A program made the position numbers and the translations under genes. Of a stretch of 64,000 bases of DNA, positions 1-64,000 are shown one piece after another. Source of the stretch: Spartobacteria bacterium (GTDB lineage: Bacteria > Verrucomicrobiota > Verrucomicrobiia > Chthoniobacterales > UBA10450). The DNA lies in the NCBI GenBank assembly GCA_003167365.1, contig PMTM01000018.1, forward strand, positions 1-64,000, in the 5' to 3' direction. The notes below the pieces were generated by a model. That model saw nothing but the letters and a program-made list of their open reading frames with translations, was not told where the DNA came from and searched no databases. Numbering within the stretch: position 1 is the stretch's first letter; every line of letters starts with the position of its first letter.

Positions 1-83
1 CTGACTTCAGATGACATATACAATCTTTACCTTTTTTTGGGCGTGGAAATAGGCTGCAAGATGCAGTCTAATTCTCGTTAGAT
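1..83 (+). repeat. attC-like site, partial (right part only)
   Basis: This is the 3' part of an attC-like site. It carries the central segment shared with the sites at 517, 929 and 1466 (GACATATACAATCTTTACC) and ends in R'' box GTTAGAT at 77-83. The R' half lies outside the window. The start codon of the next ORF (82) is inside R''. Confidence 0.65.
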
Positions 84-501
84 GCTAAAGCGCGTCGTTG
101 CCGTCATGTTATTGCTGTCTGCGGGCATCGCTGCTGAGGCGATGTCATACTCGTTTGTTTCCAAGGCGAGCGGACGATTGGGCGGGCCGATTCGCTTCGA
201 GTTTTACCGTGAGTCGACCACACGCCCGAAGACCGATATCAAGTCATTCACCGTTTCTATGCGGACCGCCGATGACCGGTGGACGGCGATGTGGGCCATC
301 TTGAGCGGCCGTGGTCTGAGACACCCGATCGAGTACGGCGTTACGCCTCCTGGTTTTACCACGATGATTCAACCGCAGAAGCTCATCCCCGGTCGCGTTT
401 ACAAGGGGTTCGCTACCGATGGACACGGAGGCTCATCTGGCGTGACTTTCGGATTCGATAAAGACGGGACGATGATCTTCCCGGACTCATTCGATGAATG
501 A
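82..501 (+). CDS. Cassette-encoded exported protein of unknown function
   Basis: This 139-residue protein has an N-terminal signal peptide (hydrophobic residues about 5-17, then an AEA cleavage-like site near residue 20). The remainder is soluble with no family I recognise. The ATG overlaps the R'' box of the preceding attC site and there is no clear Shine-Dalgarno. Translation may therefore depend on upstream cassette transcription or on a near-leaderless mRNA. It is the first complete cassette ORF in the window and ends 15 nt before the next R' box. Cassette genes usually lack their own promoter and none is evident here. Confidence 0.6.
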   Translation: MLKRVVAVMLLLSAGIAAEAMSYSFVSKASGRLGGPIRFEFYRESTTRPKTDIKSFTVSMRTADDRWTAMWAILSGRGLRHPIEYGVTPPGFTTMIQPQKLIPGRVYKGFATDGHGGSSGVTFGFDKDGTMIFPDSFDE

Positions 502-516
502 GTGGCGAATGAAAGC

Positions 517-653
517 ATCTAACCAATCGCCCGATTCGACCCCTGGTCGAATTGATATGACATATACAATCTTTGCCTTTTCTGCGGTTGCGGTTTTTGA
601 CGGCTAATACGCTGGATAGCCGTCGAAATTGTCGGCATGATCACGTGTTAGAC
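517..653 (+). repeat. attC-like recombination site, 137 bp
   Basis: R' box ATCTAAC at 517-523 and R'' box GTTAGAC at 647-653 fit RYYYAAC and GTTRRRY. The interior carries the block common to the neighbouring sites (GACATATACAATCTTT, then GCGGTTGCGG, then GGCTAATACGCTGGAT). A short hairpin (GCCG/CGGC around TCGAAATTGT) lies near the R'' side. Confidence 0.75.
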
Positions 654-672
654 GACTCGGACACGCATCCCG

Positions 673-912
673 ATGAATGAAATTCCTCTCGAGGTCCAGG
701 GCAAAGTGCTCAACGCACCGTATCCGAATATGACCGTCCTGGTTCGACATGATCCCGAGCAGACCGGCGGCTATTTCATTTTCCAGTGGTGGGATGGCTC
801 CAACGGGCCGAATGAACACAGCGCATTCGACGACTGGGTAGAGTCTGCCGAGGATCTACAGCAGTATTTCACCGAGAGCGGATGGACGGTGGAGTGGGAG
901 AAGCCTCAGTGA
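673..912 (+). CDS. Cassette-encoded small protein of unknown function
   Basis: This 79-residue acidic soluble protein has no signal peptide or membrane segment. It contains a WWDG segment in the middle and a tryptophan-containing C-terminus. I recognise no family. The start at 673 lies 20 nt after the R'' box of the preceding attC, and the stop is 17 nt before the next R' box. This is the usual one-ORF-per-cassette layout, and that layout is the main support for its being a real gene. Confidence 0.55.
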   Translation: MNEIPLEVQGKVLNAPYPNMTVLVRHDPEQTGGYFIFQWWDGSNGPNEHSAFDDWVESAEDLQQYFTESGWTVEWEKPQ

Positions 913-928
913 GAATGGAGCGCAAGTT

Positions 929-1065
929 GCCTAACCAATCGCTGCAACCAACCGCTGGCTGACTTCAGATGACATATACAATCTCTACCTTTTTTGCGGT
1001 TGCGGCTTTTGTCGGCTAATACGCTGGATTGCCGTCGAAATTGCCGGCATAAACATATGTTAGGT
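929..1065 (+). repeat. attC-like recombination site, 137 bp
   Basis: R' box GCCTAAC is at 929-935 and R'' box GTTAGGT at 1059-1065. It has the same length as the sites at 517 and 1466, and most of the interior reads the same, including CATATACAATC and the GCCG...CGGC hairpin next to R''. Confidence 0.78.
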
Positions 1066-1471
1066 GGCGTCATGCAACGTGAGTGAAAAACGAAAAGAGT
1101 TCATTGTCTTGGCTGTCGGTGACAAGGATTCGTATGGCTACGATGAGCACACGTTGCCGCTTCTTTGGCAGCTTATCGATTCGTCGGCTCCTGACACGCG
1201 CGAGTTCACCCACGTTGGCGCTATCGCGTACTACGTGCGTTCTGCTCGTACCATCATCGCGGTTGAGGATGTTATTTCACGAGCGGAAGGCCTGCGCGAT
1301 GGTGACCGGAGATTCAAGACACTGGGCATTGGATTGGCGCATGGACATATGATCGCAGACTTTGGTTTTACTCCCTTGGGTGAGGTTGCTAATCGTGCTT
1401 CGGCGGGTGTCGCAGGTGCGCAGACGTATCGAGAGACTTTAGCTGAGTTGCAGGAGACCAATGCCACCTAA
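1064..1471 (+). CDS. Cassette-encoded soluble protein of unknown function
   Basis: This protein is up to 135 residues long. The GTG at 1064 overlaps the R'' box; a GTG at 1079 is an alternative start. The stop codon TAA lies inside the R' box of the next attC site, as is common in cassettes. There is no signal peptide or transmembrane segment. Features include a GDKDSYGYDEHT segment near residue 18 and a GHMIAD segment near residue 95. No family is recognised. Confidence 0.55.
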   Translation: MASCNVSEKRKEFIVLAVGDKDSYGYDEHTLPLLWQLIDSSAPDTREFTHVGAIAYYVRSARTIIAVEDVISRAEGLRDGDRRFKTLGIGLAHGHMIADFGFTPLGEVANRASAGVAGAQTYRETLAELQETNAT

Positions 1472-1602
1472 CCACGCGATGCAGCCAACCGCTGGCCGAT
1501 TTCATACGACATATACAATCTTTACCTTTTTTGCGGTTGCGGGTGTTATCGGCTAACGTGCTGGATATGCCGTAATTTTGTCGGCATAATCATATGTTAG
1601 GT
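1466..1602 (+). repeat. attC-like recombination site, 137 bp
   Basis: R' box ACCTAAC is at 1466-1472 and R'' box GTTAGGT at 1596-1602. The R'-side ATGCAGCCAAC and the R''-side TCGGCAT can pair imperfectly with an extra base, as attC L arms do. The central block is shared with the sites at 517 and 929. Confidence 0.8.
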
Positions 1603-1637
1603 GGCCATGGCGCGTCCCCACGTTTAGAAAGCCCAGC

Positions 1638-2123
1638 ATGAGCGATCCAGGTGACCAAACACGTCTTATCAGACTCTTCAGCCAGAGGGAGCGCCAGTGT
1701 CGCGTTGAGCACCGAGCATATGGCCGTTGGCTCGCTCTCCTTACTCCGCTCCGCTGGTTCACCGTGGCGGGCGGCACTATTTTATCGGCTCTTGCGGGCG
1801 CCACAGTCTTCAGCAAGCCCGTATTCCTCGGCGAGCAATGGCCCATTTACGCCGGCGTATTTGCGTTAGTCGCATCGATCCTGACAGGACTGCATACCGC
1901 GCTCCACTGCGATGCCCATCAAGCAGAGTGTCGCCGCCTTATTCAGCTTTATCAGAGCCTCGAGACAGGTTTCCAAGCTGCGCATGCCCTCCCAGCGCCT
2001 GAGATACCGCAACGGTTCAAAGACCTGGAAGCCAAGTTCGAGGAAGCGAAACTGAAGGCGACTGCGTCGCCCCCAACATTCTTTCGCGAACGTGCCGAAA
2101 GGGAGGTCACAACTGCCGCCTAA
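1638..2123 (+). CDS. SLATT-like two-TM membrane protein (cassette-encoded)
   Basis: This 161-residue protein has an N-terminal Arg/Glu-rich helix (residues 8-30), two hydrophobic segments (about 38-57 and 67-87) separated by a short loop, and then a long amphipathic helical tail starting at an ALHCDAHQAECRRL segment. Helix, TM hairpin and C-terminal helical bundle is the layout of SLATT domains. SLATT domains are pore-forming effectors proposed to act with SMODS nucleotidyltransferases and SLOG sensors in anti-phage systems. The assignment rests on topology and general feel, not on an alignment, and no cyclase or sensor gene is adjacent. The stop codon is in the R' box of the next attC. Confidence 0.45.
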   Translation: MSDPGDQTRLIRLFSQRERQCRVEHRAYGRWLALLTPLRWFTVAGGTILSALAGATVFSKPVFLGEQWPIYAGVFALVASILTGLHTALHCDAHQAECRRLIQLYQSLETGFQAAHALPAPEIPQRFKDLEAKFEEAKLKATASPPTFFRERAEREVTTAA

Positions 2124-2264
2124 CCATGCGCAGCAGCCAACCGCTGGCCGGTTTCAGATGACATATAGAAGACATACTTTCTTGGTTCGCTAAACGCCTT
2201 GCGGCTTTTGTCGGCTAATACGCTGGATATCCGTCGAAATTATCGGCATAATTATATGTTAGGC
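2118..2264 (+). repeat. attC-like recombination site, 147 bp
   Basis: R' box GCCTAAC is at 2118-2124 and R'' box GTTAGGC at 2258-2264. It matches the 137-bp sites on both flanks but has a longer, altered middle with an extra stretch between GACATATA and GCGGCTTTTGTCGG. Confidence 0.78.
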
Positions 2265-2281
2265 CGACAAGAAGGCGCTCA

Positions 2282-2692
2282 ATGATTAAACTCTCCTCGA
2301 TTATGACGGTGCTGGTATGGAGCGCACTGCTCTGCTGGATTGCTAGTATGTTCGCGAGCCGCTTTCACCAAGCGCGCGGCGACCTAGCGTTTGTCCTCGT
2401 CGCCATTTTTGCCAGCTGCTGCGCGATTTCTCTCGCCGTTATCGCTGCGACGCATCGGTCACGTCGTGCTATCCGGTGGCTACTTGTTTTGTCGGTGTTG
2501 TCTGCCCTTTTGGCAGGCTTAGGTGCGTGGATGATGATTTCCCCGATTACAGTGGTGGGACTGCGATATTTTGGGACCATGACGCTCGTTGGGCGGCTCT
2601 GGCTCATCGGGCTGCTGACGATGTTCTTGCTACCGTGGCTATGGGGCATTGTATATTACCGATCACGGGAGCAAGTCACGCAGGTGGCCTAA
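2282..2692 (+). CDS. Cassette-encoded four-TM membrane protein
   Basis: This 136-residue, strongly hydrophobic protein has about four membrane-spanning segments (about residues 7-25, 35-57, 65-85 and 101-124) and short basic loops (THRSRRAIR near residue 60). No catalytic motif or recognised family. The TAA stop lies in the R' box of the next site. The start ATG at 2282 is 17 nt after R''. Confidence 0.6.
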   Translation: MIKLSSIMTVLVWSALLCWIASMFASRFHQARGDLAFVLVAIFASCCAISLAVIAATHRSRRAIRWLLVLSVLSALLAGLGAWMMISPITVVGLRYFGTMTLVGRLWLIGLLTMFLLPWLWGIVYYRSREQVTQVA

Positions 2693-2810
2693 CCAGGCGC
2701 TGCAGCTAACCACTGACCGTCGCGTGACCACATTGGAATTTTATGAGAGAGTTCTCGACATTGAATTGCTCGGTTTCTGTCAGCGGTAGCTGATCTTGTT
2801 CTCGTTAGAC
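2687..2810 (+). repeat. attC-like recombination site, 124 bp (second sequence type)
   Basis: R' box GCCTAAC is at 2687-2693 and R'' box GTTAGAC at 2804-2810. Its arms differ from the upstream family. CAGCTAAC near R' pairs with GGTAGCTG near R'', with the conserved spacer ATCTTGTTCTC before R''. The same R'' arm recurs at 3683-3701 and 43004-43029. Confidence 0.78.
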
Positions 2811-2821
2811 CTAGTGGACAT

Positions 2822-3193
2822 ATGATCGAGCATCCGCCCTCACGCGGTCTTTACATGCTCGCTTGGCTTGGCGTCTGGTCTACGTCTTGGTTCGCGATAT
2901 TGTGCCTCGGCATCATCGCCATTTTTGCTTTCCGCTGGCCGTGGCTCTTGATGATCGCTCTGCCCACGTTTCTTGTCAGTCAGATCGCGTTCATCGCCCT
3001 CGCCTTCTTCTTCCGTTGCCCATCGTGTGGTCACTTCGTGTTCATTCAGGGCTGGCGACCGATGCATCCTGCACGCAAAAGAGTTTTAGCGGGATTGGGG
3101 ATTGCTTCCTGGATCGCGGTTGCCGTCGACATTGCGCGCAATCGACAATTCACTTGCATGCATTGCGGAGAGAGATGCACCGCCAGGGTCTAA
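2822..3193 (+). CDS. Cassette-encoded membrane protein with split zinc ribbon
   Basis: This 123-residue protein has two N-terminal hydrophobic segments (about residues 13-35 and 38-62), a CPSCG knuckle near residue 67, a further hydrophobic stretch (about 91-105) and a C-terminal CMHCGERC knuckle. Two CxxC pairs would form one zinc ribbon on the side of the membrane where both knuckles lie. Role unknown; a sensor or membrane-anchored adaptor is possible. The stop codon overlaps the degenerate R' box that follows. Confidence 0.55.
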   Translation: MIEHPPSRGLYMLAWLGVWSTSWFAILCLGIIAIFAFRWPWLLMIALPTFLVSQIAFIALAFFFRCPSCGHFVFIQGWRPMHPARKRVLAGLGIASWIAVAVDIARNRQFTCMHCGERCTARV

Positions 3194-3220
3194 ACAGGCG
3201 ATGCAGCTAATGGCTACCCG
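3188..3220 (+). repeat. Left (R') half of a split attC-like site
   Basis: The R' variant GTCTAAAC (3188-3195, one extra A) is followed by CAGCTAATGGCTACCCG (3204-3220). The expected R'' partner is not within the usual 150 bp. It is found at 3669-3701, where CGGTAGCCGTAACTG is the imperfect reverse complement of this arm. Confidence 0.6.
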
Positions 3221-3309
3221 GCGAACATCAGTAGCTTGACTTACGCTGAGTCTCATAGCTGCAAATACGACTTGCTACTGCAGCCTGTCTAGCTATAGGT
3301 ATTTGTCTT

Positions 3310-3633
3310 ATGGACTTATCTTTACAGAAGCTGGAACAAGCTATCTCAATTCGGAAGCGCATTCATCAGTTAGAGGGGCAGCTAAGCGCTCTGTTTGGTA
3401 ACACTAAAGGCTTTCGCTCAAGTTCCGGTAAGCGGAGAGTATCCTCGGCGACACGTGCGAAACTTGTGGCCGCCGCGAAAGCTAGCTGGGCAAAGCGAAA
3501 CAGTAAGAAAAGCGCTAGCGGTTCGAAGAAGACCGCAAAGAAAGGCGGTCTTACTCCAGCTGGAAGAAGGAAACTGTCTCAGCTGATGAAGGCAAGGTGG
3601 GCCGCAAGAAGGAAAACCGCAGGGAAGAGGTAG
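3310..3633 (+). CDS. Small basic KARWA-repeat protein, histone-H1-like
   Basis: This is a 107-residue, very Lys/Arg/Ser-rich protein. An N-terminal coiled-coil-like helix (residues 3-30) is followed by a basic tail. The tail holds two copies of a motif S-x-x-x-R-x-K-L-x(4)-K-A-x-W-A-x-R (about residues 44-63 and 80-98). Such repeats are widespread in verrucomicrobial and other small proteins thought to bind DNA, but no function is established. It lies in the loop between the two halves of a split attC site, so it was probably inserted there instead of arriving as an ordinary cassette. Confidence 0.6.
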   Translation: MDLSLQKLEQAISIRKRIHQLEGQLSALFGNTKGFRSSSGKRRVSSATRAKLVAAAKASWAKRNSKKSASGSKKTAKKGGLTPAGRRKLSQLMKARWAARRKTAGKR

Positions 3634-3664
3634 CGGTCTTGTCGGTTGTCGCAGTTGACGCTCG

Positions 3665-3701
3665 GTGTCGGTAGCCGTAACTGATCTTGTTCTCGTTAGA
3701 T
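3665..3701 (+). repeat. Right (R'') half of a split attC-like site
   Basis: GGTAGCCGTAACTG, the ATCTTGTTCTC spacer and R'' box GTTAGAT (3695-3701) form the right arm that pairs with 3204-3220. About 450 bp containing the basic protein gene separate the halves. Confidence 0.65.
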
Positions 3702-3708
3702 TCCTGCG

Positions 3709-4080
3709 ATGGACTCCACGCCTCCGACGCGAAACCCTCTGTTGCCAGTGTTAGTCGGCTGTCTCGTCCTTGGCTTTTTCGATATCCGCTTTTACTTCAT
3801 CGAGCACCATTTCGTCGCCTTGGGCTCAGCTATCATCGGGCCAATAGTCATCTTCATTATCCTATTCTTCATGCGATCGCGCTTCGCATGGTTGGTGGCA
3901 GTCATGTTCGTACTGATTGTCGCAGTAACGCTTTTTCTCACCTACCAGCTGGGGTACATGGGTTTTCCGCTTACTTGGTTCCTTGGGATTGTCGACCTGA
4001 TCCTCTTCGCTCTGTTCCTCGGCTACACCTGGAAGAGGAGAGAGCCTTATTTTCGCTATGTTGCAGCGAAAGAAATCTAA
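3709..4080 (+). CDS. Cassette-encoded multi-TM membrane protein
   Basis: This 123-residue hydrophobic protein has four predicted membrane segments (about residues 11-30, 37-55, 62-80 and 84-108) and a short basic C-terminal tail. No family is recognised. The ATG is 7 nt after R'' of the split site. The TAA stop sits inside the R' box at 4075-4081. Confidence 0.6.
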   Translation: MDSTPPTRNPLLPVLVGCLVLGFFDIRFYFIEHHFVALGSAIIGPIVIFIILFFMRSRFAWLVAVMFVLIVAVTLFLTYQLGYMGFPLTWFLGIVDLILFALFLGYTWKRREPYFRYVAAKEI

Positions 4081-4110
4081 CCAGGCGATGCAACGAACGG
4101 CTACCTGGCG
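4075..4110 (+). repeat. Terminal R' half of an attC-like site (array end)
   Basis: R' box ATCTAAC (4075-4081) is followed by a GCAACGAACGGCTACC arm. No pairing R'' half is found before the RHS gene, so the array stops here. The following stretch up to 4344 holds no gene or recognisable element. Confidence 0.6.
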
Positions 4111-4344
4111 TTATACCGAATTTCCAAGACAACGCAACGCAGTGATATAGCTAGCGCCACCCGGTGCCCGATCACGTTTTCAGGTGGTTCCAAATCAGAT
4201 GTTTGTTCGTCGATCCTTTGAAGAATTTCTCCTCAGTCTAGATCAGCGAAAAGATATTGACAGAAAAGCTCGCGATGCGGTGTAATACTCGCCTCCTAAT
4301 TCCCCTGGAACGGTTTTGGAGACCGTTAGCAAATTCCAAAACCT

Positions 4345-7300
4345 ATGTATTTCCTCAGATCGCACTCTGCTGTTTATCCCCTACGAAAACCACTTCTTTG
4401 GCTGGCCATTTTTTTAGGCGGACTAGTTGTCACCTCACATGTTCTAGCCCAAGGAGAAAGCAATCCGACTGGGGCCGCGGGAAGCTTTAGCGGCTCGATC
4501 GCAACTGGGGGCGGTTCCTTCGATCCTTACGAACGCAACGCCAGCCGCTCGGTCACTGACATTGTCGTTCCGGGAGCGGTCATCCCTTTCACCTACACCC
4601 GAATCTGGAATTCTCGCGGTCCATGGGGTGGGTGGCGCGACAATTGGCAATGGGATATTAAAGGTTACTATGATGATCTCGGGGATCTGGGCAATGGCGC
4701 GGTCCCAAACGATGCGTTTTTCGGATACACCGTCAATTATCCGGATGGTCGCGTTGTTCAATTCCTCAAACCCACAAACCCGGCGCATGCACCACCGGGC
4801 CAGGCTGGCCCTTATTCCAATGCATTCGGAGTCGTGGATCGATTCGTCATCGATCAAGCTGGCGCGCACTTGTTCCTAGCCGATGGTAGCGTGGTCAATT
4901 TTCCCGTGCCCCCTTCCACCCAGACCCTTGGGGCTACGAACATCGTTGATCCGCATGGGCAAGTTGTGACTTTTAACGGTGCGATTCCACCGTACCTCAG
5001 GATAATTACCGAACCGGGTGGACGATCGATACATGTCAGTTACTCCGCGGACAACAGTATGGCGGCAGTGACCACCAGTCTCGGGCAAAGCGTGACTTAT
5101 ACGCTTACTGACACCAGTGGGTCATTTCCCCAACCGTATGGCCCGGACACAGGGATCTACCTCTCCGGTGTCGCGACATCGCTGGCCACTGTTACTTATA
5201 ACGATGTCCTCGACCCGGTGACGAACCAGCCGGTGCAAGCGCAATATGTTTCCAAACTGGTGCAGCCGCCGAGGAACCCTAACAGTAACCCCAACTTTCC
5301 CCTGCCCAATGCTTTCGGCCGGTTGGTTTGGGCTTCGGACCCGATGTTTGATGGACCGCTCCAGCAGATCAAATATCTTTACGTCGATGCCAACGCGAAC
5401 CTGTTGATCAGCGACCCGAGCCGAACGTGCGTGGTGGAGGAACGCTCGGCCACTAGTGTGGATGATGTGGGGGTGACGGTTTCGCGCGTGGAAATGCCAG
5501 CGACTGTCACCTGGTCGATGGACTCAGGAGGTTATTCGCCGAATTATTCTGATCGAATTGAAACGCACGGTGATGGCGTCGTCCGCACCATTTCTTATTT
5601 TAATCCCACCACCCCCGTTACCTGGATCGACTCGCACAACACGCCCCATCACGGCTTTGGTCAGGGGCAAATTCTGGCCGACCACTTTACCGACTTCACC
5701 AACAATCCAAGCGTGACGGAGCGGCATGAGTACGACATGGCTCATCTTTTCCAGACGCCGACTAAGATCACCGACGCGCTTGGGAATGTGACGCTACAAT
5801 CCCTGGAATCAGTCCTTGGCCACATCACTCAGGAGACGCACCCAGACAACAGCTTTCTCTCGTGGAGCTATTCGGATACGGCTAATCCATATTATGTCGC
5901 GAGCAAGACGGACGAGCTTGGTCGCGCGATTACTTATACGCGTGATCCGACTACGCATCTGGTCAAGGAAATCGATTATCCGGGTGGGACATCTGAAATC
6001 TTTACCTATAATTCTTTTGGTCAGGTCACCGACCACCAATTAGCCAGCGGCGCTCATGTCTATCAGACTTTCAATGGCCGCGGGTTAAGGACCAGCAGTT
6101 CGGATTCGGTAACAAACGAAGCCACTACCTACACTTACGATTCTTGGGACCGGCTCCAGACCGTGCGCGATCCGCGCGCGGCTGCCTTGGGAGTCCCGTA
6201 CAGCGCTTCATTCGAATACAACGGCCGCAATCAGGTCACGAAGATTCATTATCCGGCAACCAGTGGCTCGTCCGACCCGACCGTCACTTACGGCTACGAC
6301 AACTGGGGCCATTGCACGTCAATCACCGATGAACTGGGCGGTACCCGCACGATGACGTACGACGATTTCGGCCGCTGCATTTCCTATGCCGAGTCGCTCA
6401 ACGCGCCGGACTGGAGTGGCGGCGGCAATGTAGCCACGCGGACCTGGAACTGGACTTATGAGCGCGTGCGCAACGGTGTCACTTATGCCGCGAATACGCA
6501 CACGGCCAAAGAATGGCGCACGCAAGTGGAGCCTGCTTACGACGCTGCAGGCGATCGTCGCATGACCGTGCGCGAATACGATGTGAACAATCGCCTCTCT
6601 ATTGAGCAGACCGGTTGGATCATGCAGGCCAATGGCACCGCTTATTATAGCGGCAGCGATGGCGAAACCCACTCGTTCACTTATGACGCCAACGGGAACA
6701 AGGCGAGTTACACCGATCCGATGACCCGCGTCACCACCTACGGTTACGACACCCGCAACCGGTTGACCACAACAACGGAGCCACTTAGCCGCATCACCAC
6801 AACCGTGTATGACGCCGTGAGTAACAAAACAAAGGTCACTTTCCCTGACCTCACGACCCAGCAATGGCTGGATTATGATGCCTTTGGTCAACACTGGCGC
6901 TTTATCGACGAACGCGGAGACACAGCCAATCTCACGTATCAATGGGGACCGATGAAGAAACTGGCCACGGTCACGACCCATCGGGACAAGGATGGCGGCG
7001 GCACGGAAGATCAACTGACGACGTTTACCTATGACGGCATTGGCCGCCTCCTCAAGACAACTTTTCCGGATGCCAGCTATGAGCAAAGTACTTATCAGTA
7101 CGGCGAGCTTTTGACTTCGCGAGTGCGCAAAGGCGCGACTAAAACTTTTAGCTATGATGCGCGCGGCCGCGAAATTTTACAGCTTTGGGACGACTCGATT
7201 ACTCCAGGAGTAGGCCGTATTTGGGACGACGCCAATCGGGAGCTTATTCTTTTCAATATCAATTCCACGATTAGCTACGCTTACGATGATGCGGGACAAA

Positions 7301-9447
7301 TCCTCTCGGAAACCGATCTGCCGGGTCAAGACTCCAATACCGACCCGGGTAGTATATCAACTCAGCATCAAACGTTGGGACCGCCTCCACCGGCAATAAC
7401 ATATTATCGCTACCCGGACGGAGCGGTCGCCCATGTCACTTATCCCAATGGTTCGATCTTTCGGCGTGATTATACCGCGCGCGGCCAGTTGGCTGCGACC
7501 GGCTGGGATGATGGAAACGGCGATTGGCAGGTGCAACTAGCCAATTATACTTATTTGATGGATGGGAAAGTGGACCACGAAGTTTACGGTAACGCCGTGC
7601 GAACGGACTTCGGCTACGATGGGCGCGGGTTCGTGAGCGGGATCAATACCCACAAAGGCGCGCAGACTTACACCAACCGCAGTTATCTCCGCGACAGCCG
7701 GGATCGGATCACCTCTTGGAACAAGAGCGGGAGCAATTCCTACAACCCGCTGGAGAACGGCGCGGGCGACATCTACGGCTACGATGCCGAAAGCCAACTG
7801 ACCAGCGCGACTTACGATGCTGCGCCCACACCAACACCAACACCGACTCCCACCCCGACGCCAACGCCAACACCAACTCCGACGCCTAGTGCGACACCGA
7901 CCCAAGTGAGTGAGCCGGTCTTCAACCCGGGTGGTGGGACCTTCTCCGGAAAAAGTGTGAACGTGACTATTACCTGCGCGACGAGCGGGGCCAGTATTCG
8001 CTACAAAATTGGGACCACGCCGCCGACTAGCACCAGCGGGACTTTGATCGCCAGCGGCAACAGCGTCAGCGTCAGCCTGAGTGCCAACGGCACGCTGCTG
8101 CAAGCCATCGCCTATAAGAGCGGCCTGGCCGATTCCCCGGTGAATGCCGATTATTATTTCGCGCAAGGGACCCAGTACGTGGTGGACGGGTCTGACACGT
8201 TGGCGATGCCAGCGTCCCGGAGCGAGACCTTCGTTTACGATCAACTAGGAAATCGTAAAGGCGTCAACACGCTCGATGGGCAAGGGGCGACCACGTTTAA
8301 CCGGAGAGACACAGGGTTGAACCAATACCTGAGCTGGACGCCGGACAATATCAGTTACGACAGCAACGGAGCATTGACCAGCGAAGGGTGGATCACGGGC
8401 AGCTACAACGCCTTGAACCAGCCCGTGACGATCAGCAGCGGGAGTGCGAGCGTGAGCTTCGGGTATGACCCGCTGGGCCGCTGCGTGCAACGGGCGAGCG
8501 GCACGACGACGACGTATCTGTATTATGAGGGATGGAACTTGATCGAGGAAGGAGCGGACCCGAGCCTGCCCGATCGCATTTACGTGCACGGCGGACGGAT
8601 CGATGAAATCGTGGCTGACCAGGCCAGCGACGGAACTTGGACCTACCATCATTACGACGCGCGTGGTCATTGTATCCTGCTCACGGATGCGAGCGGGAAT
8701 CTGCTGGAGCAATATAGCTATGACGCGTTTGGCAAAGTTTATTACTACGATGGAGCGGGCAACGCGCTCACCGATACCGCCAGCGGTAACCGGTTCCTGT
8801 TTACTGGGCGCGAATGGATCAGTGATTTAAAGCTGTACGATTTCCGCAACCGCATGTATCAGCCCGACCTGGGCAGATTTATTCAGCCTGATCCGAAGGA
8901 GTTCGCGGCCGGCGACTACAATCTCTACCGCTACTGCCACAACGATCCGGTGAATAAGAATGATCCATTTGGACTGGAGCCGATTTATGTCGCGCCCGAA
9001 GTGTACGACATGGGTATGCGAAATGCGGCCGAAGCGCTGCAATCATCAGAGGATTACCCAACTCACACGTCTAAGGGTGGGGAATTTGAATTTCGCACCG
9101 ATACTTTAAGAAATAATTTGACGGGCATTATTCATCCGAGTCAGACCGTAAAGGGTTATGAACAAAACGGGAATCAGGCAAGCAACTCTCCTTCGTTCGA
9201 TCGTACTCGAGAGACTAGAGTAGCGATTAGTTTTAGTCATCCGAAAGGCGTCAAACCGGGTCATGAACAAGCGGATAAAGCGACTTCCAATGATAGTCGT
9301 AACGGTGGGAAAAATCCTGTCCCATCCTTCGTTGCTAGTCGAAAAGATGGCAAGATACAGGTCGAGATTCACGTTCCGTCAGATAACATCAACGAACGAA
9401 TACAAAATGTAGGCGGAACAGTATTAGTACAAGAATATCGAAGATAA
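4345..9447 (+). CDS. Secreted RHS/YD-repeat protein with variable C-terminal domain
   Basis: This protein of 1700 residues has an N-terminal signal peptide (hydrophobic about 16-33, ending in a VLAQ cleavage-like site). A long RHS/YD-repeat shell follows (many Y-D-x-x-G/N-R motifs, about residues 400-1150). Next come a Pro-Thr dipeptide linker (about 1160-1185) and a beta-sandwich resembling CHB_HEX_C (about 1191-1270; FNPGGGTFSG and the SIRYKIG segment). YD repeats then resume to the RHS core signature GRFIQPDP (about 1510) and DPFGLE (about 1540). The last 155 residues are of a different character and are the expected effector domain. GGEFEF, FSHPKG, HEQAD and VASRKDG resemble the spacing of JAB/DUF4329-type domains, but this is tentative. 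RHS shells usually encapsulate a C-terminal toxin used in competition. Confidence 0.85.
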   Translation: MYFLRSHSAVYPLRKPLLWLAIFLGGLVVTSHVLAQGESNPTGAAGSFSGSIATGGGSFDPYERNASRSVTDIVVPGAVIPFTYTRIWNSRGPWGGWRDNWQWDIKGYYDDLGDLGNGAVPNDAFFGYTVNYPDGRVVQFLKPTNPAHAPPGQAGPYSNAFGVVDRFVIDQAGAHLFLADGSVVNFPVPPSTQTLGATNIVDPHGQVVTFNGAIPPYLRIITEPGGRSIHVSYSADNSMAAVTTSLGQSVTYTLTDTSGSFPQPYGPDTGIYLSGVATSLATVTYNDVLDPVTNQPVQAQYVSKLVQPPRNPNSNPNFPLPNAFGRLVWASDPMFDGPLQQIKYLYVDANANLLISDPSRTCVVEERSATSVDDVGVTVSRVEMPATVTWSMDSGGYSPNYSDRIETHGDGVVRTISYFNPTTPVTWIDSHNTPHHGFGQGQILADHFTDFTNNPSVTERHEYDMAHLFQTPTKITDALGNVTLQSLESVLGHITQETHPDNSFLSWSYSDTANPYYVASKTDELGRAITYTRDPTTHLVKEIDYPGGTSEIFTYNSFGQVTDHQLASGAHVYQTFNGRGLRTSSSDSVTNEATTYTYDSWDRLQTVRDPRAAALGVPYSASFEYNGRNQVTKIHYPATSGSSDPTVTYGYDNWGHCTSITDELGGTRTMTYDDFGRCISYAESLNAPDWSGGGNVATRTWNWTYERVRNGVTYAANTHTAKEWRTQVEPAYDAAGDRRMTVREYDVNNRLSIEQTGWIMQANGTAYYSGSDGETHSFTYDANGNKASYTDPMTRVTTYGYDTRNRLTTTTEPLSRITTTVYDAVSNKTKVTFPDLTTQQWLDYDAFGQHWRFIDERGDTANLTYQWGPMKKLATVTTHRDKDGGGTEDQLTTFTYDGIGRLLKTTFPDASYEQSTYQYGELLTSRVRKGATKTFSYDARGREILQLWDDSITPGVGRIWDDANRELILFNINSTISYAYDDAGQILSETDLPGQDSNTDPGSISTQHQTLGPPPPAITYYRYPDGAVAHVTYPNGSIFRRDYTARGQLAATGWDDGNGDWQVQLANYTYLMDGKVDHEVYGNAVRTDFGYDGRGFVSGINTHKGAQTYTNRSYLRDSRDRITSWNKSGSNSYNPLENGAGDIYGYDAESQLTSATYDAAPTPTPTPTPTPTPTPTPTPTPSATPTQVSEPVFNPGGGTFSGKSVNVTITCATSGASIRYKIGTTPPTSTSGTLIASGNSVSVSLSANGTLLQAIAYKSGLADSPVNADYYFAQGTQYVVDGSDTLAMPASRSETFVYDQLGNRKGVNTLDGQGATTFNRRDTGLNQYLSWTPDNISYDSNGALTSEGWITGSYNALNQPVTISSGSASVSFGYDPLGRCVQRASGTTTTYLYYEGWNLIEEGADPSLPDRIYVHGGRIDEIVADQASDGTWTYHHYDARGHCILLTDASGNLLEQYSYDAFGKVYYYDGAGNALTDTASGNRFLFTGREWISDLKLYDFRNRMYQPDLGRFIQPDPKEFAAGDYNLYRYCHNDPVNKNDPFGLEPIYVAPEVYDMGMRNAAEALQSSEDYPTHTSKGGEFEFRTDTLRNNLTGIIHPSQTVKGYEQNGNQASNSPSFDRTRETRVAISFSHPKGVKPGHEQADKATSNDSRNGGKNPVPSFVASRKDGKIQVEIHVPSDNINERIQNVGGTVLVQEYRR

Positions 9448-9478
9448 AATATTGAATTCGAAAGGATGCTGAACGGTA

Positions 9479-10183
9479 ATGAATTATATTGTGACGAGAT
9501 TGCTGCTAATGCGCATAGCTGTTTTGAACTGCCGGTTTAGCGTCTTAGTTTTCATTTTTCTTTTTTCTGGGATTTCTCTTGGTGATTTTGCGCAGGACCA
9601 TCTGGAACCAGTCAATCGTGATGAAGACAAAATGTACCGCTCCAAACTGGATAGTATGCTTTTGGTAACACCCGCCAACTTCGCTCGTATGAGCCTTAAT
9701 CCCGGCTCCGATCCCGAATTTGCCGTTTCAGTCTATTCACGCAGTTCCAAAGATGCTTCAAATCGCGTCGAGTACTATGTGACACTCACTCAGGCGTCTG
9801 ACAGTATTTGGTACTCAATGCCTGAAAACAACACATCGCATACAAAAAAACATATCTATGTTACACGTTACGACACTGAAATACCGTCTTCCACGGCACT
9901 GGCGATTCGAAGAGCTTGGGAACAAATGTTATCACAGACGCGTCCCCACAAAGGCTTAGTTGATCCTCCGATCGGTGGAGAGACTGTCTATTTTTCTATC
10001 GACGAACCACGTTTCGCTGCATTGACAGCTCAGCTGCCAGTTCAAAAAGGCAAAAACACTCAGAAATTCGAGCGCTTAGGGCTCGACTTGGCTGATTATT
10101 GCAAGGCTCCCATGAAAGAACGACAGGCGCTTGCGCAGAAAATTACGAGAACGGCAGAAGAGCTATTGAAACATATTCAGTGA
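9479..10183 (+). CDS. Exported protein, candidate immunity partner of the RHS effector
   Basis: This 234-residue protein starts 31 nt after the RHS stop on the same strand. A hydrophobic segment (about residues 17-35) could be a signal peptide or anchor, and a soluble domain follows. No family is recognised. Position immediately 3' of an RHS gene is the usual place of the immunity gene. An exported location would suit protection against a toxin acting in the periplasm, or one re-entering from outside. The AT-richer composition of this gene and of the RHS tail relative to the neighbours suggests horizontal acquisition of the tip-plus-immunity module. Confidence 0.5.
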   Translation: MNYIVTRLLLMRIAVLNCRFSVLVFIFLFSGISLGDFAQDHLEPVNRDEDKMYRSKLDSMLLVTPANFARMSLNPGSDPEFAVSVYSRSSKDASNRVEYYVTLTQASDSIWYSMPENNTSHTKKHIYVTRYDTEIPSSTALAIRRAWEQMLSQTRPHKGLVDPPIGGETVYFSIDEPRFAALTAQLPVQKGKNTQKFERLGLDLADYCKAPMKERQALAQKITRTAEELLKHIQ

Positions 10184-10372
10184 TTAAAACTTCAGGACGA
10201 TACCAAGACAGCAAAGAAAAGGAAAAGAGGTCAAACCTAAACATTTGCGATTTCTGTGCGGGATCGAAAGCGGGCGAGACGAATTGAAGGAATAGTTTGG
10301 CGGAAAGCGGGCGAATTTCATGCTACGTAGCTGCCTCGTTAGGATCCGTGTCCGTGCGGATATTTTGGCGAC

Positions 10373-10831
10373 TTGAAACGCGAATGCCGTTGCGGCCCGG
10401 TTCAAGTCCAGCGTTATCGGCAGCGAATTTCGGGACCGTTACTGGATCGGATCGATCTGCATATTGAAGTGCCGGCGGTGGAATACCGCGACGTAGCCAG
10501 CGAGCGCATGGAAGAAAGTTCGGCTGCGATTCGTGAGCGCGTCGGTCGTGCGCGAGAACATCAACGACACCGTTTTCAACGCGACGGGAAGACAAGTTGC
10601 AATGCGCGGATGACAACGCGGCCTCTCAAGCAGCACTGCAAACTCAATCACGAATCGCAGGAGCTTGTTCGCATGGCCATGACCGAATTGAACCTGAGCG
10701 CGCGCGCTTACGATCGAATCCTAAAAGTGTCGCGCACCATCGCCGATCTGGATGATAAGATCGACATCTCGCCCGAGCACGTGAGCGAAGCGATCCAGTA
10801 CCGAACTTTCGATCGGACGTTATGGGTGTGA
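10373..10831 (+). pseudogene. comM: comM/yifB remnant (Mg-chelatase-like, C-terminal part)
   Basis: The translation starts abruptly at a CRCGP segment and then shows RISGPLLDRIDLH, an NARM region, a LNLSARAYDRILKVSRTIADL-type segment and an EAIQYR ending. These are the C-terminal hallmarks of ComM/YifB, a helicase-like factor in natural transformation. About the first 350 residues (Lon-like domain, Walker A and B) are missing. The TTG at 10373 is not a credible native start. The truncation point lies just downstream of the RHS/immunity pair, suggesting that insertion or deletion removed the 5' part. Confidence 0.85.
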
Positions 10832-10900
10832 CGGCAAATATTAAATGTTAGATACGTACCCATTTCTTCTCCATTTCGTATTAATTAGGAGCGGGCCACA

Positions 10901-11284
10901 ATGAAAACACGAAGCATGACCATAGCTTTGATCCTGATAGCCGCCATCCCACTTGGGTGCGACACCAAGCATAAAAGCGATAAGCGAACGAGAATTGACG
11001 TGCACCAGTCTGATAAGGCTATCATGGATGAGTTACTTCAGTACACACCCGTGGGAAGCGACACCCATAAAGTCACTGAGTTTATCCAATGCTGTCTCTA
11101 CTTCGAAGGACGCATCGATAGTAGTGGTGAGGGTGCGCCGAAGACGGAAATTGGCGTTAAGTTAGGTCATATTCCAGGGTCATTTAGCTCGTTTGCCCAG
11201 ACGTCAGTAAGCGCTGACTGGATTTTTGATGCTGATCAGAAACTGTCTGAAATTAGGATCAAGCGATTCGTTGAAAATAGCTAG
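10901..11284 (+). CDS. Small lipoprotein of unknown function
   Basis: This 127-residue protein has a type II signal peptide with lipobox IPLGC (Cys at residue 20). The mature part is short, with a paired cysteine (QCC) near residue 63. A purine-rich AGGAG lies about 10 nt before the ATG. No family is recognised. It stands alone between the comM remnant and the M3 peptidase gene. The downstream gap to 11463 shows no gene. Confidence 0.65.
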   Translation: MKTRSMTIALILIAAIPLGCDTKHKSDKRTRIDVHQSDKAIMDELLQYTPVGSDTHKVTEFIQCCLYFEGRIDSSGEGAPKTEIGVKLGHIPGSFSSFAQTSVSADWIFDADQKLSEIRIKRFVENS

Positions 11285-11463
11285 CAGGAGAAAAGATTGC
11301 GACGAATTAGCTCTGAGTAATAATTAAAGCAGAAAATTCCAGTCCATCGCGTCCCCGGGATCGGATTGCACATTCTGGGTTTGAGAGAAAACTTTCTCGA
11401 CGCGACAGACGGTCGAATTACACTTCGCGGCGCGGCTACTCTTAGCTTCAATTCTCCTGCTCT

Positions 11464-13656
11464 ATGCGAAAATCAGCTTATCTAATTCTTCTGGCGCTCG
11501 GTTCCGTTCATGCTTCGATGTCGATCTTGTATGCAGCCGACGCATCGCCTTCGGCCAGCGTATCGCCCATGACTGACAATCCATTATTTTCCGAGAGCTC
11601 GCTGCCATATCACTCGCCGCCGTTCGATAAGATCAAGGACGAGCATTACCCGCCGGCCTTTGAAAAGGGCATGGCCGATCAATTGAAGGAGGTTGAGGCA
11701 ATCGCGGCGAACAAAGATAAGCCGACGTTTGAAAATACGATCGTGGCTTTGGAGCGTTCCGGAGAGTTGCTCGGCCGGGTCGACCGGATTTTTTCGAATC
11801 TGGCGGGAGCTAATACGAATCCCGCTTTGCAAAAGATCGAAAAGGAAATGTCGCCGAAGCTGGCCGCGCATCAGGACGCGATTCACTTAAACGGCGCGCT
11901 TTTCGCGCGGGTGCAGTCGCTTTACGACAATCGGGAAACTCTTGGACTCGATCCGGAGTCGAAATATCTGGTTGAGCGTTACTACAAAGATTTCGTGCGC
12001 GCCGGGGCGAAACTTTCGGACGCGGACAAGACGAAAATGAAAGCGATGAACGCCGAGCTGGCCGAGCTGCAAACGACCTTCGCGCAAAACGTGCTCAAGG
12101 AGAAAAACGCTGACTCCATCGTGGTCGATAATCGCGCGCAACTGGATGGTCTTTCCGAAACTGAAATCGCGGCTGCGTCGGCCGCGGCCAAGGCCGAAAA
12201 GAAGGAGGGCAAGTTTGTCATCGCCTTGCAGAACACGACCGGACAACCCGTTCTCGCTTCGTTGAAAAATCGGCAACTGCGCGAGAAAATCATGAAGACT
12301 TCGCTCGTGCGAAACAGTGACGACGGGGAATACGACAACCGGAAGGTGGTCCTTCGCACGGCGCAGTTGCGCGCGGAACGCGCCGCGCTCCTCGGTTACG
12401 CGAATCACGCCGCCTATCAACTCGAAGATCAAACCGCGAAGAATGTCGAGACCGTCAACAAGCTGCTCGCGCAATTAGCGCCGCCCGCGGTGGCGAATGC
12501 GCAGCGGGAAGCGGCCGATATGCAAAAGGTGATCGATCAAGAAAAAGGCGGCTTTCAGCTCGCTTCGTGGGATTGGGCCTTGTACTCGGAGAAGGTCCGG
12601 CAAGCCCGTTACGCGTTCGATGAATCGGAGATCAAGCCTTACTTCGAGATCAATCACGTGTTGCTCGACGGCGTTTTCTACGCCGCCAACAAACTCTACG
12701 GCATCACTTTCAAGGAGCGCCACGACATTCCGGTTTATCAACCGGACGTGCGAGTGTTCGAAGTTTTCGATAAGGACAAAAAACCACTCGCGCTTTTCCT
12801 GGCCGATTATTACGCGCGGCCATCGAAGCGCGGCGGCGCCTGGATGAATTCCTATGTGCGTGAGAGCGAATTGTTAGGCGCCAAACCGGTCGTGGCCAAT
12901 CACCTTAACATTCCCAAACCGGAGCCGGGCAAGCCGACGCTGCTCACATTTGATGAAGTGACCACGATGTTTCACGAATTCGGGCATGCTTTGCATGGAA
13001 TGTTTTCGCACGTGAAATATCCGCGCTTCAGCGGAACGAGTGTGCCGCGCGACTTCGTCGAGTATCCGTCGCAAGTTAACGAAATGTGGGCGACTTGGCC
13101 GGAAGTATTGAAAAATTACGCAAAACACTATCAGACCGGACAACCGATGCCGCAGAAGCTGCTCGATAAAGTTGTCGAGTCCGAAAAGAAATTTGATCAG
13201 GGATTTAAAACGACAGAATACCTCGCGGCCACGTTGCTTGATCAGGCCTGGCACCAACTTAAGCCGGATGAAATACCAATCGATGCCTTGGCCTTTGAAG
13301 CGAGCGCCTTGAAGAAAGCCGGCGTTGATGTCCCGACCGTTCCGCCACGTTATCGCAGTGCGTATTTTTCGCACGCTTTCGCCGGCGGTTATTCGGCCGG
13401 CTATTACTCATATATATGGAGCGAGGTCCTAGACGCAGACACGGTCGAATGGTTTAAGCAGAACGGCGGTTTGACCCGCGCCAACGGCGACCACTTCCGC
13501 GACACACTTCTTTCCCGCGGCGGCAGCGACGACGCGATGAAACTCTTTCACAACGCCACCGGGCGCGATCCTTACATCGAACCGCTCTTGAAACGACGCG
13601 GTCTCGACCAAGCCTCCGCGGAAAAGATGCACGGCGAAGCGCCGGCATTGAAGTAG
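11464..13656 (+). CDS. dcp: Exported M3-family peptidyl-dipeptidase (Dcp/OpdA type)
   Basis: This 730-residue protein has an N-terminal signal peptide (residues 1-25, ending LYAAD). It has the M3A fold and the metal site HEFGHALHG at about residue 504, with the third zinc ligand in the FVEYPSQVNE segment about 27 residues later. Length matches Dcp/oligopeptidase A (about 680-720) plus the leader. It should cleave dipeptides from C-termini or internal bonds of short peptides in the periplasm. In E. coli Dcp is dual-located and OpdA is cytosolic, so the leader is informative. It is monocistronic, with a palindromic repeat downstream. Confidence 0.92.
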   Translation: MRKSAYLILLALGSVHASMSILYAADASPSASVSPMTDNPLFSESSLPYHSPPFDKIKDEHYPPAFEKGMADQLKEVEAIAANKDKPTFENTIVALERSGELLGRVDRIFSNLAGANTNPALQKIEKEMSPKLAAHQDAIHLNGALFARVQSLYDNRETLGLDPESKYLVERYYKDFVRAGAKLSDADKTKMKAMNAELAELQTTFAQNVLKEKNADSIVVDNRAQLDGLSETEIAAASAAAKAEKKEGKFVIALQNTTGQPVLASLKNRQLREKIMKTSLVRNSDDGEYDNRKVVLRTAQLRAERAALLGYANHAAYQLEDQTAKNVETVNKLLAQLAPPAVANAQREAADMQKVIDQEKGGFQLASWDWALYSEKVRQARYAFDESEIKPYFEINHVLLDGVFYAANKLYGITFKERHDIPVYQPDVRVFEVFDKDKKPLALFLADYYARPSKRGGAWMNSYVRESELLGAKPVVANHLNIPKPEPGKPTLLTFDEVTTMFHEFGHALHGMFSHVKYPRFSGTSVPRDFVEYPSQVNEMWATWPEVLKNYAKHYQTGQPMPQKLLDKVVESEKKFDQGFKTTEYLAATLLDQAWHQLKPDEIPIDALAFEASALKKAGVDVPTVPPRYRSAYFSHAFAGGYSAGYYSYIWSEVLDADTVEWFKQNGGLTRANGDHFRDTLLSRGGSDDAMKLFHNATGRDPYIEPLLKRRGLDQASAEKMHGEAPALK

Positions 13657-13664
13657 GGAAGAGC

Positions 13665-13798
13665 TTGTCATCCCGAATCCGTCTGAGGCGAATGAGGGAT
13701 CTTGCAACCGAAGTTTGGATTATCTGTGGATACTAGCGTGATCTACTGGCTGGTGCGAGGTCCCTCGGTCGCCGCGGCGACCTCGGGATGACGGAGTT
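13665..13798. repeat. Palindromic intergenic repeat (GTCATCCCGA...TCGGGATGAC family)
   Basis: The left arm begins GTCATCCCGA and continues with a GAGGGATCTTGCA segment. The right arm carries TGCGAGGTCCCTC and ends TCGGGATGAC. The outer arms are exact complements and the inner arms imperfect ones. It looks like a REPIN/MITE-like non-coding element between the peptidase and regulator genes. Confidence 0.6.
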
Positions 13799-13921
13799 TT
13801 TGCATCCGTGAAAATCCGCGTAATCCGCGGTTCATTTGAGGGCGGCAAGAGCGCGTTCCACGAGTTCTTTTCGTCGCGCGGTGATTGACACCGTGCCGGA
13901 TTCGCGGTTGAGAGTAAGCGC

Positions 13922-15268
13922 ATGAGCAGAATCTTGGTCGCGGACGATCAGCCCGACGTTCTGGAAGCGATGCGCATTTTGCTTAAGGGCGCCGGTTATC
14001 AGATCGATGCGGTCACTTCGCTTGCCGGAATTCTCAATGCGCTGGAGAAAAAGGATTACGCGCTGCTCATGATGGATTTGAATTACACGCGCGATACGAC
14101 TTCGGGACAGGAAGGTTTGGAAGTGATTCCGAAACTTCAGGAGATCGACAACACGCTTCCGATCGTGGTGATGACGGCGTGGGCAACGATCGATCTCGCG
14201 GTCGAAGCGATGAAACGCGGCGCGCGCGATTTTGTGCCAAAGCCTTGGGATAACGAGCGCTTGCTCACCATTGTGCGCACGCAAATCGAACTGGCCGGGG
14301 CGTTGCGCAAAGGCCGCCGGCTGGAAGCGGCGAATCAGTTGCTTCGCGGGGGCGCGCCAAATCTGATCGCGGATTCGCCGGCCATGCGGCCGGTGATTGA
14401 AATGATTTCACGGGTCGCGCCGTCGGATGCAAACGTTTTGATGACCGGAGAAAACGGCACGGGCAAGGGACTGGTCGCGCAAGCGCTGCACGCGCTTTCA
14501 CCGCGCGGATCGCACAGCATGATCACGGTGAACATGGGCGGATTATCCGAAGGCGTATTTGAAAGCGAGTTGTTCGGTCACGTAAAGGGCGCGTTCACCG
14601 ACGCGAAAACGGACCGCGCCGGACGGTTCGAGCTCGCTGATGAAAGCACGCTTTTCATGGACGAGATCGCGAATATTCCGCTCAATCAGCAAGCGAAGTT
14701 GCTGCGCATGATCGAGACCGGCGAATTCGAGCGCGTCGGGTCTTCGAAAACACTGCACGCAAACGTGCGCATTATTTCGGCGACGAATTCAAACCTGACC
14801 GAGGAGGTTGCGGCCGGTCGGTTCCGGCAGGATTTGCTTTTTCGTTTGAACACGATCGAAATCCCGCTGCCGCCTTTGCGCGATCGGCGGGAGGACATCA
14901 TGGCGCTGGCGAATAGTTTTCTTCACCAACACGCGCAACGATACCGGAAAGAACTGGCCGGTTTCGACGAGCCGGCGCGCGAACGTCTAATGCAACATCA
15001 GTTTCCTGGAAATGTCCGCGAGCTCGATCACGTAATCGAGCGAGCAGTACTCATGGCGCAAAGTTCGCAAATTAAGGCAAGCGATCTGGGTCTGACAAGC
15101 GGTCGAGATGATTCGGGGCGATTAGAAGACATGAGCCTTGAAGAAGTGGAAGCGTTTCTCATTAAGAAAGCGCTGGCGCGCGCGAATGGAAACGCGCGGC
15201 GCGCGGCCGAAGCGCTTGGTCTCAGTCGCAGCGCGTTTTACCGCCGGCTGCAACATTATGGCTTGTAG
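13922..15268 (+). CDS. NtrC-family sigma-54-dependent response regulator
   Basis: This 448-residue protein has a receiver domain (1-120; acidic pocket ADD at 7-9, phospho-acceptor Asp52, Lys in VPKPW), an AAA+ domain (about 150-380) and a Fis-type HTH (about 408-448). The Walker A GENGTGKG starts at residue 176 and Walker B is LFMDEIAN. The sigma-54 contact loop reads GAFTDA instead of the canonical GAFTGA. It should activate RNA polymerase-sigma-54 upon phosphorylation by the histidine kinase encoded next. A perfect -24/-12 promoter lies downstream of the pair at 16867. Confidence 0.93.
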   Translation: MSRILVADDQPDVLEAMRILLKGAGYQIDAVTSLAGILNALEKKDYALLMMDLNYTRDTTSGQEGLEVIPKLQEIDNTLPIVVMTAWATIDLAVEAMKRGARDFVPKPWDNERLLTIVRTQIELAGALRKGRRLEAANQLLRGGAPNLIADSPAMRPVIEMISRVAPSDANVLMTGENGTGKGLVAQALHALSPRGSHSMITVNMGGLSEGVFESELFGHVKGAFTDAKTDRAGRFELADESTLFMDEIANIPLNQQAKLLRMIETGEFERVGSSKTLHANVRIISATNSNLTEEVAAGRFRQDLLFRLNTIEIPLPPLRDRREDIMALANSFLHQHAQRYRKELAGFDEPARERLMQHQFPGNVRELDHVIERAVLMAQSSQIKASDLGLTSGRDDSGRLEDMSLEEVEAFLIKKALARANGNARRAAEALGLSRSAFYRRLQHYGL

Positions 15269-15269
15269 C

Positions 15270-15332
15270 TGTAGAGGCAGCTGTGTCGGCTGCGGTTTGC
15301 TAAGTTTTGCGGGCGACACGCCCGCCACTACC
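15270..15332. repeat. Palindromic-repeat remnant (GTAGAGGCAGCTGTGTC family)
   Basis: GTAGAGGCAGCTGTGTCGGC, followed by GCGGGCGACACGCCCGCC, matches the repeat at 16683 and the fragment at 29918. It fills the gap between the response-regulator and kinase genes. Confidence 0.5.
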
Positions 15333-15339
15333 CCTGCAA

Positions 15340-16674
15340 ATGAAGCGCGTTCCTAAAGCTCGACATCGCTTCTCGCACGAGGATCGGCTGACTTGGATCA
15401 CGATGGGCGCGGTCCTCCCCGGCGCGATCGTGGCGCTCATAATTATTTGGTTTGGCGGATACACTCCAAAAATCCAGTGGACGTTAACGCTCTTAATCGT
15501 CGGTTGCGCAGCGGGTTTTATTTCGAGTGCGCGAGAACACATCGTTCGCCCGCTTCAGACGATGACGAACCTGCTCGCGGCATTGCGCGAAGGCGATTAC
15601 TCGATTCGCGCACGCGGCGCGCGTGAGAACGACGCGCTCGGCGAGGCGCTGCTGGAAATCAATTCGCTCGGTGAAACTTTGCGCGTCCAGCGATTGGGAG
15701 CATTCGAAGCAACCGCTCTTTTGCGAACGATCATGGCCGAGATCGATGTCGCGGTTTTTACCTTTGATCCTGAGCATCGTTTGCGTCTGGTAAATCGAGC
15801 GGGAGAAAATTTGCTTGGACAGCCGATCGACAAATTGCTCGGTCGGCGAGCGAGCGATCTCGGTCTGGCGGCTTGCTTCGAAGCGAACGAAGACGCGCCG
15901 CTTACGCTCAACTTTCCCGGCGGATCCGGCCGCTGGGGCGTCCGCCGCAGCACGTTTCGCGAACGCGGACTTCCACACCAGTTGCTCGTGCTCACCGATT
16001 TGAGCCGGACGCTGCGCGAAGAGGAACGCAACGCGTGGCAGCGCTTGGTTCGAGTCCTCGGCCATGAGATGAATAATTCCCTGGCGCCGATCAAATCGAT
16101 CGCCGGCAGCTTGGAATCTTTGCTCCGCCGCGAACCGCCGCCGGCCGATTGGCAGGATGACGCGCGCAGCGGTTTGAAATCGATCGCCACGCGCGCCGAC
16201 TCACTCAGCCGTTTTATGCAGGCGTATGCGCGGCTCGCAAAACTTCCGCCGCCACAGAAGGAGCAACTCAATCTCGGCGAGCTAATTCGCCGCGTCGCCA
16301 GTCTCGAGATGCGGTTGAGCGTCGAGGTTCGGTCCGGAGCTGAGTTGTCGATCCCGGCCGACGGCGCGCAACTTGAGCAGTTGCTCATCAACATTCTGCA
16401 GAACGCGGTGGACGCTTCGCTTGAAACAAACGGCAAGGTGTCGATCGGTTGGCGCGAAGTCGGAGACTGCGTGGAAGTTTTTGTTCAGGATGAGGGACCG
16501 GGAATCATGAACTCGACAAATTTGTTTGTCCCGTTCTTCACAACGAAGCCGACCGGCTCCGGCATTGGTCTCGCGCTCAGCCGACAGATCGCGGAAGCGC
16601 ATAATGGCTCGCTTATGTTAGCGAATCGTAGCGGCCGCTCCGGCGCGGAAGCGTTGCTGCGTTTGCCGCGATAG
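15340..16674 (+). CDS. Membrane sensor histidine kinase (NtrY/AtoS-like)
   Basis: The protein has 444 residues from the ATG at 15340. An in-frame start at 15307 lies inside the intergenic repeat and is rejected. It has two hydrophobic segments (about residues 21-40 and 48-64), a HAMP-like linker, a PAS domain (about 120-220), a HisKA box with the phospho-acceptor His in HEMNNSLAPIKS (about 242), and an HATPase domain (N box ILQNAVDAS, G1 DEGPG, G2 GSGIGLALS). The HEMNN motif is typical of NtrB/NtrY-type kinases that partner with NtrC-family regulators, which matches its upstream neighbour. Confidence 0.92.
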   Translation: MKRVPKARHRFSHEDRLTWITMGAVLPGAIVALIIIWFGGYTPKIQWTLTLLIVGCAAGFISSAREHIVRPLQTMTNLLAALREGDYSIRARGARENDALGEALLEINSLGETLRVQRLGAFEATALLRTIMAEIDVAVFTFDPEHRLRLVNRAGENLLGQPIDKLLGRRASDLGLAACFEANEDAPLTLNFPGGSGRWGVRRSTFRERGLPHQLLVLTDLSRTLREEERNAWQRLVRVLGHEMNNSLAPIKSIAGSLESLLRREPPPADWQDDARSGLKSIATRADSLSRFMQAYARLAKLPPPQKEQLNLGELIRRVASLEMRLSVEVRSGAELSIPADGAQLEQLLINILQNAVDASLETNGKVSIGWREVGDCVEVFVQDEGPGIMNSTNLFVPFFTTKPTGSGIGLALSRQIAEAHNGSLMLANRSGRSGAEALLRLPR

Positions 16675-16682
16675 GAAACGAG

Positions 16683-16751
16683 TTGTAGTGGCAGCTGTGT
16701 CAGCCGCCGAATTTTGGAACAGACGCTTGGCACAAGCGCCTCTACACGCCC
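16683..16751. repeat. Palindromic intergenic repeat (TGTAGtGGC...GCCTCTACA)
   Basis: The left end TGTAGTGGCAGCTGTGTCAG and the right end GGCACAAGCGCCTCTACA form near-complementary termini around a short centre. It belongs to the same family as the elements at 15270 and 29918. Its position after the kinase gene may also help terminate transcription. Confidence 0.6.
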
Positions 16752-16818
16752 GTCCCGAAAGCGGGACGATGGAATCCCAATAACGAAGCTAATCATAGGT
16801 TTTGATTCTTGGATCGAC

Positions 16819-16853
16819 AGTCACAACACATTGCTCACCAGCGTATTGTGACT
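16819..16853. promoter_or_regulatory. Inverted repeat, candidate activator (UAS) site
   Basis: AGTCACAA (16819-16826) and TTGTGACT (16846-16853) are perfect 8-bp inverted arms separated by 19 bp. They sit just upstream of a consensus sigma-54 promoter and downstream of the genes for an NtrC-type activator and its kinase. Binding by that activator is inferred. Confidence 0.6.
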
Positions 16854-16866
16854 TTGTTTTCGATGC

Positions 16867-16882
16867 TGGCACGGCCTTTGCA
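16867..16882 (+). promoter_or_regulatory. Sigma-54 (-24/-12) promoter
   Basis: TGGCAC, five bases, then TTGCA is a full match to the RpoN consensus, with GG and GC at the correct spacing. Transcription would begin about 12 nt downstream (about 16894), giving a leader of roughly 77 nt before the ATG at 16971. Confidence 0.85.
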
Positions 16883-16970
16883 ATAGGTGCAGCGTCCCTT
16901 AAAAACTTTTGAATCCGATGACGACGCCAAATGCATCTCAAAGGAAACAACAATTACCAAGAAAGAAAAT

Positions 16971-17282
16971 ATGAAACCGACATTTGAAACAACCGATCAA
17001 AACAAGGAACGCGATTCGTTCGCGCTTCGCGCTGGTTGCCGCCTGCCGTTAACGGATTGCAATTATCATTCCGTTGTGCTCGGCGGTTACAAAAGCAACT
17101 GCGCCCGTACTGGTGCGCCATCGTTTTTGAATATCAGTCGCGACTACTTTAAGAAAGAAGCAGGCCCCGGTTTCGTGGCGGAAGCTTCAGTCTTCGCCAT
17201 GATCGTGCTGATAGCGGCGTTGCCGGTGATACAGGCAATTTACGCGCTCGCGCACTTCATTCGGGCGACCGGCGGAGTTTGA
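16971..17282 (+). CDS. Small single-TM protein, first gene of the sigma-54 operon
   Basis: This 103-residue protein starts at the ATG at 16971, which has AAGAAAG upstream. An upstream in-frame GTG at 16887 would precede the predicted transcription start and is rejected. It has a soluble N-terminal part with three cysteines, then a C-terminal hydrophobic segment (about residues 73-97). No family is recognised. It is followed after 18 nt by the periplasmic adaptor gene, so it is likely co-transcribed and may be a membrane accessory of the exporter. Confidence 0.55.
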   Translation: MKPTFETTDQNKERDSFALRAGCRLPLTDCNYHSVVLGGYKSNCARTGAPSFLNISRDYFKKEAGPGFVAEASVFAMIVLIAALPVIQAIYALAHFIRATGGV

Positions 17283-17300
17283 TCAAGGAACCGGAACGCG

Positions 17301-18626
17301 ATGCAAAAGAGCGAAGCGAAAGCTGAAAACACAATTGTGCGGCCGGCCGGCTTCACCCCTATCCTTTCTTCCATGGATGTTGCTCGCCCGAACGTCGCCG
17401 CCAAGAAACGCAAACGGCGCATCATGATCATCGGCGCGTCGGCACTTGGATTGATTCTCGTCACTGTGGCATTGTCCCGCTTGAAACCGGCGGTGCCGAG
17501 CGTCGATCGCTCGACCGTTTGGATCGACACGGTGAAGCAGGGACCAATGGTGCGTCAGGTGCGCGGGCTCGGAACGCTGGTGCCGGAAGAGATTCGATGG
17601 ATTCAGGCAAACACGGAAGGTCGCGTGGAAAAAATCATTGTTTGGCCGGGCACGCATGTGGAAGCCGACACGGTTATTTTGGAATTGAACAGTCCCGAGC
17701 TCGAGCAAAGCGCGCACGACGCCGAATTGCAGGCGACCGCGGCTGAAGCAGAACTGACCACCTTGCGAGCGACCCTGCAGCGGGAGGTTCTCGATCAACA
17801 ATCAACCACGGCGCGCGTCCACTCCGAGTACGAACAGGCGAAGATGGAACGGCAAACGAACGATCAACTCGCGAAGAACGGCCTTGTTGCCGAACTCGTT
17901 TACAAGACGTCAAAGGTGAAAGAGGCCGAGCTCGCCACTCGCGATGAAATCGAGCAGAAGCGTCTCGCATTTTCGCGCGACTCGATTGAGCCGCAGATCG
18001 CGTCGAAGCAGGCGGCGGTGGATCAAGCGAAACAGCTTGCGAAGCTAAAATTGGATCAAGTCGAAGCGCTGCATGTGAAGGCCGGAATGGCTGGCGTGTT
18101 GCAACAATTGCCCGTGCAGATCGGACAGCGCGTAAAAAACGGTGACAATCTCGCGCGCGTTGCAGATCCAACGAAGCTCAAAGCGCAGGTGAAAATAGCG
18201 GAGACGCAAGCGAAAGACATTCTGATCGACCAAAAGGCAGTGATCGACACGCGTAATGGCGTCGTCAACGGCCACGTCGTTCGTGTCGATCCCGCAGTGG
18301 AGCAGGGCACGGTGACTGTTGATGTTGCCGTGGATGGCGAATTGCCGAAGGGCGCGCGTCCGGATTTGAGCGTCGACGGAACGATCGAGCTCGAGCGGCT
18401 CGACAATGTGGTTTATGTCGGCCGTCCTGCTTTCGGACAGGAAAACAATACCGTCGGAATTTTCAAACTCGTCAGCGGCAGCTCTGAAGCCGTCCGCACT
18501 CCAGTCAAACTGGGCAAGAGCTCAGTCAACACCATTGAAATCCTCAACGGCCTTCAACCGGGAGATCAGGTCATTCTCTCGGATACCAGCGCATGGGACG
18601 CGCACGAACGAATTCGCCTTAACTAA
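17301..18626 (+). CDS. Periplasmic adaptor (HlyD/MacA-type) of an ABC exporter
   Basis: This 441-residue protein has an N-terminal cytoplasmic stretch, one TM helix (about residues 38-57), a split biotinyl-lipoyl domain (VEKIIVWPGTHVEAD about 111, GVLQQLPVQIGQRVKNGD about 262), a long coiled-coil hairpin (about 130-245), and beta-barrel and membrane-proximal domains. The length and the adjacent MacB-like ABC genes indicate a MacA-like tripartite pump component. It is second in the predicted sigma-54-driven operon, and the ABC ATPase gene starts 13 nt after it. Confidence 0.88.
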   Translation: MQKSEAKAENTIVRPAGFTPILSSMDVARPNVAAKKRKRRIMIIGASALGLILVTVALSRLKPAVPSVDRSTVWIDTVKQGPMVRQVRGLGTLVPEEIRWIQANTEGRVEKIIVWPGTHVEADTVILELNSPELEQSAHDAELQATAAEAELTTLRATLQREVLDQQSTTARVHSEYEQAKMERQTNDQLAKNGLVAELVYKTSKVKEAELATRDEIEQKRLAFSRDSIEPQIASKQAAVDQAKQLAKLKLDQVEALHVKAGMAGVLQQLPVQIGQRVKNGDNLARVADPTKLKAQVKIAETQAKDILIDQKAVIDTRNGVVNGHVVRVDPAVEQGTVTVDVAVDGELPKGARPDLSVDGTIELERLDNVVYVGRPAFGQENNTVGIFKLVSGSSEAVRTPVKLGKSSVNTIEILNGLQPGDQVILSDTSAWDAHERIRLN

Positions 18627-18639
18627 GAAAAACCAACCT

Positions 18640-19380
18640 ATGTCTTCAACCGCAACTACCGCCGAACCCAACCGAACTGTTATGAAAAACGGATCAATAC
18701 CTCTCCTTCAACTCCAAGGCGTCACGAAAGTCTTTTTGACTGACGAAGTGGAAACGCACGCGCTGGCCGGAATCCATCTCGATATCCGCAACGGCGAGTA
18801 CCTCTCGATCGCCGGGCCATCTGGCTGCGGCAAGTCCACACTGCTTTCCATTCTTGGCCTTCTCGATACGCCGAGCGACGGAAGCTACGCCCTAAAGGGA
18901 ACCGAGGTTGCCAACCTTTCGTTCCCAGAGAGAGCGCGGATCCGTAATCGCGAGATCGGGTTTATCTTTCAAAGCTTCAATTTGATTGGCGATCTCACGG
19001 TGTTCGAGAACGTCGAGTTGCCGCTCACTTATCGCGGAATGCCTTCAGGCGAACGCAAATCGTTTGTCACGGAAGCGCTCGAACGTGTTGGAATGGGCCA
19101 CCGCGCGAAACATTTGCCGAGCCAGCTCTCCGGCGGTCAGCAACAGCGTGTCGCCGTGGCCCGCGCGTTGGCCGGCAAACCTGCGATCCTTCTCGCGGAC
19201 GAACCGACCGGAAATCTCGATTCGCGCAATGGCGAAGCGGTCATGGACTTGCTCAAGGAGTTGCACGCCGCCGGCGCGACCATCTGCATGGTCACGCATG
19301 ACGCGCGCTTTGCCCAGCACGCCGATCGCACGATTCACTTGTTCGACGGCCGGGTAGTGGAGGATCGTATCGCCGCTTAA
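18640..19380 (+). CDS. ABC transporter ATPase, MacB/LolD type
   Basis: The protein has 246 residues from the ATG at 18640, with a second possible start at 18682. The Walker A GPSGCGKST is near residue 60; the signature LSGGQQQRVAVARA and Walker B ILLADEPTGNLD are canonical. The VETHALAGIHLDI start and the absence of a fused membrane domain are typical of the stand-alone ATPases that energise FtsX/MacB-like permeases. Its cognate permease would be one of the ADOP genes downstream. Confidence 0.93.
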   Translation: MSSTATTAEPNRTVMKNGSIPLLQLQGVTKVFLTDEVETHALAGIHLDIRNGEYLSIAGPSGCGKSTLLSILGLLDTPSDGSYALKGTEVANLSFPERARIRNREIGFIFQSFNLIGDLTVFENVELPLTYRGMPSGERKSFVTEALERVGMGHRAKHLPSQLSGGQQQRVAVARALAGKPAILLADEPTGNLDSRNGEAVMDLLKELHAAGATICMVTHDARFAQHADRTIHLFDGRVVEDRIAA

Positions 19381-19415
19381 TCGGATCGAGATCTTATATG
19401 TAAGATCGAAATCTT

Positions 19416-19655
19416 ATGTTGAGAGATCTCCGATATGGCGCGCGTGTTCTCTTAAAAACTCCGAGCTTCACGCTGATCGCGGTCCTGGCGCTCGCGCTCG
19501 GCATCGGCGCTTCGACGACGAACTTTTCGTCGATCAACGCGCTGTTGCTCCGGCCGATGCCGGCGGTGCTTTTCGCTGTTGGTTTGCTCGCTTGTTACTT
19601 GCCGGCGCGCGCAGCCATGCGCTTGAATCCGGTTGAAGCGCTTCGCTACGAATAG
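19416..19655 (+). pseudogene. ADOP/MacB-like permease with large internal deletion
   Basis: The 79-residue ORF joins the first 47 or so residues of an ADOP permease ([18 protein letters not shown], then the first TM) directly to the last 30 or so ([25 protein letters not shown]). About 700 residues are missing, yet the reading frame is retained. Both ends align by eye with the intact permease at 19770. It cannot form the transport domain. Confidence 0.85.
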
Positions 19656-19662
19656 AATTGTT

Positions 19663-19773
19663 ATGATTCAAGATCTCCGTCTGGCCTTTCGGAGCCTGGT
19701 CAACACACTGAGAGCGCGAGTCATGAAACCATTGAGTCCTTTCTTCGCGCTCTCAGGCGGCTCACTCGCATGA
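19663..19773 (+). pseudogene. ADOP permease N-terminal remnant
   Basis: This 36-codon ORF begins [13 protein letters not shown], the conserved start of ADOP-family permeases. It leaves homology after about 17 codons and ends by overlapping the ATG of the intact permease (ATGA). It appears to be a second permease reduced to its 5' tip. Confidence 0.65.
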
Positions 19774-22208
19774 CAACTCTCCTGCAAGATCTTCGTTACG
19801 GCCTTCGAATGCTTCTCAAGCATAAAGGCTTCACGGCCGTGGCTGTCATAGCTCTGGGTCTCGGCATCGGAGCTAACACCGCGATCTTTAGCTTGGTGAA
19901 CGGCGTTCTCCTCCGGCCGCTGCCGTTTCCGGACGCCGAACGCATCATCTACATCGAAGGAAAAAATCCTGCGGCGGGCATTACCGAGAGCAACATCTCG
20001 TTTCTCGACTTTACTGATTGGTCGCAACAAACCGATCTCTTCGCGAGCACCGCTGCCTACTGGACCGGTACCGCCAACTTTGGTGCGGATGGGGCGGAGC
20101 CGGAGCGCGTGCCGCGCGCTGGTGTGACGACCGGGTTCTTCTCCGTGCTCGGGGTGCAGCCTGTTCTCGGGCGAACGTTCGTTCCCGAAGACGACAAAGG
20201 GTGGCCGCAAAGCGTCGCGATCATCAGCCACGGCTTATGGAAGCGCCGCTTCGGATCTGATCCGGCCATCGTCGGGAAACAGGTCCAGATGAGCTCATGG
20301 CCCCTCACGATCATTGGCGTGATGCCGCCGGGGTTTGAGTACCCGGAGCAAACCCAGGTTTGGGTAACGACCGCGGCCAATCTCAGGGACGAACCGCGCG
20401 ATAACCGCGTGTGGTCGGCGATCGCGCGTCTGAATACCGGCATCGATCTAAAGCAAGCGCAAACTCGTCTCAGCGCCATCAATGCGCAGCTCGACAAGCA
20501 GTTTCGCGAGACGAACAAAGGCTGGGACGTGTTTGTTTCGACGCTCCACGAACGGCTCGTTCGGGAGATCAAACCATCCCTCCTCGCGCTCCTTGGCGCC
20601 GTCGGATTTGTGCTCCTCATTGCCTGCGCGAACGTGGCCAATCTCCTCCTCGCCCGCGGTGCCGCGCGGCAAAAGGAAATTGCGATCCGGGCCGCGATGG
20701 GCGCGAGCCGCACGCGCGTTCTGCGGCAGATGCTGACCGAGAGCGTACTGCTCTCGGCGATCGGCGGGGTGGCGGGACTCGTCCTCAGTATTTGGTTAAC
20801 CGATCTGCTGATGTCGATGTTGCCCGAAGGCGCACCGCGGCTCGGGCAGATCGGGATTGATTATCGCGTCCTTGCGTTCGCTCTCGGCGTCTCGGCGCTT
20901 ACCGGCATTCTCTTCGGCATCGTCCCCGCGCTTCAAGCCTCGAAGCTCGACGTCACCAGCGCATTGAAAGAAGGCGGACGCAGCGGCGAAGGACATCGGC
21001 GGACAAGTGCGCGCAGTCTCCTGTTGATCGGTGAGGTCGCCCTTTCGCTCATGCTGCTGGTTGGCGCTGGATTGCTCATCAAGAGTTTCCTCCGTCTTCA
21101 GGAGGTTCGGCCCGGCTTCGATGCGCGCAACGTCCTCATCGCCAACCTGGCGTTGCAGGGTCCGAAATACAGAGATGATCAGCAGAACGTGGAATTTTTC
21201 CGGCAACTGAAAGAACGGCTGGAAGTGGTGCCGGGCGTGCAAGCGGCGGGAGGCAGCGTCAATCTTCCGCTCAACCCGAGTGGTTATGCGATTGGACGCG
21301 GGTTTATTCCGGAAGGCCGGCCGCTCACGGTGGACGAAGCGAAGGACGCGATGTTCTCCACCATCACGGGCGATTATTTTCGCGCGCTCCAGATTCCGTT
21401 GCTTTCCGGACGCACCTTCGAATCTCGCGACAATGCGGACGGACCGAAGGTGGTAATCATTAACGAAACCACCGCGAAGCGTTACTTCGGTTCGCCCACA
21501 GCCGCGATCGGCAAACGCCTCAGCATCTGGTCTGCATTTCGAGGGCGTCGCCGCGATGAAAAATTCATGCGCGAAATCGTCGGGGTGGTCGGCGACACGA
21601 AGACCGGTTCTCTCACCGGAGAGGGCGGCGCGCAAATCTACGTTCCACACGCCCAGGACTCGCAGTGGAATTTCATGGGGCTGGTGATTCGGACCGCCGG
21701 CGATCCTGCTGCCTTCGCCCGTACCTTGCGACACGAAGTACAGGCGCTCGACAAGGACCAGCCAATCTACAACGTCCGGACGATGGACGATGTCGTCGCG
21801 AACTCGTTAGGCACGCGGCGCGTCTCGATGCAGCTCTTCGCCGTCTTCGCCATCGCGGCCCTGCTCCTCGCCGCCATCGGGATTTACGGCGTCATGGCTT
21901 ACTCGGTCACGCAACGCACCCAGGAAATCGGCATTCGAATGGCGCTCGGCGCCCAGAAATCGGACGTGCTCGCGCTCGTGATCCGTCAGGGCATGACGCT
22001 GACCTTGATTGGCGTCGTTGTCGGCCTGGGGGGCGCGTTCGTCCTTACGCGCTTGATCGCCAATCTTCTCTTCGGAGTAGCGGCGACCGATCCGCTGACC
22101 TTCGTCGCAATTCCGTTGTTGCTCCTCTTCGTGGCGCTGGTTGCTTGTTATTTACCAGCACGGCGCGCGGCTCGCCTCGATCCGACCATCGCGCTCGCGC
22201 AAAGCTAA
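19770..22208 (+). CDS. ADOP-family (MacB/FtsX-like) ABC exporter permease
   Basis: This 812-residue protein has an N-terminal [11 protein letters not shown] helix and first TM (about 20-42), a periplasmic MacB-type core domain (about 50-250), a first FtsX domain with three TMs (about 270-390), a second periplasmic domain (about 430-660) and a second FtsX domain ending in [17 protein letters not shown]. This duplicated layout in one chain is the acidobacterial duplicated orphan permease type. It is the only intact permease in the operon and would work with the ATPases at 18640 or 22215 and the adaptor at 17301. Confidence 0.93.
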
Positions 22209-22214
22209 CCAGTT

Positions 22215-22883
22215 ATGTCTATGATCACGCTAAAACACCTCGAACGCGTTTATCCACTGGCGCAGGGCAAATTCTTTTACGTCTTGCGCGATATCAATCT
22301 CGATTTCGCGGAAGGGGAATTCGTTTCCATCATGGGCCCTTCCGGCGCCGGGAAATCTACGCTTCTCCACATTCTCGGCATGCACGATCACGCCTGGGGT
22401 GGCGAATACTTTCTGGGCGAGGCCGCGGTGCATCAGCTCAAGCCAAAAGCGCGCGCGACCTTGCGCAACGAGCAGATTGGTTTCGTTTTTCAGAGCTATC
22501 ATCTACTCGACGATCTGACCGTTTACGAAAATCTCGATATCCCGCTTTCATATCGACGCTTTAGCAAAGCGGAACGCGCCGGAATGGTGGCGGACACGCT
22601 TGATCGTTTTAATATCGTCGGGAAAAAGGACTTATATCCGCGCCAATTATCAGGCGGGCAGCAGCAATTGGTCGGCGTTGCGCGCGCCATCATCGCGAAT
22701 CCAAAGCTGCTTCTGGCCGACGAACCGACCGGAAACCTGCATTCGAGCCAGGGCGAAGAGATCATGGCTCTTTTCAAGAAGCTCAATGATGAAGGAATGA
22801 CCATCATCCAGGTCACGCATTCGGAGAAAAACGCAGCTTACGGAAATCGCGTCATCCAACTGCGCGATGGCTGGGTTGTTTGA
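22215..22883 (+). CDS. ABC transporter ATPase, MacB/LolD type (variant D-loop)
   Basis: This 222-residue protein has the Walker A GPSGAGKST at 41-49, signature LSGGQQQLVGVARA and Walker B LLLADEPTGNLH. Two deviations are visible: Leu replaces the usual Arg after QQQ, and His replaces the D-loop Asp (GNLHSS). I believe the GNLHS form also occurs in other exporter ATPases, so the protein may still be active. The start is 6 nt after the permease stop, indicating translational coupling. Confidence 0.9.
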   Translation: MSMITLKHLERVYPLAQGKFFYVLRDINLDFAEGEFVSIMGPSGAGKSTLLHILGMHDHAWGGEYFLGEAAVHQLKPKARATLRNEQIGFVFQSYHLLDDLTVYENLDIPLSYRRFSKAERAGMVADTLDRFNIVGKKDLYPRQLSGGQQQLVGVARAIIANPKLLLADEPTGNLHSSQGEEIMALFKKLNDEGMTIIQVTHSEKNAAYGNRVIQLRDGWVV

Positions 22884-22977
22884 AGAGATAACGCTGACGC
22901 TCGGATTTCTCGCCAGTTATTTTCCGGCGCGACGCGCGATGAATGTCGATCCGCTGGTCGCTCTGCGCTATGAGTAG
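22867..22977 (+). pseudogene. ADOP/FtsX permease C-terminal remnant
   Basis: Overlapping the end of the ATPase ORF in another frame, codons spelling LGFLASYFPARRAM, NVDPLVALRYE and a stop reproduce the conserved C-terminus of ADOP permeases. The rest of that permease is gone. The deletion removed everything from near the permease start to its last 30 or so codons. Confidence 0.75.
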
Positions 22978-22980
22978 CGC

Positions 22981-23784
22981 ATGCGCCCGAACCGAAATAG
23001 GCGTTCGCTGAGTTTTCTCATTCTTCCGGCCATAGCCGTTTTGTTCTCCGGCTGCGGTTTTGGCGGCGGCGATCGAACATTTGAGGAGATTGTCGAGCAA
23101 ACCTATAAGATTGACGCGACTGCGACCTTAAGCCTCAGCAACGCCGATGGCTCCGTCCGGATTTACGGTACCGACACGACAGAAATAAAGCTGCAAGCCA
23201 TCAAGAAGACTTACAGCGTCGAGCAGCTCAGGAAAATTTCCGTGAACGTTTCCGCACAGCCCGGCTCGGTTTCGATTGAAACCAATTACCCGCCAAAGAA
23301 AACCTGGGGCTTGGGCGACCGCTCGGGCACGGTCGATTACATTCTTGTTGTCCCGCAAACCTGCAAGATTTCGAGATTGGATTTGACGAATGGAGAAATC
23401 TTGATCGAAGGCATGCGGGGCGAGGCTGTCCGCGCCAATCTCGTGAACGGCCGTCTTTATGCCCACAATTGCTTTAGTGACATCCATCTCAGCGTGATCA
23501 CGGGTGGTGTCGATGTTTCTTACAATTGCTGGGAACAGAAAAAATTCTCGATCGACGCGCAAATCGTAAACGGACACACGCACGTTTTCATTCCCGGTGA
23601 CGCATCGTTCCACGTGGTCGCGGAAACTGAAGACGGGCAAATTGACAATGATTTCGCGGAACAGGCGCAACGCAGCGGCGAAGACGTAAGCAAGATCGAC
23701 CTGGTGGTTGGGTCGACTCCGGAAGCGGATTTCAGACTGCGCGCCAAGAACGGAAACATCCAAATCGGCGAAGCGGACTTGTAA
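22981..23784 (+). CDS. DUF4097-like beta-helical lipoprotein
   Basis: This 267-residue protein has lipobox LFSGC (Cys25). Repetitive beta strands follow, of the kind seen in DUF4097/head-GIN 'adhesin' proteins (NADGSVRIYG, TNGEILIEG, VNGRLY, VNGHTHV, NGNIQIG). The family is membrane-associated with unclear function and often sits beside envelope-stress regulators or transporters. It directly follows the exporter operon and may be its last gene. Confidence 0.75.
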   Translation: MRPNRNRRSLSFLILPAIAVLFSGCGFGGGDRTFEEIVEQTYKIDATATLSLSNADGSVRIYGTDTTEIKLQAIKKTYSVEQLRKISVNVSAQPGSVSIETNYPPKKTWGLGDRSGTVDYILVVPQTCKISRLDLTNGEILIEGMRGEAVRANLVNGRLYAHNCFSDIHLSVITGGVDVSYNCWEQKKFSIDAQIVNGHTHVFIPGDASFHVVAETEDGQIDNDFAEQAQRSGEDVSKIDLVVGSTPEADFRLRAKNGNIQIGEADL

Positions 23785-23826
23785 AACTGACTTGGAAGGA
23801 ATGCGTGGATAACGCAGTATTCATTC

Positions 23827-24312
23827 GTGCCTTCCTTCGACATCGTCTCCGAAATCGACAAGCAGGAAATCGACAACGCCATTAATCAGGCGCGCAAAGA
23901 GCTTGCCGCCCGCTTCGACTTCAAGGGCGTCACCGTCGAAATCCTGGCCGAGAAAGATAAAATCACTTTGACGGCGGAAGATGCCGCGCGCCTTCGCAGT
24001 CTTCGGGAGATCGTTATCGGGAAGCTTTCTAAACGTGGCGTCGACCTTCGCAACATCGAACAAGTCGATCCGGCAATTTCCCCACTCGGACACGCCCGGC
24101 AGGAGTTGAAGATCACGCAAGGCCTCGAGGGCAACAAGGCCAAGGAAATCATTCAAGCGATCAAGGCGCAAAACTTTAAAGTGCAAAGCCAGTTGCAAGA
24201 TCGACAAATTCGCGTGACCGGAAAAAAGAGAGACGACTTGCAGGCGGTCATTCAGTTTGTGCGCAGCCGCGATTTCGGTGTCGCCACCGATTTCAAGAAC
24301 TTCCGCGACTAA
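23827..24312 (+). CDS. yajQ: YajQ-family nucleotide-binding protein
   Basis: This 161-residue protein starts from GTG with the typical PSFDIVSEID. The ARFDFKG and VQSQLQDRQIRVTGKKRDDLQ segments and the FRD C-terminus are diagnostic for YajQ/UPF0234. The family consists of two ferredoxin-like folds and binds nucleic acids; some members bind cyclic-di-GMP. Full length with no deviation noted. A palindromic repeat follows. Confidence 0.95.
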   Translation: MPSFDIVSEIDKQEIDNAINQARKELAARFDFKGVTVEILAEKDKITLTAEDAARLRSLREIVIGKLSKRGVDLRNIEQVDPAISPLGHARQELKITQGLEGNKAKEIIQAIKAQNFKVQSQLQDRQIRVTGKKRDDLQAVIQFVRSRDFGVATDFKNFRD

Positions 24313-24320
24313 TTCTTTTT

Positions 24321-24378
24321 GGAGGGACGCCCTCCGTGGCGTCCTTGGTAGAGTGGACGAGACTGAGCTCGTCCCTCC
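24321..24378. repeat. Palindromic repeat (GGAGGGACG...CGTCCCTCC family)
   Basis: Outer arms GGAGGGACG and CGTCCCTCC (the latter read with a G/C variant) enclose two inner GC-rich arms. It belongs to the same family as 30508-30580. Confidence 0.6.
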
Positions 24379-24392
24379 ATTTCATTCGCCCT

Positions 24393-24468
24393 GGACAGGA
24401 TTAACTGGATTAGGACCCGGCTTGTCACACCTCTTCTATGAATCCTGCAAATCGTGTTAATCCTGTCT
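24393..24468. repeat. Palindromic repeat (GACAGGATTAAC...GTTAATCCTGTC)
   Basis: GGACAGGATTAACTGGATTAGG on the left and ATCCTGCAAATCGTGTTAATCCTGTC on the right are near-complementary ends of a short non-coding element between convergent genes. Confidence 0.6.
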
Positions 24469-24473
24469 CGTTC

Positions 24474-24719
24474 TTAACCACCTTGAACCGGTGGCATAAT
24501 CGAAATCTCGTCGCCTTCCCTCAGCACATAATCGCGATCGACAAATTCCACACCCGCACCCACCAGAATGCTTCGCTCCCAGACACGAAGCGTCGGAAAG
24601 CGCGCGAACAATTCTGCGAGCAAATCACTCACCGTCGCTCCCTCTTTCATATCAAGATCGAGACGTTCACTTCTGGTCACATCGCGCAACCGTGAGAAGA
24701 ATTGCACGCGGACTTTCAT
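24474..24719 (-). CDS. moaD: MoaD/ThiS-family sulfur carrier
   Basis: This 81-residue ubiquitin-fold protein has N-terminal VRVQFFSRLRD, a central LLAELFARFP helix, and the C-terminal ISIMPPVQGG ending in the diglycine that is adenylated and thiocarboxylated. Length and ending fit MoaD of molybdopterin synthase. No moaE or other moa gene is adjacent, so another sulfur-carrier role is possible. Confidence 0.85.
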   Translation of the reverse strand: MKVRVQFFSRLRDVTRSERLDLDMKEGATVSDLLAELFARFPTLRVWERSILVGAGVEFVDRDYVLREGDEISIMPPVQGG

Positions 24720-24877
24720 CGATAGAGATCGCTTTGCATCGACAATTTGATTAGGTCATTTCGTCGCGAGAGATCAACTGTGCAACGCTATGTTGCGGTG
24801 TATCGGCTGAATCCTTGGGTGCGGTTGCCAGGTAAAATCGTTGCTGAACGCCCGCGTGCTGCGTACGCTCGCCGCGA

Positions 24878-25159
24878 ATGCGAGTGCAAAACGCGGATCT
24901 TGTTGTCAATACAAACGGCAAGGCACCTACGAAATCACAGACGAGATTCAGAGTAAGATCGACCAGAGCGGCGTGCGCAACGGAACGGTCACGGTGTTTG
25001 TCCAGCCACACCAGTTGCAGTTTGATCGCAATGGAAAATGCCGCGCCGGCCGCGCGGCACGATCTCGAGAGATTTTTCGACAAGCTCGTCCCGGAAGATC
25101 AGGAGTTCGAGCACGACGACGAAGGCCCCGACGATATGCCATCGCACATCCGGATGTGA
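24878..25159 (+). pseudogene. yjbQ: yjbQ remnant, 5' part, frameshifted
   Basis: The region matches YjbQ (UPF0047) in alternating frames. Frame A gives MRVQNADLVVNTNGK, the next frame gives GTYEITDEI and GVRNGTVTVFVQ, then frame A returns with TSCSLIAMEN, LVPEDQEF and DDMPSHIRM, followed by a stop. At least two frameshifts and loss of the C-terminal third make it non-functional. The missing 45 codons are found at 28594-28731. Confidence 0.88.
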
Positions 25160-25167
25160 CTTAGCGC

Positions 25168-25587
25168 CTATTTTCCCAGAACGTTCACGATCACGCGCCG
25201 TAGGTGGGGGGAGCGCCGATGTTCGAATAGGAAGATCCCTTGCCAGGTGCCAAGCTCAAGCCGGCCGTCGGCGATAGGGATCACCTCGCTTGACCTCGTC
25301 AGAACCGTCCTGATGTGTGAGGTGGAGTCGTCCGGTCCTTCAGAGGTGTGGGTGAAGTGGTCGTTGTTCTCCGGAACGAGCCGTTCGAAATATTTTTCGA
25401 GATCCACCCGAGCGGAATGATCCGCATTTTCGAAGATCACAAGGCTGGCGCTCGTGTGCTGGATGAACACGGTGGTGGTTCCGGTTTTGACTCCGCTCTT
25501 GACGACGACGGCATCAACCTGATCGGTGATCTCGTATGTTCCCTTGCCATTCGTGCGGATCTCCAGCGTTTCAACATGCACCCTCAT
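25168..25587 (-). CDS. yjbQ: YjbQ/UPF0047 family protein (intact paralogue)
   Basis: This 139-residue full-length UPF0047 protein has the conserved TNGKGTYEITDQV, FIQHTSASL, EGPDDSTSHIR and GTWQGIFLFEHR segments, including the histidines presumed to bind metal. A thiamine-phosphate-synthase-like activity has been suggested for the family but is not settled. It is convergent with, and only 8 nt from, a broken plus-strand paralogue. Confidence 0.92.
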   Translation of the reverse strand: MRVHVETLEIRTNGKGTYEITDQVDAVVVKSGVKTGTTTVFIQHTSASLVIFENADHSARVDLEKYFERLVPENNDHFTHTSEGPDDSTSHIRTVLTRSSEVIPIADGRLELGTWQGIFLFEHRRSPHLRRVIVNVLGK

Positions 25588-25679
25588 TACATCCCGACAT
25601 TACACGCGTTACGTAGAAAATTTTTCTGCAACTAAAAGTTATTGACACTCATCGTTTCGAATGGTTGAAAGGACGGGTC

Positions 25680-26417
25680 ATGAAAAGACTACTCGCCTTA
25701 ACTGTTATTTTAACGGCCGTAACTGGCCTCACACTATGTTTCGCCGGCCCGGAGCCGTACTCATCCAAAGAAATTGCTCCGGCTCCGCCCGTATGTGATT
25801 GGAGCGGCTTTTACCTCGGTATGAACGTCGGTGTAGCCGGTCTCCAGACGGACATCACCGACTTGGATGATTATAATTCCTTCGGCACAACGTCACTAGA
25901 AGATACCAACTTCGCTGTCGGTGGCCAAATGGGCTACAATTGGCAGAAGGGCGCCTTCGTCTTCGGATTAGAGGTTGATTCCGATTATCTTAATACCGAG
26001 AAATCGTTCACTACCTTTGGTGAGGGCGGCCCGCAATATGTTTACAAAGGGAAGGTCGACTTCCAGGGGAGCCTGCGCGCGCGTGCCGGTATCGCAGTCG
26101 ATAACGCGCTGATCTATGCCACGGGAGGCGTGGCCGTTTCGCATGGCAGTTCCAAATTTAACGAGGTAGATGGTGAGGACCTGCCAACTGGAGAAAGAGC
26201 CACACAAGACGACTGGCAGGCTGGCTTTGTGGGGGGCGTAGGCGTGGAATACAAATTCAATTGCCACTGGAGCGCCCGGATGGAAGCCCTCTACTCGCAC
26301 TATCCTGAAAGCACCAATGTGGTTCAGCCCGGCGAAACAGATTATCGTTTTTCATTCCAAAACGATGTCTATAGCGCGCGTTTTGGCATCAACTACCTGT
26401 TTGGTGGCGGACACTAA
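25680..26417 (+). CDS. Outer-membrane beta-barrel protein (OmpA/Opa-like porin)
   Basis: The protein has 245 residues from the ATG at 25680, with an AAAGGA-type ribosome site just upstream. A signal peptide (1-22) and short linker precede a barrel starting WSGFYLGMNVG, with alternating aromatic strands (FALEV-like, YATGGVAVSH, VGGVGVEYKFN, ARMEALYSHY) and a C-terminal ARFGINYLFGGGH. This matches the 8-stranded small barrel type (Omp25/31-like). TTGACA at 25642 may be its -35 box. A strong terminator follows. Confidence 0.85.
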   Translation: MKRLLALTVILTAVTGLTLCFAGPEPYSSKEIAPAPPVCDWSGFYLGMNVGVAGLQTDITDLDDYNSFGTTSLEDTNFAVGGQMGYNWQKGAFVFGLEVDSDYLNTEKSFTTFGEGGPQYVYKGKVDFQGSLRARAGIAVDNALIYATGGVAVSHGSSKFNEVDGEDLPTGERATQDDWQAGFVGGVGVEYKFNCHWSARMEALYSHYPESTNVVQPGETDYRFSFQNDVYSARFGINYLFGGGH

Positions 26418-26441
26418 TTGCTCTGGATAGATTGATATTGA

Positions 26442-26473
26442 GCAGCCGGGCCCAGGGCCCGGCTGCTTTTTTT
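26442..26473 (+). terminator. Rho-independent terminator
   Basis: GCAGCCGGGCCC and GGGCCCGGCTGC are perfect 12-bp complementary arms around a single base, followed by seven T residues. It lies 24 nt after the stop of the outer-membrane protein gene. Confidence 0.93.
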
Positions 26474-26543
26474 CCACACTTCGCGTTGACCATTCCGCTT
26501 CGCACGCCGATTTCTGGGTCGGCAAGAGCCGTAGCTTGAATAT

Positions 26544-27149
26544 ATGGGGTTTGCCGGGATTTCGCCGTTGGCTCACCCGAGCGCATTCCAGCGCTGGGTT
26601 TTGATGCTCTGTGTCCCGTGTGTCGCGCTGGTCGTCGTCGGCCGGCAAATTTATCTCTCCAGGTTCCACGATTTATCGACGTGGAAAGGAGGCGGCATGG
26701 GCATGTTCGCGGCCAATGACGGCCCGCAGAGCCGGTATGCCCACGTCTACCTAGTCAAACCTGACGGGACCCGCGACCCCCTCAATCAGTTTTCCGAGTC
26801 CGAGGCGGACTTCGTGACGCGTGCGCTGGAGTATCCGCTTCGCTCGACATTTCTGCGTGCGGCTCGTGCGATCGCCCAGGAGAACTGGATGCCCATGCAA
26901 CAGCGCGCGCCCGTGACCGTCTTCGATAGCCGCAGCGAGCCGCTGCGAGCCGCGGACGAGTCGTTTCATCTAATGGTCCCGTATGGACGCTCGTCAGATA
27001 CCGAAAAGCGAAACTGGAGCATCGAGATCCAATTCTGGAAGCTCTTCTACGATCCGGTGAAGAAACGGGCTCACATTCGCTTAGACCAAACATTTGTCTT
27101 CAAACCCGACGAGTTGTTCGAGCGAAAGCCGGAGAATTCCGTCCCATGA
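26544..27149 (+). CDS. Membrane-anchored protein of unknown function
   Basis: This 201-residue protein has one N-terminal hydrophobic segment (about residues 17-36), then a soluble domain containing a WKGGGMGMFA segment and C-terminal beta-rich IEIQFWKLFYDP and RLDQTFVFKP segments. No family is recognised. Its stop overlaps the ATG of the following membrane protein (ATGA), so the two are translationally coupled and probably form a complex. Confidence 0.65.
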   Translation: MGFAGISPLAHPSAFQRWVLMLCVPCVALVVVGRQIYLSRFHDLSTWKGGGMGMFAANDGPQSRYAHVYLVKPDGTRDPLNQFSESEADFVTRALEYPLRSTFLRAARAIAQENWMPMQQRAPVTVFDSRSEPLRAADESFHLMVPYGRSSDTEKRNWSIEIQFWKLFYDPVKKRAHIRLDQTFVFKPDELFERKPENSVP

Positions 27150-28090
27150 CGAATCCGGCTGATCACAGCACATCGCTGGCAGCGCCTCGGCGCAACTCAG
27201 ATTTTTGGAACGGGACGCTTCTGCACGCGCTTGCTGAGTTCGTGCGGAAGCTCGACTTCCTTGAGACGATCCGGCTGCTCACGCTCTTCCTCGCGGTCGT
27301 CTTCGGTGTCGCGCACTGGCTATTCGAAATCGTGGCTCGGCTCAGCTTCCTTGTGTTCGTGTTGCGTCCGCGCCTTCTTCGCCGGCCGGAGTTCTGGCTC
27401 GCGCTCGCGGTGGCGGGAACCTTTGGCGTCATTCTCCGCTGGGAGGTGACTGACAATCACAAGTATCTTCTCGTCTATTGGCTCTGGGTGCTCTTTGTCG
27501 CCCACCTTTTCATTTCAACCGAGCAACAAGAACGAACCATCCGCTGCAACGCCCGTTTCTTCCTGTGCCTGATCTTCCTCGCCGCCTCTACCCAAAAGCT
27601 TTCTTCGCCGAGTTACCGCTCGGGCGAAATGTTTGAACACCTTCTCTACGTCGATTCGCGCTTCACTGCATTTGGAAAATTAGTCGGTATCAGTCCACAA
27701 GTGCCGGACGCAGTGAAGAAGAGAATCGCGTTGTTTAGGAGTCCGTTTGCAGAGGTGGAAGGTAACGAGCTGGAGATTCCTGGGTCCGATCGCGCTCGTG
27801 CGGCGGCGCTGTTGCTCACCTGGTGGGACGTTTCACTTCAACTGCTAATCGGTTCTCTGCTGCTCTTCCGGCGCGCCGTGACGGACAAGTTCGCGCACAT
27901 TCTTCTTCTGTTTTTTATCTTAACTACTTATCTCCCGGCGCCAGTGTTCGGCTTCGGCTGGATCCTGGCCATAATGGGTTTCACGTTGGCAAAGGGAAAA
28001 TTTCCCAAAATCGCGGCCGCTTATATAATCTGCTTTGCGCTGATACTTGTCTACCAAGTGCCGTGGCGAGAATGGGTGCTGCGAACGTGA
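27146..28090 (+). CDS. Polytopic membrane protein (HTTM-like?)
   Basis: This 314-residue protein has about seven hydrophobic segments (about residues 40-58, 62-80, 90-108, 112-128, 140-158, 220-245 and 253-305). The AASTQKLSSPSYRSGEMF segment, with a membrane-proximal loop after it, recalls HTTM/gamma-carboxylase-like membrane proteins, but no catalytic motif can be confirmed. It is the second gene of a coupled pair with 26544. Confidence 0.6.
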   Translation: MTNPADHSTSLAAPRRNSDFWNGTLLHALAEFVRKLDFLETIRLLTLFLAVVFGVAHWLFEIVARLSFLVFVLRPRLLRRPEFWLALAVAGTFGVILRWEVTDNHKYLLVYWLWVLFVAHLFISTEQQERTIRCNARFFLCLIFLAASTQKLSSPSYRSGEMFEHLLYVDSRFTAFGKLVGISPQVPDAVKKRIALFRSPFAEVEGNELEIPGSDRARAAALLLTWWDVSLQLLIGSLLLFRRAVTDKFAHILLLFFILTTYLPAPVFGFGWILAIMGFTLAKGKFPKIAAAYIICFALILVYQVPWREWVLRT

Positions 28091-28257
28091 CGCGTAAGAT
28101 CAGCGCGCACAAGACTGGCCAATTGGAAGAATCCAAACCGCCAAACCAGGCGGTGACGATTTACCTGCGGGAAATCGGGCAAATCCCGCTTTTGACCCCG
28201 CTGCAGGAATTCTGCAGTCAATCTTCGCAGAAGTGTTTTTCCGGCACGAAAGCGTGA
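28087..28257 (+). pseudogene. Truncated sigma-70 factor (region 1.2 fragment)
   Basis: Starting at a GTG that overlaps the previous stop, the 56-codon ORF contains AVTIYLREIGQIPLLTP, the hallmark of sigma-70 region 1.2. It then loses homology (LQEFCSQS) and stops. All of regions 2-4 are missing. It is a remnant, not a working sigma factor. Confidence 0.75.
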
Positions 28258-28520
28258 GCGCGTTCCGATTCGCACCGACCTTCATTGCGGAAGTGGGGCA
28301 GGGGGCGAATGTCTCGACCGAGACGATCCACCTCGAACAGCCCTTTCGGCTCCGTGAGCCGGTGCCGGAAGGCCGCAGGCGCTGCTCGTCCTGCCAGGAA
28401 GCGCGTTTAGTCTCCGACTTCTACCCAAAGCGGAGCCAATGCCGCCGCTGCTTCAACGGAAAACTTCAGCGCAAAAACCGCGCCCGAACCGCGCAGAAGT
28501 CAGGTCGCGGACGGCCGTAG
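28233..28520 (+). CDS. Small CxxC zinc-finger protein, uncertain
   Basis: The ORF is up to 95 residues long from a GTG, and the true start may be further in, for example GTG 28293. The C-terminal half has CSSCQEARLVSDFYPKR and CRRCFN, two CxxC knuckles spaced as in one zinc finger, and a very basic tail. Small proteins with such FYPKR-x-CRRC cores occur next to HNH genes in phages and elsewhere; the function here is unknown. It overlaps the end of the sigma remnant and is followed by a yjbQ fragment, so this may be a rearranged zone. Confidence 0.4.
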   Translation: MFFRHESVSAFRFAPTFIAEVGQGANVSTETIHLEQPFRLREPVPEGRRRCSSCQEARLVSDFYPKRSQCRRCFNGKLQRKNRARTAQKSGRGRP

Positions 28521-28593
28521 CGCGTTGCTTTCTCCATCGTGGACGAGGTTCTGACTTCTCCCGATGATATGCGCTTCGCAACATGCCCGCATG

Positions 28594-28731
28594 GCGCTGA
28601 CCCGGACGAGCGAGACCATTCCGATTGCCGATGGAAGAATGCAGCTCGGTACTTGGCAAGGGATCTTTCTCTTCGAACACCGCCACGATCCGCATCGTCG
28701 AAAAATTTCGATCACCATCATTGGCGAATAA
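28594..28731 (+). pseudogene. yjbQ: yjbQ remnant, 3' part
   Basis: Forty-five codons and a stop encode ALTRTSETIPIADGR, LGTWQGIFLFEHR and ISITIIGE, the exact C-terminal third of a YjbQ protein. The sequence continues from the M of SHIRM where the 5' remnant ends at 25156. An imperfect copy of the GATGATATGC...ATG junction precedes it. Together the two pieces make one complete gene, apart from frameshifts. Confidence 0.88.
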
Positions 28732-28760
28732 CTGTTAATTTCGGCGATCGCAGACCGCGG

Positions 28761-29909
28761 CTATAGCAGATCGTAAATCGCGTCCACCAGCTGCAACGAT
28801 TTCTCATTTGGTAAAAGCGACTGCTCCATTTGGTTCATGACGTAAGCAAAACTGATATTGCTTTCTGGATCGGCGAACGCGTGACTGCCGCCTGCACCAG
28901 GATGTCCAAATGAAGATATCGATCTTCCGAAAATGCGCGGTTCCGTGCCTTTGGCATCTTTCATAAAGCCTGCCGAGAATGCCGTCGGTATTTGAAAAAC
29001 GCGGTCGACTCCGTCAACAAGTGTCGTCGTCATCCAACTCAAAGTTTTCGCGGAGAAAAATCTGCGGCCATCCTGCTCGCCGCCGTTTGCGAGCATGGCG
29101 TAAAATTTCGCCAGCGAATTTGCGCTACCGATTCCTCCGAACGAAACGATCGACTGCGCGCGGATCGACGGGTTATTCATTCCGTTGACGGCGTGCAATC
29201 CGCGCGGCGAGGTGAAAGTCTTTCGCGCCAGCGTGCCGGGCGTTGCAAGGTCCGCGTAGAATTGTTTTGGTTCGGCCGGTTTTCCGGCTTTGGCCGCGGA
29301 CATGGTCGCAACACGAAAGTTTTCCGATTCCGGCAATCCAATCCAAATATCGAGCTTGAGCGGATCGGCAAAAGTTTCTCGCCAATATTCACTTAGAGTT
29401 TTCCCGGCAATGCGGCGAACGATTTCATCGAGGAGAAAGCCGAATGTGCGCGCGTGATAACCGTGCGCGGTTCCAGGCGGCCAAAGCGGCGCCTGCTCTT
29501 CGAGTGCGTGAATGACGCTCGGGTAATCGAGCACGTTCACTGGTCGATCCAACGCCGCGAGCCCGGCTTGATGCGAAAGCAATTGCGAGATCGTGACATT
29601 CTCTTTCCCAGATTGCGCAAATTCCGGCCAGAACTCGGCCACGCGCCGGTCGATGCCGATCTTGTTTTCTTGCAGAATGTGCAGCACGCATGCGCTGCCG
29701 AGTCCCTTGGTCGCCGACCAAATGAGAACGAGCGTGTCCGCCGTCCAAGGTTGCTCGCGTCGAGCATCGCGATATCCGCGGTAAAGATCAATAATAGGTG
29801 TGCCGTTTTGCCAAACCGAAATCGCCGCGCCAAGTTCGCCGAAGCGATCGAAGTTCTCCTTAAATACCGCTTCCAGTCGTTCGCGAAGTACGCGTGCATC
29901 CAATTGCAT
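28761..29909 (-). CDS. Serine beta-lactamase-like hydrolase/esterase (class C fold)
   Basis: This 382-residue protein has the catalytic motif SATK at 65-68 (S-x-x-K), a Tyr motif around GYHARTFG (about 150), an FGHPGAGGSHAF segment near the C-terminus in place of the KTG box, and no signal peptide. This matches the beta-lactamase-related EstB/LACTB group, which are usually cytosolic esterases, not antibiotic resistance enzymes. It is monocistronic. Confidence 0.88.
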   Translation of the reverse strand: MQLDARVLRERLEAVFKENFDRFGELGAAISVWQNGTPIIDLYRGYRDARREQPWTADTLVLIWSATKGLGSACVLHILQENKIGIDRRVAEFWPEFAQSGKENVTISQLLSHQAGLAALDRPVNVLDYPSVIHALEEQAPLWPPGTAHGYHARTFGFLLDEIVRRIAGKTLSEYWRETFADPLKLDIWIGLPESENFRVATMSAAKAGKPAEPKQFYADLATPGTLARKTFTSPRGLHAVNGMNNPSIRAQSIVSFGGIGSANSLAKFYAMLANGGEQDGRRFFSAKTLSWMTTTLVDGVDRVFQIPTAFSAGFMKDAKGTEPRIFGRSISSFGHPGAGGSHAFADPESNISFAYVMNQMEQSLLPNEKSLQLVDAIYDLL

Positions 29910-29915
29910 CGCTCT

Positions 29916-29945
29916 GAAGCTGTAGAGGCGGCTGTCTCAGCCGCA
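29916..29945. repeat. Palindromic-repeat fragment (GTAGAGGCGGCTGTCTCAGCCGC)
   Basis: GCTGTAGAGGCGGCTGTCTC, followed by AGCCGC, matches one arm of the elements at 15270 and 16683. Confidence 0.5.
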
Positions 29946-29998
29946 AGCTAATTCGAAATGGCTCCGAAAAGGAACACGCGGATGATGGAGCCGCGGAT

Positions 29999-30466
29999 TT
30001 AAATGAATGGGTGAACTACTTTGAGATCTGGATCTTTTTTCGCCAGTTCGCGAAAGGAAGCGTCCATTTTGAAACTGGTCTGCAAATGAACCTGGGCATC
30101 GCGCACATTGCCAAGCAGCGCATCGTAACAACCCATGTTGTAATAATAGATCGGCTCGTTCAGTAGCGCCGCCGGACCTGTGAGCAGAAGCTTTTTGGCC
30201 TCGGCTGTTTTGCCGAGCTCGTGCAAACAGAAGCCGGCGTGCAAGAAGCCGGCGCTGTATTGAGGGGCAATGCGACAAAGTTTCCGGCTGATCATCAAGG
30301 CTCGCGTCCAGCTTTTCTTCCGCATCAAATGATGCAACCGGAGCTGCAGGACTTCCGGCCGGCCTTGGGACTCGGCATCGATCGTGTTCAATTCCTGAAG
30401 CGACTCGCGCGCCATGCCCAATTCGGCATAACCGCAGGCAACCTGAAAATGGCGTTCGAAATCCAC
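29999..30466 (-). CDS. TPR-repeat protein
   Basis: This 155-residue all-helical protein has about four degenerate 34-residue TPR units (FQVACGYAELGMARESLQEL, LRLHHLMRKKSWTRAL, GFCLHELGKTAEAKKLL, YNMGCYDALLGNVRDA). No signal peptide. Such proteins act as protein-interaction scaffolds; the partner is not evident from the context. Confidence 0.8.
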   Translation of the reverse strand: MDFERHFQVACGYAELGMARESLQELNTIDAESQGRPEVLQLRLHHLMRKKSWTRALMISRKLCRIAPQYSAGFLHAGFCLHELGKTAEAKKLLLTGPAALLNEPIYYYNMGCYDALLGNVRDAQVHLQTSFKMDASFRELAKKDPDLKVVHPFI

Positions 30467-30507
30467 GAGTCTCTCTTAAGCAAAAACCTTGCCCGATGCG
30501 CCGATTG

Positions 30508-30578
30508 GTAGGGACGCACCTCCGGGGCGTCCGTCGAAAAACGGGAATAAGTCGGACGGCTCGGAGATCCGTCCCTAC
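30508..30578. repeat. Palindromic repeat (GTAGGGACG...CGTCCCTAC family)
   Basis: GTAGGGACGCACCTCCGGGG on the left and TCGGAGATCCGTCCCTAC on the right are near-complementary, with inner CGTCCGTCG and CGGACGG arms. It shares the GGGACG/CGTCCC ends with the element at 24321 and sits between two minus-strand genes. Confidence 0.65.
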
Positions 30579-32408
30579 CTATAACAGCAATTGCTCCAGT
30601 TCGCCAAGGCGCCGCTCGAACAAACGGAGCGTGCTCTCGATCGGCGCCGAAGTCGTCATATCTACGCCCGCCGTTTTCAACGTCTCGAGCGGGAACTTTG
30701 AGCCGCCCGAGCGCAGAAAATCCAAATACGCTTCCACAGCGCCGGGCTGCTTGGAAAGAACGCGCTCCGAAAGTGCCACCGCGGCCGAGATCCCGGTGGC
30801 GTATTTATAAACGTAAAACGCGCTGTAGAAATGCGGAATGCGCAGGCATTCCAGGTCGACCTGCAGATCAAGAACAAAATTCTCAGCGAAGTAGGCCTCG
30901 AGCAGTTTGTGGTATTCGGATTTGAAAACGTCGAGCGTCAGTCCGGCGCCGCTTTCTTCGATCGCATGAATAACTTTTTCGAACTCAGCGAACATGGTCT
31001 GCCGGAAGAGCGTGCCGCGGATGTCGTCGATCTGCCGATTGATGATGTAGGCACGCATTCTGGGATCGCTCGTTTGCTCGAGCAGAAAATGGGTGAGCAA
31101 CTCCTCGTTGAAGGTTGAGGCGACCTCGGCCAGGAAAATCGGGTAATCATAATCCTGAAAGAGCTGCGACTTCTGCGCAAACCAGGTATGCATCGAATGG
31201 CCGGCTTCATGCGCGAGCGTGTAAACGTCGGCGAAGACGTCGTCCTTATAATTCATCAGGATGTACGGGGGTGCGCCATAGCTGCTTGATGAGAATGCGC
31301 CGCTACGCTTCCCTTTGGTTTCGTAACGATCGCACCAGCGCCCGCGCAAACCTTCCGTCAACGCATCGACGTATTCTTTTCCGAGTGGTTGCAATGCGGA
31401 GCAAACTTGGTCGATCGCTTCATCGAACGGAATCCGCGTTTCAATCTCGGCCACGAGCGGCACATAGGTGTCGTAATAGTGCAACTCATTCGAACCGAGA
31501 ACGCGGCGTCGAAAATCGAAATAACGAAAGAGCGGCTTCAAGTTTGCGCGAACCGCTTTGATCAAACCGTCGTAAACCGCCACCGGCACGTCGTCGGGGA
31601 ATAGCGCGGCCTCGAGCGCGGACGGGTGATGCCGCGCACTTGCGCGAAAAACGTCGGCCTTCACCGAATAAGCCAGCGAAGTCGCGAGCGTATACTGATG
31701 ATCCTGAAATTCCTCGTAGAACTGATGAAACGCCCGTTTGCGCAGTTCGTGGTCGCGTTTGTTGAGAAACGAGCTGTAAGAACTTTGCGTGAGCGGTTTC
31801 TCGTGCCCGGTTTCATCGGTCAGCACGCCGAACTTCATGTCCACGTCGGTTAGTTGCGAAAACGTGTCGTCGTAACCGTTGAGCGCGACGGCGCCTAACG
31901 CGAGAATCCGTTCCTCCAGCTCGGAAAGCACATGCGGCTTCATCCGGCGAACCTTTTGCAGCCGCGTCTTCCACTCGACCAGCGCAGGATCGGCTATGAA
32001 CTTCGCGAACATTTCATCGGGGATCGCCTGGATTTCCGGAACGAGAAACGCCGTCGTTTCTCCAATCTTTGTCAGCAAATTCTGAATCTGCCCAATGCGC
32101 GCCAGGTATTCGGTGTTCGCGCTGTCTTCCGCGAGCTGAAGCGAGACGAAGTGATAGAGCCACTCAATTTTCAGATCGAGCGTTTTTTCAAACTCAAGAC
32201 ACTCCGTCAGATTCTTGGTCGATTCCCTAAGCTTCCCTTTCCACTCCGCAAGCCGCGGATAAGTCCGCTGAACCCAGGCGAAATCTTCCTGCCACTTCGT
32301 AACGTCGGCAAAAAGATGTGTGAGATCCCATTTGTCGGAGTCCGGGATTTCAAGACGAGTTGGAACAGAGATCGAAGACATCCCGAAACGTCCAACGTTA
32401 ACGCTCAA
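30579..32408 (-). CDS. pepF: Oligoendopeptidase F (M3B)
   Basis: The protein has 609 residues from the upstream ATG; the ATG at 32381 (MSSISVPTR) is equally likely. It is a helical M3 peptidase with zinc motif AHEAGHSMH at about residue 398 and the third ligand in the ASTFNE segment about 25 residues later. Length and PepF-like features (YIINRQIDDIRGTLFRQ, FAENFVLD) identify a cytosolic oligopeptidase degrading peptides of about 7-17 residues. It is the second M3 enzyme in the window; the exported Dcp-type is at 11464. Confidence 0.94.
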   Translation of the reverse strand: MSVNVGRFGMSSISVPTRLEIPDSDKWDLTHLFADVTKWQEDFAWVQRTYPRLAEWKGKLRESTKNLTECLEFEKTLDLKIEWLYHFVSLQLAEDSANTEYLARIGQIQNLLTKIGETTAFLVPEIQAIPDEMFAKFIADPALVEWKTRLQKVRRMKPHVLSELEERILALGAVALNGYDDTFSQLTDVDMKFGVLTDETGHEKPLTQSSYSSFLNKRDHELRKRAFHQFYEEFQDHQYTLATSLAYSVKADVFRASARHHPSALEAALFPDDVPVAVYDGLIKAVRANLKPLFRYFDFRRRVLGSNELHYYDTYVPLVAEIETRIPFDEAIDQVCSALQPLGKEYVDALTEGLRGRWCDRYETKGKRSGAFSSSSYGAPPYILMNYKDDVFADVYTLAHEAGHSMHTWFAQKSQLFQDYDYPIFLAEVASTFNEELLTHFLLEQTSDPRMRAYIINRQIDDIRGTLFRQTMFAEFEKVIHAIEESGAGLTLDVFKSEYHKLLEAYFAENFVLDLQVDLECLRIPHFYSAFYVYKYATGISAAVALSERVLSKQPGAVEAYLDFLRSGGSKFPLETLKTAGVDMTTSAPIESTLRLFERRLGELEQLLL

Positions 32409-32493
32409 CGTCCAACATCCAATCCAGAAAGCTCCATGAATGGTCTCCGTTGTTCAATGGGTGTTTAACGTTGAATGTTGGGCGTTGGGCGTT
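32390..32493. repeat. Inverted repeat (CAACGTCCAACATCC...AATGTTGGGCGTTGG)
   Basis: The left arm 32390-32420 (CGTTAACGCTCAACGTCCAAC) is complementary to the right arm 32467-32493 (AACGTTGAATGTTGGGCGTTG). A palindromic element overlapping the start region of pepF supports the later pepF start. Confidence 0.55.
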
Positions 32494-32563
32494 TTCTGCG
32501 GCTTCATTTACATCCTTCCTCGTCTTTTCATGCATACGGCGGACGCAAAGGAACACAAATTCT

Positions 32564-33220
32564 TCACCGCTGTGATCTTGGTGGACTTTGTGCGAGCTGC
32601 TGTTGCAAAGTTCGTATCGCGGGATGGTGCGCGATTTTGCGCATAGCTTTGCCGAGTAGCTCTTTTCCGGGAGAAAGTCTATGCCACGGCGATGCGCCGG
32701 ATGGATGCGGCAACGGGATGAGATCGACAATTACGCCTGCACGTTTGATCTGGAATTTGCGGCCGATAACAGCGTCGAGCCTTTCAATAGCGATGAATTG
32801 AGCGATGGCTAATTTGCCGACTGGAATCGCGAGACGCGGACACAAGATTTCGAACTCGTCGTTCATCCACGATGAGCAATTGCGAATTTCGTCGGGCGCC
32901 GGCACACGATCGCTGCCGCCGGGCGCTTTACCGGGAAAACATCGGCAAACAGCCGCAAAATAGATCGTCGATCTTACCGCGGCTTCGCTCATTCCGCAGA
33001 ATTCTTCGAACCAGCGGAACAAAGTTTTGCCCGCGGTCCACGCGAACGGCCGGTTTAATACCGGCTCGCGGACACCGGGCGCTTGCCCGATTATGATTAC
33101 GTCACTGACAATCGGTCCGCCAGAAACCGGCGACGGAATCATGCGCGGACAGCGCCGGCATTGAATGAGCTGAGCGACATGATCGTTTAGCTGTGATTGT
33201 TTGCGCGAGCGTGCAGTCAT
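32564..33220 (-). CDS. Uracil-DNA glycosylase superfamily protein
   Basis: This 218-residue protein has an N-terminal CRRCPRM motif, motif A IIGQAPGVREP, a Y-F-A-A-V-C-R-CFPGK segment and motif B LPHPSG near residue 180. This is the arrangement of family 4/5-like UDGs, which carry an iron-sulfur cluster. Three N-terminal or mid cysteines are seen (CRRC and CRC), and a fourth lies in SSW/EILCP. It would excise uracil or related bases. The pepF repeat follows on the minus strand. Confidence 0.82.
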   Translation of the reverse strand: MTARSRKQSQLNDHVAQLIQCRRCPRMIPSPVSGGPIVSDVIIIGQAPGVREPVLNRPFAWTAGKTLFRWFEEFCGMSEAAVRSTIYFAAVCRCFPGKAPGGSDRVPAPDEIRNCSSWMNDEFEILCPRLAIPVGKLAIAQFIAIERLDAVIGRKFQIKRAGVIVDLIPLPHPSGASPWHRLSPGKELLGKAMRKIAHHPAIRTLQQQLAQSPPRSQR

Positions 33221-33227
33221 TCCGGCG

Positions 33228-33440
33228 TCACCGTCGGAAGATCGATATGATCAAACTCAACAGAATGCTAATGATGATACAGGTAACGATCGGGAAATAG
33301 AATGTCGAGTTGCCGCGCTCGACCCGGATATCGCCGGGTAAACGGCCCAACCATTTCGGAGCGAAGCCGCTCCAAAAAATGAGACCGGCCAGTGCCGTGA
33401 CCCCGCCGATGACCACCAGAAATTTTCCCAGGTCGCGCAT
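33228..33440 (-). CDS. DUF2905 family small membrane protein
   Basis: This 70-residue protein has two TM helices (about 6-25 and 48-67) flanking the conserved loop LGRLPGDIRVERGNSTFYFP. This is the diagnostic signature of DUF2905. A much longer in-frame ORF extending to 34145 is antisense to dnaJ and is rejected as a start. Function unknown. Confidence 0.9.
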   Translation of the reverse strand: MRDLGKFLVVIGGVTALAGLIFWSGFAPKWLGRLPGDIRVERGNSTFYFPIVTCIIISILLSLIISIFRR

Positions 33441-33557
33441 CGACGAACGTTCTTCGACAATCCAGAGCCTGGCAACTGTATCTGCTTTTTGGCGATTGAA
33501 AGCAGCGCCACTACATAGGGAGTTGCGTCGAACGCAGCATGCGAAGAAGTTCGACCA

Positions 33558-34523
33558 ATGGCAGTGCAGTTCAGGGATTACTACGAAACGCTTGGCGTGC
33601 CGAAGACGGCCACTGACGACGAGATCAAGAGCGCTTTTCGCAAACTCGCGCGAAAACATCATCCCGATGTCGCGAAGGACAAAAAAACCGCGGAGGAGAA
33701 ATTCAAGCAGATCAACGAAGCCTACGAGGTGCTGAGCGATCCGGAGAAGAGACAGAAGTATGATCAGCTCGGCTCCAATTGGAACCAGCCAGGTGGATTT
33801 CAACCGCCGCCCGGCTGGGGTGCGCAGCAACGCCAGCCCGGAGGCGGATTTTCTCGCCACGGCGGCGGAAGCGATGGCGGCGTCGAATTCGAATTTGGCG
33901 GCACCGGATTCAGCGATTTCTTTGAAGCGTTTTTCGGCGGCGGCCGCGGGCGATCGGCGTTTGGCGGCGGCGGATTCGGACGCGAGGCGGGTCCGGCGCG
34001 AGGCAGTGACGTCGAGGCGGACATCATGGTTCCGCTCGAAGAAGCTTTGCACGGGGCAAAGAGAACGATTTCGCTGCGCCGCGGCGGGTCGAACAAAACG
34101 GAAACATATCAGGTCAAGATTCCGCGCGGCGTCCACGAGGGACAACGGATTAGGCTGGCGGGACAGGGCGAAGCGGGAGCTGGTGGCGGCACGAGTGGAG
34201 ACTTGTTTCTACGCGTCCGCCTGGCGCGACATCCGGATTTTACGGTTGAAGGAAACGACTTGATTCACGAGCTGAAAATTGCACCGTGGCAGGCCGTGCT
34301 CGGCAGCGAATTGAAAGTACCGACCCTGGACGGAAATGTGCGGTTGAAAATTCCAGCCGGCACGCAAGGCGGACAGAAATTCCGTATGCGCGAGCGCGGG
34401 CTTCCCGGCGTCGCTGGGAATCGCGGAGACCTCTACGTGCTCGCGCAAATCCACATCCCGAAAAAATTGACCGAGCGTGAAAAGGAAATTTGGGCGCAGT
34501 TAGCCAAATTGCACGGCGAATAA
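33558..34523 (+). CDS. cbpA: DnaJ-class chaperone, CbpA-like (no zinc finger)
   Basis: This 321-residue protein has a J domain (1-73, HPD at 35-37), a Gly/Phe-rich linker (about 75-150) and two C-terminal substrate-binding beta domains (about 155-310; VKIPRGVHEGQRIRL). No CxxCxGxG zinc repeats are present, so it is the CbpA type (class B) and not DnaJ itself. It should stimulate Hsp70. It is divergent from the DUF2905 gene; TTGCGTCGAACG lies upstream, but no convincing promoter is seen. Confidence 0.92.
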   Translation: MAVQFRDYYETLGVPKTATDDEIKSAFRKLARKHHPDVAKDKKTAEEKFKQINEAYEVLSDPEKRQKYDQLGSNWNQPGGFQPPPGWGAQQRQPGGGFSRHGGGSDGGVEFEFGGTGFSDFFEAFFGGGRGRSAFGGGGFGREAGPARGSDVEADIMVPLEEALHGAKRTISLRRGGSNKTETYQVKIPRGVHEGQRIRLAGQGEAGAGGGTSGDLFLRVRLARHPDFTVEGNDLIHELKIAPWQAVLGSELKVPTLDGNVRLKIPAGTQGGQKFRMRERGLPGVAGNRGDLYVLAQIHIPKKLTEREKEIWAQLAKLHGE

Positions 34524-34584
34524 AGTGAAGATCGACATCTTCTCCTCGACAGTGGTGGTGCGGGTCGTTTAACAAGTTGTTTCA

Positions 34585-35022
34585 ATGAAAATTTCCCTTG
34601 GCACGGATCACGCCGGCTTTCGCTACAAAGAAAAAGTGAAGGCGCTCCTAGCGGAGCTCGGGCACGAAGTAAAAGATTTCGGGACGTTCAACGAAGAGCC
34701 GGTCGATTATCCGGTTTTCATTCGTCCGGCCGCGGAGGCAGTTGCGCGCGGCGAATGCGATCGCGGCATTGTCTTCGGCGGATCAGGCAATGGCGAAGCG
34801 ATGGTGGCGAACAAAGTGCGTGGAGCTCGTTGCGCGCTTTGCTGGAATGAGGAGCTGGCCCGGCTCTCGCGTCAGCACAACGACGCCAATGTCCTTTCCC
34901 TCGGAGAGCGAGTGATTCCGGAGGATCTCGCGCTGAAGATTGTGCGAGTTTGGCTCGATACTCCTTTCGAGGGCGGCCGTCATCAGAAGCGCGTCGAGCA
35001 GTTAAACGCGATGTGCGGCTAA
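34585..35022 (+). CDS. rpiB: Ribose-5-phosphate isomerase B
   Basis: This 145-residue protein has GTDHAGF at 6-12 and the phosphate loop GGSGNGEAMVANK at 65-77. The catalytic Cys of E. coli-type RpiB is absent. Glu71 in SGNGE is present, as in the mycobacterial-type enzyme where Glu is the base. It interconverts ribose-5-P and ribulose-5-P in the pentose phosphate pathway. The 3' end overlaps the stop of the convergent ubiA-like gene by a few bases. Confidence 0.94.
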   Translation: MKISLGTDHAGFRYKEKVKALLAELGHEVKDFGTFNEEPVDYPVFIRPAAEAVARGECDRGIVFGGSGNGEAMVANKVRGARCALCWNEELARLSRQHNDANVLSLGERVIPEDLALKIVRVWLDTPFEGGRHQKRVEQLNAMCG

Positions 35023-36005
35023 ACCGATCGATCGACGCAAACCGCGATCAAAAAAACCGCGCTGACAAACGCGTTGCTTTGGAAAAAAGCGCGGTTGATG
35101 CCGGCGACGTCCAGATTGCGCGCGCTTCGGTGTTCGTAGATCAGAGCGGCGGCGACGAGCGGAAACGAGCAGTAATAGATCGGGCCGAGCCTCGCCGTGA
35201 GTCCGAAAGCGACCAGGGCGACGAACATTGCTGCGTGCAGCCCTTGCGCGAGGCGAAGGCTGCGCATCACTCCAAGTCTTACGACGAGTGAGTGGACGCC
35301 TTCTCGACGATCAAATTCGTAATCCTGGATGGCGTAGATCAGATCGAAACCCGCGACCCAGCAAACGACTCCTGCTCCAAGTATGACCGGCGCAAGATCG
35401 ACGTGTCCTCTCTGGGCAATCCACGCGCCGATCGGCGCGATCGCCAATGCAAGTCCAAGGAAAAAGTGCGTCATGGCGGTGTATCGTTTCGTAAGCGAAT
35501 AACAGAAAATCGCGACGAGAGCGACCGGCGAGAGCGCGAACGTAAGTTGATTGATCGCGGCTGCCCCAGCGACAAAACCGGCGGAGCTGATCGCTAGCAA
35601 GGTGACGGCTGCGGGTTTGGAAATGAGCAAATGACGAGAAGCAGTGCGCGGATTCCGCTGATCAAGCGACCAGTCCACTAGGCGATTGAACAGCATCGCC
35701 GCAGTGCGCGCGCAGACCATGCAAATGAGCACCAAGAGAAGAATTCGCATGGAAGGCAGTCCATTGGCGGCGACGACTAATGCACCCAACGCGAAAGGCA
35801 GGGCGAAAATCGTGTGAGAAAACCGAATTAGTCGCAAAAAGCGGCTAACTGCACCGCTCAGAGTGCCCGGCAATTCAACTGATCGATTTTCCGGATTCAA
35901 CTTAGTCGCTGAAGTTTCAAGGATCAGCCTGTAACAATTGCTGTAGCCGCTCGCTTGCTCCGGATAAGATTGGCATGCCGTGGGCGAAGAGTATTCGCTC
36001 CGCAT
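35019..36005 (-). CDS. ubiA: UbiA-family prenyltransferase (UbiA/MqnP-like)
   Basis: The protein is up to 328 residues long. The first 50 or so residues before RFLRLIRFSHTIFALPFA are atypical and overlap the upstream gene, so the true start is probably a later non-ATG codon. It has the Asp-rich motif N-R-x-x-D-x(3)-D at 107-115, a second motif DLIYAIQDYEFDR near 225, and about nine TM helices. It would prenylate an aromatic acid in quinone synthesis. The RFSHTIFALPFA start resembles the MqnP-like branch (futalosine menaquinone route), which is an inference. Confidence 0.85.
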   Translation of the reverse strand: MRSEYSSPTACQSYPEQASGYSNCYRLILETSATKLNPENRSVELPGTLSGAVSRFLRLIRFSHTIFALPFALGALVVAANGLPSMRILLLVLICMVCARTAAMLFNRLVDWSLDQRNPRTASRHLLISKPAAVTLLAISSAGFVAGAAAINQLTFALSPVALVAIFCYSLTKRYTAMTHFFLGLALAIAPIGAWIAQRGHVDLAPVILGAGVVCWVAGFDLIYAIQDYEFDRREGVHSLVVRLGVMRSLRLAQGLHAAMFVALVAFGLTARLGPIYYCSFPLVAAALIYEHRSARNLDVAGINRAFFQSNAFVSAVFLIAVCVDRSV

Positions 36006-36534
36006 TGAAGCGAAGGAGTTTCCGCAGGGAATTGCGCATCTGCCTTGGGTCTTGGCAATACTTCTCCGGAAGAAACGCGAAACCGTAAGGCTCGAAGTTG
36101 ATTAGTGCGTCTCCAATAACAAGCGTCCCGCCATTGGCCGCATGATAGAGCGCAATCTCACCACCCGCAGCTCCGTCGATGGCAGTCACTTCGAGCTCGC
36201 CGCCAATCATCATTTCATCTGTAGTTTCGCTAAAATGAATAGGCGGAGCTGTCGACACGCTATCGCGATGCGCGAAAAGCGGGACCGAAAATCTGCGGAG
36301 GTAGTTGTCGGTAGCACGGAGATGATTGCTGTTGGTGAGAATAATGCCGGCCACGGCGTCTTTTCGAAGCAGCTGAGCAAGGGCGGCTTCTTCTAATTGG
36401 ATAGGATCGACTAGGAAAATTCCATCGTTTGCGGAGGTAGCTGTGGAGAAAAGATCGGCCTTCACCGCGCTGTCGTAACCGTGCCAGACGGCAAGACCCG
36501 GCTGGATTTGGTCGAAGTCGGTGGCCGTTACCAT
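35917..36534 (-). CDS. MBL-fold-like protein with degenerate metal motif
   Basis: This protein has 205 residues from the ATG at 36532-36534; a longer in-frame ORF reaches 36633 but its extension overlaps the pilC promoter region. The layout is metallo-beta-lactamase-like (DGIFLVDP, IILTNSNH, GEIALYHAANGGTLVIGDALI, RILFAHGMPIL). The HxHxDH signature is replaced by NSNHLR, so the metal site is altered or absent. Substrate unknown. It overlaps the 5' end of the ubiA-like ORF. Confidence 0.75.
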   Translation of the reverse strand: MVTATDFDQIQPGLAVWHGYDSAVKADLFSTATSANDGIFLVDPIQLEEAALAQLLRKDAVAGIILTNSNHLRATDNYLRRFSVPLFAHRDSVSTAPPIHFSETTDEMMIGGELEVTAIDGAAGGEIALYHAANGGTLVIGDALINFEPYGFAFLPEKYCQDPRQMRNSLRKLLRFNAERILFAHGMPILSGASERLQQLLQADP

Positions 36535-36573
36535 GGGGTGGAGCTTCAGGCCGAGCGCGCTCGGAGGCAACCC

Positions 36574-36603
36574 TGGCATTATACATGCTATACTGACTAT
36601 AAT
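36574..36603 (+). promoter_or_regulatory. AT-rich promoter-like region before the GspF/PilC gene
   Basis: The -10-like TATAAT is at 36598-36603, with overlapping TATACT at 36589-36594 and a weak TGGCAT at 36574. From TATAAT the ATG at 36613 would be at about +4, implying a very short or leaderless message. From TATACT the leader would be about 12 nt. Confidence 0.4.
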
Positions 36604-36612
36604 TACTAGAAT

Positions 36613-37836
36613 ATGATAACCTTCTCCTATCAAGCTCGAGACGCGTCTGGCCGCATTGTGTCAGGCAATCAGGACGCGTTAAATGAAGATAACGCTGTAA
36701 CCAGTCTCATGAGCCGTGGGCTCATGGTTTTGTCACTGCAGAAAAAGGCTGTCGTCAGCCGGAACAAGAAACGGGTTTGGACCGTTAAGGAAACAGATCT
36801 CGTTCTGTTTACCCGCCAGCTTGCGACAATGATCGAAGCCGGCATTTCGCTCGTCCAAGCCTTGACCGCGCTCTACGAGCAATCTGACCCCAAGCGCCAA
36901 CGCAGCCTCCGTCATGTAATTAGTGACGTTATCGCGCGGGTGCAGGGCGGCGAAACGCTTAACGAGTCGATTGCTAAACACCCTCGCGTCTTTAACCGGC
37001 TCTTCGTAAGTATGGTCAAAGCGGGCGAGGCCGGCGGCTTGCTGGCGGAAATTCTGGATCGGTTGGCTGGTTTTCTTGAAGCGAGCGCGCGTTTGCGCAA
37101 AAAAGTGAAGTCGGCGATGACCTACCCGGTGATCGTGCTCTGCATCGCGTTCGCCATCACAACCTTTCTTATCGTTCGCGTCGTTCCGGTCTTTGGAGAA
37201 ATCTTCAAGGATTTTGGAGCGAAATTGCCCGCTCCGACTCAACTCCTTCTCGATCTTAGCGATTTCGTTCGCGGGAATTGGTATTTTCTTGCCTTGGGGA
37301 TTGGCGGGACAATCTTTGGCGTTCGGATGTTTTTGCGTTCGAAACGGGGCAAACAGCTTACCGATAAATGGAAGCTGAAGATGCCAGTCTTTGGCCCGCT
37401 CGTTCACAAAATCTGTATGTCGCGGTTTTCGCGCACATTTGCGCAGCTTATCCGCAGTGGCGTGCCGATTCTGGAAGTGCTCGACATCGTTGGCGCCACG
37501 TCCGGCAATCACGTTATTGAAAGCAGCATCAAATCAGTGAGCGAGGATGTCGAAAGAGGCGACAACCTTTCCGTTGCGCTGTCGAAGAAGTCGATTTTTC
37601 CGCCGATGTTGCTCCGCATGGTCGCGGCCGGCGAACAGACTGGCAAGATCGATACCATGCTCGAAAAGATGGCCGATTTCTGGGATGAAGAAATCGAAGC
37701 CACGCTTGATGCGCTCACTTCCTTGATCGAGCCAATGCTGATCGTTTTTCTCGGCGTGATCGTGGGCGGAATCGTGATCGCGATGTTCCTGCCGATTTTC
37801 AAACTCAACGAGGTCGTTTCACAGAGCAAGAGCTAG
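36613..37836 (+). CDS. Type II secretion/type IV pilus inner-membrane protein (GspF/PilC)
   Basis: This 407-residue protein has N-terminal FSYQARDASG and two duplicated GspF domains (about 65-190 and 270-395; FTRQLATMIEAG, RSGVPILEVL) with three TM helices (about 172-195, 222-240, 370-392). It is the platform protein of T2SS or T4 pili. No other pilus or secretion gene is adjacent, so it may serve an assembly encoded elsewhere. It ends in a terminator shared with the convergent methyltransferase. Confidence 0.93.
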   Translation: MITFSYQARDASGRIVSGNQDALNEDNAVTSLMSRGLMVLSLQKKAVVSRNKKRVWTVKETDLVLFTRQLATMIEAGISLVQALTALYEQSDPKRQRSLRHVISDVIARVQGGETLNESIAKHPRVFNRLFVSMVKAGEAGGLLAEILDRLAGFLEASARLRKKVKSAMTYPVIVLCIAFAITTFLIVRVVPVFGEIFKDFGAKLPAPTQLLLDLSDFVRGNWYFLALGIGGTIFGVRMFLRSKRGKQLTDKWKLKMPVFGPLVHKICMSRFSRTFAQLIRSGVPILEVLDIVGATSGNHVIESSIKSVSEDVERGDNLSVALSKKSIFPPMLLRMVAAGEQTGKIDTMLEKMADFWDEEIEATLDALTSLIEPMLIVFLGVIVGGIVIAMFLPIFKLNEVVSQSKS

Positions 37837-37860
37837 GAGAAGCTGCTCGGTAGACAGGAA

Positions 37861-37888
37861 GGGGTGGATCGCAAGGTCCACCCCTTTT
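37861..37888 (+). terminator. Rho-independent terminator (possibly bidirectional)
   Basis: GGGGTGGA and TCCACCCC are perfect 8-bp arms with an 8-nt loop, followed by TTTT. A short A-run precedes it, so it may also serve the convergent minus-strand gene. Confidence 0.85.
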
Positions 37889-37893
37889 CTGCT

Positions 37894-38661
37894 TTAGAAA
37901 GGAACGGTTCCAACTCGCATTTTTAGGGGCCATTCGATTTTCCGCATCATGGTCGGATCGCCCCAAAGCTTGGTTAGTTCATTGGCCAGGCTGGTCGCGG
38001 GATCAAGACCATTCGCACCGATGAATTTTTTCGTAGCCGACCACGTTCGCAGATAACCGAGCAAATGATTAAGAGACCAGTTCGCTTGCATTTGAAATTT
38101 GGGCGTCTCCAGTTCGGCGAACGGGAAGGGAAGAGTCCGATAGCCGGTCTCCACCAGATGCCTCTCCGGATCCCAATATGGCCCGACGGTCTCGCGATAG
38201 AACCTTGTCACCAAGGCATCGATCGGCGGCGAAATTTCGAATAGATTGTAACACCAAATCCCCAACGCTCCGCCCGGTTTGAGCACGCGCTTTACTTCAT
38301 TGTAAAACGCTTCAATCCGGAGCCAGTGCAACGCTTGCGCAACCGTGACGAGGCTCACCGAACCAGGTTCCAATCCGCTGTCCTTCGCGGTAGCGACGCG
38401 ATAAGTTATTCGGTCGTTTCGTTCTGCATTGGCAATTTGCTTTTCGCTGGCGTCGGTCGCAATAACGCATTCGAACAGGTTCGCCAGCCCGCTCGCCGCC
38501 TGGCCGTTACCCGTGGCGCAATCCCAGGCACACGTTCGGTCTGGCGCGACGGCCGCGACATATTCGAACAACTCCGCGGGATAGCGCGGACGGTACTGCG
38601 CGTATTCGGCGGCGTGGCCAGAAAAACGATCCTTAAACTGCATACAATCTTTAGTCTGCAT
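37894..38661 (-). CDS. Class I SAM-dependent methyltransferase
   Basis: The protein has 255 residues, or 249 if the ATG at 38643 is used. N-terminal FKDRFSGHAAEYAQYRPRYP, SAM motif I WDCATGNGQ (about residue 50), IATDAS, and the post-motif VTVAQALHWL belong to the UbiE/COQ5-like group of unknown substrate. It may be co-transcribed with rarA upstream on the same strand (14-nt gap). Confidence 0.88.
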   Translation of the reverse strand: MQTKDCMQFKDRFSGHAAEYAQYRPRYPAELFEYVAAVAPDRTCAWDCATGNGQAASGLANLFECVIATDASEKQIANAERNDRITYRVATAKDSGLEPGSVSLVTVAQALHWLRIEAFYNEVKRVLKPGGALGIWCYNLFEISPPIDALVTRFYRETVGPYWDPERHLVETGYRTLPFPFAELETPKFQMQANWSLNHLLGYLRTWSATKKFIGANGLDPATSLANELTKLWGDPTMMRKIEWPLKMRVGTVPF

Positions 38662-38674
38662 TCTCCTCGGCCAG

Positions 38675-39847
38675 CTACTCCTCTGGATTTACCGGAAAGT
38701 GTTTGTTCTTGAGATGCTCCGGAACGCGCGTCGTTTGTTCCGATTCAATCTCTTCGGTCGCGGCGTTGAGTGCATCGTAAGCTACGCGATTTTTTTTGGC
38801 GCGGCACATGTAAGCGGTGGCGTGAGCTAAAGGGATCCGCGCTTCCGGCAAGCCGACAAATTCGACGGCCTGTTGTGTTGCGATTGCCAGCGGCAAGGCT
38901 TCAGGATCGGCCAGACCCACGTCTTCGCTGGCGAAAATCACGATGCGCCGCGCGATGAAGCGGAAGTCCTCACCCGCGTGCAACATTTTCGCGAGCCAAT
39001 ACATCGCATTTTTTTCGTCGGAAGCGCGCATGCTCTTAATGAACGCGCTGATCGTGTCGTAATGCGCATCGCCCGCCTGATCGTAAACGATGGCTTTCTG
39101 CTGAATGCTTTCCTCGGCTACTGGCAAAGTGAAATGAATGACCCCGTGGGCATCGGACGGCGTCGTGAGCACGCCGATTTCCAGCGCGTTCAAGCATTTA
39201 CGCGCGTCGCCGTCACTGAGTTTCGCGAGATGCTGGCGAGCCTTCTGGTCGATCTTAACTTCGTAGTTCCCCAGACCGCGTTCTTTGTCGCCTAGAGCGC
39301 GATCGATCAATTGCTCCAACTGTTCAACGCGCAGCGGCTCGAGCTGAAAAACCTGCGAGCGCGAGACGAGCGCGCTGTTTACATAAAAGAACGGATTGTA
39401 GGTCGTCGCGCCGATGAGCCGCAGATTTCCGCTCTCGACGTCGGGCAACAGGATGTCTTGCTGCGCTTTGTTGAAATGATGGATCTCATCGATGAACACG
39501 ATCGTCTTTTTTCCCGACGTCCGAATGCGATTGGCGGCGGCCGCAATCACACGTCGCATTTCCGCGACATTGCTTTCCACTCCGCTAAGGCGAACAAACT
39601 TTCCCTGCGTCATTTCCGCGATAATGCGCGCGAGCGTCGTTTTTCCGGTCCCCGGCGGTCCGGAGAAAATCACCGAAGGCAAACGATCGGCTTCAATGGC
39701 GCGACGCAGCAATTTTCCCGCACCGAGAATGTGTTCCTGGCCGGCAAATTCGTCGAGCGAGCGCGGCCGCATCCGTGTGGCCAGCGGCGCTGTGCTGTCC
39801 GCCTTTTCAAGATCGACATCGTCGGCTTCGTTGAACAGATCGTCCAC
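38675..39847 (-). CDS. rarA: Replication-associated recombination protein A (MgsA/RarA)
   Basis: This 390-residue AAA+ ATPase has the Walker A GPPGTGKT at 63-70, Walker B VFIDEIHHFNK, sensor 1 GATTYNPFF, and a C-terminal MgsA domain with KSMRASDEKNAMYWLA and FASEDVGLADPEAL. It acts at stalled replication forks with SSB. Full length. The start at 39847 lacks a strong ribosome site. Confidence 0.95.
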   Translation of the reverse strand: MDDLFNEADDVDLEKADSTAPLATRMRPRSLDEFAGQEHILGAGKLLRRAIEADRLPSVIFSGPPGTGKTTLARIIAEMTQGKFVRLSGVESNVAEMRRVIAAAANRIRTSGKKTIVFIDEIHHFNKAQQDILLPDVESGNLRLIGATTYNPFFYVNSALVSRSQVFQLEPLRVEQLEQLIDRALGDKERGLGNYEVKIDQKARQHLAKLSDGDARKCLNALEIGVLTTPSDAHGVIHFTLPVAEESIQQKAIVYDQAGDAHYDTISAFIKSMRASDEKNAMYWLAKMLHAGEDFRFIARRIVIFASEDVGLADPEALPLAIATQQAVEFVGLPEARIPLAHATAYMCRAKKNRVAYDALNAATEEIESEQTTRVPEHLKNKHFPVNPEE

Positions 39848-40197
39848 AGGTAAAAAATAAGGCGTGCGCGAATCTTCGCACCTGATTTCCTGTTGGGGCG
39901 TCGGCGCTGCCGTCAGTTGGAGGACGCATTCTGCTGCTCAAGTGTAAGTCTGGCGCATCTTGAGCGGCATTGACCGTAGCTGCGCAGCCGATTTCAGCGC
40001 GGCGCTTTTCGTTTCAATTCGTAGCGGTTTTACGAGGGAAACGCGCCGGTTTTGAGGAAATTGCGCAATGCCGCGAATGGCGAGCAGAATGGCAATCACT
40101 CTAGCACAGCGACTCAGCCAGCACGGAGTAAGGTTTTAGCAGCACGATACATCTTCATGTCACGAGCCTCTTGCGTAGGCGATCGGCGGAGTTCAAA
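39848..40197. other. Intergenic stretch without recognised gene
   Basis: The gap lies between the rarA 5' end and the ATPase 3' end. Only short shadow ORFs are present, with no palindromic element, RNA gene or promoter I can support. The rarA promoter should lie near its left side. Confidence 0.5.
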
Positions 40198-42699
40198 TCA
40201 TTCAGTTTTTTGGCAACGCGTAAGACCGCGGCATTTAATCATCGTGATCTTCACGGCGTCGTTGACGACCAGGCACGAAACCATCGCATAGGCGAAAACC
40301 GCGAACGTCTGCCACCAAGGCAATGGCATGAGTCCCGGAAGACCCACGCGCGTCAGGAGGGTGCCCGTGAGCGCATCCGCCGTGATGGCTGACAGGAAGG
40401 TCTTGCTGGGCAGTGTTGCCCAGAACCAGTGGCGCTCCCGCGCGGACACGACGGAAAATACGGCAAAGTAGAGCAGCAGCAGGAAGCTGAAGGTGCAGAG
40501 GGCATTGTTGTTGGTTGCCAAACCGAAATGCGACCAGCCGAACCATAATAGGAGGAGCGTTTCGGCGACCATTGCGACACCAAGCATCACGGATACCACG
40601 ACGAAACCCCCGATGTTCCATGTCTCCGGTTTCTTGGATGGGCGAACGTGGTCGGTCGCAAGAGAGATCTTCGCGAAGTCCGTCATGAAGACCAACAGCA
40701 GCATTGCAAAGGCGGAGACGACGAACTCGCCGGTCACCACAAACGCGATTGCAACAAAGGCCGCTTTTAGGATTGTCCGGCTGATCTTGTTGATGATCCA
40801 CGTCAGAATGCGTTGGTAAATTGTCCGCCCTTGCTCGACCAGCGCGACGATGTTCGTCAATCCCGGTTCGGTCAGGACGACGCTCGCGGCACCCTTGGCC
40901 ACGTCGGTCGCGGTGCTGACGGCGATTCCCACTTCGGCCTGGCGTAGCGCGGGCGCATCGTTGACGCCATCGCCCGTCATCCCGGTCACATGCCCCGCGG
41001 TCTGAAGGTGCTTTACTACGGTATATTTGTCCTCCGGAAATACCTCCGCGAAGCCATCGGCGCCCGCGAAAGGATCAACCGTCTTGTTGCCAGCCTGCAC
41101 GCTCGCGAACTTCAAGTCTGCCATGTGCCGGATGTTGGGCAGCCCGACTCCTTGGCCGATCTCACGCGCCACCGGCAGTGCGTCCCCGGTGAGCATCTTT
41201 ACCGGAACGCCGAGGTCGTGAAGTGTGGCGATGAGCTGCTTGGCGTCCGGCCGCGGTGGATCATACAACGATACCAATCCGACCAAGACAGGAGCTTCTG
41301 TTTCGGGGCCGCGCGCCACCGCCAATGTCCGATAGCCCTTCGATGCGGATTCATTTACGCGCGTCCCCAACGCCTCGACCGCCGGGGGCTGGAGTCCGCA
41401 GGCCTCGGCGATAGTGTGCACAGCGCCTTTCATCACGCGAAAACGCTGCCCGTTCTGCTCGACCACGGCTTCCGTCCGCCGGTTTTTCGCATCGAACGGT
41501 GCGAAGGAGACGGGCATGACCTTGGGAAGGTTGTCGAAGATGTGTCGATCTTTCGCTGCGGCGAGGAATGCGTGGTCAATCGGATCCTGGTTGGCTTCTT
41601 GCGATGCGAGTGCGCCAGCGAACAACACATCGGCTTCTGTCGCGTGCTCCAGCGGGATCACGCCGGTGACAGCGAGTTGGTTCATGGTGATCGTGCCGGT
41701 CTTGTCCACACAGAGCACGTCCATCGTCGCGGCGTCCTCCGCCGCACTAAGGCGGGTGACCAGCACGCCGCGCTGCGCCAGTTCCTTCGACCCGACGGCC
41801 ATGCTCACCGTAAACATGACTGGGAGGGCGACCGGCACCGCACTCATCAACAGGACCAGCATGAGCGGAACCATTTCGATGAGCGGCGCGCCGCGAATCA
41901 GCGACAGCACGATCACCACGCAAAGCAACGCGCCAACGATGACAAAGAGCCATCGGACGAGCTTCGCTACCACCGCTTCAATATGAAGTTTTGGACGCGC
42001 CTCCTGCACGAGTTGCGTTGTGCGACCGAAGTAAGTCTTTGCCCCGGTCAGCATGACGACTCCGTTGCCCTCACCTCGGCGGACGATGGACCCCGACGAA
42101 AGTACTTCGCCGGGCTTCTTGTCCGCGTCTTTCGATTCGCCGGTGAGTGCCGACTGGTCCACGGTCATCGTTCCCGTAAGGAGTTTCACATCCGCTGGGA
42201 TGATGTCGCCGGGACGCACGCGAACGATGTCGCCCGGGACCAGATCCCGAGCGGGAATGATCTGCCAGTTCGAATCACGTCGGACACGCGCATTGACCTG
42301 CAACCGTCGCCGCAGTGCCTCAACGACACCGGCGGCCCGGCGCTCCTGCATAAAGCTCAACGCGGCGTTGATAACCAGCAGCGTGCCCACCACAATAAGG
42401 TCCGAATATTTTCGGAGCACGGCTGACAGAACCATGATCAGTTCGAGCATCCACGCCGAGATTCCCCAGAATTTCCGGAGGAATTTGAGTAACGGATGAC
42501 CTTTTTTTTCGGCCACTTCGTTGTAGCCGTGCTCCTTCCGGCGGGTATCCACTTCGGCACGCGTAAGCCCGGTCTCGGGGTTGACATGGAGCGCCGCGAG
42601 CATGTCGGGAACCGGCAGGGAAGCGATGTCGGGCTTCTTCGGCACTGTTGGCTTCGAGGGCGGACTTTCCACTACAGATTTCTTGGTGACCGTTTGCAT
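40198..42699 (-). CDS. P3A-type plasma-membrane proton-efflux ATPase
   Basis: The protein has 833 residues from ATG 42697-42699, preceded on the minus strand by GAGG at good spacing. The upstream in-frame start at 42732 is less likely. It has a cation-ATPase N-terminal domain, TGES actuator loop, phosphorylation motif DKTGT with Asp332, hinge MTGDGVNDAPAL (about 575) and about ten TMs. Lack of heavy-metal domains and CPx, and resemblance to fungal/plant H+-ATPases, give the P3A call. It would extrude protons and energise the membrane or protect at low pH. Confidence 0.92.
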   Translation of the reverse strand: MQTVTKKSVVESPPSKPTVPKKPDIASLPVPDMLAALHVNPETGLTRAEVDTRRKEHGYNEVAEKKGHPLLKFLRKFWGISAWMLELIMVLSAVLRKYSDLIVVGTLLVINAALSFMQERRAAGVVEALRRRLQVNARVRRDSNWQIIPARDLVPGDIVRVRPGDIIPADVKLLTGTMTVDQSALTGESKDADKKPGEVLSSGSIVRRGEGNGVVMLTGAKTYFGRTTQLVQEARPKLHIEAVVAKLVRWLFVIVGALLCVVIVLSLIRGAPLIEMVPLMLVLLMSAVPVALPVMFTVSMAVGSKELAQRGVLVTRLSAAEDAATMDVLCVDKTGTITMNQLAVTGVIPLEHATEADVLFAGALASQEANQDPIDHAFLAAAKDRHIFDNLPKVMPVSFAPFDAKNRRTEAVVEQNGQRFRVMKGAVHTIAEACGLQPPAVEALGTRVNESASKGYRTLAVARGPETEAPVLVGLVSLYDPPRPDAKQLIATLHDLGVPVKMLTGDALPVAREIGQGVGLPNIRHMADLKFASVQAGNKTVDPFAGADGFAEVFPEDKYTVVKHLQTAGHVTGMTGDGVNDAPALRQAEVGIAVSTATDVAKGAASVVLTEPGLTNIVALVEQGRTIYQRILTWIINKISRTILKAAFVAIAFVVTGEFVVSAFAMLLLVFMTDFAKISLATDHVRPSKKPETWNIGGFVVVSVMLGVAMVAETLLLLWFGWSHFGLATNNNALCTFSFLLLLYFAVFSVVSARERHWFWATLPSKTFLSAITADALTGTLLTRVGLPGLMPLPWWQTFAVFAYAMVSCLVVNDAVKITMIKCRGLTRCQKTE

Positions 42700-43003
42700 G
42701 GTGACGATCCTCGACCGACTGACCGATATCACTCAGTGTACACTCTGTGGCGGGACCTCGGCGCTATATATAATTATATACGGAAGAGTACAGGCCAGGC
42801 CGGGCTTGCCAGCGTCGCTGGTTATGATCGTTTCCTTGTACCCCGCAACACAATTGATCCAAAGTCAGTGCCCTATCATCTGAATTCCATATATATACGT
42901 GGCAAAAGAGTTTGCCCGAAACAGGCTTGGGTAGCAAAGAGATGATTCGGTAGTGGTACGGTTAGTTAGTTTGGACGAAGTTATTGCTTTGCTAGAACTG
43001 ATC
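42700..43003. other. AT-rich intergenic region upstream of the proton ATPase
   Basis: No gene is supported. It contains an AT-rich core (TATATATAATTATATA, 42765-42780) whose minus-strand reading offers TATAAT-like -10 boxes for the ATPase. A second TATATATA tract lies at 42891-42898. The right end holds no recognised element until the attC half-site. Confidence 0.45.
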
Positions 43004-43029
43004 CGCAGCTGATCTTGTTCTCGTTAGAC
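43004..43029 (+). repeat. Isolated attC-like right half (R'' box)
   Basis: CGCAGCTGATCTTGTTCTCG plus the R'' box GTTAGAC (43023-43029) match the right arms at 2791-2810 and 3683-3701 nearly base for base. No complete left half precedes it. Confidence 0.65.
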
Positions 43030-43034
43030 CGCCT

Positions 43035-43325
43035 ATGCTTTTCTTTAGGCGTTTGTTAACCTCGTGCGTTCTATTCGCCATCTTGTCGGTGGCATTGTTA
43101 ATCACTATTGGAATGATCGCGGGCGCACACGGAGGTGTAAATAGGCCGACTGGGACGGATTCAAGAGCGTATCCAGTTGGATACGAGGTCACGAGAAGAT
43201 ACGGCGCGATCGTTTTACTGAGCGCACTGAGTGTGCCGGCCTTGGCCGCTGTTGCAATTTCATTTACTGGGTTTCTTCCATGGTGTCGGAACAAACCCCG
43301 ATCTCTGCCAGGTCCAAAGGTCTGA
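43035..43325 (+). CDS. Small two-TM membrane protein in a solitary cassette
   Basis: This 96-residue protein has TM helices at about 8-28 and 57-79. A short extracytoplasmic loop lies between them (NRPTGTDSRAYPVGYEVTRR). No family is recognised. The ATG lies 5 nt after an R'' box, and the TGA stop overlaps an R'-like box, exactly as in the array at 1-4.1 kb. It is therefore a displaced or isolated integron cassette. Confidence 0.6.
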   Translation: MLFFRRLLTSCVLFAILSVALLITIGMIAGAHGGVNRPTGTDSRAYPVGYEVTRRYGAIVLLSALSVPALAAVAISFTGFLPWCRNKPRSLPGPKV

Positions 43326-43355
43326 CCCATCGATGTAGCTAAACGGCTACCCGCG
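43320..43355 (+). repeat. Isolated attC-like left half (R' box variant)
   Basis: GTCTGAC (one mismatch to RYYYAAC) is followed by GTAGCTAAACGGCTACCCG, the same left arm type as 3204-3220 and 4088-4106. The matching right half is not found downstream. Confidence 0.6.
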
Positions 43356-43719
43356 GAAGTAATGGCCACAATCACTTGTTGGACGGACATTGCTGTCCGT
43401 TTCCTAAAGCTCGACACGTAGGAACACCGCGAACGTTGGCGGACGAGCTCTGCTCGCTAGCTCGCAATGTTCGGCGGCTTGATCGGTGGAGCACACAGCG
43501 CATTGGTTATCGGGGTAGAGGTGCGCGCTTGTCGGTATCTGAACCTTTTTTAATCTTCGTTTCATCATCCCCGAATCTTCGGCCTGTCTAATACTGAAAT
43601 GGGAAGACTGCTCGTCGGTTATGAAGAAATGAGGAAGCGCGTCATTCGCCCCTTCCTAACAGCGGAGCCTTTATCTCGCCCTTCCGCCATCCGTTAGCAA
43701 TGCAATCACCAAGAGCTTC
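43356..43719. other. Intergenic stretch with one hairpin, no gene supported
   Basis: ACGGACA-TTGC-TGTCCGT (43383-43400) is a perfect 7-bp hairpin. A GCGGACGAGCTCTGCTCGC palindrome-like segment follows at about 43439. The rest shows only short ORFs lacking start signals or recognisable products. Confidence 0.45.
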
Positions 43720-44166
43720 ATGAAAACTAATATGACAACAAACTGCCTCGTCTGGTTTGGTACATTAATAATAGCGCTTGGCAGCGCGGAGTGTGGAATG
43801 GCCCAGCTTCCTACTCTACCTGCCGTCGGCCCGCAAACAGTCGCGCACGCAGGATATCTCACCGTATACACTGCGACCGAGCCCTTTAATGATGGCGATG
43901 TGATGTATTACTCCCATACCGATTATCAGTTATATACAGCGAAAGGAACGTTCTTAAAGACTATCCACAATAGTATCAGCAGAAGTGACGAAACGCCCGA
44001 ACGCATTAAGTTGCCGCCCGGGCGCTACTTAATCCACGCCCAGTCCGAAATGGACGGAATCGTGGCAGTCCCAGTAATTATCGCGGACGGTCGTAATACC
44101 GTCGTTAACTTGGAAAGTGATCGACGTGGCGCAAATAGCCGCGGCTCTCAACACGCGAGCAGGTAA
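43720..44166 (+). CDS. Exported protein of unknown function
   Basis: This 148-residue protein has a signal peptide (about 1-28, ending MAQ). The mature part is beta-rich: YLTVYTATEP, MYYSHTDYQLY, IKLPPGRYLIHAQ, GRNTVVNLE. The PPGRYLIHA-type strand pattern resembles carboxypeptidase-regulatory or PEGA-like beta sandwiches, but no firm family is recognised. It stands before the two-component genes, with a 214-bp gap that holds no other supported gene. Confidence 0.65.
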   Translation: MKTNMTTNCLVWFGTLIIALGSAECGMAQLPTLPAVGPQTVAHAGYLTVYTATEPFNDGDVMYYSHTDYQLYTAKGTFLKTIHNSISRSDETPERIKLPPGRYLIHAQSEMDGIVAVPVIIADGRNTVVNLESDRRGANSRGSQHASR

Positions 44167-44380
44167 TTTTCGTGTGGGTTATCATTTAATGGCACATCAC
44201 GTGGTTCTAGCCGATTTCTTTCACTGCGGCCTATTGCTTCGCAAAACGCGACGTCTGCAGGGTCACCATATCAAATCTGGCAGCAAGCGTTTAGATCGGC
44301 GATGGAAGTGGCCAATCGATTCTGGATTTTTTCGAAGTTTTATTAATCGTCTTTGCTTGCTCGCGTTGTCTGTTCCTTAA

Positions 44381-45061
44381 ATGCGGATCTTACTCGTTGA
44401 AGACGAAGAAAAGGTGGCGCGCTTTATCCGAGTTGGATTGAAAGCCGAGCGTTTCGCGATTGACTGTGCGCGCGACGGCAAGGTCGGGTTGCAACTTGCG
44501 CTGATCAATCCTTACGACCTGCTGATCGTCGATCTGATGCTACCAGAAGTGAGCGGCACGGAATTAATTCGCCAAGTCCGGAGAAAGAATGCGGATGTGC
44601 CGATCGTAGTACTCACTGCGCGCGATGCGCTGGCGGATAAGGTGGAAAATTTTGAATGCGGTGCAGATGATTACCTAACAAAACCTTTCGCTTTTGCGGA
44701 GCTTCTCGTGCGGGTGAAGGCGCTGCTGCGCCGCGGGATGGTTAACCGCTCGAATGTGCTGCGAATCGCGGATTTGGAAATTGACCGCGTCGCGCACCAG
44801 GTGCGCCGGAAAAATACGCTGATTAAACTCACGTCGAAAGAATATGCACTCTTGGAATACCTCGTGACACATCCTGGACGCGTACTGTCACGCACGATGA
44901 TCATCGAGCATGTCTGGGATCAGAGCTTCGAGGGGCTTACCAATATCGTAGATGTATATGTGCGACAGCTCCGCGCGAAGATTGACGAGCCTTTCGGCAA
45001 GAAGCTTATCCGCACGGTGCGCAGTGTAGGTTACACAATTAGCGATTCGGAAGAGGAATGA
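44381..45061 (+). CDS. OmpR-family response regulator
   Basis: This 226-residue protein has a receiver domain (1-120; DEE pocket at 8-10, phospho-Asp51, Lys in TKPF near 103) and a C-terminal winged helix (about 127-222; LTSKEYALLEYL, VWDQSFEGLTNIVDVYVRQLR, VRSVGYTI). Closest in appearance to CusR/PcoR/QseB-type regulators of efflux. The stop overlaps the kinase ATG (ATGA). It likely controls the adaptor and RND genes downstream. Confidence 0.95.
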   Translation: MRILLVEDEEKVARFIRVGLKAERFAIDCARDGKVGLQLALINPYDLLIVDLMLPEVSGTELIRQVRRKNADVPIVVLTARDALADKVENFECGADDYLTKPFAFAELLVRVKALLRRGMVNRSNVLRIADLEIDRVAHQVRRKNTLIKLTSKEYALLEYLVTHPGRVLSRTMIIEHVWDQSFEGLTNIVDVYVRQLRAKIDEPFGKKLIRTVRSVGYTISDSEEE

Positions 45062-46458
45062 ACACACGATCGATCCGCTTTCAGTTGATTAGTCGTTTCG
45101 CGGCGTTGCTGCTGCTCGTGATGCTCGGCTTCGGAGCTTATACCTATTGGAGCGTCAGAGGCTATGTGGTTGACGTCATTGGTATTTCGCTGATCCATCG
45201 CGCTCAACAGATCACACAGACCCTGCTAGGTAATATTTTGCCGGTGGACGAGCAGTCGATTTCGAGGGAAATCGAAACGAGCTATGCACCGGAGTTGAAT
45301 GATAGGTTCATCCGCATCACCCGAGGAGATGGTTCGGTACTTTACTGCTCGCGGGAGCCAAATGATCGGAGCTTCAGCCCGACAAAAGTGCCTTATGCCA
45401 GGGTAAAGATTACTGCTCCGCAGATCCGTGAAGAGCCCTTGCCTAACGAGGAGAGAATGCTCATCGCCGCCGTCCCTTACTCCTCGCAACAGGGCAGCTA
45501 TTTGGTTGAAGCTGGCGCATCACTGTCCGGAAGCCATCGCGTACTGCACGCGCTGCTCTGGACACTCGCAGCCGGGCTCCTCGTCATCATGGGGTTAACG
45601 ATCTTCGGCGGCTGGGTGTTGATCAAGCGAGCGCTCACGCCTGTGCGAAATATCATGCTCGCGGCTCAGGACATAACCCTCCGTCATCTTCGCCGGCGGC
45701 TACCAGTGCCGAATACTGGCGATGAGATCGCGAGTCTTTCTGTGGTGCTTAACCAGATGATCGCACGACTTGATGATTCCTTTCAAAATACAAACCGGTT
45801 CACCGCAGACGCCTCGCACGAGCTGCGCACGCCTTTGACGATAATGCGCGGCGAACTGGAAGCGATTATTGCGCGCCGCGATCTCAGCCAAGAGATTCGC
45901 GCTGCCCTAGCCAGCCTTTTGGAAGAAGTGGAACGGCTGGTCAGAATCGTCGAGCGACTTTTTGCCCTTTCACGCCTCGATACCGGCGAAGCTCAAATCG
46001 AGCGCATACCGGTGGATCTAGGCCGTCTCGCTGAAACTACAGTCGAGCAGATGTGCCTTCTCGCGGAAGAAAAACACATCTCGCTGAAATGTGAAATGAA
46101 TGAGCGCGTAGAGGTCGAAGGCGATCGCGCGCGGCTCAAACAAGTTATCGTCAACTTGCTCGATAACGCGATAAAATACACGCCCGACGGCGGAGCAATT
46201 GCATTATCTGTTCGGGCGCAAAACGGTACCGCATTCCTCGAAGTCGCGGACACTGGGCCCGGTATTCTCGACGCCGCGCTCCCGCACGTATTTGAGCGCT
46301 TTTACCGTGCGGACGGAGTCCGCTCGCGCGATGTGGATGGCGCGGGTTTAGGACTCTCCATCGTTCAATCCATCTGCGCAGCGCATGGTGGCTCTGTGAG
46401 CGTCAAAAACAACCACCCCAGTGGCTGCTGCGTCACCGTCGGCCTGCCAAGGGCGTGA
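45058..46458 (+). CDS. Sensor histidine kinase (CusS-like)
   Basis: This 466-residue protein has TM1 (about 13-33), a periplasmic sensor region (about 35-160), TM2 (about 166-188), HAMP, a HisKA box TADASHELRTPL with His254, and HATPase boxes (NLLDNAIKYTP, DTGPGI, GAGLGLSIV). It is translationally coupled to the OmpR-type regulator. The architecture and the next genes suggest sensing of a toxic compound or metal in the periplasm; the ligand is unknown. Confidence 0.94.
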   Translation: MNTRSIRFQLISRFAALLLLVMLGFGAYTYWSVRGYVVDVIGISLIHRAQQITQTLLGNILPVDEQSISREIETSYAPELNDRFIRITRGDGSVLYCSREPNDRSFSPTKVPYARVKITAPQIREEPLPNEERMLIAAVPYSSQQGSYLVEAGASLSGSHRVLHALLWTLAAGLLVIMGLTIFGGWVLIKRALTPVRNIMLAAQDITLRHLRRRLPVPNTGDEIASLSVVLNQMIARLDDSFQNTNRFTADASHELRTPLTIMRGELEAIIARRDLSQEIRAALASLLEEVERLVRIVERLFALSRLDTGEAQIERIPVDLGRLAETTVEQMCLLAEEKHISLKCEMNERVEVEGDRARLKQVIVNLLDNAIKYTPDGGAIALSVRAQNGTAFLEVADTGPGILDAALPHVFERFYRADGVRSRDVDGAGLGLSIVQSICAAHGGSVSVKNNHPSGCCVTVGLPRA

Positions 46459-46507
46459 TAGCAATCATTCGAAACTCCTACGGAATAAAGAAATCTGATC
46501 CGCTGCC

Positions 46508-47722
46508 ATGGCCACAGACGAACCAACCTTAGTAGTTGGAAGTTCCAAACGCTCTCGCCGGCGCAAGCTGGGCGTGTTTCTCGTTATGTTTGCCGGAGTC
46601 GCGCTCGCTGTTGCTGTCTATCGGCACAGAAACGGTGCTGCCTCGGCCTCCACACGTTTGCCCGCCGTAGCAGTCGCTAAAGTTGACCGTGAGCATCTTA
46701 AGCAAACGCTTACCGTTAGCGCGGAGTTTCATCCGTACGAGCAAGTTTCTCTGCACGCGAAAGTCGCCGGTTATCTCCAATCCATCTCGGTCGACATGGG
46801 CGACCATGTCAAAGAAGGTCAGGCCATTGCGCAGCTCGACGTGCCTGAGTTAAGGAACGATCTCGAAAAAGATACCGCTTCATTCCACGCCAGTGAAGAG
46901 GAAAAAAAACGGGCCGAGGCGATCTACGCCGAGACGCATCTCGCGTGCGATCGCCTAATGGTTGTTGCCAAAGATCACCCGAAGCTGATCGCCCAACAGC
47001 AAGTGGATGAAGCGCAGGCGAAGGATCGAAACGCAGCCGGCGCAGTTGGCGCGGCCCAGCAGCACATTGAGGAATGCGGCGCGGCGCTCGACAAAACGCG
47101 TACGATGTTGAGCTACACCACCATTACGGCGCCGTTCGAAGGTACAATCACGCGACGTTACGCCGATCCGGGCGCACTCATTCAGGCGGGCACATCCTCA
47201 AGCACACAGACGACCCCCATTGTGGATCTTGCTGAAGATACCCGGCTACGCCTTGTTTTTCCTGTGCCAGAGTCCGCAGTTGCGCAGGTCAAAATTGGCG
47301 CGCCCGTGCAAGTTTCGATTAGTTCGTTGAATGAGACATTCGATGCGACCATTTCGCGCTTTTCCGGAAAAGTGGATCACGCAACGCGCACGATGTCGAC
47401 GGAAGCTGATGTGGAAAATAGGGACGGGCATTTGAAGCCCGGAGTGTACGCTAGCGCCACGCTTGTCTTGCAGACGAGAGAGGACGTTGTCGCCGTACCA
47501 GTGGAGGCCATCTCGGTCGGGGAGAAAGCAAGTGTGTTTGTAGTGGACCGCAATAACTTGATCGAAAACCGCCCGATCAAGCTCGGTTTGCAAACGCCGA
47601 CACGCGCGGAGGTTCTCGAAGGATTGCGACCGGGCGACCTTGTTGTGATAGGCAGCCGCGCGGGCATCGAGCCCGGCCAAAAAGTCATCGCAAAACTGAT
47701 CACCGCTGCAGCGGCAGACTAA
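46508..47722 (+). CDS. RND efflux periplasmic adaptor (HlyD/MFP family)
   Basis: This 404-residue protein has an N-terminal TM/signal anchor (about 20-38), a lipoyl half VAGYLQSISVDMGDHVKEGQ (about 84), a helical hairpin (about 115-200), the second lipoyl half with TITAPFEGTITRRYADPGALI, a beta-barrel and a membrane-proximal domain. It should link the RND pump and its fused outer-membrane component. An unrelated RraA-like gene (13-nt gap) separates it from the pump gene. Confidence 0.92.
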   Translation: MATDEPTLVVGSSKRSRRRKLGVFLVMFAGVALAVAVYRHRNGAASASTRLPAVAVAKVDREHLKQTLTVSAEFHPYEQVSLHAKVAGYLQSISVDMGDHVKEGQAIAQLDVPELRNDLEKDTASFHASEEEKKRAEAIYAETHLACDRLMVVAKDHPKLIAQQQVDEAQAKDRNAAGAVGAAQQHIEECGAALDKTRTMLSYTTITAPFEGTITRRYADPGALIQAGTSSSTQTTPIVDLAEDTRLRLVFPVPESAVAQVKIGAPVQVSISSLNETFDATISRFSGKVDHATRTMSTEADVENRDGHLKPGVYASATLVLQTREDVVAVPVEAISVGEKASVFVVDRNNLIENRPIKLGLQTPTRAEVLEGLRPGDLVVIGSRAGIEPGQKVIAKLITAAAAD

Positions 47723-47735
47723 ATCCGATCAACTT

Positions 47736-48428
47736 ATGATAGAGCAAATTTCGCAAGCGACGTTGGAGGCGCTGAAGTCGCTGGACACCTGTACGGTAGC
47801 CAATGCAATCGAGCTCTTCCACCTGCGACTGCGCAACGAAGGCTTCAGCAATTTCTCGCTTCGTTGCTGTTTTCCCAAGCTTCCCCCAATGGTCGGTTTT
47901 GCCGTTACCCTGCGACTGCACGGTTCGAATCCGCCGATGGAAGGGGGCTCTTACATCGACAGTACAGATTGGTGGCAGGAATTCGATCCGCAGCCAATTC
48001 CGCGCATAGCGGTAATTGAGGACGGCGATCACCAACCCGGCAAGGGTGCATTCATCGGCGAAACGCACGCCGCAATCTTGCAGGCGATGGGATGCGTGGG
48101 GGTTGTCACTAATGGCGCGGTGCGCGATTTGGGCGCGGTCGAACGCCTGGGCTTTCCACTTTTTGCGGCCAGCGTTTCCGTTTCGCACGCTTACGCTCAT
48201 GTCGCGAAAGTAGAGACGACGGTCGAGATATCGGGACTTAAAATCAACCCCGGCGATCTACTCCACGGCGACCAACATGGGGTCGTAAAAATACCTACCG
48301 AGATCGCAGCGGAGATTCCCGCGCTTGCTGCGCGATTACAGGAGCGCGAACACAAAATTATCGAGTTCTGCCGCTCAGGAGATTTCTCGCGCGAGGGATT
48401 GCGCCAAATTTTGCGAAAGTCCTGCTAG
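47736..48428 (+). CDS. RraA-like protein (HMG aldolase/RraA family)
   Basis: This 230-residue protein has the RraA fold with CTVANAIE near the start, IGETHAAILQAMGCVGVVTNGAVRD (Arg-Asp of the substrate/metal site) at about 108-132, FPLFAASVSVSHAYAH and a GDLLHGDQHGVV segment. Family members are either aldolases or decarboxylases of 4-hydroxy-4-methyl-2-oxoglutarate type, or RNase E inhibitors. Conserved catalytic residues favour an enzyme. Its placement between the adaptor and pump genes is unusual. Confidence 0.85.
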   Translation: MIEQISQATLEALKSLDTCTVANAIELFHLRLRNEGFSNFSLRCCFPKLPPMVGFAVTLRLHGSNPPMEGGSYIDSTDWWQEFDPQPIPRIAVIEDGDHQPGKGAFIGETHAAILQAMGCVGVVTNGAVRDLGAVERLGFPLFAASVSVSHAYAHVAKVETTVEISGLKINPGDLLHGDQHGVVKIPTEIAAEIPALAARLQEREHKIIEFCRSGDFSREGLRQILRKSC

Positions 48429-48467
48429 CGGGACCGACGTGCCAATTGCCCTCGGCACGCTTTCCAT

Positions 48468-51400
48468 ATGTCTCGTTTTTCCATTCGTTATCCCTACTTC
48501 ATCATCGTCGCGTGCCTGATGGTTTGCGTCGTCGGCCTTACCAGCCTCGTGCGGATGCCCGTGGATTTGTTTCCCTCGATAAAAATCCCTGTCGTGGTCG
48601 TAGCCACGTTTTTTTCGGGCATGCCACCGGAGCAGATAGAGAACGACATCACTGGGCGTTTCGAGCGTTTTTTCACACTGGGCAGCGGCATTGATCATAT
48701 CGAGTCGCGCTCGCTGCCCGGCGTGAGCTTGATTAAAATTTATTTTCAACCCGGTACGAATGCGGACTCGGCCGTGACGACGATTTCGAACCTCGCCATG
48801 GCGAACCTGCGCCGCCTGCCGCCTGGCACTCTGCCACCAGTTGTCCTGAAGTTTGACGCCTCCAGTCTGCCGGTCTGCCTCATCACACTAAAGGGCGAAG
48901 GCATGAACGAGACGGAGCTGCGTGACCTCGGCCAATACGCCGTACGGAATCAGGTTGCGAATGTGCCGGGCGCATCCGTGCCGCAGCCATTCGGAGGACG
49001 CTATCGGCAGATCATGGTCTATGTCGATCCGCTCAAGTTGGAAGCCCATCAACTCAGCGTCATGGATGTGGTGCGGTCTGTGAACGAATCAAATCTCATC
49101 CTGCCAGCGGGCGACGTAAAGATAGGCCCGATTGACTATAATCTATATACAAACAGTCAGCTTAAAGGCGTCGATCAAATCAACTCGCTACCGCTGAAAA
49201 CGGTGAACGGCTCGCCCGTGCTCGTGGGCGACGTCGGGCACGCCGCAGACGCTGCGCAAATTCAAACCAGTATTGTGCGCATTGATGGCCAGCGCTCCGT
49301 TTATCTGCCCGTTCTCAAACAGGGCGGCGACGCGAACACGATCGCGGTCGTTAACGGGATAAAAAAGGCGGTGGCCGGCCTTGTAGATGTGCCGAAATTT
49401 CTGGTCGCGAAAGTGGTCTTCGATCAATCCGTTTTCGTCAAAAGCGCGATTGAAAACTTGCTGGATGAAGGCGCGATCGGTCTTGTTCTTACCGGGTTGA
49501 TGATTCTGATTTTCCTTGGGAATTTTCGCGCCACCGCTGCGGTATTTCTGTCCATTCCACTTTCTGCGCTGGCCACCTTCGTCGCCTTGTCTTTTGGCGA
49601 CAGTTCGATTAACTCGATGATCCTCGGGGGACTCGCCCTCGCATTCTCGCGGCTCATTGATAACTCGGTCGTCGTCCTGGAAAACATTTTCCGGCACCTG
49701 GAAAATGGCGAGCGACCGGAAATAGCTGCGGAAAAGGGCGGCCGCGAGGTCACTCTGCCCGTGCTCGCAGCCACGCTTACCACCGCCGTGGTCTTTTTCC
49801 CAGTTACATTCCTTTACGGCGTGAGTCGGTTTCTCTTCACCGCTTTGGCGCTCTCAGTCGTGCTATCGCTGTTTGCTTCCTATGTCGTGGCGATGACCGT
49901 GGTGCCGCTCTTTTGCGCTAAACTCATTCGCGGCCATGGAGGTGATGCCGCGTCAGGGGAAAGTCCGTCGCATTCATTCATGCAGCGCTTTAGCGCCGTG
50001 TTTAACCATCGTTTTCGCTCGTTTTTGGGTCGCTTCGACGCCGTGCAAGCGGTGACGCTGGGTCGCCCGCTCGCGACTGTCCTGGGCATTGCCGGCCTTT
50101 TTCTTATGAGCCTCTGTCTGGTGCCGATGGTTGGGGTCGCCTACTTTCCGCGCACCGATCCCGGCCAGTTTGTCATCAATCTCAAAGCAGCGACTGGCAC
50201 GCGGCTGGAGAAGACCGAACAGGAAGTCAAGAAAGTCGAAGATCTCGTCCGGCATATCGTCACTCCGCACGACCTGCGCCTGATCGCCTCGAATATCGGC
50301 GCCACACCAGGTTTTTCCTCGATTTATACAAGCAACTCGGCTTCGCACACCGCATTTGTACAGGTAAGTCTCACCGAGGGTCACAAAATCGGCAGCTACG
50401 AATACATGGATCGCGTCCGGCGCGCGATGCGCGAAGAGCTACCAGAATTGAGTGCCTATTTTCAAAGCGGCGGCCTCGTCGATGCCGTGCTCAATCTCGG
50501 TTTGCCCGCCCCTATTGACGTCCAGGTCAGCGGCTCGGACCTCGAAAGCGCCTACGGCGTCGCCGCAAAAATCGCGCAACAGGCGCGCAGCATTCCCGGC
50601 GTCAGCGACGTGCTCATACCTCAAGACATCGACGCACCCGCATTTCGCCTTTCCATTGATCGTTATCGGGCGAGCGATCTGGGGCTGAGTGAAAAGGAAG
50701 TCGTCAGCAACGTCATCACCGCCCTGACTTCCAATCAAATGATCGCACCGAGCTACTGGGTAGATCCGCGCACCGGTAACGACTATTTCCTTACAGTGCA
50801 ATACCCCGAGAACGCTGTGAAAACACTCAGCGATTTGCGCGCGATCCCGCTGCGCGCGGAGGGGGAAAAAGAGTCGACCCGGCTGGATGCAGTCACAACG
50901 CTCGTACCGGTGAAGGCGCCGACCGAAGTGGATCATTACCAACTGCGGCGCGTAATCGACATTTACGTGGCACCGAAAACGGAAGAGCTGGGCAGCGTCG
51001 CGAGCGCCGTAAATCGCATCGTGAAGAACATCGAAACACCGGAAGGCGTGCGCATCGTTTTGCGCGGCTCGGTGCAGGCAATGAACTCTTCGTTTACCTC
51101 GTTCGGCCTAGGACTGATCTTGGCGGTGCTGCTTGTTTACTTGATCCTGGTTGCGCAGTTTAAGTCTTTCATCGATCCGCTGCTGATCCTTCTCGCCGTC
51201 CCACCGGGGCTTATCGGCGTGCTGCTGATTCTGACGCTCACCGGCACCACCCTCAATGTCATGTCACTTATGGGCGTGGTGATGATGGCTGGCATTGTGG
51301 TTTCCAACAGCATTCTCCTTGTCGAGTTCACCCATCGGTTGCTCGAAGATGGCATGCCTTTGCTCGAGGCGTTGCAAACCGCCAGTCGCGTGCGTTTGCG

Positions 51401-53027
51401 CCCAATTTTGATGACTTCACTGGCCACTATCCTCGGTCTCATTCCAATGGCGTTAAGACTGGGCACCGGCAGCGAAGCTTATGCCCCGCTAGCCCGAGCA
51501 ATCATTGGCGGACTCATCACTTCGCTCGTGTTGACAATGTTCATCGTGCCCGCGGCATTCTACCTAGTTTACCGGAAACGCGCCGCGCACCAGTCGAGCG
51601 GGGCGTTTCCGCCAAGCACACCTCGTTCGGCACCGGTGGTGAGTAGCGTGACCGCGGCCGTCGCGCTGGCTTTTTTGTTTGGTTGGGGCGCTAAAGCGCG
51701 CGCCCAGGAACAGCCACTGGAGCACCTCGACTTGAAAACTGCCGAGTCGCTTGCCCTCCGGCATGCGCCAGAAATTGCGAAAGAATATTTCCGCGCTCAG
51801 GCTGCAAGAGAAGTCGTCAAACAAACCCGCTCGGGTCTGTTTCCACAAATCACCGGCGATGTGGCGGTCGTAGGCACCGGCGACGATATCAGTAATGTTT
51901 TTGGCGGCTCGCCGATCACCAACACGAATCCACTGTCGCGTCCGCTCTCCACCCGGCTCGGAGCCACAGGTGGATTAAATGACCCAACTGTCCTGAGCCG
52001 TGAGTCCAACGGCATCAATTTGACTCAGCTTATCAGCGATTTTGGCCGAACGGCAAATCTGGTTTCCGCCTCGCGTTTCGCCGCGCTTTCGCAAGAACAG
52101 CAAACGGAACTCGCGCGCGCGCAAGTGCTACTCCTAGTGGATGAAGCTTATTTTCGCGCTCTCGAAGCGGAGGCACTACTGCAGGTCGCGACAGACACCA
52201 TCGCGACGCGTTCCCTAGTGGTCGATCAAATTTCTGCCCTCGTCCAAAGCCAATTGAAATCAGAGCTGGACGCAAGCTTTGCTCGCGTAAACCTGGAACA
52301 AGCGAAGCTCCTATTGCTCGAGGCAGATACCAAACTTAACGACGCATTTGCCGATCTATCCGCCGCGCTCGGCTATCAAATACCACATCGGTTTGTTCTA
52401 GTTGATGAAGTCGTTCCTGGTCCTCTAGATCAGAACTTGGGGGATCTTCTGGTACAAGCACTCAGGAATCGTCCCGAAGTCATTTCCAAACGTTTCGAGC
52501 GGGATGCAGCAACGAAAACGGCAGTTGCCGAACGCGAGGCGGCATTTCCAAAACTAAATCTACTCGGAAGCTTTGGGCGTACGCCTATCGGCGACGATAG
52601 CGTGCGCGAAACCTACGCAGCTGTTGGCATCGATATTGAACTACCACTCTTCACTGGGGGCAGAATCTCCGCTCGGGCCAGAGAAGCCGGCTATAAGGTG
52701 CAAGCGGCGCAAAAAGCGTTGGAAGAAACCGAAGACGATGTCGTCCGCGACCTGAATAGGCGGTGGTTAGGTCTCGCGGAAGCTCGGAAAAGAATCAGCG
52801 TCACTGATGCGCTTTTTGAAAGTGCTTCCCAAGCTTGGGAACTCGCAAAATCGCGCTATGAAGGCGGCTCTGCTTCCTTTGTAGAACTCAGTCAAGCAGA
52901 ACTCGCCAAGACACAAGCCGAGATCGAACACGCGACTGCTCGATATGAATATCAAATCGATAAAACAGCCCTTGAATTCCAAACCGGCTCCCTTCGATTC
53001 GTTAAACCGTCTCGTTTGTTCCGTTAG
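48468..53027 (+). CDS. RND efflux pump fused to a TolC-type outer-membrane factor
   Basis: The ORF is 1519 residues. Residues 1-1040 or so are a complete HAE-type RND pump: TM1 at 9-28, large periplasmic loops, the proton-relay TM4 motif SRLIDNSVVVLENI with Asp398-Asn399 where AcrB has Asp-Asp, and a second half ending IVPAAFYLVYRKRA. A linker leads to a hydrophobic segment (about 1055-1075) ending in KARAQ, a signal-peptidase-like site (cleavage before residue 1080). Residues 1080-1519 are a full outer-membrane factor with AESLALRHAPEI, long coiled coils and LFTGGRISARAREA. The pump and channel are usually separate genes. The internal leader suggests processing into two proteins. Confidence 0.93.
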   Translation: MSRFSIRYPYFIIVACLMVCVVGLTSLVRMPVDLFPSIKIPVVVVATFFSGMPPEQIENDITGRFERFFTLGSGIDHIESRSLPGVSLIKIYFQPGTNADSAVTTISNLAMANLRRLPPGTLPPVVLKFDASSLPVCLITLKGEGMNETELRDLGQYAVRNQVANVPGASVPQPFGGRYRQIMVYVDPLKLEAHQLSVMDVVRSVNESNLILPAGDVKIGPIDYNLYTNSQLKGVDQINSLPLKTVNGSPVLVGDVGHAADAAQIQTSIVRIDGQRSVYLPVLKQGGDANTIAVVNGIKKAVAGLVDVPKFLVAKVVFDQSVFVKSAIENLLDEGAIGLVLTGLMILIFLGNFRATAAVFLSIPLSALATFVALSFGDSSINSMILGGLALAFSRLIDNSVVVLENIFRHLENGERPEIAAEKGGREVTLPVLAATLTTAVVFFPVTFLYGVSRFLFTALALSVVLSLFASYVVAMTVVPLFCAKLIRGHGGDAASGESPSHSFMQRFSAVFNHRFRSFLGRFDAVQAVTLGRPLATVLGIAGLFLMSLCLVPMVGVAYFPRTDPGQFVINLKAATGTRLEKTEQEVKKVEDLVRHIVTPHDLRLIASNIGATPGFSSIYTSNSASHTAFVQVSLTEGHKIGSYEYMDRVRRAMREELPELSAYFQSGGLVDAVLNLGLPAPIDVQVSGSDLESAYGVAAKIAQQARSIPGVSDVLIPQDIDAPAFRLSIDRYRASDLGLSEKEVVSNVITALTSNQMIAPSYWVDPRTGNDYFLTVQYPENAVKTLSDLRAIPLRAEGEKESTRLDAVTTLVPVKAPTEVDHYQLRRVIDIYVAPKTEELGSVASAVNRIVKNIETPEGVRIVLRGSVQAMNSSFTSFGLGLILAVLLVYLILVAQFKSFIDPLLILLAVPPGLIGVLLILTLTGTTLNVMSLMGVVMMAGIVVSNSILLVEFTHRLLEDGMPLLEALQTASRVRLRPILMTSLATILGLIPMALRLGTGSEAYAPLARAIIGGLITSLVLTMFIVPAAFYLVYRKRAAHQSSGAFPPSTPRSAPVVSSVTAAVALAFLFGWGAKARAQEQPLEHLDLKTAESLALRHAPEIAKEYFRAQAAREVVKQTRSGLFPQITGDVAVVGTGDDISNVFGGSPITNTNPLSRPLSTRLGATGGLNDPTVLSRESNGINLTQLISDFGRTANLVSASRFAALSQEQQTELARAQVLLLVDEAYFRALEAEALLQVATDTIATRSLVVDQISALVQSQLKSELDASFARVNLEQAKLLLLEADTKLNDAFADLSAALGYQIPHRFVLVDEVVPGPLDQNLGDLLVQALRNRPEVISKRFERDAATKTAVAEREAAFPKLNLLGSFGRTPIGDDSVRETYAAVGIDIELPLFTGGRISARAREAGYKVQAAQKALEETEDDVVRDLNRRWLGLAEARKRISVTDALFESASQAWELAKSRYEGGSASFVELSQAELAKTQAEIEHATARYEYQIDKTALEFQTGSLRFVKPSRLFR

Positions 53028-53164
53028 CACACCCACGCGGACACTTTATGAACGCCCCAAACAGAATTATCTGCAGAGTGGCGGTTATTCTTATTCTCTT
53101 GATAGCGCAGGTAGGCAGTTTCCTTTAAGCCAGGCTGTTTGCTGCTCACGACCTAAAGAGTCGG

Positions 53165-53194
53165 TTGACACATTTCGTAACCGAAATGTAACAT
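53165..53194 (+). promoter_or_regulatory. Promoter with spacer palindrome before the porin gene
   Basis: TTGACA (53165-53170) is followed at 16-bp spacing by TGTAAC (53187-53192). The spacer holds a perfect inverted repeat CATTTCG-TAAC-CGAAATG (53171-53188), a likely operator. Transcription would start about 40 nt before the porin ATG at 53238. Confidence 0.55.
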
Positions 53195-53237
53195 GGACGC
53201 CGTATGAATGTCACAAACATATATAAGCTTTGCGCCC

Positions 53238-54881
53238 ATGACCAACAACTCGATCCCAGCTAAGTATCTTACAAGGAAGTTTCAGCGCATTTGCGTCCGA
53301 AGCATTCTCATCATCCTTACCGGACTGAACTTCTGTCTGCGGGCGCAGGCCGCCGAAACAGATGAAGCCACCCGTCTTCAAAAGCTCGAACAAGCCGTTC
53401 TCGAGCTGCAACAGGAGAACAAATCTCTCAAGCAGGAGGTGAGCGCACTGAAGGCTCGTCCCTCCACGTCACTTTCACCGAAAGCGGCGGTCGAAACGAA
53501 CGCCGTCATAAACATACCCGCCAGATCCGATTTCAAAAGCACGCCGATCGACTTGACTGAGAACGGACTCGTTACCTCGCCGCCAGGGAAATCTCCCTTA
53601 GCGCTTCAAATTGGCAGCGTCACTTTTACCCCACTCGGATTCATGGACTTCACTTCGGTAACTCGGGGAACCCTGAACGGTGGCGATATCGGTACCAGCT
53701 TTGCCTCATTCCCATACAGCAATACGGCTAGCGGGCAGCTATCCGAGACCCGTTTTAGTGCAAAGAACTCTCGGCTCGGTCTGCGCATGGACACTGATCT
53801 CGGAGATACCAAGGTGTTGGGCTATGTCGAAACCGACTTCTTGGGCAATGCGCCGACCAACCTTAACGTAGCGAGTAACTCGGACACGCTGCGAATGCGG
53901 GTTTTCTTCGTCGACGTGCAACACGGTCCGTGGGAATTCCTTGCGGGCCAGGACTGGAGTATGCTCACGCCGAACCGGAAGGGGATCTCACCGCTTCCAA
54001 ACGACATCTTTTTTTCGCAGGACGTAGACGTGAACTACCAGTTGGGCCTCGTTTGGGAGAGGACGCCGCAGCTACGGTTGCTCTACCATGCTTCTGATGA
54101 ATGGACCTTCGGAATTTCGGCGGAAAACCCGGATCAATATGTCGGCCCAGCCGTGACCCTTCCTTCTAACTTTACCGCGACCCAAGTCGACAACGGCAGC
54201 AACGGTACCGCGACTCCCAACTTCATGCCCGATGTGATTGGCAAAGTTGCGTACGATACGAAAATCGGCGGGCTTCCTTTCCACGCGGATCTCGCCGGCC
54301 TTTACCGTGAATTCAAGATCAATACCTTTATCCCCGCCATGAGGACCAGCTCGGACGATTGGGCAAGCGGATATGCTGGTTCGTTCAACATGAACATTGG
54401 GGTGCTCCCCCACCTGCAACTCATAGAAAATCTTTATGCGAGCAATGGCGCCGGCCGTGAAATTTCAACCGGCCTTGCGCCGGACTTCATCGTTACCGGG
54501 CCGGATGCCTCCGGAGTCGATCACATTAAGACGGTCACCTCCTACGCTGGCCTGGCCGGTCTTGAGTGGGATGTTCTACCGGTGACCAAGCTGTATGGCT
54601 ACTACGGTCAGACGTATATTGACAAAGAATTTTCCCAACTCACCAATGGTAGCTTCGTGGGTTACGGCTTTCCTGGATCGTCGAACAGCAACAATAAGCG
54701 GATCGAAGAATTCACGGTAGGGCTCGCACAGGTCCTCTGGAAAAGCGAAAGGTATGGGGATCTCAAGCTCTTACTCCAATACTCCTACTTAGACCGCGAT
54801 CCGTGGTTTGTCGCTGCTGGGACGCCAAGCAGTGCACACATGCACATGGCTTACCTGGATATCCGTTACGATCTACCTTGA
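53238..54881 (+). CDS. DcaP-like trimeric porin
   Basis: The protein has 547 residues from the ATG at 53238; an in-frame upstream start at 53208 is less likely. A signal peptide (to about residue 40, QAAE) precedes an N-terminal coiled coil (ATRLQKLEQAVLELQQEN, about 43-75). A long beta-barrel follows (GYVETDFLG, FFVDVQHGPWEFLAGQDWS, HMAYLDIRYDLP C-terminus). The DcaP family forms substrate-selective outer-membrane channels. It follows the efflux operon with its own promoter. Confidence 0.85.
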   Translation: MTNNSIPAKYLTRKFQRICVRSILIILTGLNFCLRAQAAETDEATRLQKLEQAVLELQQENKSLKQEVSALKARPSTSLSPKAAVETNAVINIPARSDFKSTPIDLTENGLVTSPPGKSPLALQIGSVTFTPLGFMDFTSVTRGTLNGGDIGTSFASFPYSNTASGQLSETRFSAKNSRLGLRMDTDLGDTKVLGYVETDFLGNAPTNLNVASNSDTLRMRVFFVDVQHGPWEFLAGQDWSMLTPNRKGISPLPNDIFFSQDVDVNYQLGLVWERTPQLRLLYHASDEWTFGISAENPDQYVGPAVTLPSNFTATQVDNGSNGTATPNFMPDVIGKVAYDTKIGGLPFHADLAGLYREFKINTFIPAMRTSSDDWASGYAGSFNMNIGVLPHLQLIENLYASNGAGREISTGLAPDFIVTGPDASGVDHIKTVTSYAGLAGLEWDVLPVTKLYGYYGQTYIDKEFSQLTNGSFVGYGFPGSSNSNNKRIEEFTVGLAQVLWKSERYGDLKLLLQYSYLDRDPWFVAAGTPSSAHMHMAYLDIRYDLP

Positions 54882-55041
54882 GATAGCGCAATGCTCTGCG
54901 TCAACAACCTGCTCGTGTTCGAATTACCGACCGAGATTATTGAAGTCTTACGGTCCTATCGATTGCGGAAACCGGAGACCGGAAAAATACTTCGGCGATT
55001 TTCCTAGACGAAACAATCTGCGAACCAGTTAGAAACGGTCC

Positions 55042-55070
55042 GAGCCGGACTGGCATTACCAGCCGGGCTC
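55042..55070. terminator. Hairpin between convergent genes (possible terminator)
   Basis: GAGCCGGACTGG and CCAGCCGGGCTC pair at 10 of 12 positions around a 5-nt loop. No T-run follows on either strand, so intrinsic termination is uncertain. The remaining 54882-55111 gap shows no gene. Confidence 0.45.
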
Positions 55071-55111
55071 TGGAAAGAGTAATATCTCTGGCCCGTGTCC
55101 TTCAATTCGCC

Positions 55112-55891
55112 TCAGTGGATAATTCCGCGCTCGGTCTTCTCGATAAATTCGACGATCTGCGCGATCTCTTCACTAGGCGGCAAATCCTTGCGGATCGCTT
55201 CGATCGCCTGGCGCGTGTTGTATTTGGAACGGTAAATCAGACGAAAGGCTTCTTTGATCGGCTTTACGCTCTCCGGTGAAAAACCTTTGCGTTCCAGTCC
55301 GACGAGATTGACGCCACGAATTTCCGCCGGGTTTCCATCGGCGATCATGAACGGCGGAACATCCTGCACGATTTTGGAGCAACCTCCTGTAATCGCGAAC
55401 CGTCCGATTCGACAAAACTGATGCACGGCGGTGAGGCCGCCTATGACCGCGTTGTCGCCCACTTGCACATGGCCGGCGAGCGTTCCGTTATTTGAAAACA
55501 CCACTTCGTCGCCGACCGTGCAATCGTGGCCGACATGACCGTAGGCCAGAAAATTTCCGCGATTGCCGATGCGCGTTTTTCCTTCACTCGTTGTGCTGCG
55601 ATTGACGGTCACAAATTCGCGAAAGGTATTCTCGTCGCCGATCTCGAGATAGGTCGGTTCGCCTTGGTATTTCAGATCCTGCGTCTGCTGCCCGATTGAG
55701 CAATAAGCGTAAAACTTGTTACGGGCACCGGCGCGCATCGGTCCCGCCAGCGTGACATGATTTTGCAGCCAGCAATTTGGGCCGAGCACGACTTGCGGAC
55801 CAATCACGCAATACGGACCGATCACTGCGCCTGCGCCGATCTCGGCGCCAGGATCGACAATCGCGCTCGGGTGAATCTGCACGTCGCTCAT
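55112..55891 (-). CDS. lpxA: UDP-N-acetylglucosamine acyltransferase
   Basis: This 259-residue protein has left-handed beta-helix hexapeptide repeats (HPSAIVDPGAEIGAGAVIGPYCVIG), the catalytic-His region GGLTAVHQFCRIG, and the C-terminal helical domain (EAFRLIYRSKYNTRQAIEAI). It performs the first acylation of lipid A synthesis. Its ATG overlaps the stop of lpxC-fabZ (ATGA), the standard operon order in fused lpxC/fabZ lineages. Confidence 0.97.
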   Translation of the reverse strand: MSDVQIHPSAIVDPGAEIGAGAVIGPYCVIGPQVVLGPNCWLQNHVTLAGPMRAGARNKFYAYCSIGQQTQDLKYQGEPTYLEIGDENTFREFVTVNRSTTSEGKTRIGNRGNFLAYGHVGHDCTVGDEVVFSNNGTLAGHVQVGDNAVIGGLTAVHQFCRIGRFAITGGCSKIVQDVPPFMIADGNPAEIRGVNLVGLERKGFSPESVKPIKEAFRLIYRSKYNTRQAIEAIRKDLPPSEEIAQIVEFIEKTERGIIH

Positions 55892-57276
55892 TTATTGAGA
55901 AACGCGAACATCAATTCACCTTCGGAAACCACCGCGCCGTTGACCAGGCAACGACACATCGTCTTGGCCAGCCGCTCGCCGCGCGCTTTTGTTAGCTCCG
56001 CTTGGATGATTAGCGTGTCGCCGGGAAAAACCGGTTTGCGAAATTTCACGCCATCCGCGCTCATGAAATAGCCGACACGGCTCGAAGTTTTCGTGAGTTT
56101 GAATAAGAGAATGCTCGCTACTTGCGCCATCGCTTCGATTTGCAGCACGCCTGGCATCACCGGATGCCCTGGGAAATGTCCTTGAAAAAACGGCTCGTTA
56201 ATTGTGACCGCCTTCAGGCCGGTAACTTTGGTTTCGCCTTCGAATCCGATGATCCGATCGACCAGCAGGAACGGATAACGATGCGGCAGAATTTGCATCA
56301 CTTCGTCGGAAGCGAGACCGCCTTCTCCGGGCGGAAATGGGTGCGGCGCCGCCATCGCGCTCCTTCGTGTTTGCTCGCGCGCCAATGCCCGCGCCAGTTC
56401 CGCGTTAGCGCCATGACCGGGTTTAACCGCAATGACATGACCCCGAATGCGGTGACCGACCAGCGCAAGGTCGCCAATGATATCGAGAATCTTGTGCCGA
56501 ACGAATTCATCGGCGAAACGAAGCGGTTCCTTGCTCAGGACCGCGTCGCCGCGAATCACGATTGCGTTCTCCAAGCTCCCGCCCTTGATCAAGTTTTTGT
56601 CCATGAGCGGCTGGACGTCTTCATAAAAAACAAATGTGCGCGCGGGCGCGATCTCCCGTTCGAAAATTGCCGGTGTAATTTCCGTCGACAAGTATTGCGT
56701 AAAGCGATTGTTCGGCCCCGCCTGTGTACAGGAGATCCGAAAGTTGTCGTCCGGAAGCAAAATAAGCAGCGAACCGGTTTTCGATTCGATGTGCATCGGT
56801 TCGCGGACGTCGAGAAATTTTCTCGGCGCTTCTTGCGCCGCTGTTCCAGCCTTCTTGATAAGATCGACATATGGCTGGGCCGATCCGTCCCCGATCGGCG
56901 GCTCATTTGCGTCCATCTCGACAATGGCGTTGTCCACGCCCATGGCGGATAGGGCCGAGAGTACGTGCTCGACCGTGTGCACGCGCACGGAGCCTTCGCC
57001 GATCGTGGTCGAACGCTCGACCGTTTTGAGATTGTCGATCTTCGCGTCAATCGTCGGCTCGTCCTGCAAATCCGCGCGCTTGAACTTGATCCCATGATCG
57101 GCCGGGGCCGGATGCAACTTGAGCGTGACTTTTTCTCCGGTGTGCAGCGAGGTCCCGCTGAAACCGGCCGTCTTGCCGAGCGTATGCTGTTGCTCCGAAG
57201 CTGAGGGCATTGCGCCGTTAAGTAGCAGAGATTTCGGCGCAAGGCCAGCAGCGTTACGCTTCGGCGCGGCGCCCAT
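55888..57276 (-). CDS. lpxC-fabZ: LpxC-FabZ bifunctional fusion
   Basis: The protein has 462 residues; the ATG at 57210 (MPSASEQQ) is a plausible alternative start. Residues about 25-315 are LpxC deacetylase, with zinc His104 in HTVEHVLSAL, HKILDIIGDLALVGHRI carrying further ligands and catalytic residues, and C-terminal GHGANAELARAL. Residues about 318-462 are FabZ dehydratase (ILPHRYPFLLVDRI catalytic His, GHPVMPGVLQIEAMAQ catalytic Glu). The fusion is known in Bacteroidetes, Chlamydiae/Verrucomicrobia relatives and others. It couples lipid A commitment to fatty-acid synthesis. Confidence 0.96.
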   Translation of the reverse strand: MGAAPKRNAAGLAPKSLLLNGAMPSASEQQHTLGKTAGFSGTSLHTGEKVTLKLHPAPADHGIKFKRADLQDEPTIDAKIDNLKTVERSTTIGEGSVRVHTVEHVLSALSAMGVDNAIVEMDANEPPIGDGSAQPYVDLIKKAGTAAQEAPRKFLDVREPMHIESKTGSLLILLPDDNFRISCTQAGPNNRFTQYLSTEITPAIFEREIAPARTFVFYEDVQPLMDKNLIKGGSLENAIVIRGDAVLSKEPLRFADEFVRHKILDIIGDLALVGHRIRGHVIAVKPGHGANAELARALAREQTRRSAMAAPHPFPPGEGGLASDEVMQILPHRYPFLLVDRIIGFEGETKVTGLKAVTINEPFFQGHFPGHPVMPGVLQIEAMAQVASILLFKLTKTSSRVGYFMSADGVKFRKPVFPGDTLIIQAELTKARGERLAKTMCRCLVNGAVVSEGELMFAFLNK

Positions 57277-57339
57277 CTTCCTAAAGTCTGGATTGTGAAC
57301 CGGACGAGGGACTGCTTATGATCGGCCACTATTTATCCG

Positions 57340-60300
57340 ATGAGAATAATTCGCATCCTGCCGTTGATCGCCGTTGGTCTCTTTCTCCGATTTGAAGCTG
57401 TGGCCGCGCCGCCAGCGGACGTTGAACTTATTAACGACAGCGGCGAATTACTTCAGCCGTCGAGCACGCTCGAGTTTCGCTTTGCCCGGCCCATTGTCGA
57501 TCGCGACCAGATCAGCGGCGCCGCCGCGCAATCGCCGATTGTTTTTCAACCTGATTTACCGGGACGTTTTACCTGGCTCAGCCGGAGAAGCGGCGTTTAC
57601 GTTTCGGAAAACGCGCCGCCTCTTGGTGTTTCATATCAAGTTACGATTCGGCGCGGACTGAAGGCTGCCGATGGAAACCTCATCGGCGAAAAGTTCCGCG
57701 CCACGTTACGCACGCCGCTGTTCGGGATCATCGCCACGCACAACGGCGTTTACGATAAAGACGATGTCGATCCAAAACCGAAGGTGCGCCTCGTTTTCAA
57801 CAGCGAAGTGGTGGAGAAAGGAGCATCCGCGATTTTCAAATTCGTTGATGAGAAAGGCGCAAAGATTCCATCGGTCGTTCGCTATGTGACGAGCGAGGAC
57901 GAATCGGATGAATCGACCACCGACGAGCGCGACTGGGAAGCAAGGTGGCACGAGGCCAAGTCCCCAACGGCCCCGGAAAATACCGAGAACAAACGCGAGA
58001 AGACGAAGCGCACGGTCTTCAATCGCATCATCGTTTCACCGGCCACTAATCTGACGGCGGGAAAAGCATGGCGTCTCGAGATGGCGGCGGGTCTGCGCTC
58101 CCGCTCGGGAAAATATCAGATTGCGAAGGCGCAGATTTTCGAGCTTGGATTTGTAAAAACGTTTACGCTCAAAGAACTTCGGACTTCGAGCTACATCAAT
58201 TCGGGACGCAGTGTTACCCTGGAGTTCTCTCAGGAGATCGCGCCGGATGTAACCGATGAAACAGGCGTAAAATTTTTTCATGTCGATCCTCCGGTCGCGA
58301 ACCTGCACCTAGGGGAGGATTATCACGCCGTCACATTGTCCGGTGATTTTCAGCGCGGTCAGCGGTATCGAGTCGAGATCGATCGCGCTGTAATCGCGCA
58401 GAACGGCCTGCCCTTTGAGGGCGATCGTGTCCGGACTTTCGAATTCGGGCCGGTCAAGCCACGACTTTATCTGCCGGAAATCACCGCGCATCAGATTCGC
58501 GGAGGCAACCGAAAGTTTGAAGTGCACTCCGGTAATTTGAAGGTGCTGCATGTGACTGCGCGATTGGTCGTGCCGAGCGAAGTCCCGCGCGCGATCACCG
58601 CGTTTTCGCAATACAACCGATCCTCTGACCAAGAGACGGACAGTGATGAGATTTATCAAAAACTTCCCGAAGACGCGATTACCGGCGCAGTCATTTCGGA
58701 TGAGAAAATTGATCTGTCATCTGGTGAGCTCGATGCGCCGCAGAACACGGTTTTGGATTGGGACAAGATTGCCGGGACGAAAAAAGCCGGCGCGATTTTC
58801 CTGACGGTAGAAGGCGAGCCGCGCCCGGAAGCAGCCGGCAAACCACCCGGCGCTCAAGCACTGATCCAAATCACCGACCTCGGCATCCTTTGGAAAAAGG
58901 TTGGCGGGGCATTGCGCGTAACTATTTTTTCCCACTCTACTGGCAAACCGGTTTCCGGTGCGCAAGTGTCGCTTCTGGATCCGGATTTCGGGCAGCTCGG
59001 CGCCGGGCAAACTGACTCCGCAGGTTTGGCGACGCTGCCGGTGAGCTCGGAGCCGGGATGGCTTCTTGCGCAACAAGGAGACGACGCGCACGCGATGCGC
59101 GTCGGCAAGAACGGGACCGAATTGCCAGTCGGCAGTAAGGACGTCTCCGTTTACTACCGCGATTGGGGACAACACCCCGAAAAAACCACGCGATTGCGCG
59201 CGTTTTTCTTCACGGATCGCCCGCTCTATCAGCCGGACGAAGAGGTGAAGGTGAAGGGCATCCTGCGCGAGATGCGCGATGGCAAACTTTCTCCCGCAAA
59301 AAATCGAGCCGGCAAAATAACTCTGCGCGACGAACGCGGAGACCGTGTCGCCGATGTCGACGTCAGTACGAGCGAGACCGGCGGTTTGGACGCGTCGTTG
59401 AAACTCGGTTCCGGCGTAGGAAAACGCACGTTGAGTTTCAAGCCGTCGCAGGTTGGGGACGAGGAAGTGTATGAGGGCGAATCGGAAATGTTTGAAGTCG
59501 CGTCCTATCAGCCGAACGCATTCGAGCTGAAAGTTGCGACTGCGAAAAGATTTCACGCGGACGAAGCGTTTCGCGCCGCCGTCTCGGCAAAATATTTCTT
59601 CGGCGCTCCGATCACGAAATCGCAGGCGCGCTGGACCATGCGTTACATGCGCGATCCGTTTCGACCTGATGGTTTCGATGACTTCTCATTCGGGCGCGTG
59701 GAGCAAGAAGAGGAGAACGCACTCACGTTGCGGGGAGAAGGCAACATCAACGGCGCGCAAGAGTTGATCATTGATCCTAAACTTCCGACGCCGGTCGGCG
59801 TTCCGCATGCCGGCGTTCTCACCGTCGAAGTTACCGACGCAAACCAACAAACGGTTTCCGACACGCAGCATGTCGTGCAGGATGCGTCGGACTTCTACCT
59901 TGGAATGGCCGCGCTCAATCGTTCGGTGATTTTGGTTGGGGAGGAAGTTACCGCGCGCATTGTTGCGGTGCAGGCCGACGGCAAGCCGCTGGTGAAGCCG
60001 GTGAAGATCAACGCCGAGCTCGTGCGGTTTCATCACGAAACGGTCCGGATGCAGGGCGCGGGCAAGTCGATCACGTTCAAAACGGAAACGCGCGAGGAGA
60101 AGATCGCGGAAAGTGCGGGCGAGACAATTGTGCCGAAAAAGATTGCCGATTCCTGGGATGCAAGCGATGGCCCGGGCGTCCGCTTCAAAATTCCGCAAGC
60201 AGGGGAGTATCGAATTCGCGCGAAGGCGAAAGACGCCGGTGGGCGCGAGGTCATCTCGGAGCTCGAAGTTTATGGAAGCGGCCGCGACAAACTCGCCTGG

Positions 60301-62994
60301 GATTTGCGTCACGCATCGCAGGTCGATCTTGTGCCGGACAAATCGGAATATCAGCCGGGCGATAAAGCGCGCATTCTCGTCAAGACGCCGATTTCAGGCA
60401 AAGCAATGGTGAGCATCGAGCGCGAGGACACCATCTTGCGCACCATGGAGGTGCAGCTCGAAGGCAACGCTCCTTCGTTCGAAGTTCCGGTCCTGGCTGG
60501 TGACACGCCGAACGTTTGCGTATCGATGATGTTGATCCGTGGCGCAGAAGCGAGCACGCGCAAGTTCAAGACACCCGATTATCGGTACGGCGTTTGCAAT
60601 CTTCACGTCGCAAACCCGGCGTCGCGCTTGCAGGTGAACGTCGCGCCGACGCGGGCGGAAGTGAAACCGGGCGACGATGTCGAAGTGGAGATCGCCGTAC
60701 GCGATGGAAAGGGAAGTGCGGTTGAAAATGCGGAGGTCACGTTTTTCGCAATCGATGACGGAGTCTTAGCGTTGACCGGATACACCCGCCCCTCGCCGGT
60801 CGAAACATTTTATCGCCCTTTGCCGCTGTTAATTCGAACGGGCCTGAGCTTGTACGAGTTGATGCCGGAGGATCCGGCAGATCTCGAATTTGAAAACAAA
60901 GGTTATTTGATCGGCGGCGGTGGCGTGGAAGGTCCAGGCACGAAATTGCGCCACGATTTTCCCGGCACGGCGTGCTGGATGCCGTCGCTGCGTACGGCGA
61001 AGAACGGAAAGGTGCGCGCGCATTTCAAGGCGCCCGATGCGCTGACGCGTTATCGCCTCGTGGCGGTCGTGCATGCTGGTGGCGATATGTTTGGTTCGGG
61101 CGAATCCGCGTTTGCAATTCGCAAACCGTTGATGGTGCTGCCGGCGCTCGGCTTGTTCGCAAACGTCGGCGACGAACTGAACGCGCGTGCGGTAATTCGT
61201 AACGACACCGGTGCGGATGGCATCGTCGATCTTTCCTTGAAGCTCGATCAAACCGCCGAATCGTCCCAACCGACTGCAGCCAAGATCGATATTAAGAATG
61301 GTGAAGCGCGCACAATCGATTTCCCGGTCCGGTTTCGGGCTGTGGGTCGAGCGGAATGGAGATGGTCCGCGCGTCTCCAAGCGAACGGCAAAGTCTTCGA
61401 CGATGAAGTGGTTTCGTCTCTCGATGTCGGTTCGCCGATGTTGGTGCTTCGCGAAATCTATTCCACCGATGCACGCGAAGCGGCGAACGATCTTCTTGCC
61501 GGAGTAAATCCTCAGATTCTCGAAGGCAGCGGAACGGCCGCCGTCACGGTCGCCAACACGCGCTTGGCCTCGTTGCGCGGGAGCGTGAGCCATCTGCGGG
61601 AATATCCGTACGGCTGCGCGGAGCAAACCGTGTCCGCCTTAATTCCTTGGGTGGTTCTGCCCGATCTGCGTCCCGTTCTTCCTGAACTAACGCCGGGCGA
61701 TGAGAAGAAAGCGATTGAAAAAGGTCTCGAGAAAATCGCGTCGATGCAAACCTCATCGGGCGGTTTGGCGTTTTGGCCGGGTGGGCACGAACCGAAATTA
61801 TTCCCGAGCGCTTATGCTGCGATTGCGCTCGCGTTGCTCGAGCGGCAGGGAACGCCGGTAAAAGATCGACAGGAGAAACTTCTCAAATATCTGAGCGAGG
61901 AGCTGCGCGGCTTAAATAAGCTTCGCGATGAATCCGCGCTCAGCGACCGCGTTCTCGCCGTTCTCGCGCTCGCGTTTTCCGGCCGAGCCGAGCCCGCGTA
62001 TCACGAAGAACTTTTCCGTCGTCGCGCTGAACTCTCGCATGAATCGCGTGCCCTTCTCGCGCTCGCTATCATCGAGGTTCACGGTCCGGCTGCGATGATC
62101 GATGAATTGCTCGATCCGCGGAAACCGGCGCCGGAAACATTTTCGTGGTTCAGCGGCGCGGCCCGCGAAACAGCGGCCGAACTGATGGCCTGGAGCCAGT
62201 ACAAACCGACGGCCCCCGAAGTTTCACGACTGGCGAGTGAACTTTTGCGCTTTCGTAAGAACGGACGCTGGCAGACAACGCAGGAAAATGCCTGGGCACT
62301 GATGGCGCTTGCGCGTTATTTCAAAAATGCCGAAGGCGGCGGCAATCCGGCTAGCGGCTCCCTGGTTTTCGATCAACAGAAAATTGCTTTTGACGTTACC
62401 CAGGAACACCCGTCCAAAACGCAAGAGTTTCAGTTTGATGCAACGAAGCAATTGAACGTGCTGCGCGTCGAAAATCCGCAGAAGGCAGTTCTTTTCGCCG
62501 ACGCCGATTTCAAAGCACATCCGCCGCTTGGCGATCAGCCGCGACAGGACCGTGGCTTCGCCGTTTCGCGCAGTTATCGGAAAATTGGCGACGACGGCTC
62601 GCTGCTCGAGCCGAGCAATCTGAAAGTAGGCGATCGCATCCTTGTTACTTTGCGAATCGAATTGTCGCGCCCGGCCCGCTTTGTCGCGATCGACGATCCG
62701 TTTCCGTCGATCTTCGAAGCGATCAATCCCTCGTTTGTGAGTCGCGTCGCGAGCGCTGGGGAAGAGTTCGCGACCGACAGTTTCAGCGATTACCGCGAAA
62801 TGCGTTCGGATCGCGTCCTGATTTTTTGCGATAGTTTGCCGTCAGGCGCATACACGTTCCGTTACTTGGCGCGGATTCGTTCTGCCGGAACGGCGATGGC
62901 CGGATCGACGAAAGCCGAGGAGATGTATCGGCCGGAAAGATTTGGTTTGAGCGAAACGATGCGCGTGACGAGTCGCGCCGCGGACGAAAAATGA
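57340..62994 (+). CDS. Bacterial alpha-2-macroglobulin (YfhM-like) with thioester
   Basis: This 1884-residue protein has a signal peptide (1-22, VAAPP) and no lipobox, unlike the E. coli homologue. Macroglobulin-like beta domains follow, including MG2/MG3-type with FFTDRPLYQPDEEV (about 630), the A2M domain (TACWMPSLRTAKNGKV, about 1210), and the thioester CAEQ with Cys1426 in YGCAEQT. The alpha/alpha toroid comes after that, and the protein ends with the receptor-binding-like domain. The thioester traps proteases in the periplasm. The 3' end overlaps pbpC, the partner expected to repair peptidoglycan. Confidence 0.95.
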   Translation: MRIIRILPLIAVGLFLRFEAVAAPPADVELINDSGELLQPSSTLEFRFARPIVDRDQISGAAAQSPIVFQPDLPGRFTWLSRRSGVYVSENAPPLGVSYQVTIRRGLKAADGNLIGEKFRATLRTPLFGIIATHNGVYDKDDVDPKPKVRLVFNSEVVEKGASAIFKFVDEKGAKIPSVVRYVTSEDESDESTTDERDWEARWHEAKSPTAPENTENKREKTKRTVFNRIIVSPATNLTAGKAWRLEMAAGLRSRSGKYQIAKAQIFELGFVKTFTLKELRTSSYINSGRSVTLEFSQEIAPDVTDETGVKFFHVDPPVANLHLGEDYHAVTLSGDFQRGQRYRVEIDRAVIAQNGLPFEGDRVRTFEFGPVKPRLYLPEITAHQIRGGNRKFEVHSGNLKVLHVTARLVVPSEVPRAITAFSQYNRSSDQETDSDEIYQKLPEDAITGAVISDEKIDLSSGELDAPQNTVLDWDKIAGTKKAGAIFLTVEGEPRPEAAGKPPGAQALIQITDLGILWKKVGGALRVTIFSHSTGKPVSGAQVSLLDPDFGQLGAGQTDSAGLATLPVSSEPGWLLAQQGDDAHAMRVGKNGTELPVGSKDVSVYYRDWGQHPEKTTRLRAFFFTDRPLYQPDEEVKVKGILREMRDGKLSPAKNRAGKITLRDERGDRVADVDVSTSETGGLDASLKLGSGVGKRTLSFKPSQVGDEEVYEGESEMFEVASYQPNAFELKVATAKRFHADEAFRAAVSAKYFFGAPITKSQARWTMRYMRDPFRPDGFDDFSFGRVEQEEENALTLRGEGNINGAQELIIDPKLPTPVGVPHAGVLTVEVTDANQQTVSDTQHVVQDASDFYLGMAALNRSVILVGEEVTARIVAVQADGKPLVKPVKINAELVRFHHETVRMQGAGKSITFKTETREEKIAESAGETIVPKKIADSWDASDGPGVRFKIPQAGEYRIRAKAKDAGGREVISELEVYGSGRDKLAWDLRHASQVDLVPDKSEYQPGDKARILVKTPISGKAMVSIEREDTILRTMEVQLEGNAPSFEVPVLAGDTPNVCVSMMLIRGAEASTRKFKTPDYRYGVCNLHVANPASRLQVNVAPTRAEVKPGDDVEVEIAVRDGKGSAVENAEVTFFAIDDGVLALTGYTRPSPVETFYRPLPLLIRTGLSLYELMPEDPADLEFENKGYLIGGGGVEGPGTKLRHDFPGTACWMPSLRTAKNGKVRAHFKAPDALTRYRLVAVVHAGGDMFGSGESAFAIRKPLMVLPALGLFANVGDELNARAVIRNDTGADGIVDLSLKLDQTAESSQPTAAKIDIKNGEARTIDFPVRFRAVGRAEWRWSARLQANGKVFDDEVVSSLDVGSPMLVLREIYSTDAREAANDLLAGVNPQILEGSGTAAVTVANTRLASLRGSVSHLREYPYGCAEQTVSALIPWVVLPDLRPVLPELTPGDEKKAIEKGLEKIASMQTSSGGLAFWPGGHEPKLFPSAYAAIALALLERQGTPVKDRQEKLLKYLSEELRGLNKLRDESALSDRVLAVLALAFSGRAEPAYHEELFRRRAELSHESRALLALAIIEVHGPAAMIDELLDPRKPAPETFSWFSGAARETAAELMAWSQYKPTAPEVSRLASELLRFRKNGRWQTTQENAWALMALARYFKNAEGGGNPASGSLVFDQQKIAFDVTQEHPSKTQEFQFDATKQLNVLRVENPQKAVLFADADFKAHPPLGDQPRQDRGFAVSRSYRKIGDDGSLLEPSNLKVGDRILVTLRIELSRPARFVAIDDPFPSIFEAINPSFVSRVASAGEEFATDSFSDYREMRSDRVLIFCDSLPSGAYTFRYLARIRSAGTAMAGSTKAEEMYRPERFGLSETMRVTSRAADEK

Positions 62995-64000
62995 AAACCG
63001 GCCACGCGGTTCGCCGCGCCATAACGATTTCGATCTTCGCCGTTATCGCGGCGGGAATTGCGCTTCGATTTACGCCGATCCCGAAGACGCTCGAACGCGG
63101 AGCGATCCCAAGTGTGGAATTTGTCGATCGCAACGGGCGACCACTCCGCACCATGCTGGTCGATCAACGTCGTTACGCGCGGCGCGTGCAACTCGCGGAA
63201 GTTTCGCCGCACATGGTCGATGCGACGCTGAGCGCGGAAGATCGGCATTTTTATCGTCACGTCGGCATCGACCCAGCAGCGATCGGTCGCGCAATGGTTT
63301 TCGCCATTCAACATCGGCATGTTCAATCCGGTGCGTCGACGATTACGCAGCAATTGATCAAGTTAAGTGGACCGGCACCGCGAACGGCGTTCCGAAAGGT
63401 CTGGGAAATGTGGCTCGCCCTTCGGCTGGAAATGAGTTGGTCGAAGCCGCGGATTCTCGAAGAGTATTTGAACCGGCTTGATTACGGAAATCTGCAGATC
63501 GGCGTAGGCGCGGCCAGCCATTATTACTTTGGCAAGCCGCCGTCCGATTTGAGCCCGGCGGAGTCTGCGTTTCTTGCCGGATTGCCAAAGGCGCCGAGCC
63601 GGCTGGATCCTCATTCCGATTTAGCCGCAGCGATTGCGCGGCAGCGTTGGGTTCTGCAACGGATGCGCACGAATGGATATATCGATTCAGAAACTTTCGA
63701 TCGCGCTGTGGCGGAGCCGGTTCAGCTTCTTCCGCCGCGTCATGAATTTGAAGCGCCGCATTTTGTCGATCTTTTGTTGCAACGCCGCCACTTGCTTCCG
63801 GCAGATGGCGGCCGCGTGCGCACGACGCTCGATGTCGAGCTTACCCACGAAGCCGAGCGCTCGTTGGCCGATCAGTTGGCGAGGATCACAGACAAGAATG
63901 CAACAAGCGGCGCAGTGGTTGTGATCGATAATCGAAGCGGCGAAGTGCTGGCCCTCGCTGGTTCGGGCGATTATTTCCGGCCGGGCGCGGGCCAGATCAA
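62991..64000 (+). CDS. pbpC: Penicillin-binding protein 1C, partial (runs off window)
   Basis: The ATG at 62991 overlaps the A2M stop (ATGA), and no stop occurs before 64000, giving 336 residues. One TM helix (about 9-27) is followed by a GT51 glycosyltransferase domain with SAEDRHFYRHVGID (catalytic Glu), SGASTITQQL and RKVWEMWLALRLE. The transpeptidase domain begins near the end (AVVVIDNRSGEVLALAGS). Shortness of the GT-TP linker and linkage to A2M identify PbpC-type enzymes. Confidence 0.95.
   Translation, partial: MKTGHAVRRAITISIFAVIAAGIALRFTPIPKTLERGAIPSVEFVDRNGRPLRTMLVDQRRYARRVQLAEVSPHMVDATLSAEDRHFYRHVGIDPAAIGRAMVFAIQHRHVQSGASTITQQLIKLSGPAPRTAFRKVWEMWLALRLEMSWSKPRILEEYLNRLDYGNLQIGVGAASHYYFGKPPSDLSPAESAFLAGLPKAPSRLDPHSDLAAAIARQRWVLQRMRTNGYIDSETFDRAVAEPVQLLPPRHEFEAPHFVDLLLQRRHLLPADGGRVRTTLDVELTHEAERSLADQLARITDKNATSGAVVVIDNRSGEVLALAGSGDYFRPGAGQI

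Follow-up and report, generated by a model that had tools for sequence, protein, structure and literature searches.

The window analysed here comprises 64,000 nt of a Spartobacteria bacterium (contig PMTM01000018.1, positions 1 to 64,000 of the forward strand). In its first 4.1 kb, which are also the start of contig G000:C7 (G000 is the genome under study), small genes alternate with attC sites, and the contig starts inside this cassette array (Table 1). The array resembles known integron cassettes in its R" and R' boxes, its arms, its intact sites of about 123–147 nt and its small ORFs in one orientation. It differs from them by one attC site that is split by a gene, by the integrase that was not found and by many half sites. 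Sites of 120–129 bp are described as typical of sedentary chromosomal integrons (PMC5371416). The stop codon of cassette gene A falls within the R" box of the split site. An Rfam search of window positions 1–4500 returned no match to attC or any other RNA. Directly after the end of the array lies a gene for a 1700-aa Rhs/YD-repeat protein (window 4345–9447).

Table 1. Features of the cassette array at the start of the window (positions refer to the window).
Feature	Position	Strand	Basis
Cut attC site at contig start	1–83		
Complete attC, type A, 137 nt	517–653	+	R"/R' boxes and repeat family
Complete attC, type A	929–1065	+	R"/R' boxes and repeat family
Complete attC, type A	1466–1602	+	R"/R' boxes and repeat family
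Complete attC, type A, 147 nt	2118–2264	+	R"/R' boxes and repeat family
Complete type-B site of 124 nt; unbroken attC next to the split one	2687–2810	+	Predicted bottom-strand fold, 18 arm pairs
Cassette gene A, 123 aa, small membrane/zinc-ribbon-like protein	2822–3193	+	ORF; zinc-ribbon matches weak and sub-threshold
Type-B attC left half: R" GTCTAAA, L", loop start	3188–3235	+	26.3 bits
5' flank of H1-like gene; promoter-like TTGCTA-N13-AGCTAT at 3272–3296	3236–3309	+	Alignments
Gene for H1-like basic protein, 107 aa (copy 1)	3310–3633	+	ORF; two paralogues in the genome
Type-B attC right half: loop end to R' GTTAGAT; starts directly after the stop codon	3634–3701	+	53.2 bits over 3660–3701
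Next cassette gene, 123 aa, membrane protein-like	3709–4080	+	ORF; no family above cut-off
Orphan attC left half, end of array	4075–4110	+	35.2 bits; right half after it not found

With five complete attC sites in the window array and no integron integrase over the cut-off in the genome, the array qualifies as a CALIN. In the profile search of G000, a draft genome in which contig ends may be missing, the best matches to the integron integrase model stayed below the cut-off. The two best were a XerD, which exceeded the XerD cut-off, and a XerC/D-like tyrosine recombinase; the candidates on contigs C16 and C1 were set aside as Xer-type recombinases, and a third candidate on C22 (414 aa) matches no model over the cut-off. 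Of 61 sampled genomes in the same bacterial family, 28 have an integron integrase that passes the cut-off, and 53 contain attC right halves resembling those of G000 (none in the control read backwards). Because no integrase was found in G000 while genomes of its family carry both integrases and attC halves, the array is an integrase-less, decaying relic of a family-wide integron.

The initial annotation had reported two attC halves around a gene for a basic protein, and both were confirmed with a half-site weight matrix that was trained on complete sites, the split site being left out of the training set. The left half at 3188 scored 26.3 bits (training median 36.2); in shuffled DNA, the best match per 2 kb has its 99th percentile far lower, at 3.0 bits. 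For the right half, which ends at 3701, the score was 53.2 bits (training median 56.0). The scan between them found no other half at such strengths, the next best scores being -4.7 for a left and -24.3 for a right half. The P values given here for the weight matrix, the local attC candidate, copies 2 and 3 and the flanks of L198 and G066 are based on single-letter shuffles, and the shuffles for fold prediction keep dinucleotides. The left half at 3188 is 86% like the one at 4076. Of the two boxes, R' fits GTTRRRY, and R" is mutated by one change from the consensus RYYYAAC. The retained parts, 48 nt on the left and 68 nt on the right, add up to 116 nt, and intact sites mostly measure 123–124 nt; of the 172 complete sites found in a search limited to 150 nt, 98% have a length between about 97 and 144 nt. 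Copy 1 of the H1-like gene does not have the ordinary layout of a cassette, as only a left half precedes it and only a right half follows.

The name 'histone-H1-like' given to the enclosed gene is appropriate as a description, since 30 of the 107 residues are Lys or Arg, but not as a family assignment, as no curated match was found. The protein matched no Pfam or NCBIfam family above the cut-off and nothing in PHROGs, the 25 alignment members of its family gave only scattered weak matches to Pfam, and a PDB search with the protein returned no convincing relative. Its AlphaFold model consists of three helices with low global confidence (pTM 0.27). The product is probably a small, basic, DNA-binding protein. 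The motif TTGCTA-N13-AGCTAT in front of the gene would be its promoter, and similar spacing is seen by eye upstream of the gene in relatives. The copies of the gene within G000 differ by a pN of 0.03–0.07 and a pS of 0.09–0.14, the ratio ranging from 0.31 (copy 1 versus 2) to 0.53 (copy 1 versus 3), and this low pN relative to pS suggests that the protein is probably still in use.

The claim that the two arms belong together was weakly favoured by their sequence fit and disfavoured by the folding of the joined flanks. In a comparison with 95 complete sites drawn from G000 and relatives, the short arms of the split site reached a fit of 26 (median of the true pairs, 29), which 14% of the mismatched pairs also reach; an equal fit was obtained by 8 of 95 other right arms with the left arm of the split site and by 11 of 95 other left arms with its right arm. 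With wide arms (48 x 68 nt), the split site scored 44 against a median of 42 for the true pairs (n=82), and 8% of 6642 mismatched pairs reached 44. Its left arm was fitted as well by 3 of 82 other right arms, and its right arm by 10 of 82 other left arms; in an enlarged set, 10% of the mismatched pairs fitted as well. When the joined flanks of copy 1 were folded, 5.2 arm-arm pairs were expected versus 9.5–30.0 in 15 intact sites of G000, all of which were higher. Among 158 intact sites, 93% folded better and only 7% were at that level or below, and 81% of the mismatched joins folded at least as well. The sequence fit thus mildly favours one split site, and the predicted folding mildly disfavours it; poor folding counts against the site working today.

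One of the two options raised by the initial annotation was a giant attC with a protein-coding loop, in which the bottom strand of all 514 nt would fold and an integrase supplied in trans would move gene A and the H1-like gene together. The intact R' box would be compatible with this, the family genomes with an integrase offer a possible source, and loop length is described to matter little for attC sites delivered single-stranded by conjugation (PMC8946536). Against it, the predicted fold of the 514-nt bottom strand contains no arm-arm pairs, versus 33 and 18 in two intact controls, the R" box is mutated, and no integron integrase was found in G000. According to the same source, recombination drops by as much as 4 logs with long loops under replicative conditions (PMC8946536), and a length of 514 nt far exceeds the known attC range of 57–141 bp (PMC5371416). 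The large-loop attC sites of the Vibrio cholerae repeats are alike in that the loop is the variable part of the site; their loop is given as about 65 nt (PMC2727003), and the arms of the split site are separated by about 450 nt that include a gene. We consider a working giant attC highly improbable.

The other option was a gene inserted in the loop of an attC site. A moderate arm fit, the complementary lengths of the two halves and copies of the gene beside broken sites in four other genomes speak for it; it is not proven and has a close rival, as set out below. No target duplication was found by eye at the ends of the insert, where only the 5-nt sequence TTGAC occurs on both sides, which is weak. 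The insert also does not look like a transposon or a group II intron, since it holds only the 107-aa ORF and short overlapping frames and no ORF for a transposase or reverse transcriptase. Some IS1111 members target attC. Insertion into attC is described for group IIC introns and IS1111-type insertion sequences (PMC7923331, PMC11187229). The split site has foreign DNA at an attC in common with these elements and differs by an insert of about 375–400 nt with a 107-aa ORF as its only content. A complete local attC at 3188–3293, formed by the left half and the gene's own 5' flank with 14 of 15 pairs matching by eye, was rejected, because it was equalled by 19 of 400 shuffles and 32 of 400 genome windows, because all three copies carry this 5' flank and because the pairing of its central spacer is not attC-like.

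Only three copies of the H1-like gene were found in G000; all of them lie in cassette arrays, sense to attC and with attC sequence adjoining, and the stop codon of copy 1 directly adjoins it. Copies 1 and 2, on two different contigs, have the gene and the right half in common and diverge directly after R'. The 5' flank is common to all three copies from 3259 and to copies 1 and 3 from 3235/3236, these two sharing 20 nt more than copy 2. Their common left end, a C followed across the boundary by TTGACTTACGC, may be the true end of an element, an integrase crossover point or the result of a later deletion in copy 3 from a copy-1-like ancestor. Copies 1 and 3 are identical over 122 nt in the middle of the gene (window 3406–3527) and differ at both of its ends, a pattern suggestive of gene conversion between the copies.

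No left half above background was detected before copy 2 with the weight matrix, and a decayed attC-like stretch was recognised there by eye; when copy 2 was tested for a decayed left half, which would make it a split site too, the match was not significant (P=0.30 in comparison with copy 1, P=0.075 in comparison with all left halves). Before copy 3 (C16:29767) only the R" box (8 nt) is present, and about 105 nt of attC sequence follow the gene, consisting of a weak left half at 30101 (0.5 bits, the best in the region; match P=0.045) and a right half ending at 30211 (9.1 bits). This sequence can be read either as the copy's own decayed attC or as the remainder of an attC whose R" lies upstream, so that copy 3 can be seen as splitting a site as well. 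A relative with two complete attC sites around the gene, the arrangement that the initial annotation had set against a split site, was not found; copy 3, with a decayed but apparently complete attC after the gene and only an R" before it, comes nearest. Far from the array, at 42978–43360 of the window, an isolated cassette-like remnant comprises a right half that ends at 43029 (16.4 bits), followed by a short gene-like stretch and by a left half at 43320 (13.2 bits) that lacks its right half. Its right half has 'AAGTTATTGCTTTGCTAGAAC' in common with the one after copy 3 on C16.

Three similar copies in one draft genome might have misled the assembly into a chimeric join, in which case the flanks of copy 1 would not be true neighbours. 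The copies do share exact runs of 96–122 nt, and the genome consists of 24 contigs with stretches of N, some of which stand for withheld sequence, with the window starting at a contig end inside the array. These runs are shorter than common read lengths, however, and the junction between gene and right half is the same in copies 1 and 2 on two different contigs. We consider such an artefact very unlikely.

In the bacterial family, the H1-like gene is present in 76 of 83 genomes, the named relatives being Candidatus Udaeobacter and other Chthoniobacterales MAGs. In relatives it lies among ordinary chromosomal genes, with the neighbourhood of a tRNA-Leu(CAG) flanking 9 of 29 loci. The corresponding tRNA-Leu(CAG) neighbourhood of G000 contains no H1-like copy. 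A long repeat-rich gene occupies its place (G000:C9:94000–100500; L025, L114), and an orphan attC right half is located nearby at C9:96153–96172.

We scanned 126 H1-like loci, some places having been fetched twice, and obtained six rows with an attC half within 300 bp, which correspond to four places: L198 in genome G005, L205 (identical to L105) in G004, L202 (identical to L081) in G089 and L095 in G066. In an unbiased set of 48 loci, three had a half within 300 bp, compared to 0.85% of background windows (P=0.008). Each of the four genomes carries another H1-like copy on another contig, and at all four places the extra copy is antisense to the attC half; therefore, these copies are not simply the usual sense cassettes. 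The stop codon of the H1-like gene in L198 falls inside the loop of an attC that belongs to another gene, 56 nt past the R" start; the corresponding distance in L205 is about 65 nt. L202 has its half at a distance of 270 bp from the gene, and in L095 a right half lies 48 bp from the start side of the gene. The partner half on the far side of the gene was not found in L198, L205 or L202. The 24 nt next to the stop codon in L095 are similar to those in L198 (P=0.0012; P=0.063 for a wider stretch). On its left side, the G066 copy has a decayed site at best, the best match to intact sites giving P=0.03. Among the relatives examined, no genome with an empty site, i.e. an intact attC without the H1-like gene, was found. 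Separately, the flanks of the extra copies L202 and L205 (g5 genomes) and L196 contain sequences like ACATGATG(C/T)TGTGATTCGCGTTTACG, upstream of the gene in two cases and downstream in one, which are perhaps the end of another repeated gene.

A tree was calculated from 38 proteins of the family, one of the 39 planned alignment members having been dropped for length. The three copies of G000 form one clade (99/99), and the attC-side copies of G005 (L198) and G066 (L095) group together (96/86), apart from the other copies of their own genomes. This grouping would fit either a transfer or an old paralogue, G066 being a 53% complete bin in which wrong binning is possible. A far-reaching view of these data would take attC loops as recurrent landing sites for the H1-like gene, with at least two independent insertions, one in sense orientation in G000 and one antisense in the lineage of G005 and G066, and with sites whose loop codes for a protein and that an integrase in trans can still move in single-stranded form. 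We give this only a slim chance.

The frequency of half sites bears on a more serious rival, in which the H1-like gene would be an ordinary cassette whose own attC lost its left half (copies 1 and 2), while the attC of gene A lost its right half, so that decayed neighbouring cassettes were fused. Partial loss of attC leading to fused neighbouring cassettes has already been described (PMC4670013), and decay fits an array without integrase, such arrays having been proposed to be degraded integrons (PMC9024848). In the sampled loci, 218 right halves comprised 172 in complete sites and 46 without a partner; among left halves, 24 of 53 were partnerless in G000 versus 24 of 196 in relatives, a comparison that is indicative only, as the stretches were picked by attC patterns differently in G000 and in relatives and sampling was thus unequal. 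Only 6 of the 46 orphan right halves have an orphan left half within 1500 nt, and two of these pairs enclose an ORF of more than 50 aa, namely the split site at 3188–3701 and a pair in L134 (G066:C49, minus strand, 2356–2657), where the halves lie 301 nt apart around a 52-aa basic ORF. The latter is unlike the H1-like gene in appearance, and the arm fit of its pair is no better than chance. The arm fits of the other orphan pairs are likewise spread as by chance, and in an earlier set of ten pairs with looser distances only the split site at 3188–3701 approached significance.

Decay is further consistent with the cassette-like look of copies 1 to 3, which are in sense orientation with attC sequence adjoining the stop codon, with the divergence of copies 1 and 2 directly after R', with the decayed complete attC after copy 3 (30101–30211) and with the decayed attC-like stretch before copy 2. 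It would require two independent truncations, however, both ending in a loop and leaving complementary lengths, and it leaves unexplained the antisense copies at broken attC sites of four other genomes as well as the arm fit, a level that 86–92% of the mismatched pairs do not reach. The known fused cassettes are alike in that cassette genes are joined after partial loss of attC; as far as described (PMC4670013), they differ from the present case, in which two halves with a moderate mutual fit enclose the gene and related copies in other genomes run antisense. We rate decay of two neighbouring sites as a substantial possibility, below an even chance and close behind capture of the gene in an attC loop. 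As a separate observation, an attC arm in L028:2117–2270 (G000:C18) contains an inserted near-perfect hairpin (GGTGTTGGTCGGC...GCCGACCAACACC), so that small insertions in attC arms do occur in G000.

As the best single reading, with which decay competes closely, we tentatively propose that the H1-like gene moved into cassette arrays and that copy 1 was captured at a break in the attC loop of gene A, a proposal to which we assign somewhat less than an even chance. The gene, equipped with its own promoter, would have passed from the chromosome into the integron-type cassette arrays of G000, and copy 1 would have been taken up at a break in the loop (the variable terminal structure) of gene A's ordinary attC of ~120 nt. 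For this, the attC hairpin or cruciform may have been cut near its loop and the break closed with other DNA inside. The resulting site, consisting of a 48-nt left and a 68-nt right part, would most likely have lost folding and recombination as an attC. The analysis shows the two halves with a gene between them, the chromosomal place of the gene in relatives, the lack of a detectable integrase and the copies beside broken sites elsewhere; that the two halves were once one site and went through such a break-and-capture step is our inference. We favour capture because one event explains both flanks of copy 1 as well as the recurrence of the gene at attC breaks in both orientations. Several findings argue against it: the poor folding of the joined flanks, the missing right halves in L198 and L205, the at best decayed left side of the G066 copy, the distance of the half in L202, the empty-site genome that was not found, the resemblance of copy 3 to a cassette with its own decayed complete attC, the missing left half of copy 2, the abundance of half sites in G000 and the target duplication that was not found.

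Insertions at attC and fused cassettes are known, whereas the open-access literature searched yielded no report of a repeated link of one small gene to attC breaks, of a gene within the loop of an attC or of integrons in Udaeobacter-type bacteria. The first steps by which genes are turned into cassettes are said to be largely unknown (PMC5371416). The H1-like gene, possessed by nearly all relatives and found here only in arrays at broken attC sites, represents a natural case of chromosomal genes entering arrays. If decay is the correct explanation, the case illustrates how a split site can be distinguished from decayed neighbours, a difference that an array finder might otherwise miss. If recurrent landing in attC loops were true, cassettes would have a further, new means of acquiring a second gene, and the origin of cassettes would become more accessible to study. 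With the extra copies beside other broken sites in relatives, attC sites may be places of gene capture. Should attC loops be fragile spots at which DNA is captured, many integrons are expected to contain half sites and loops with genes, which is testable by counting.
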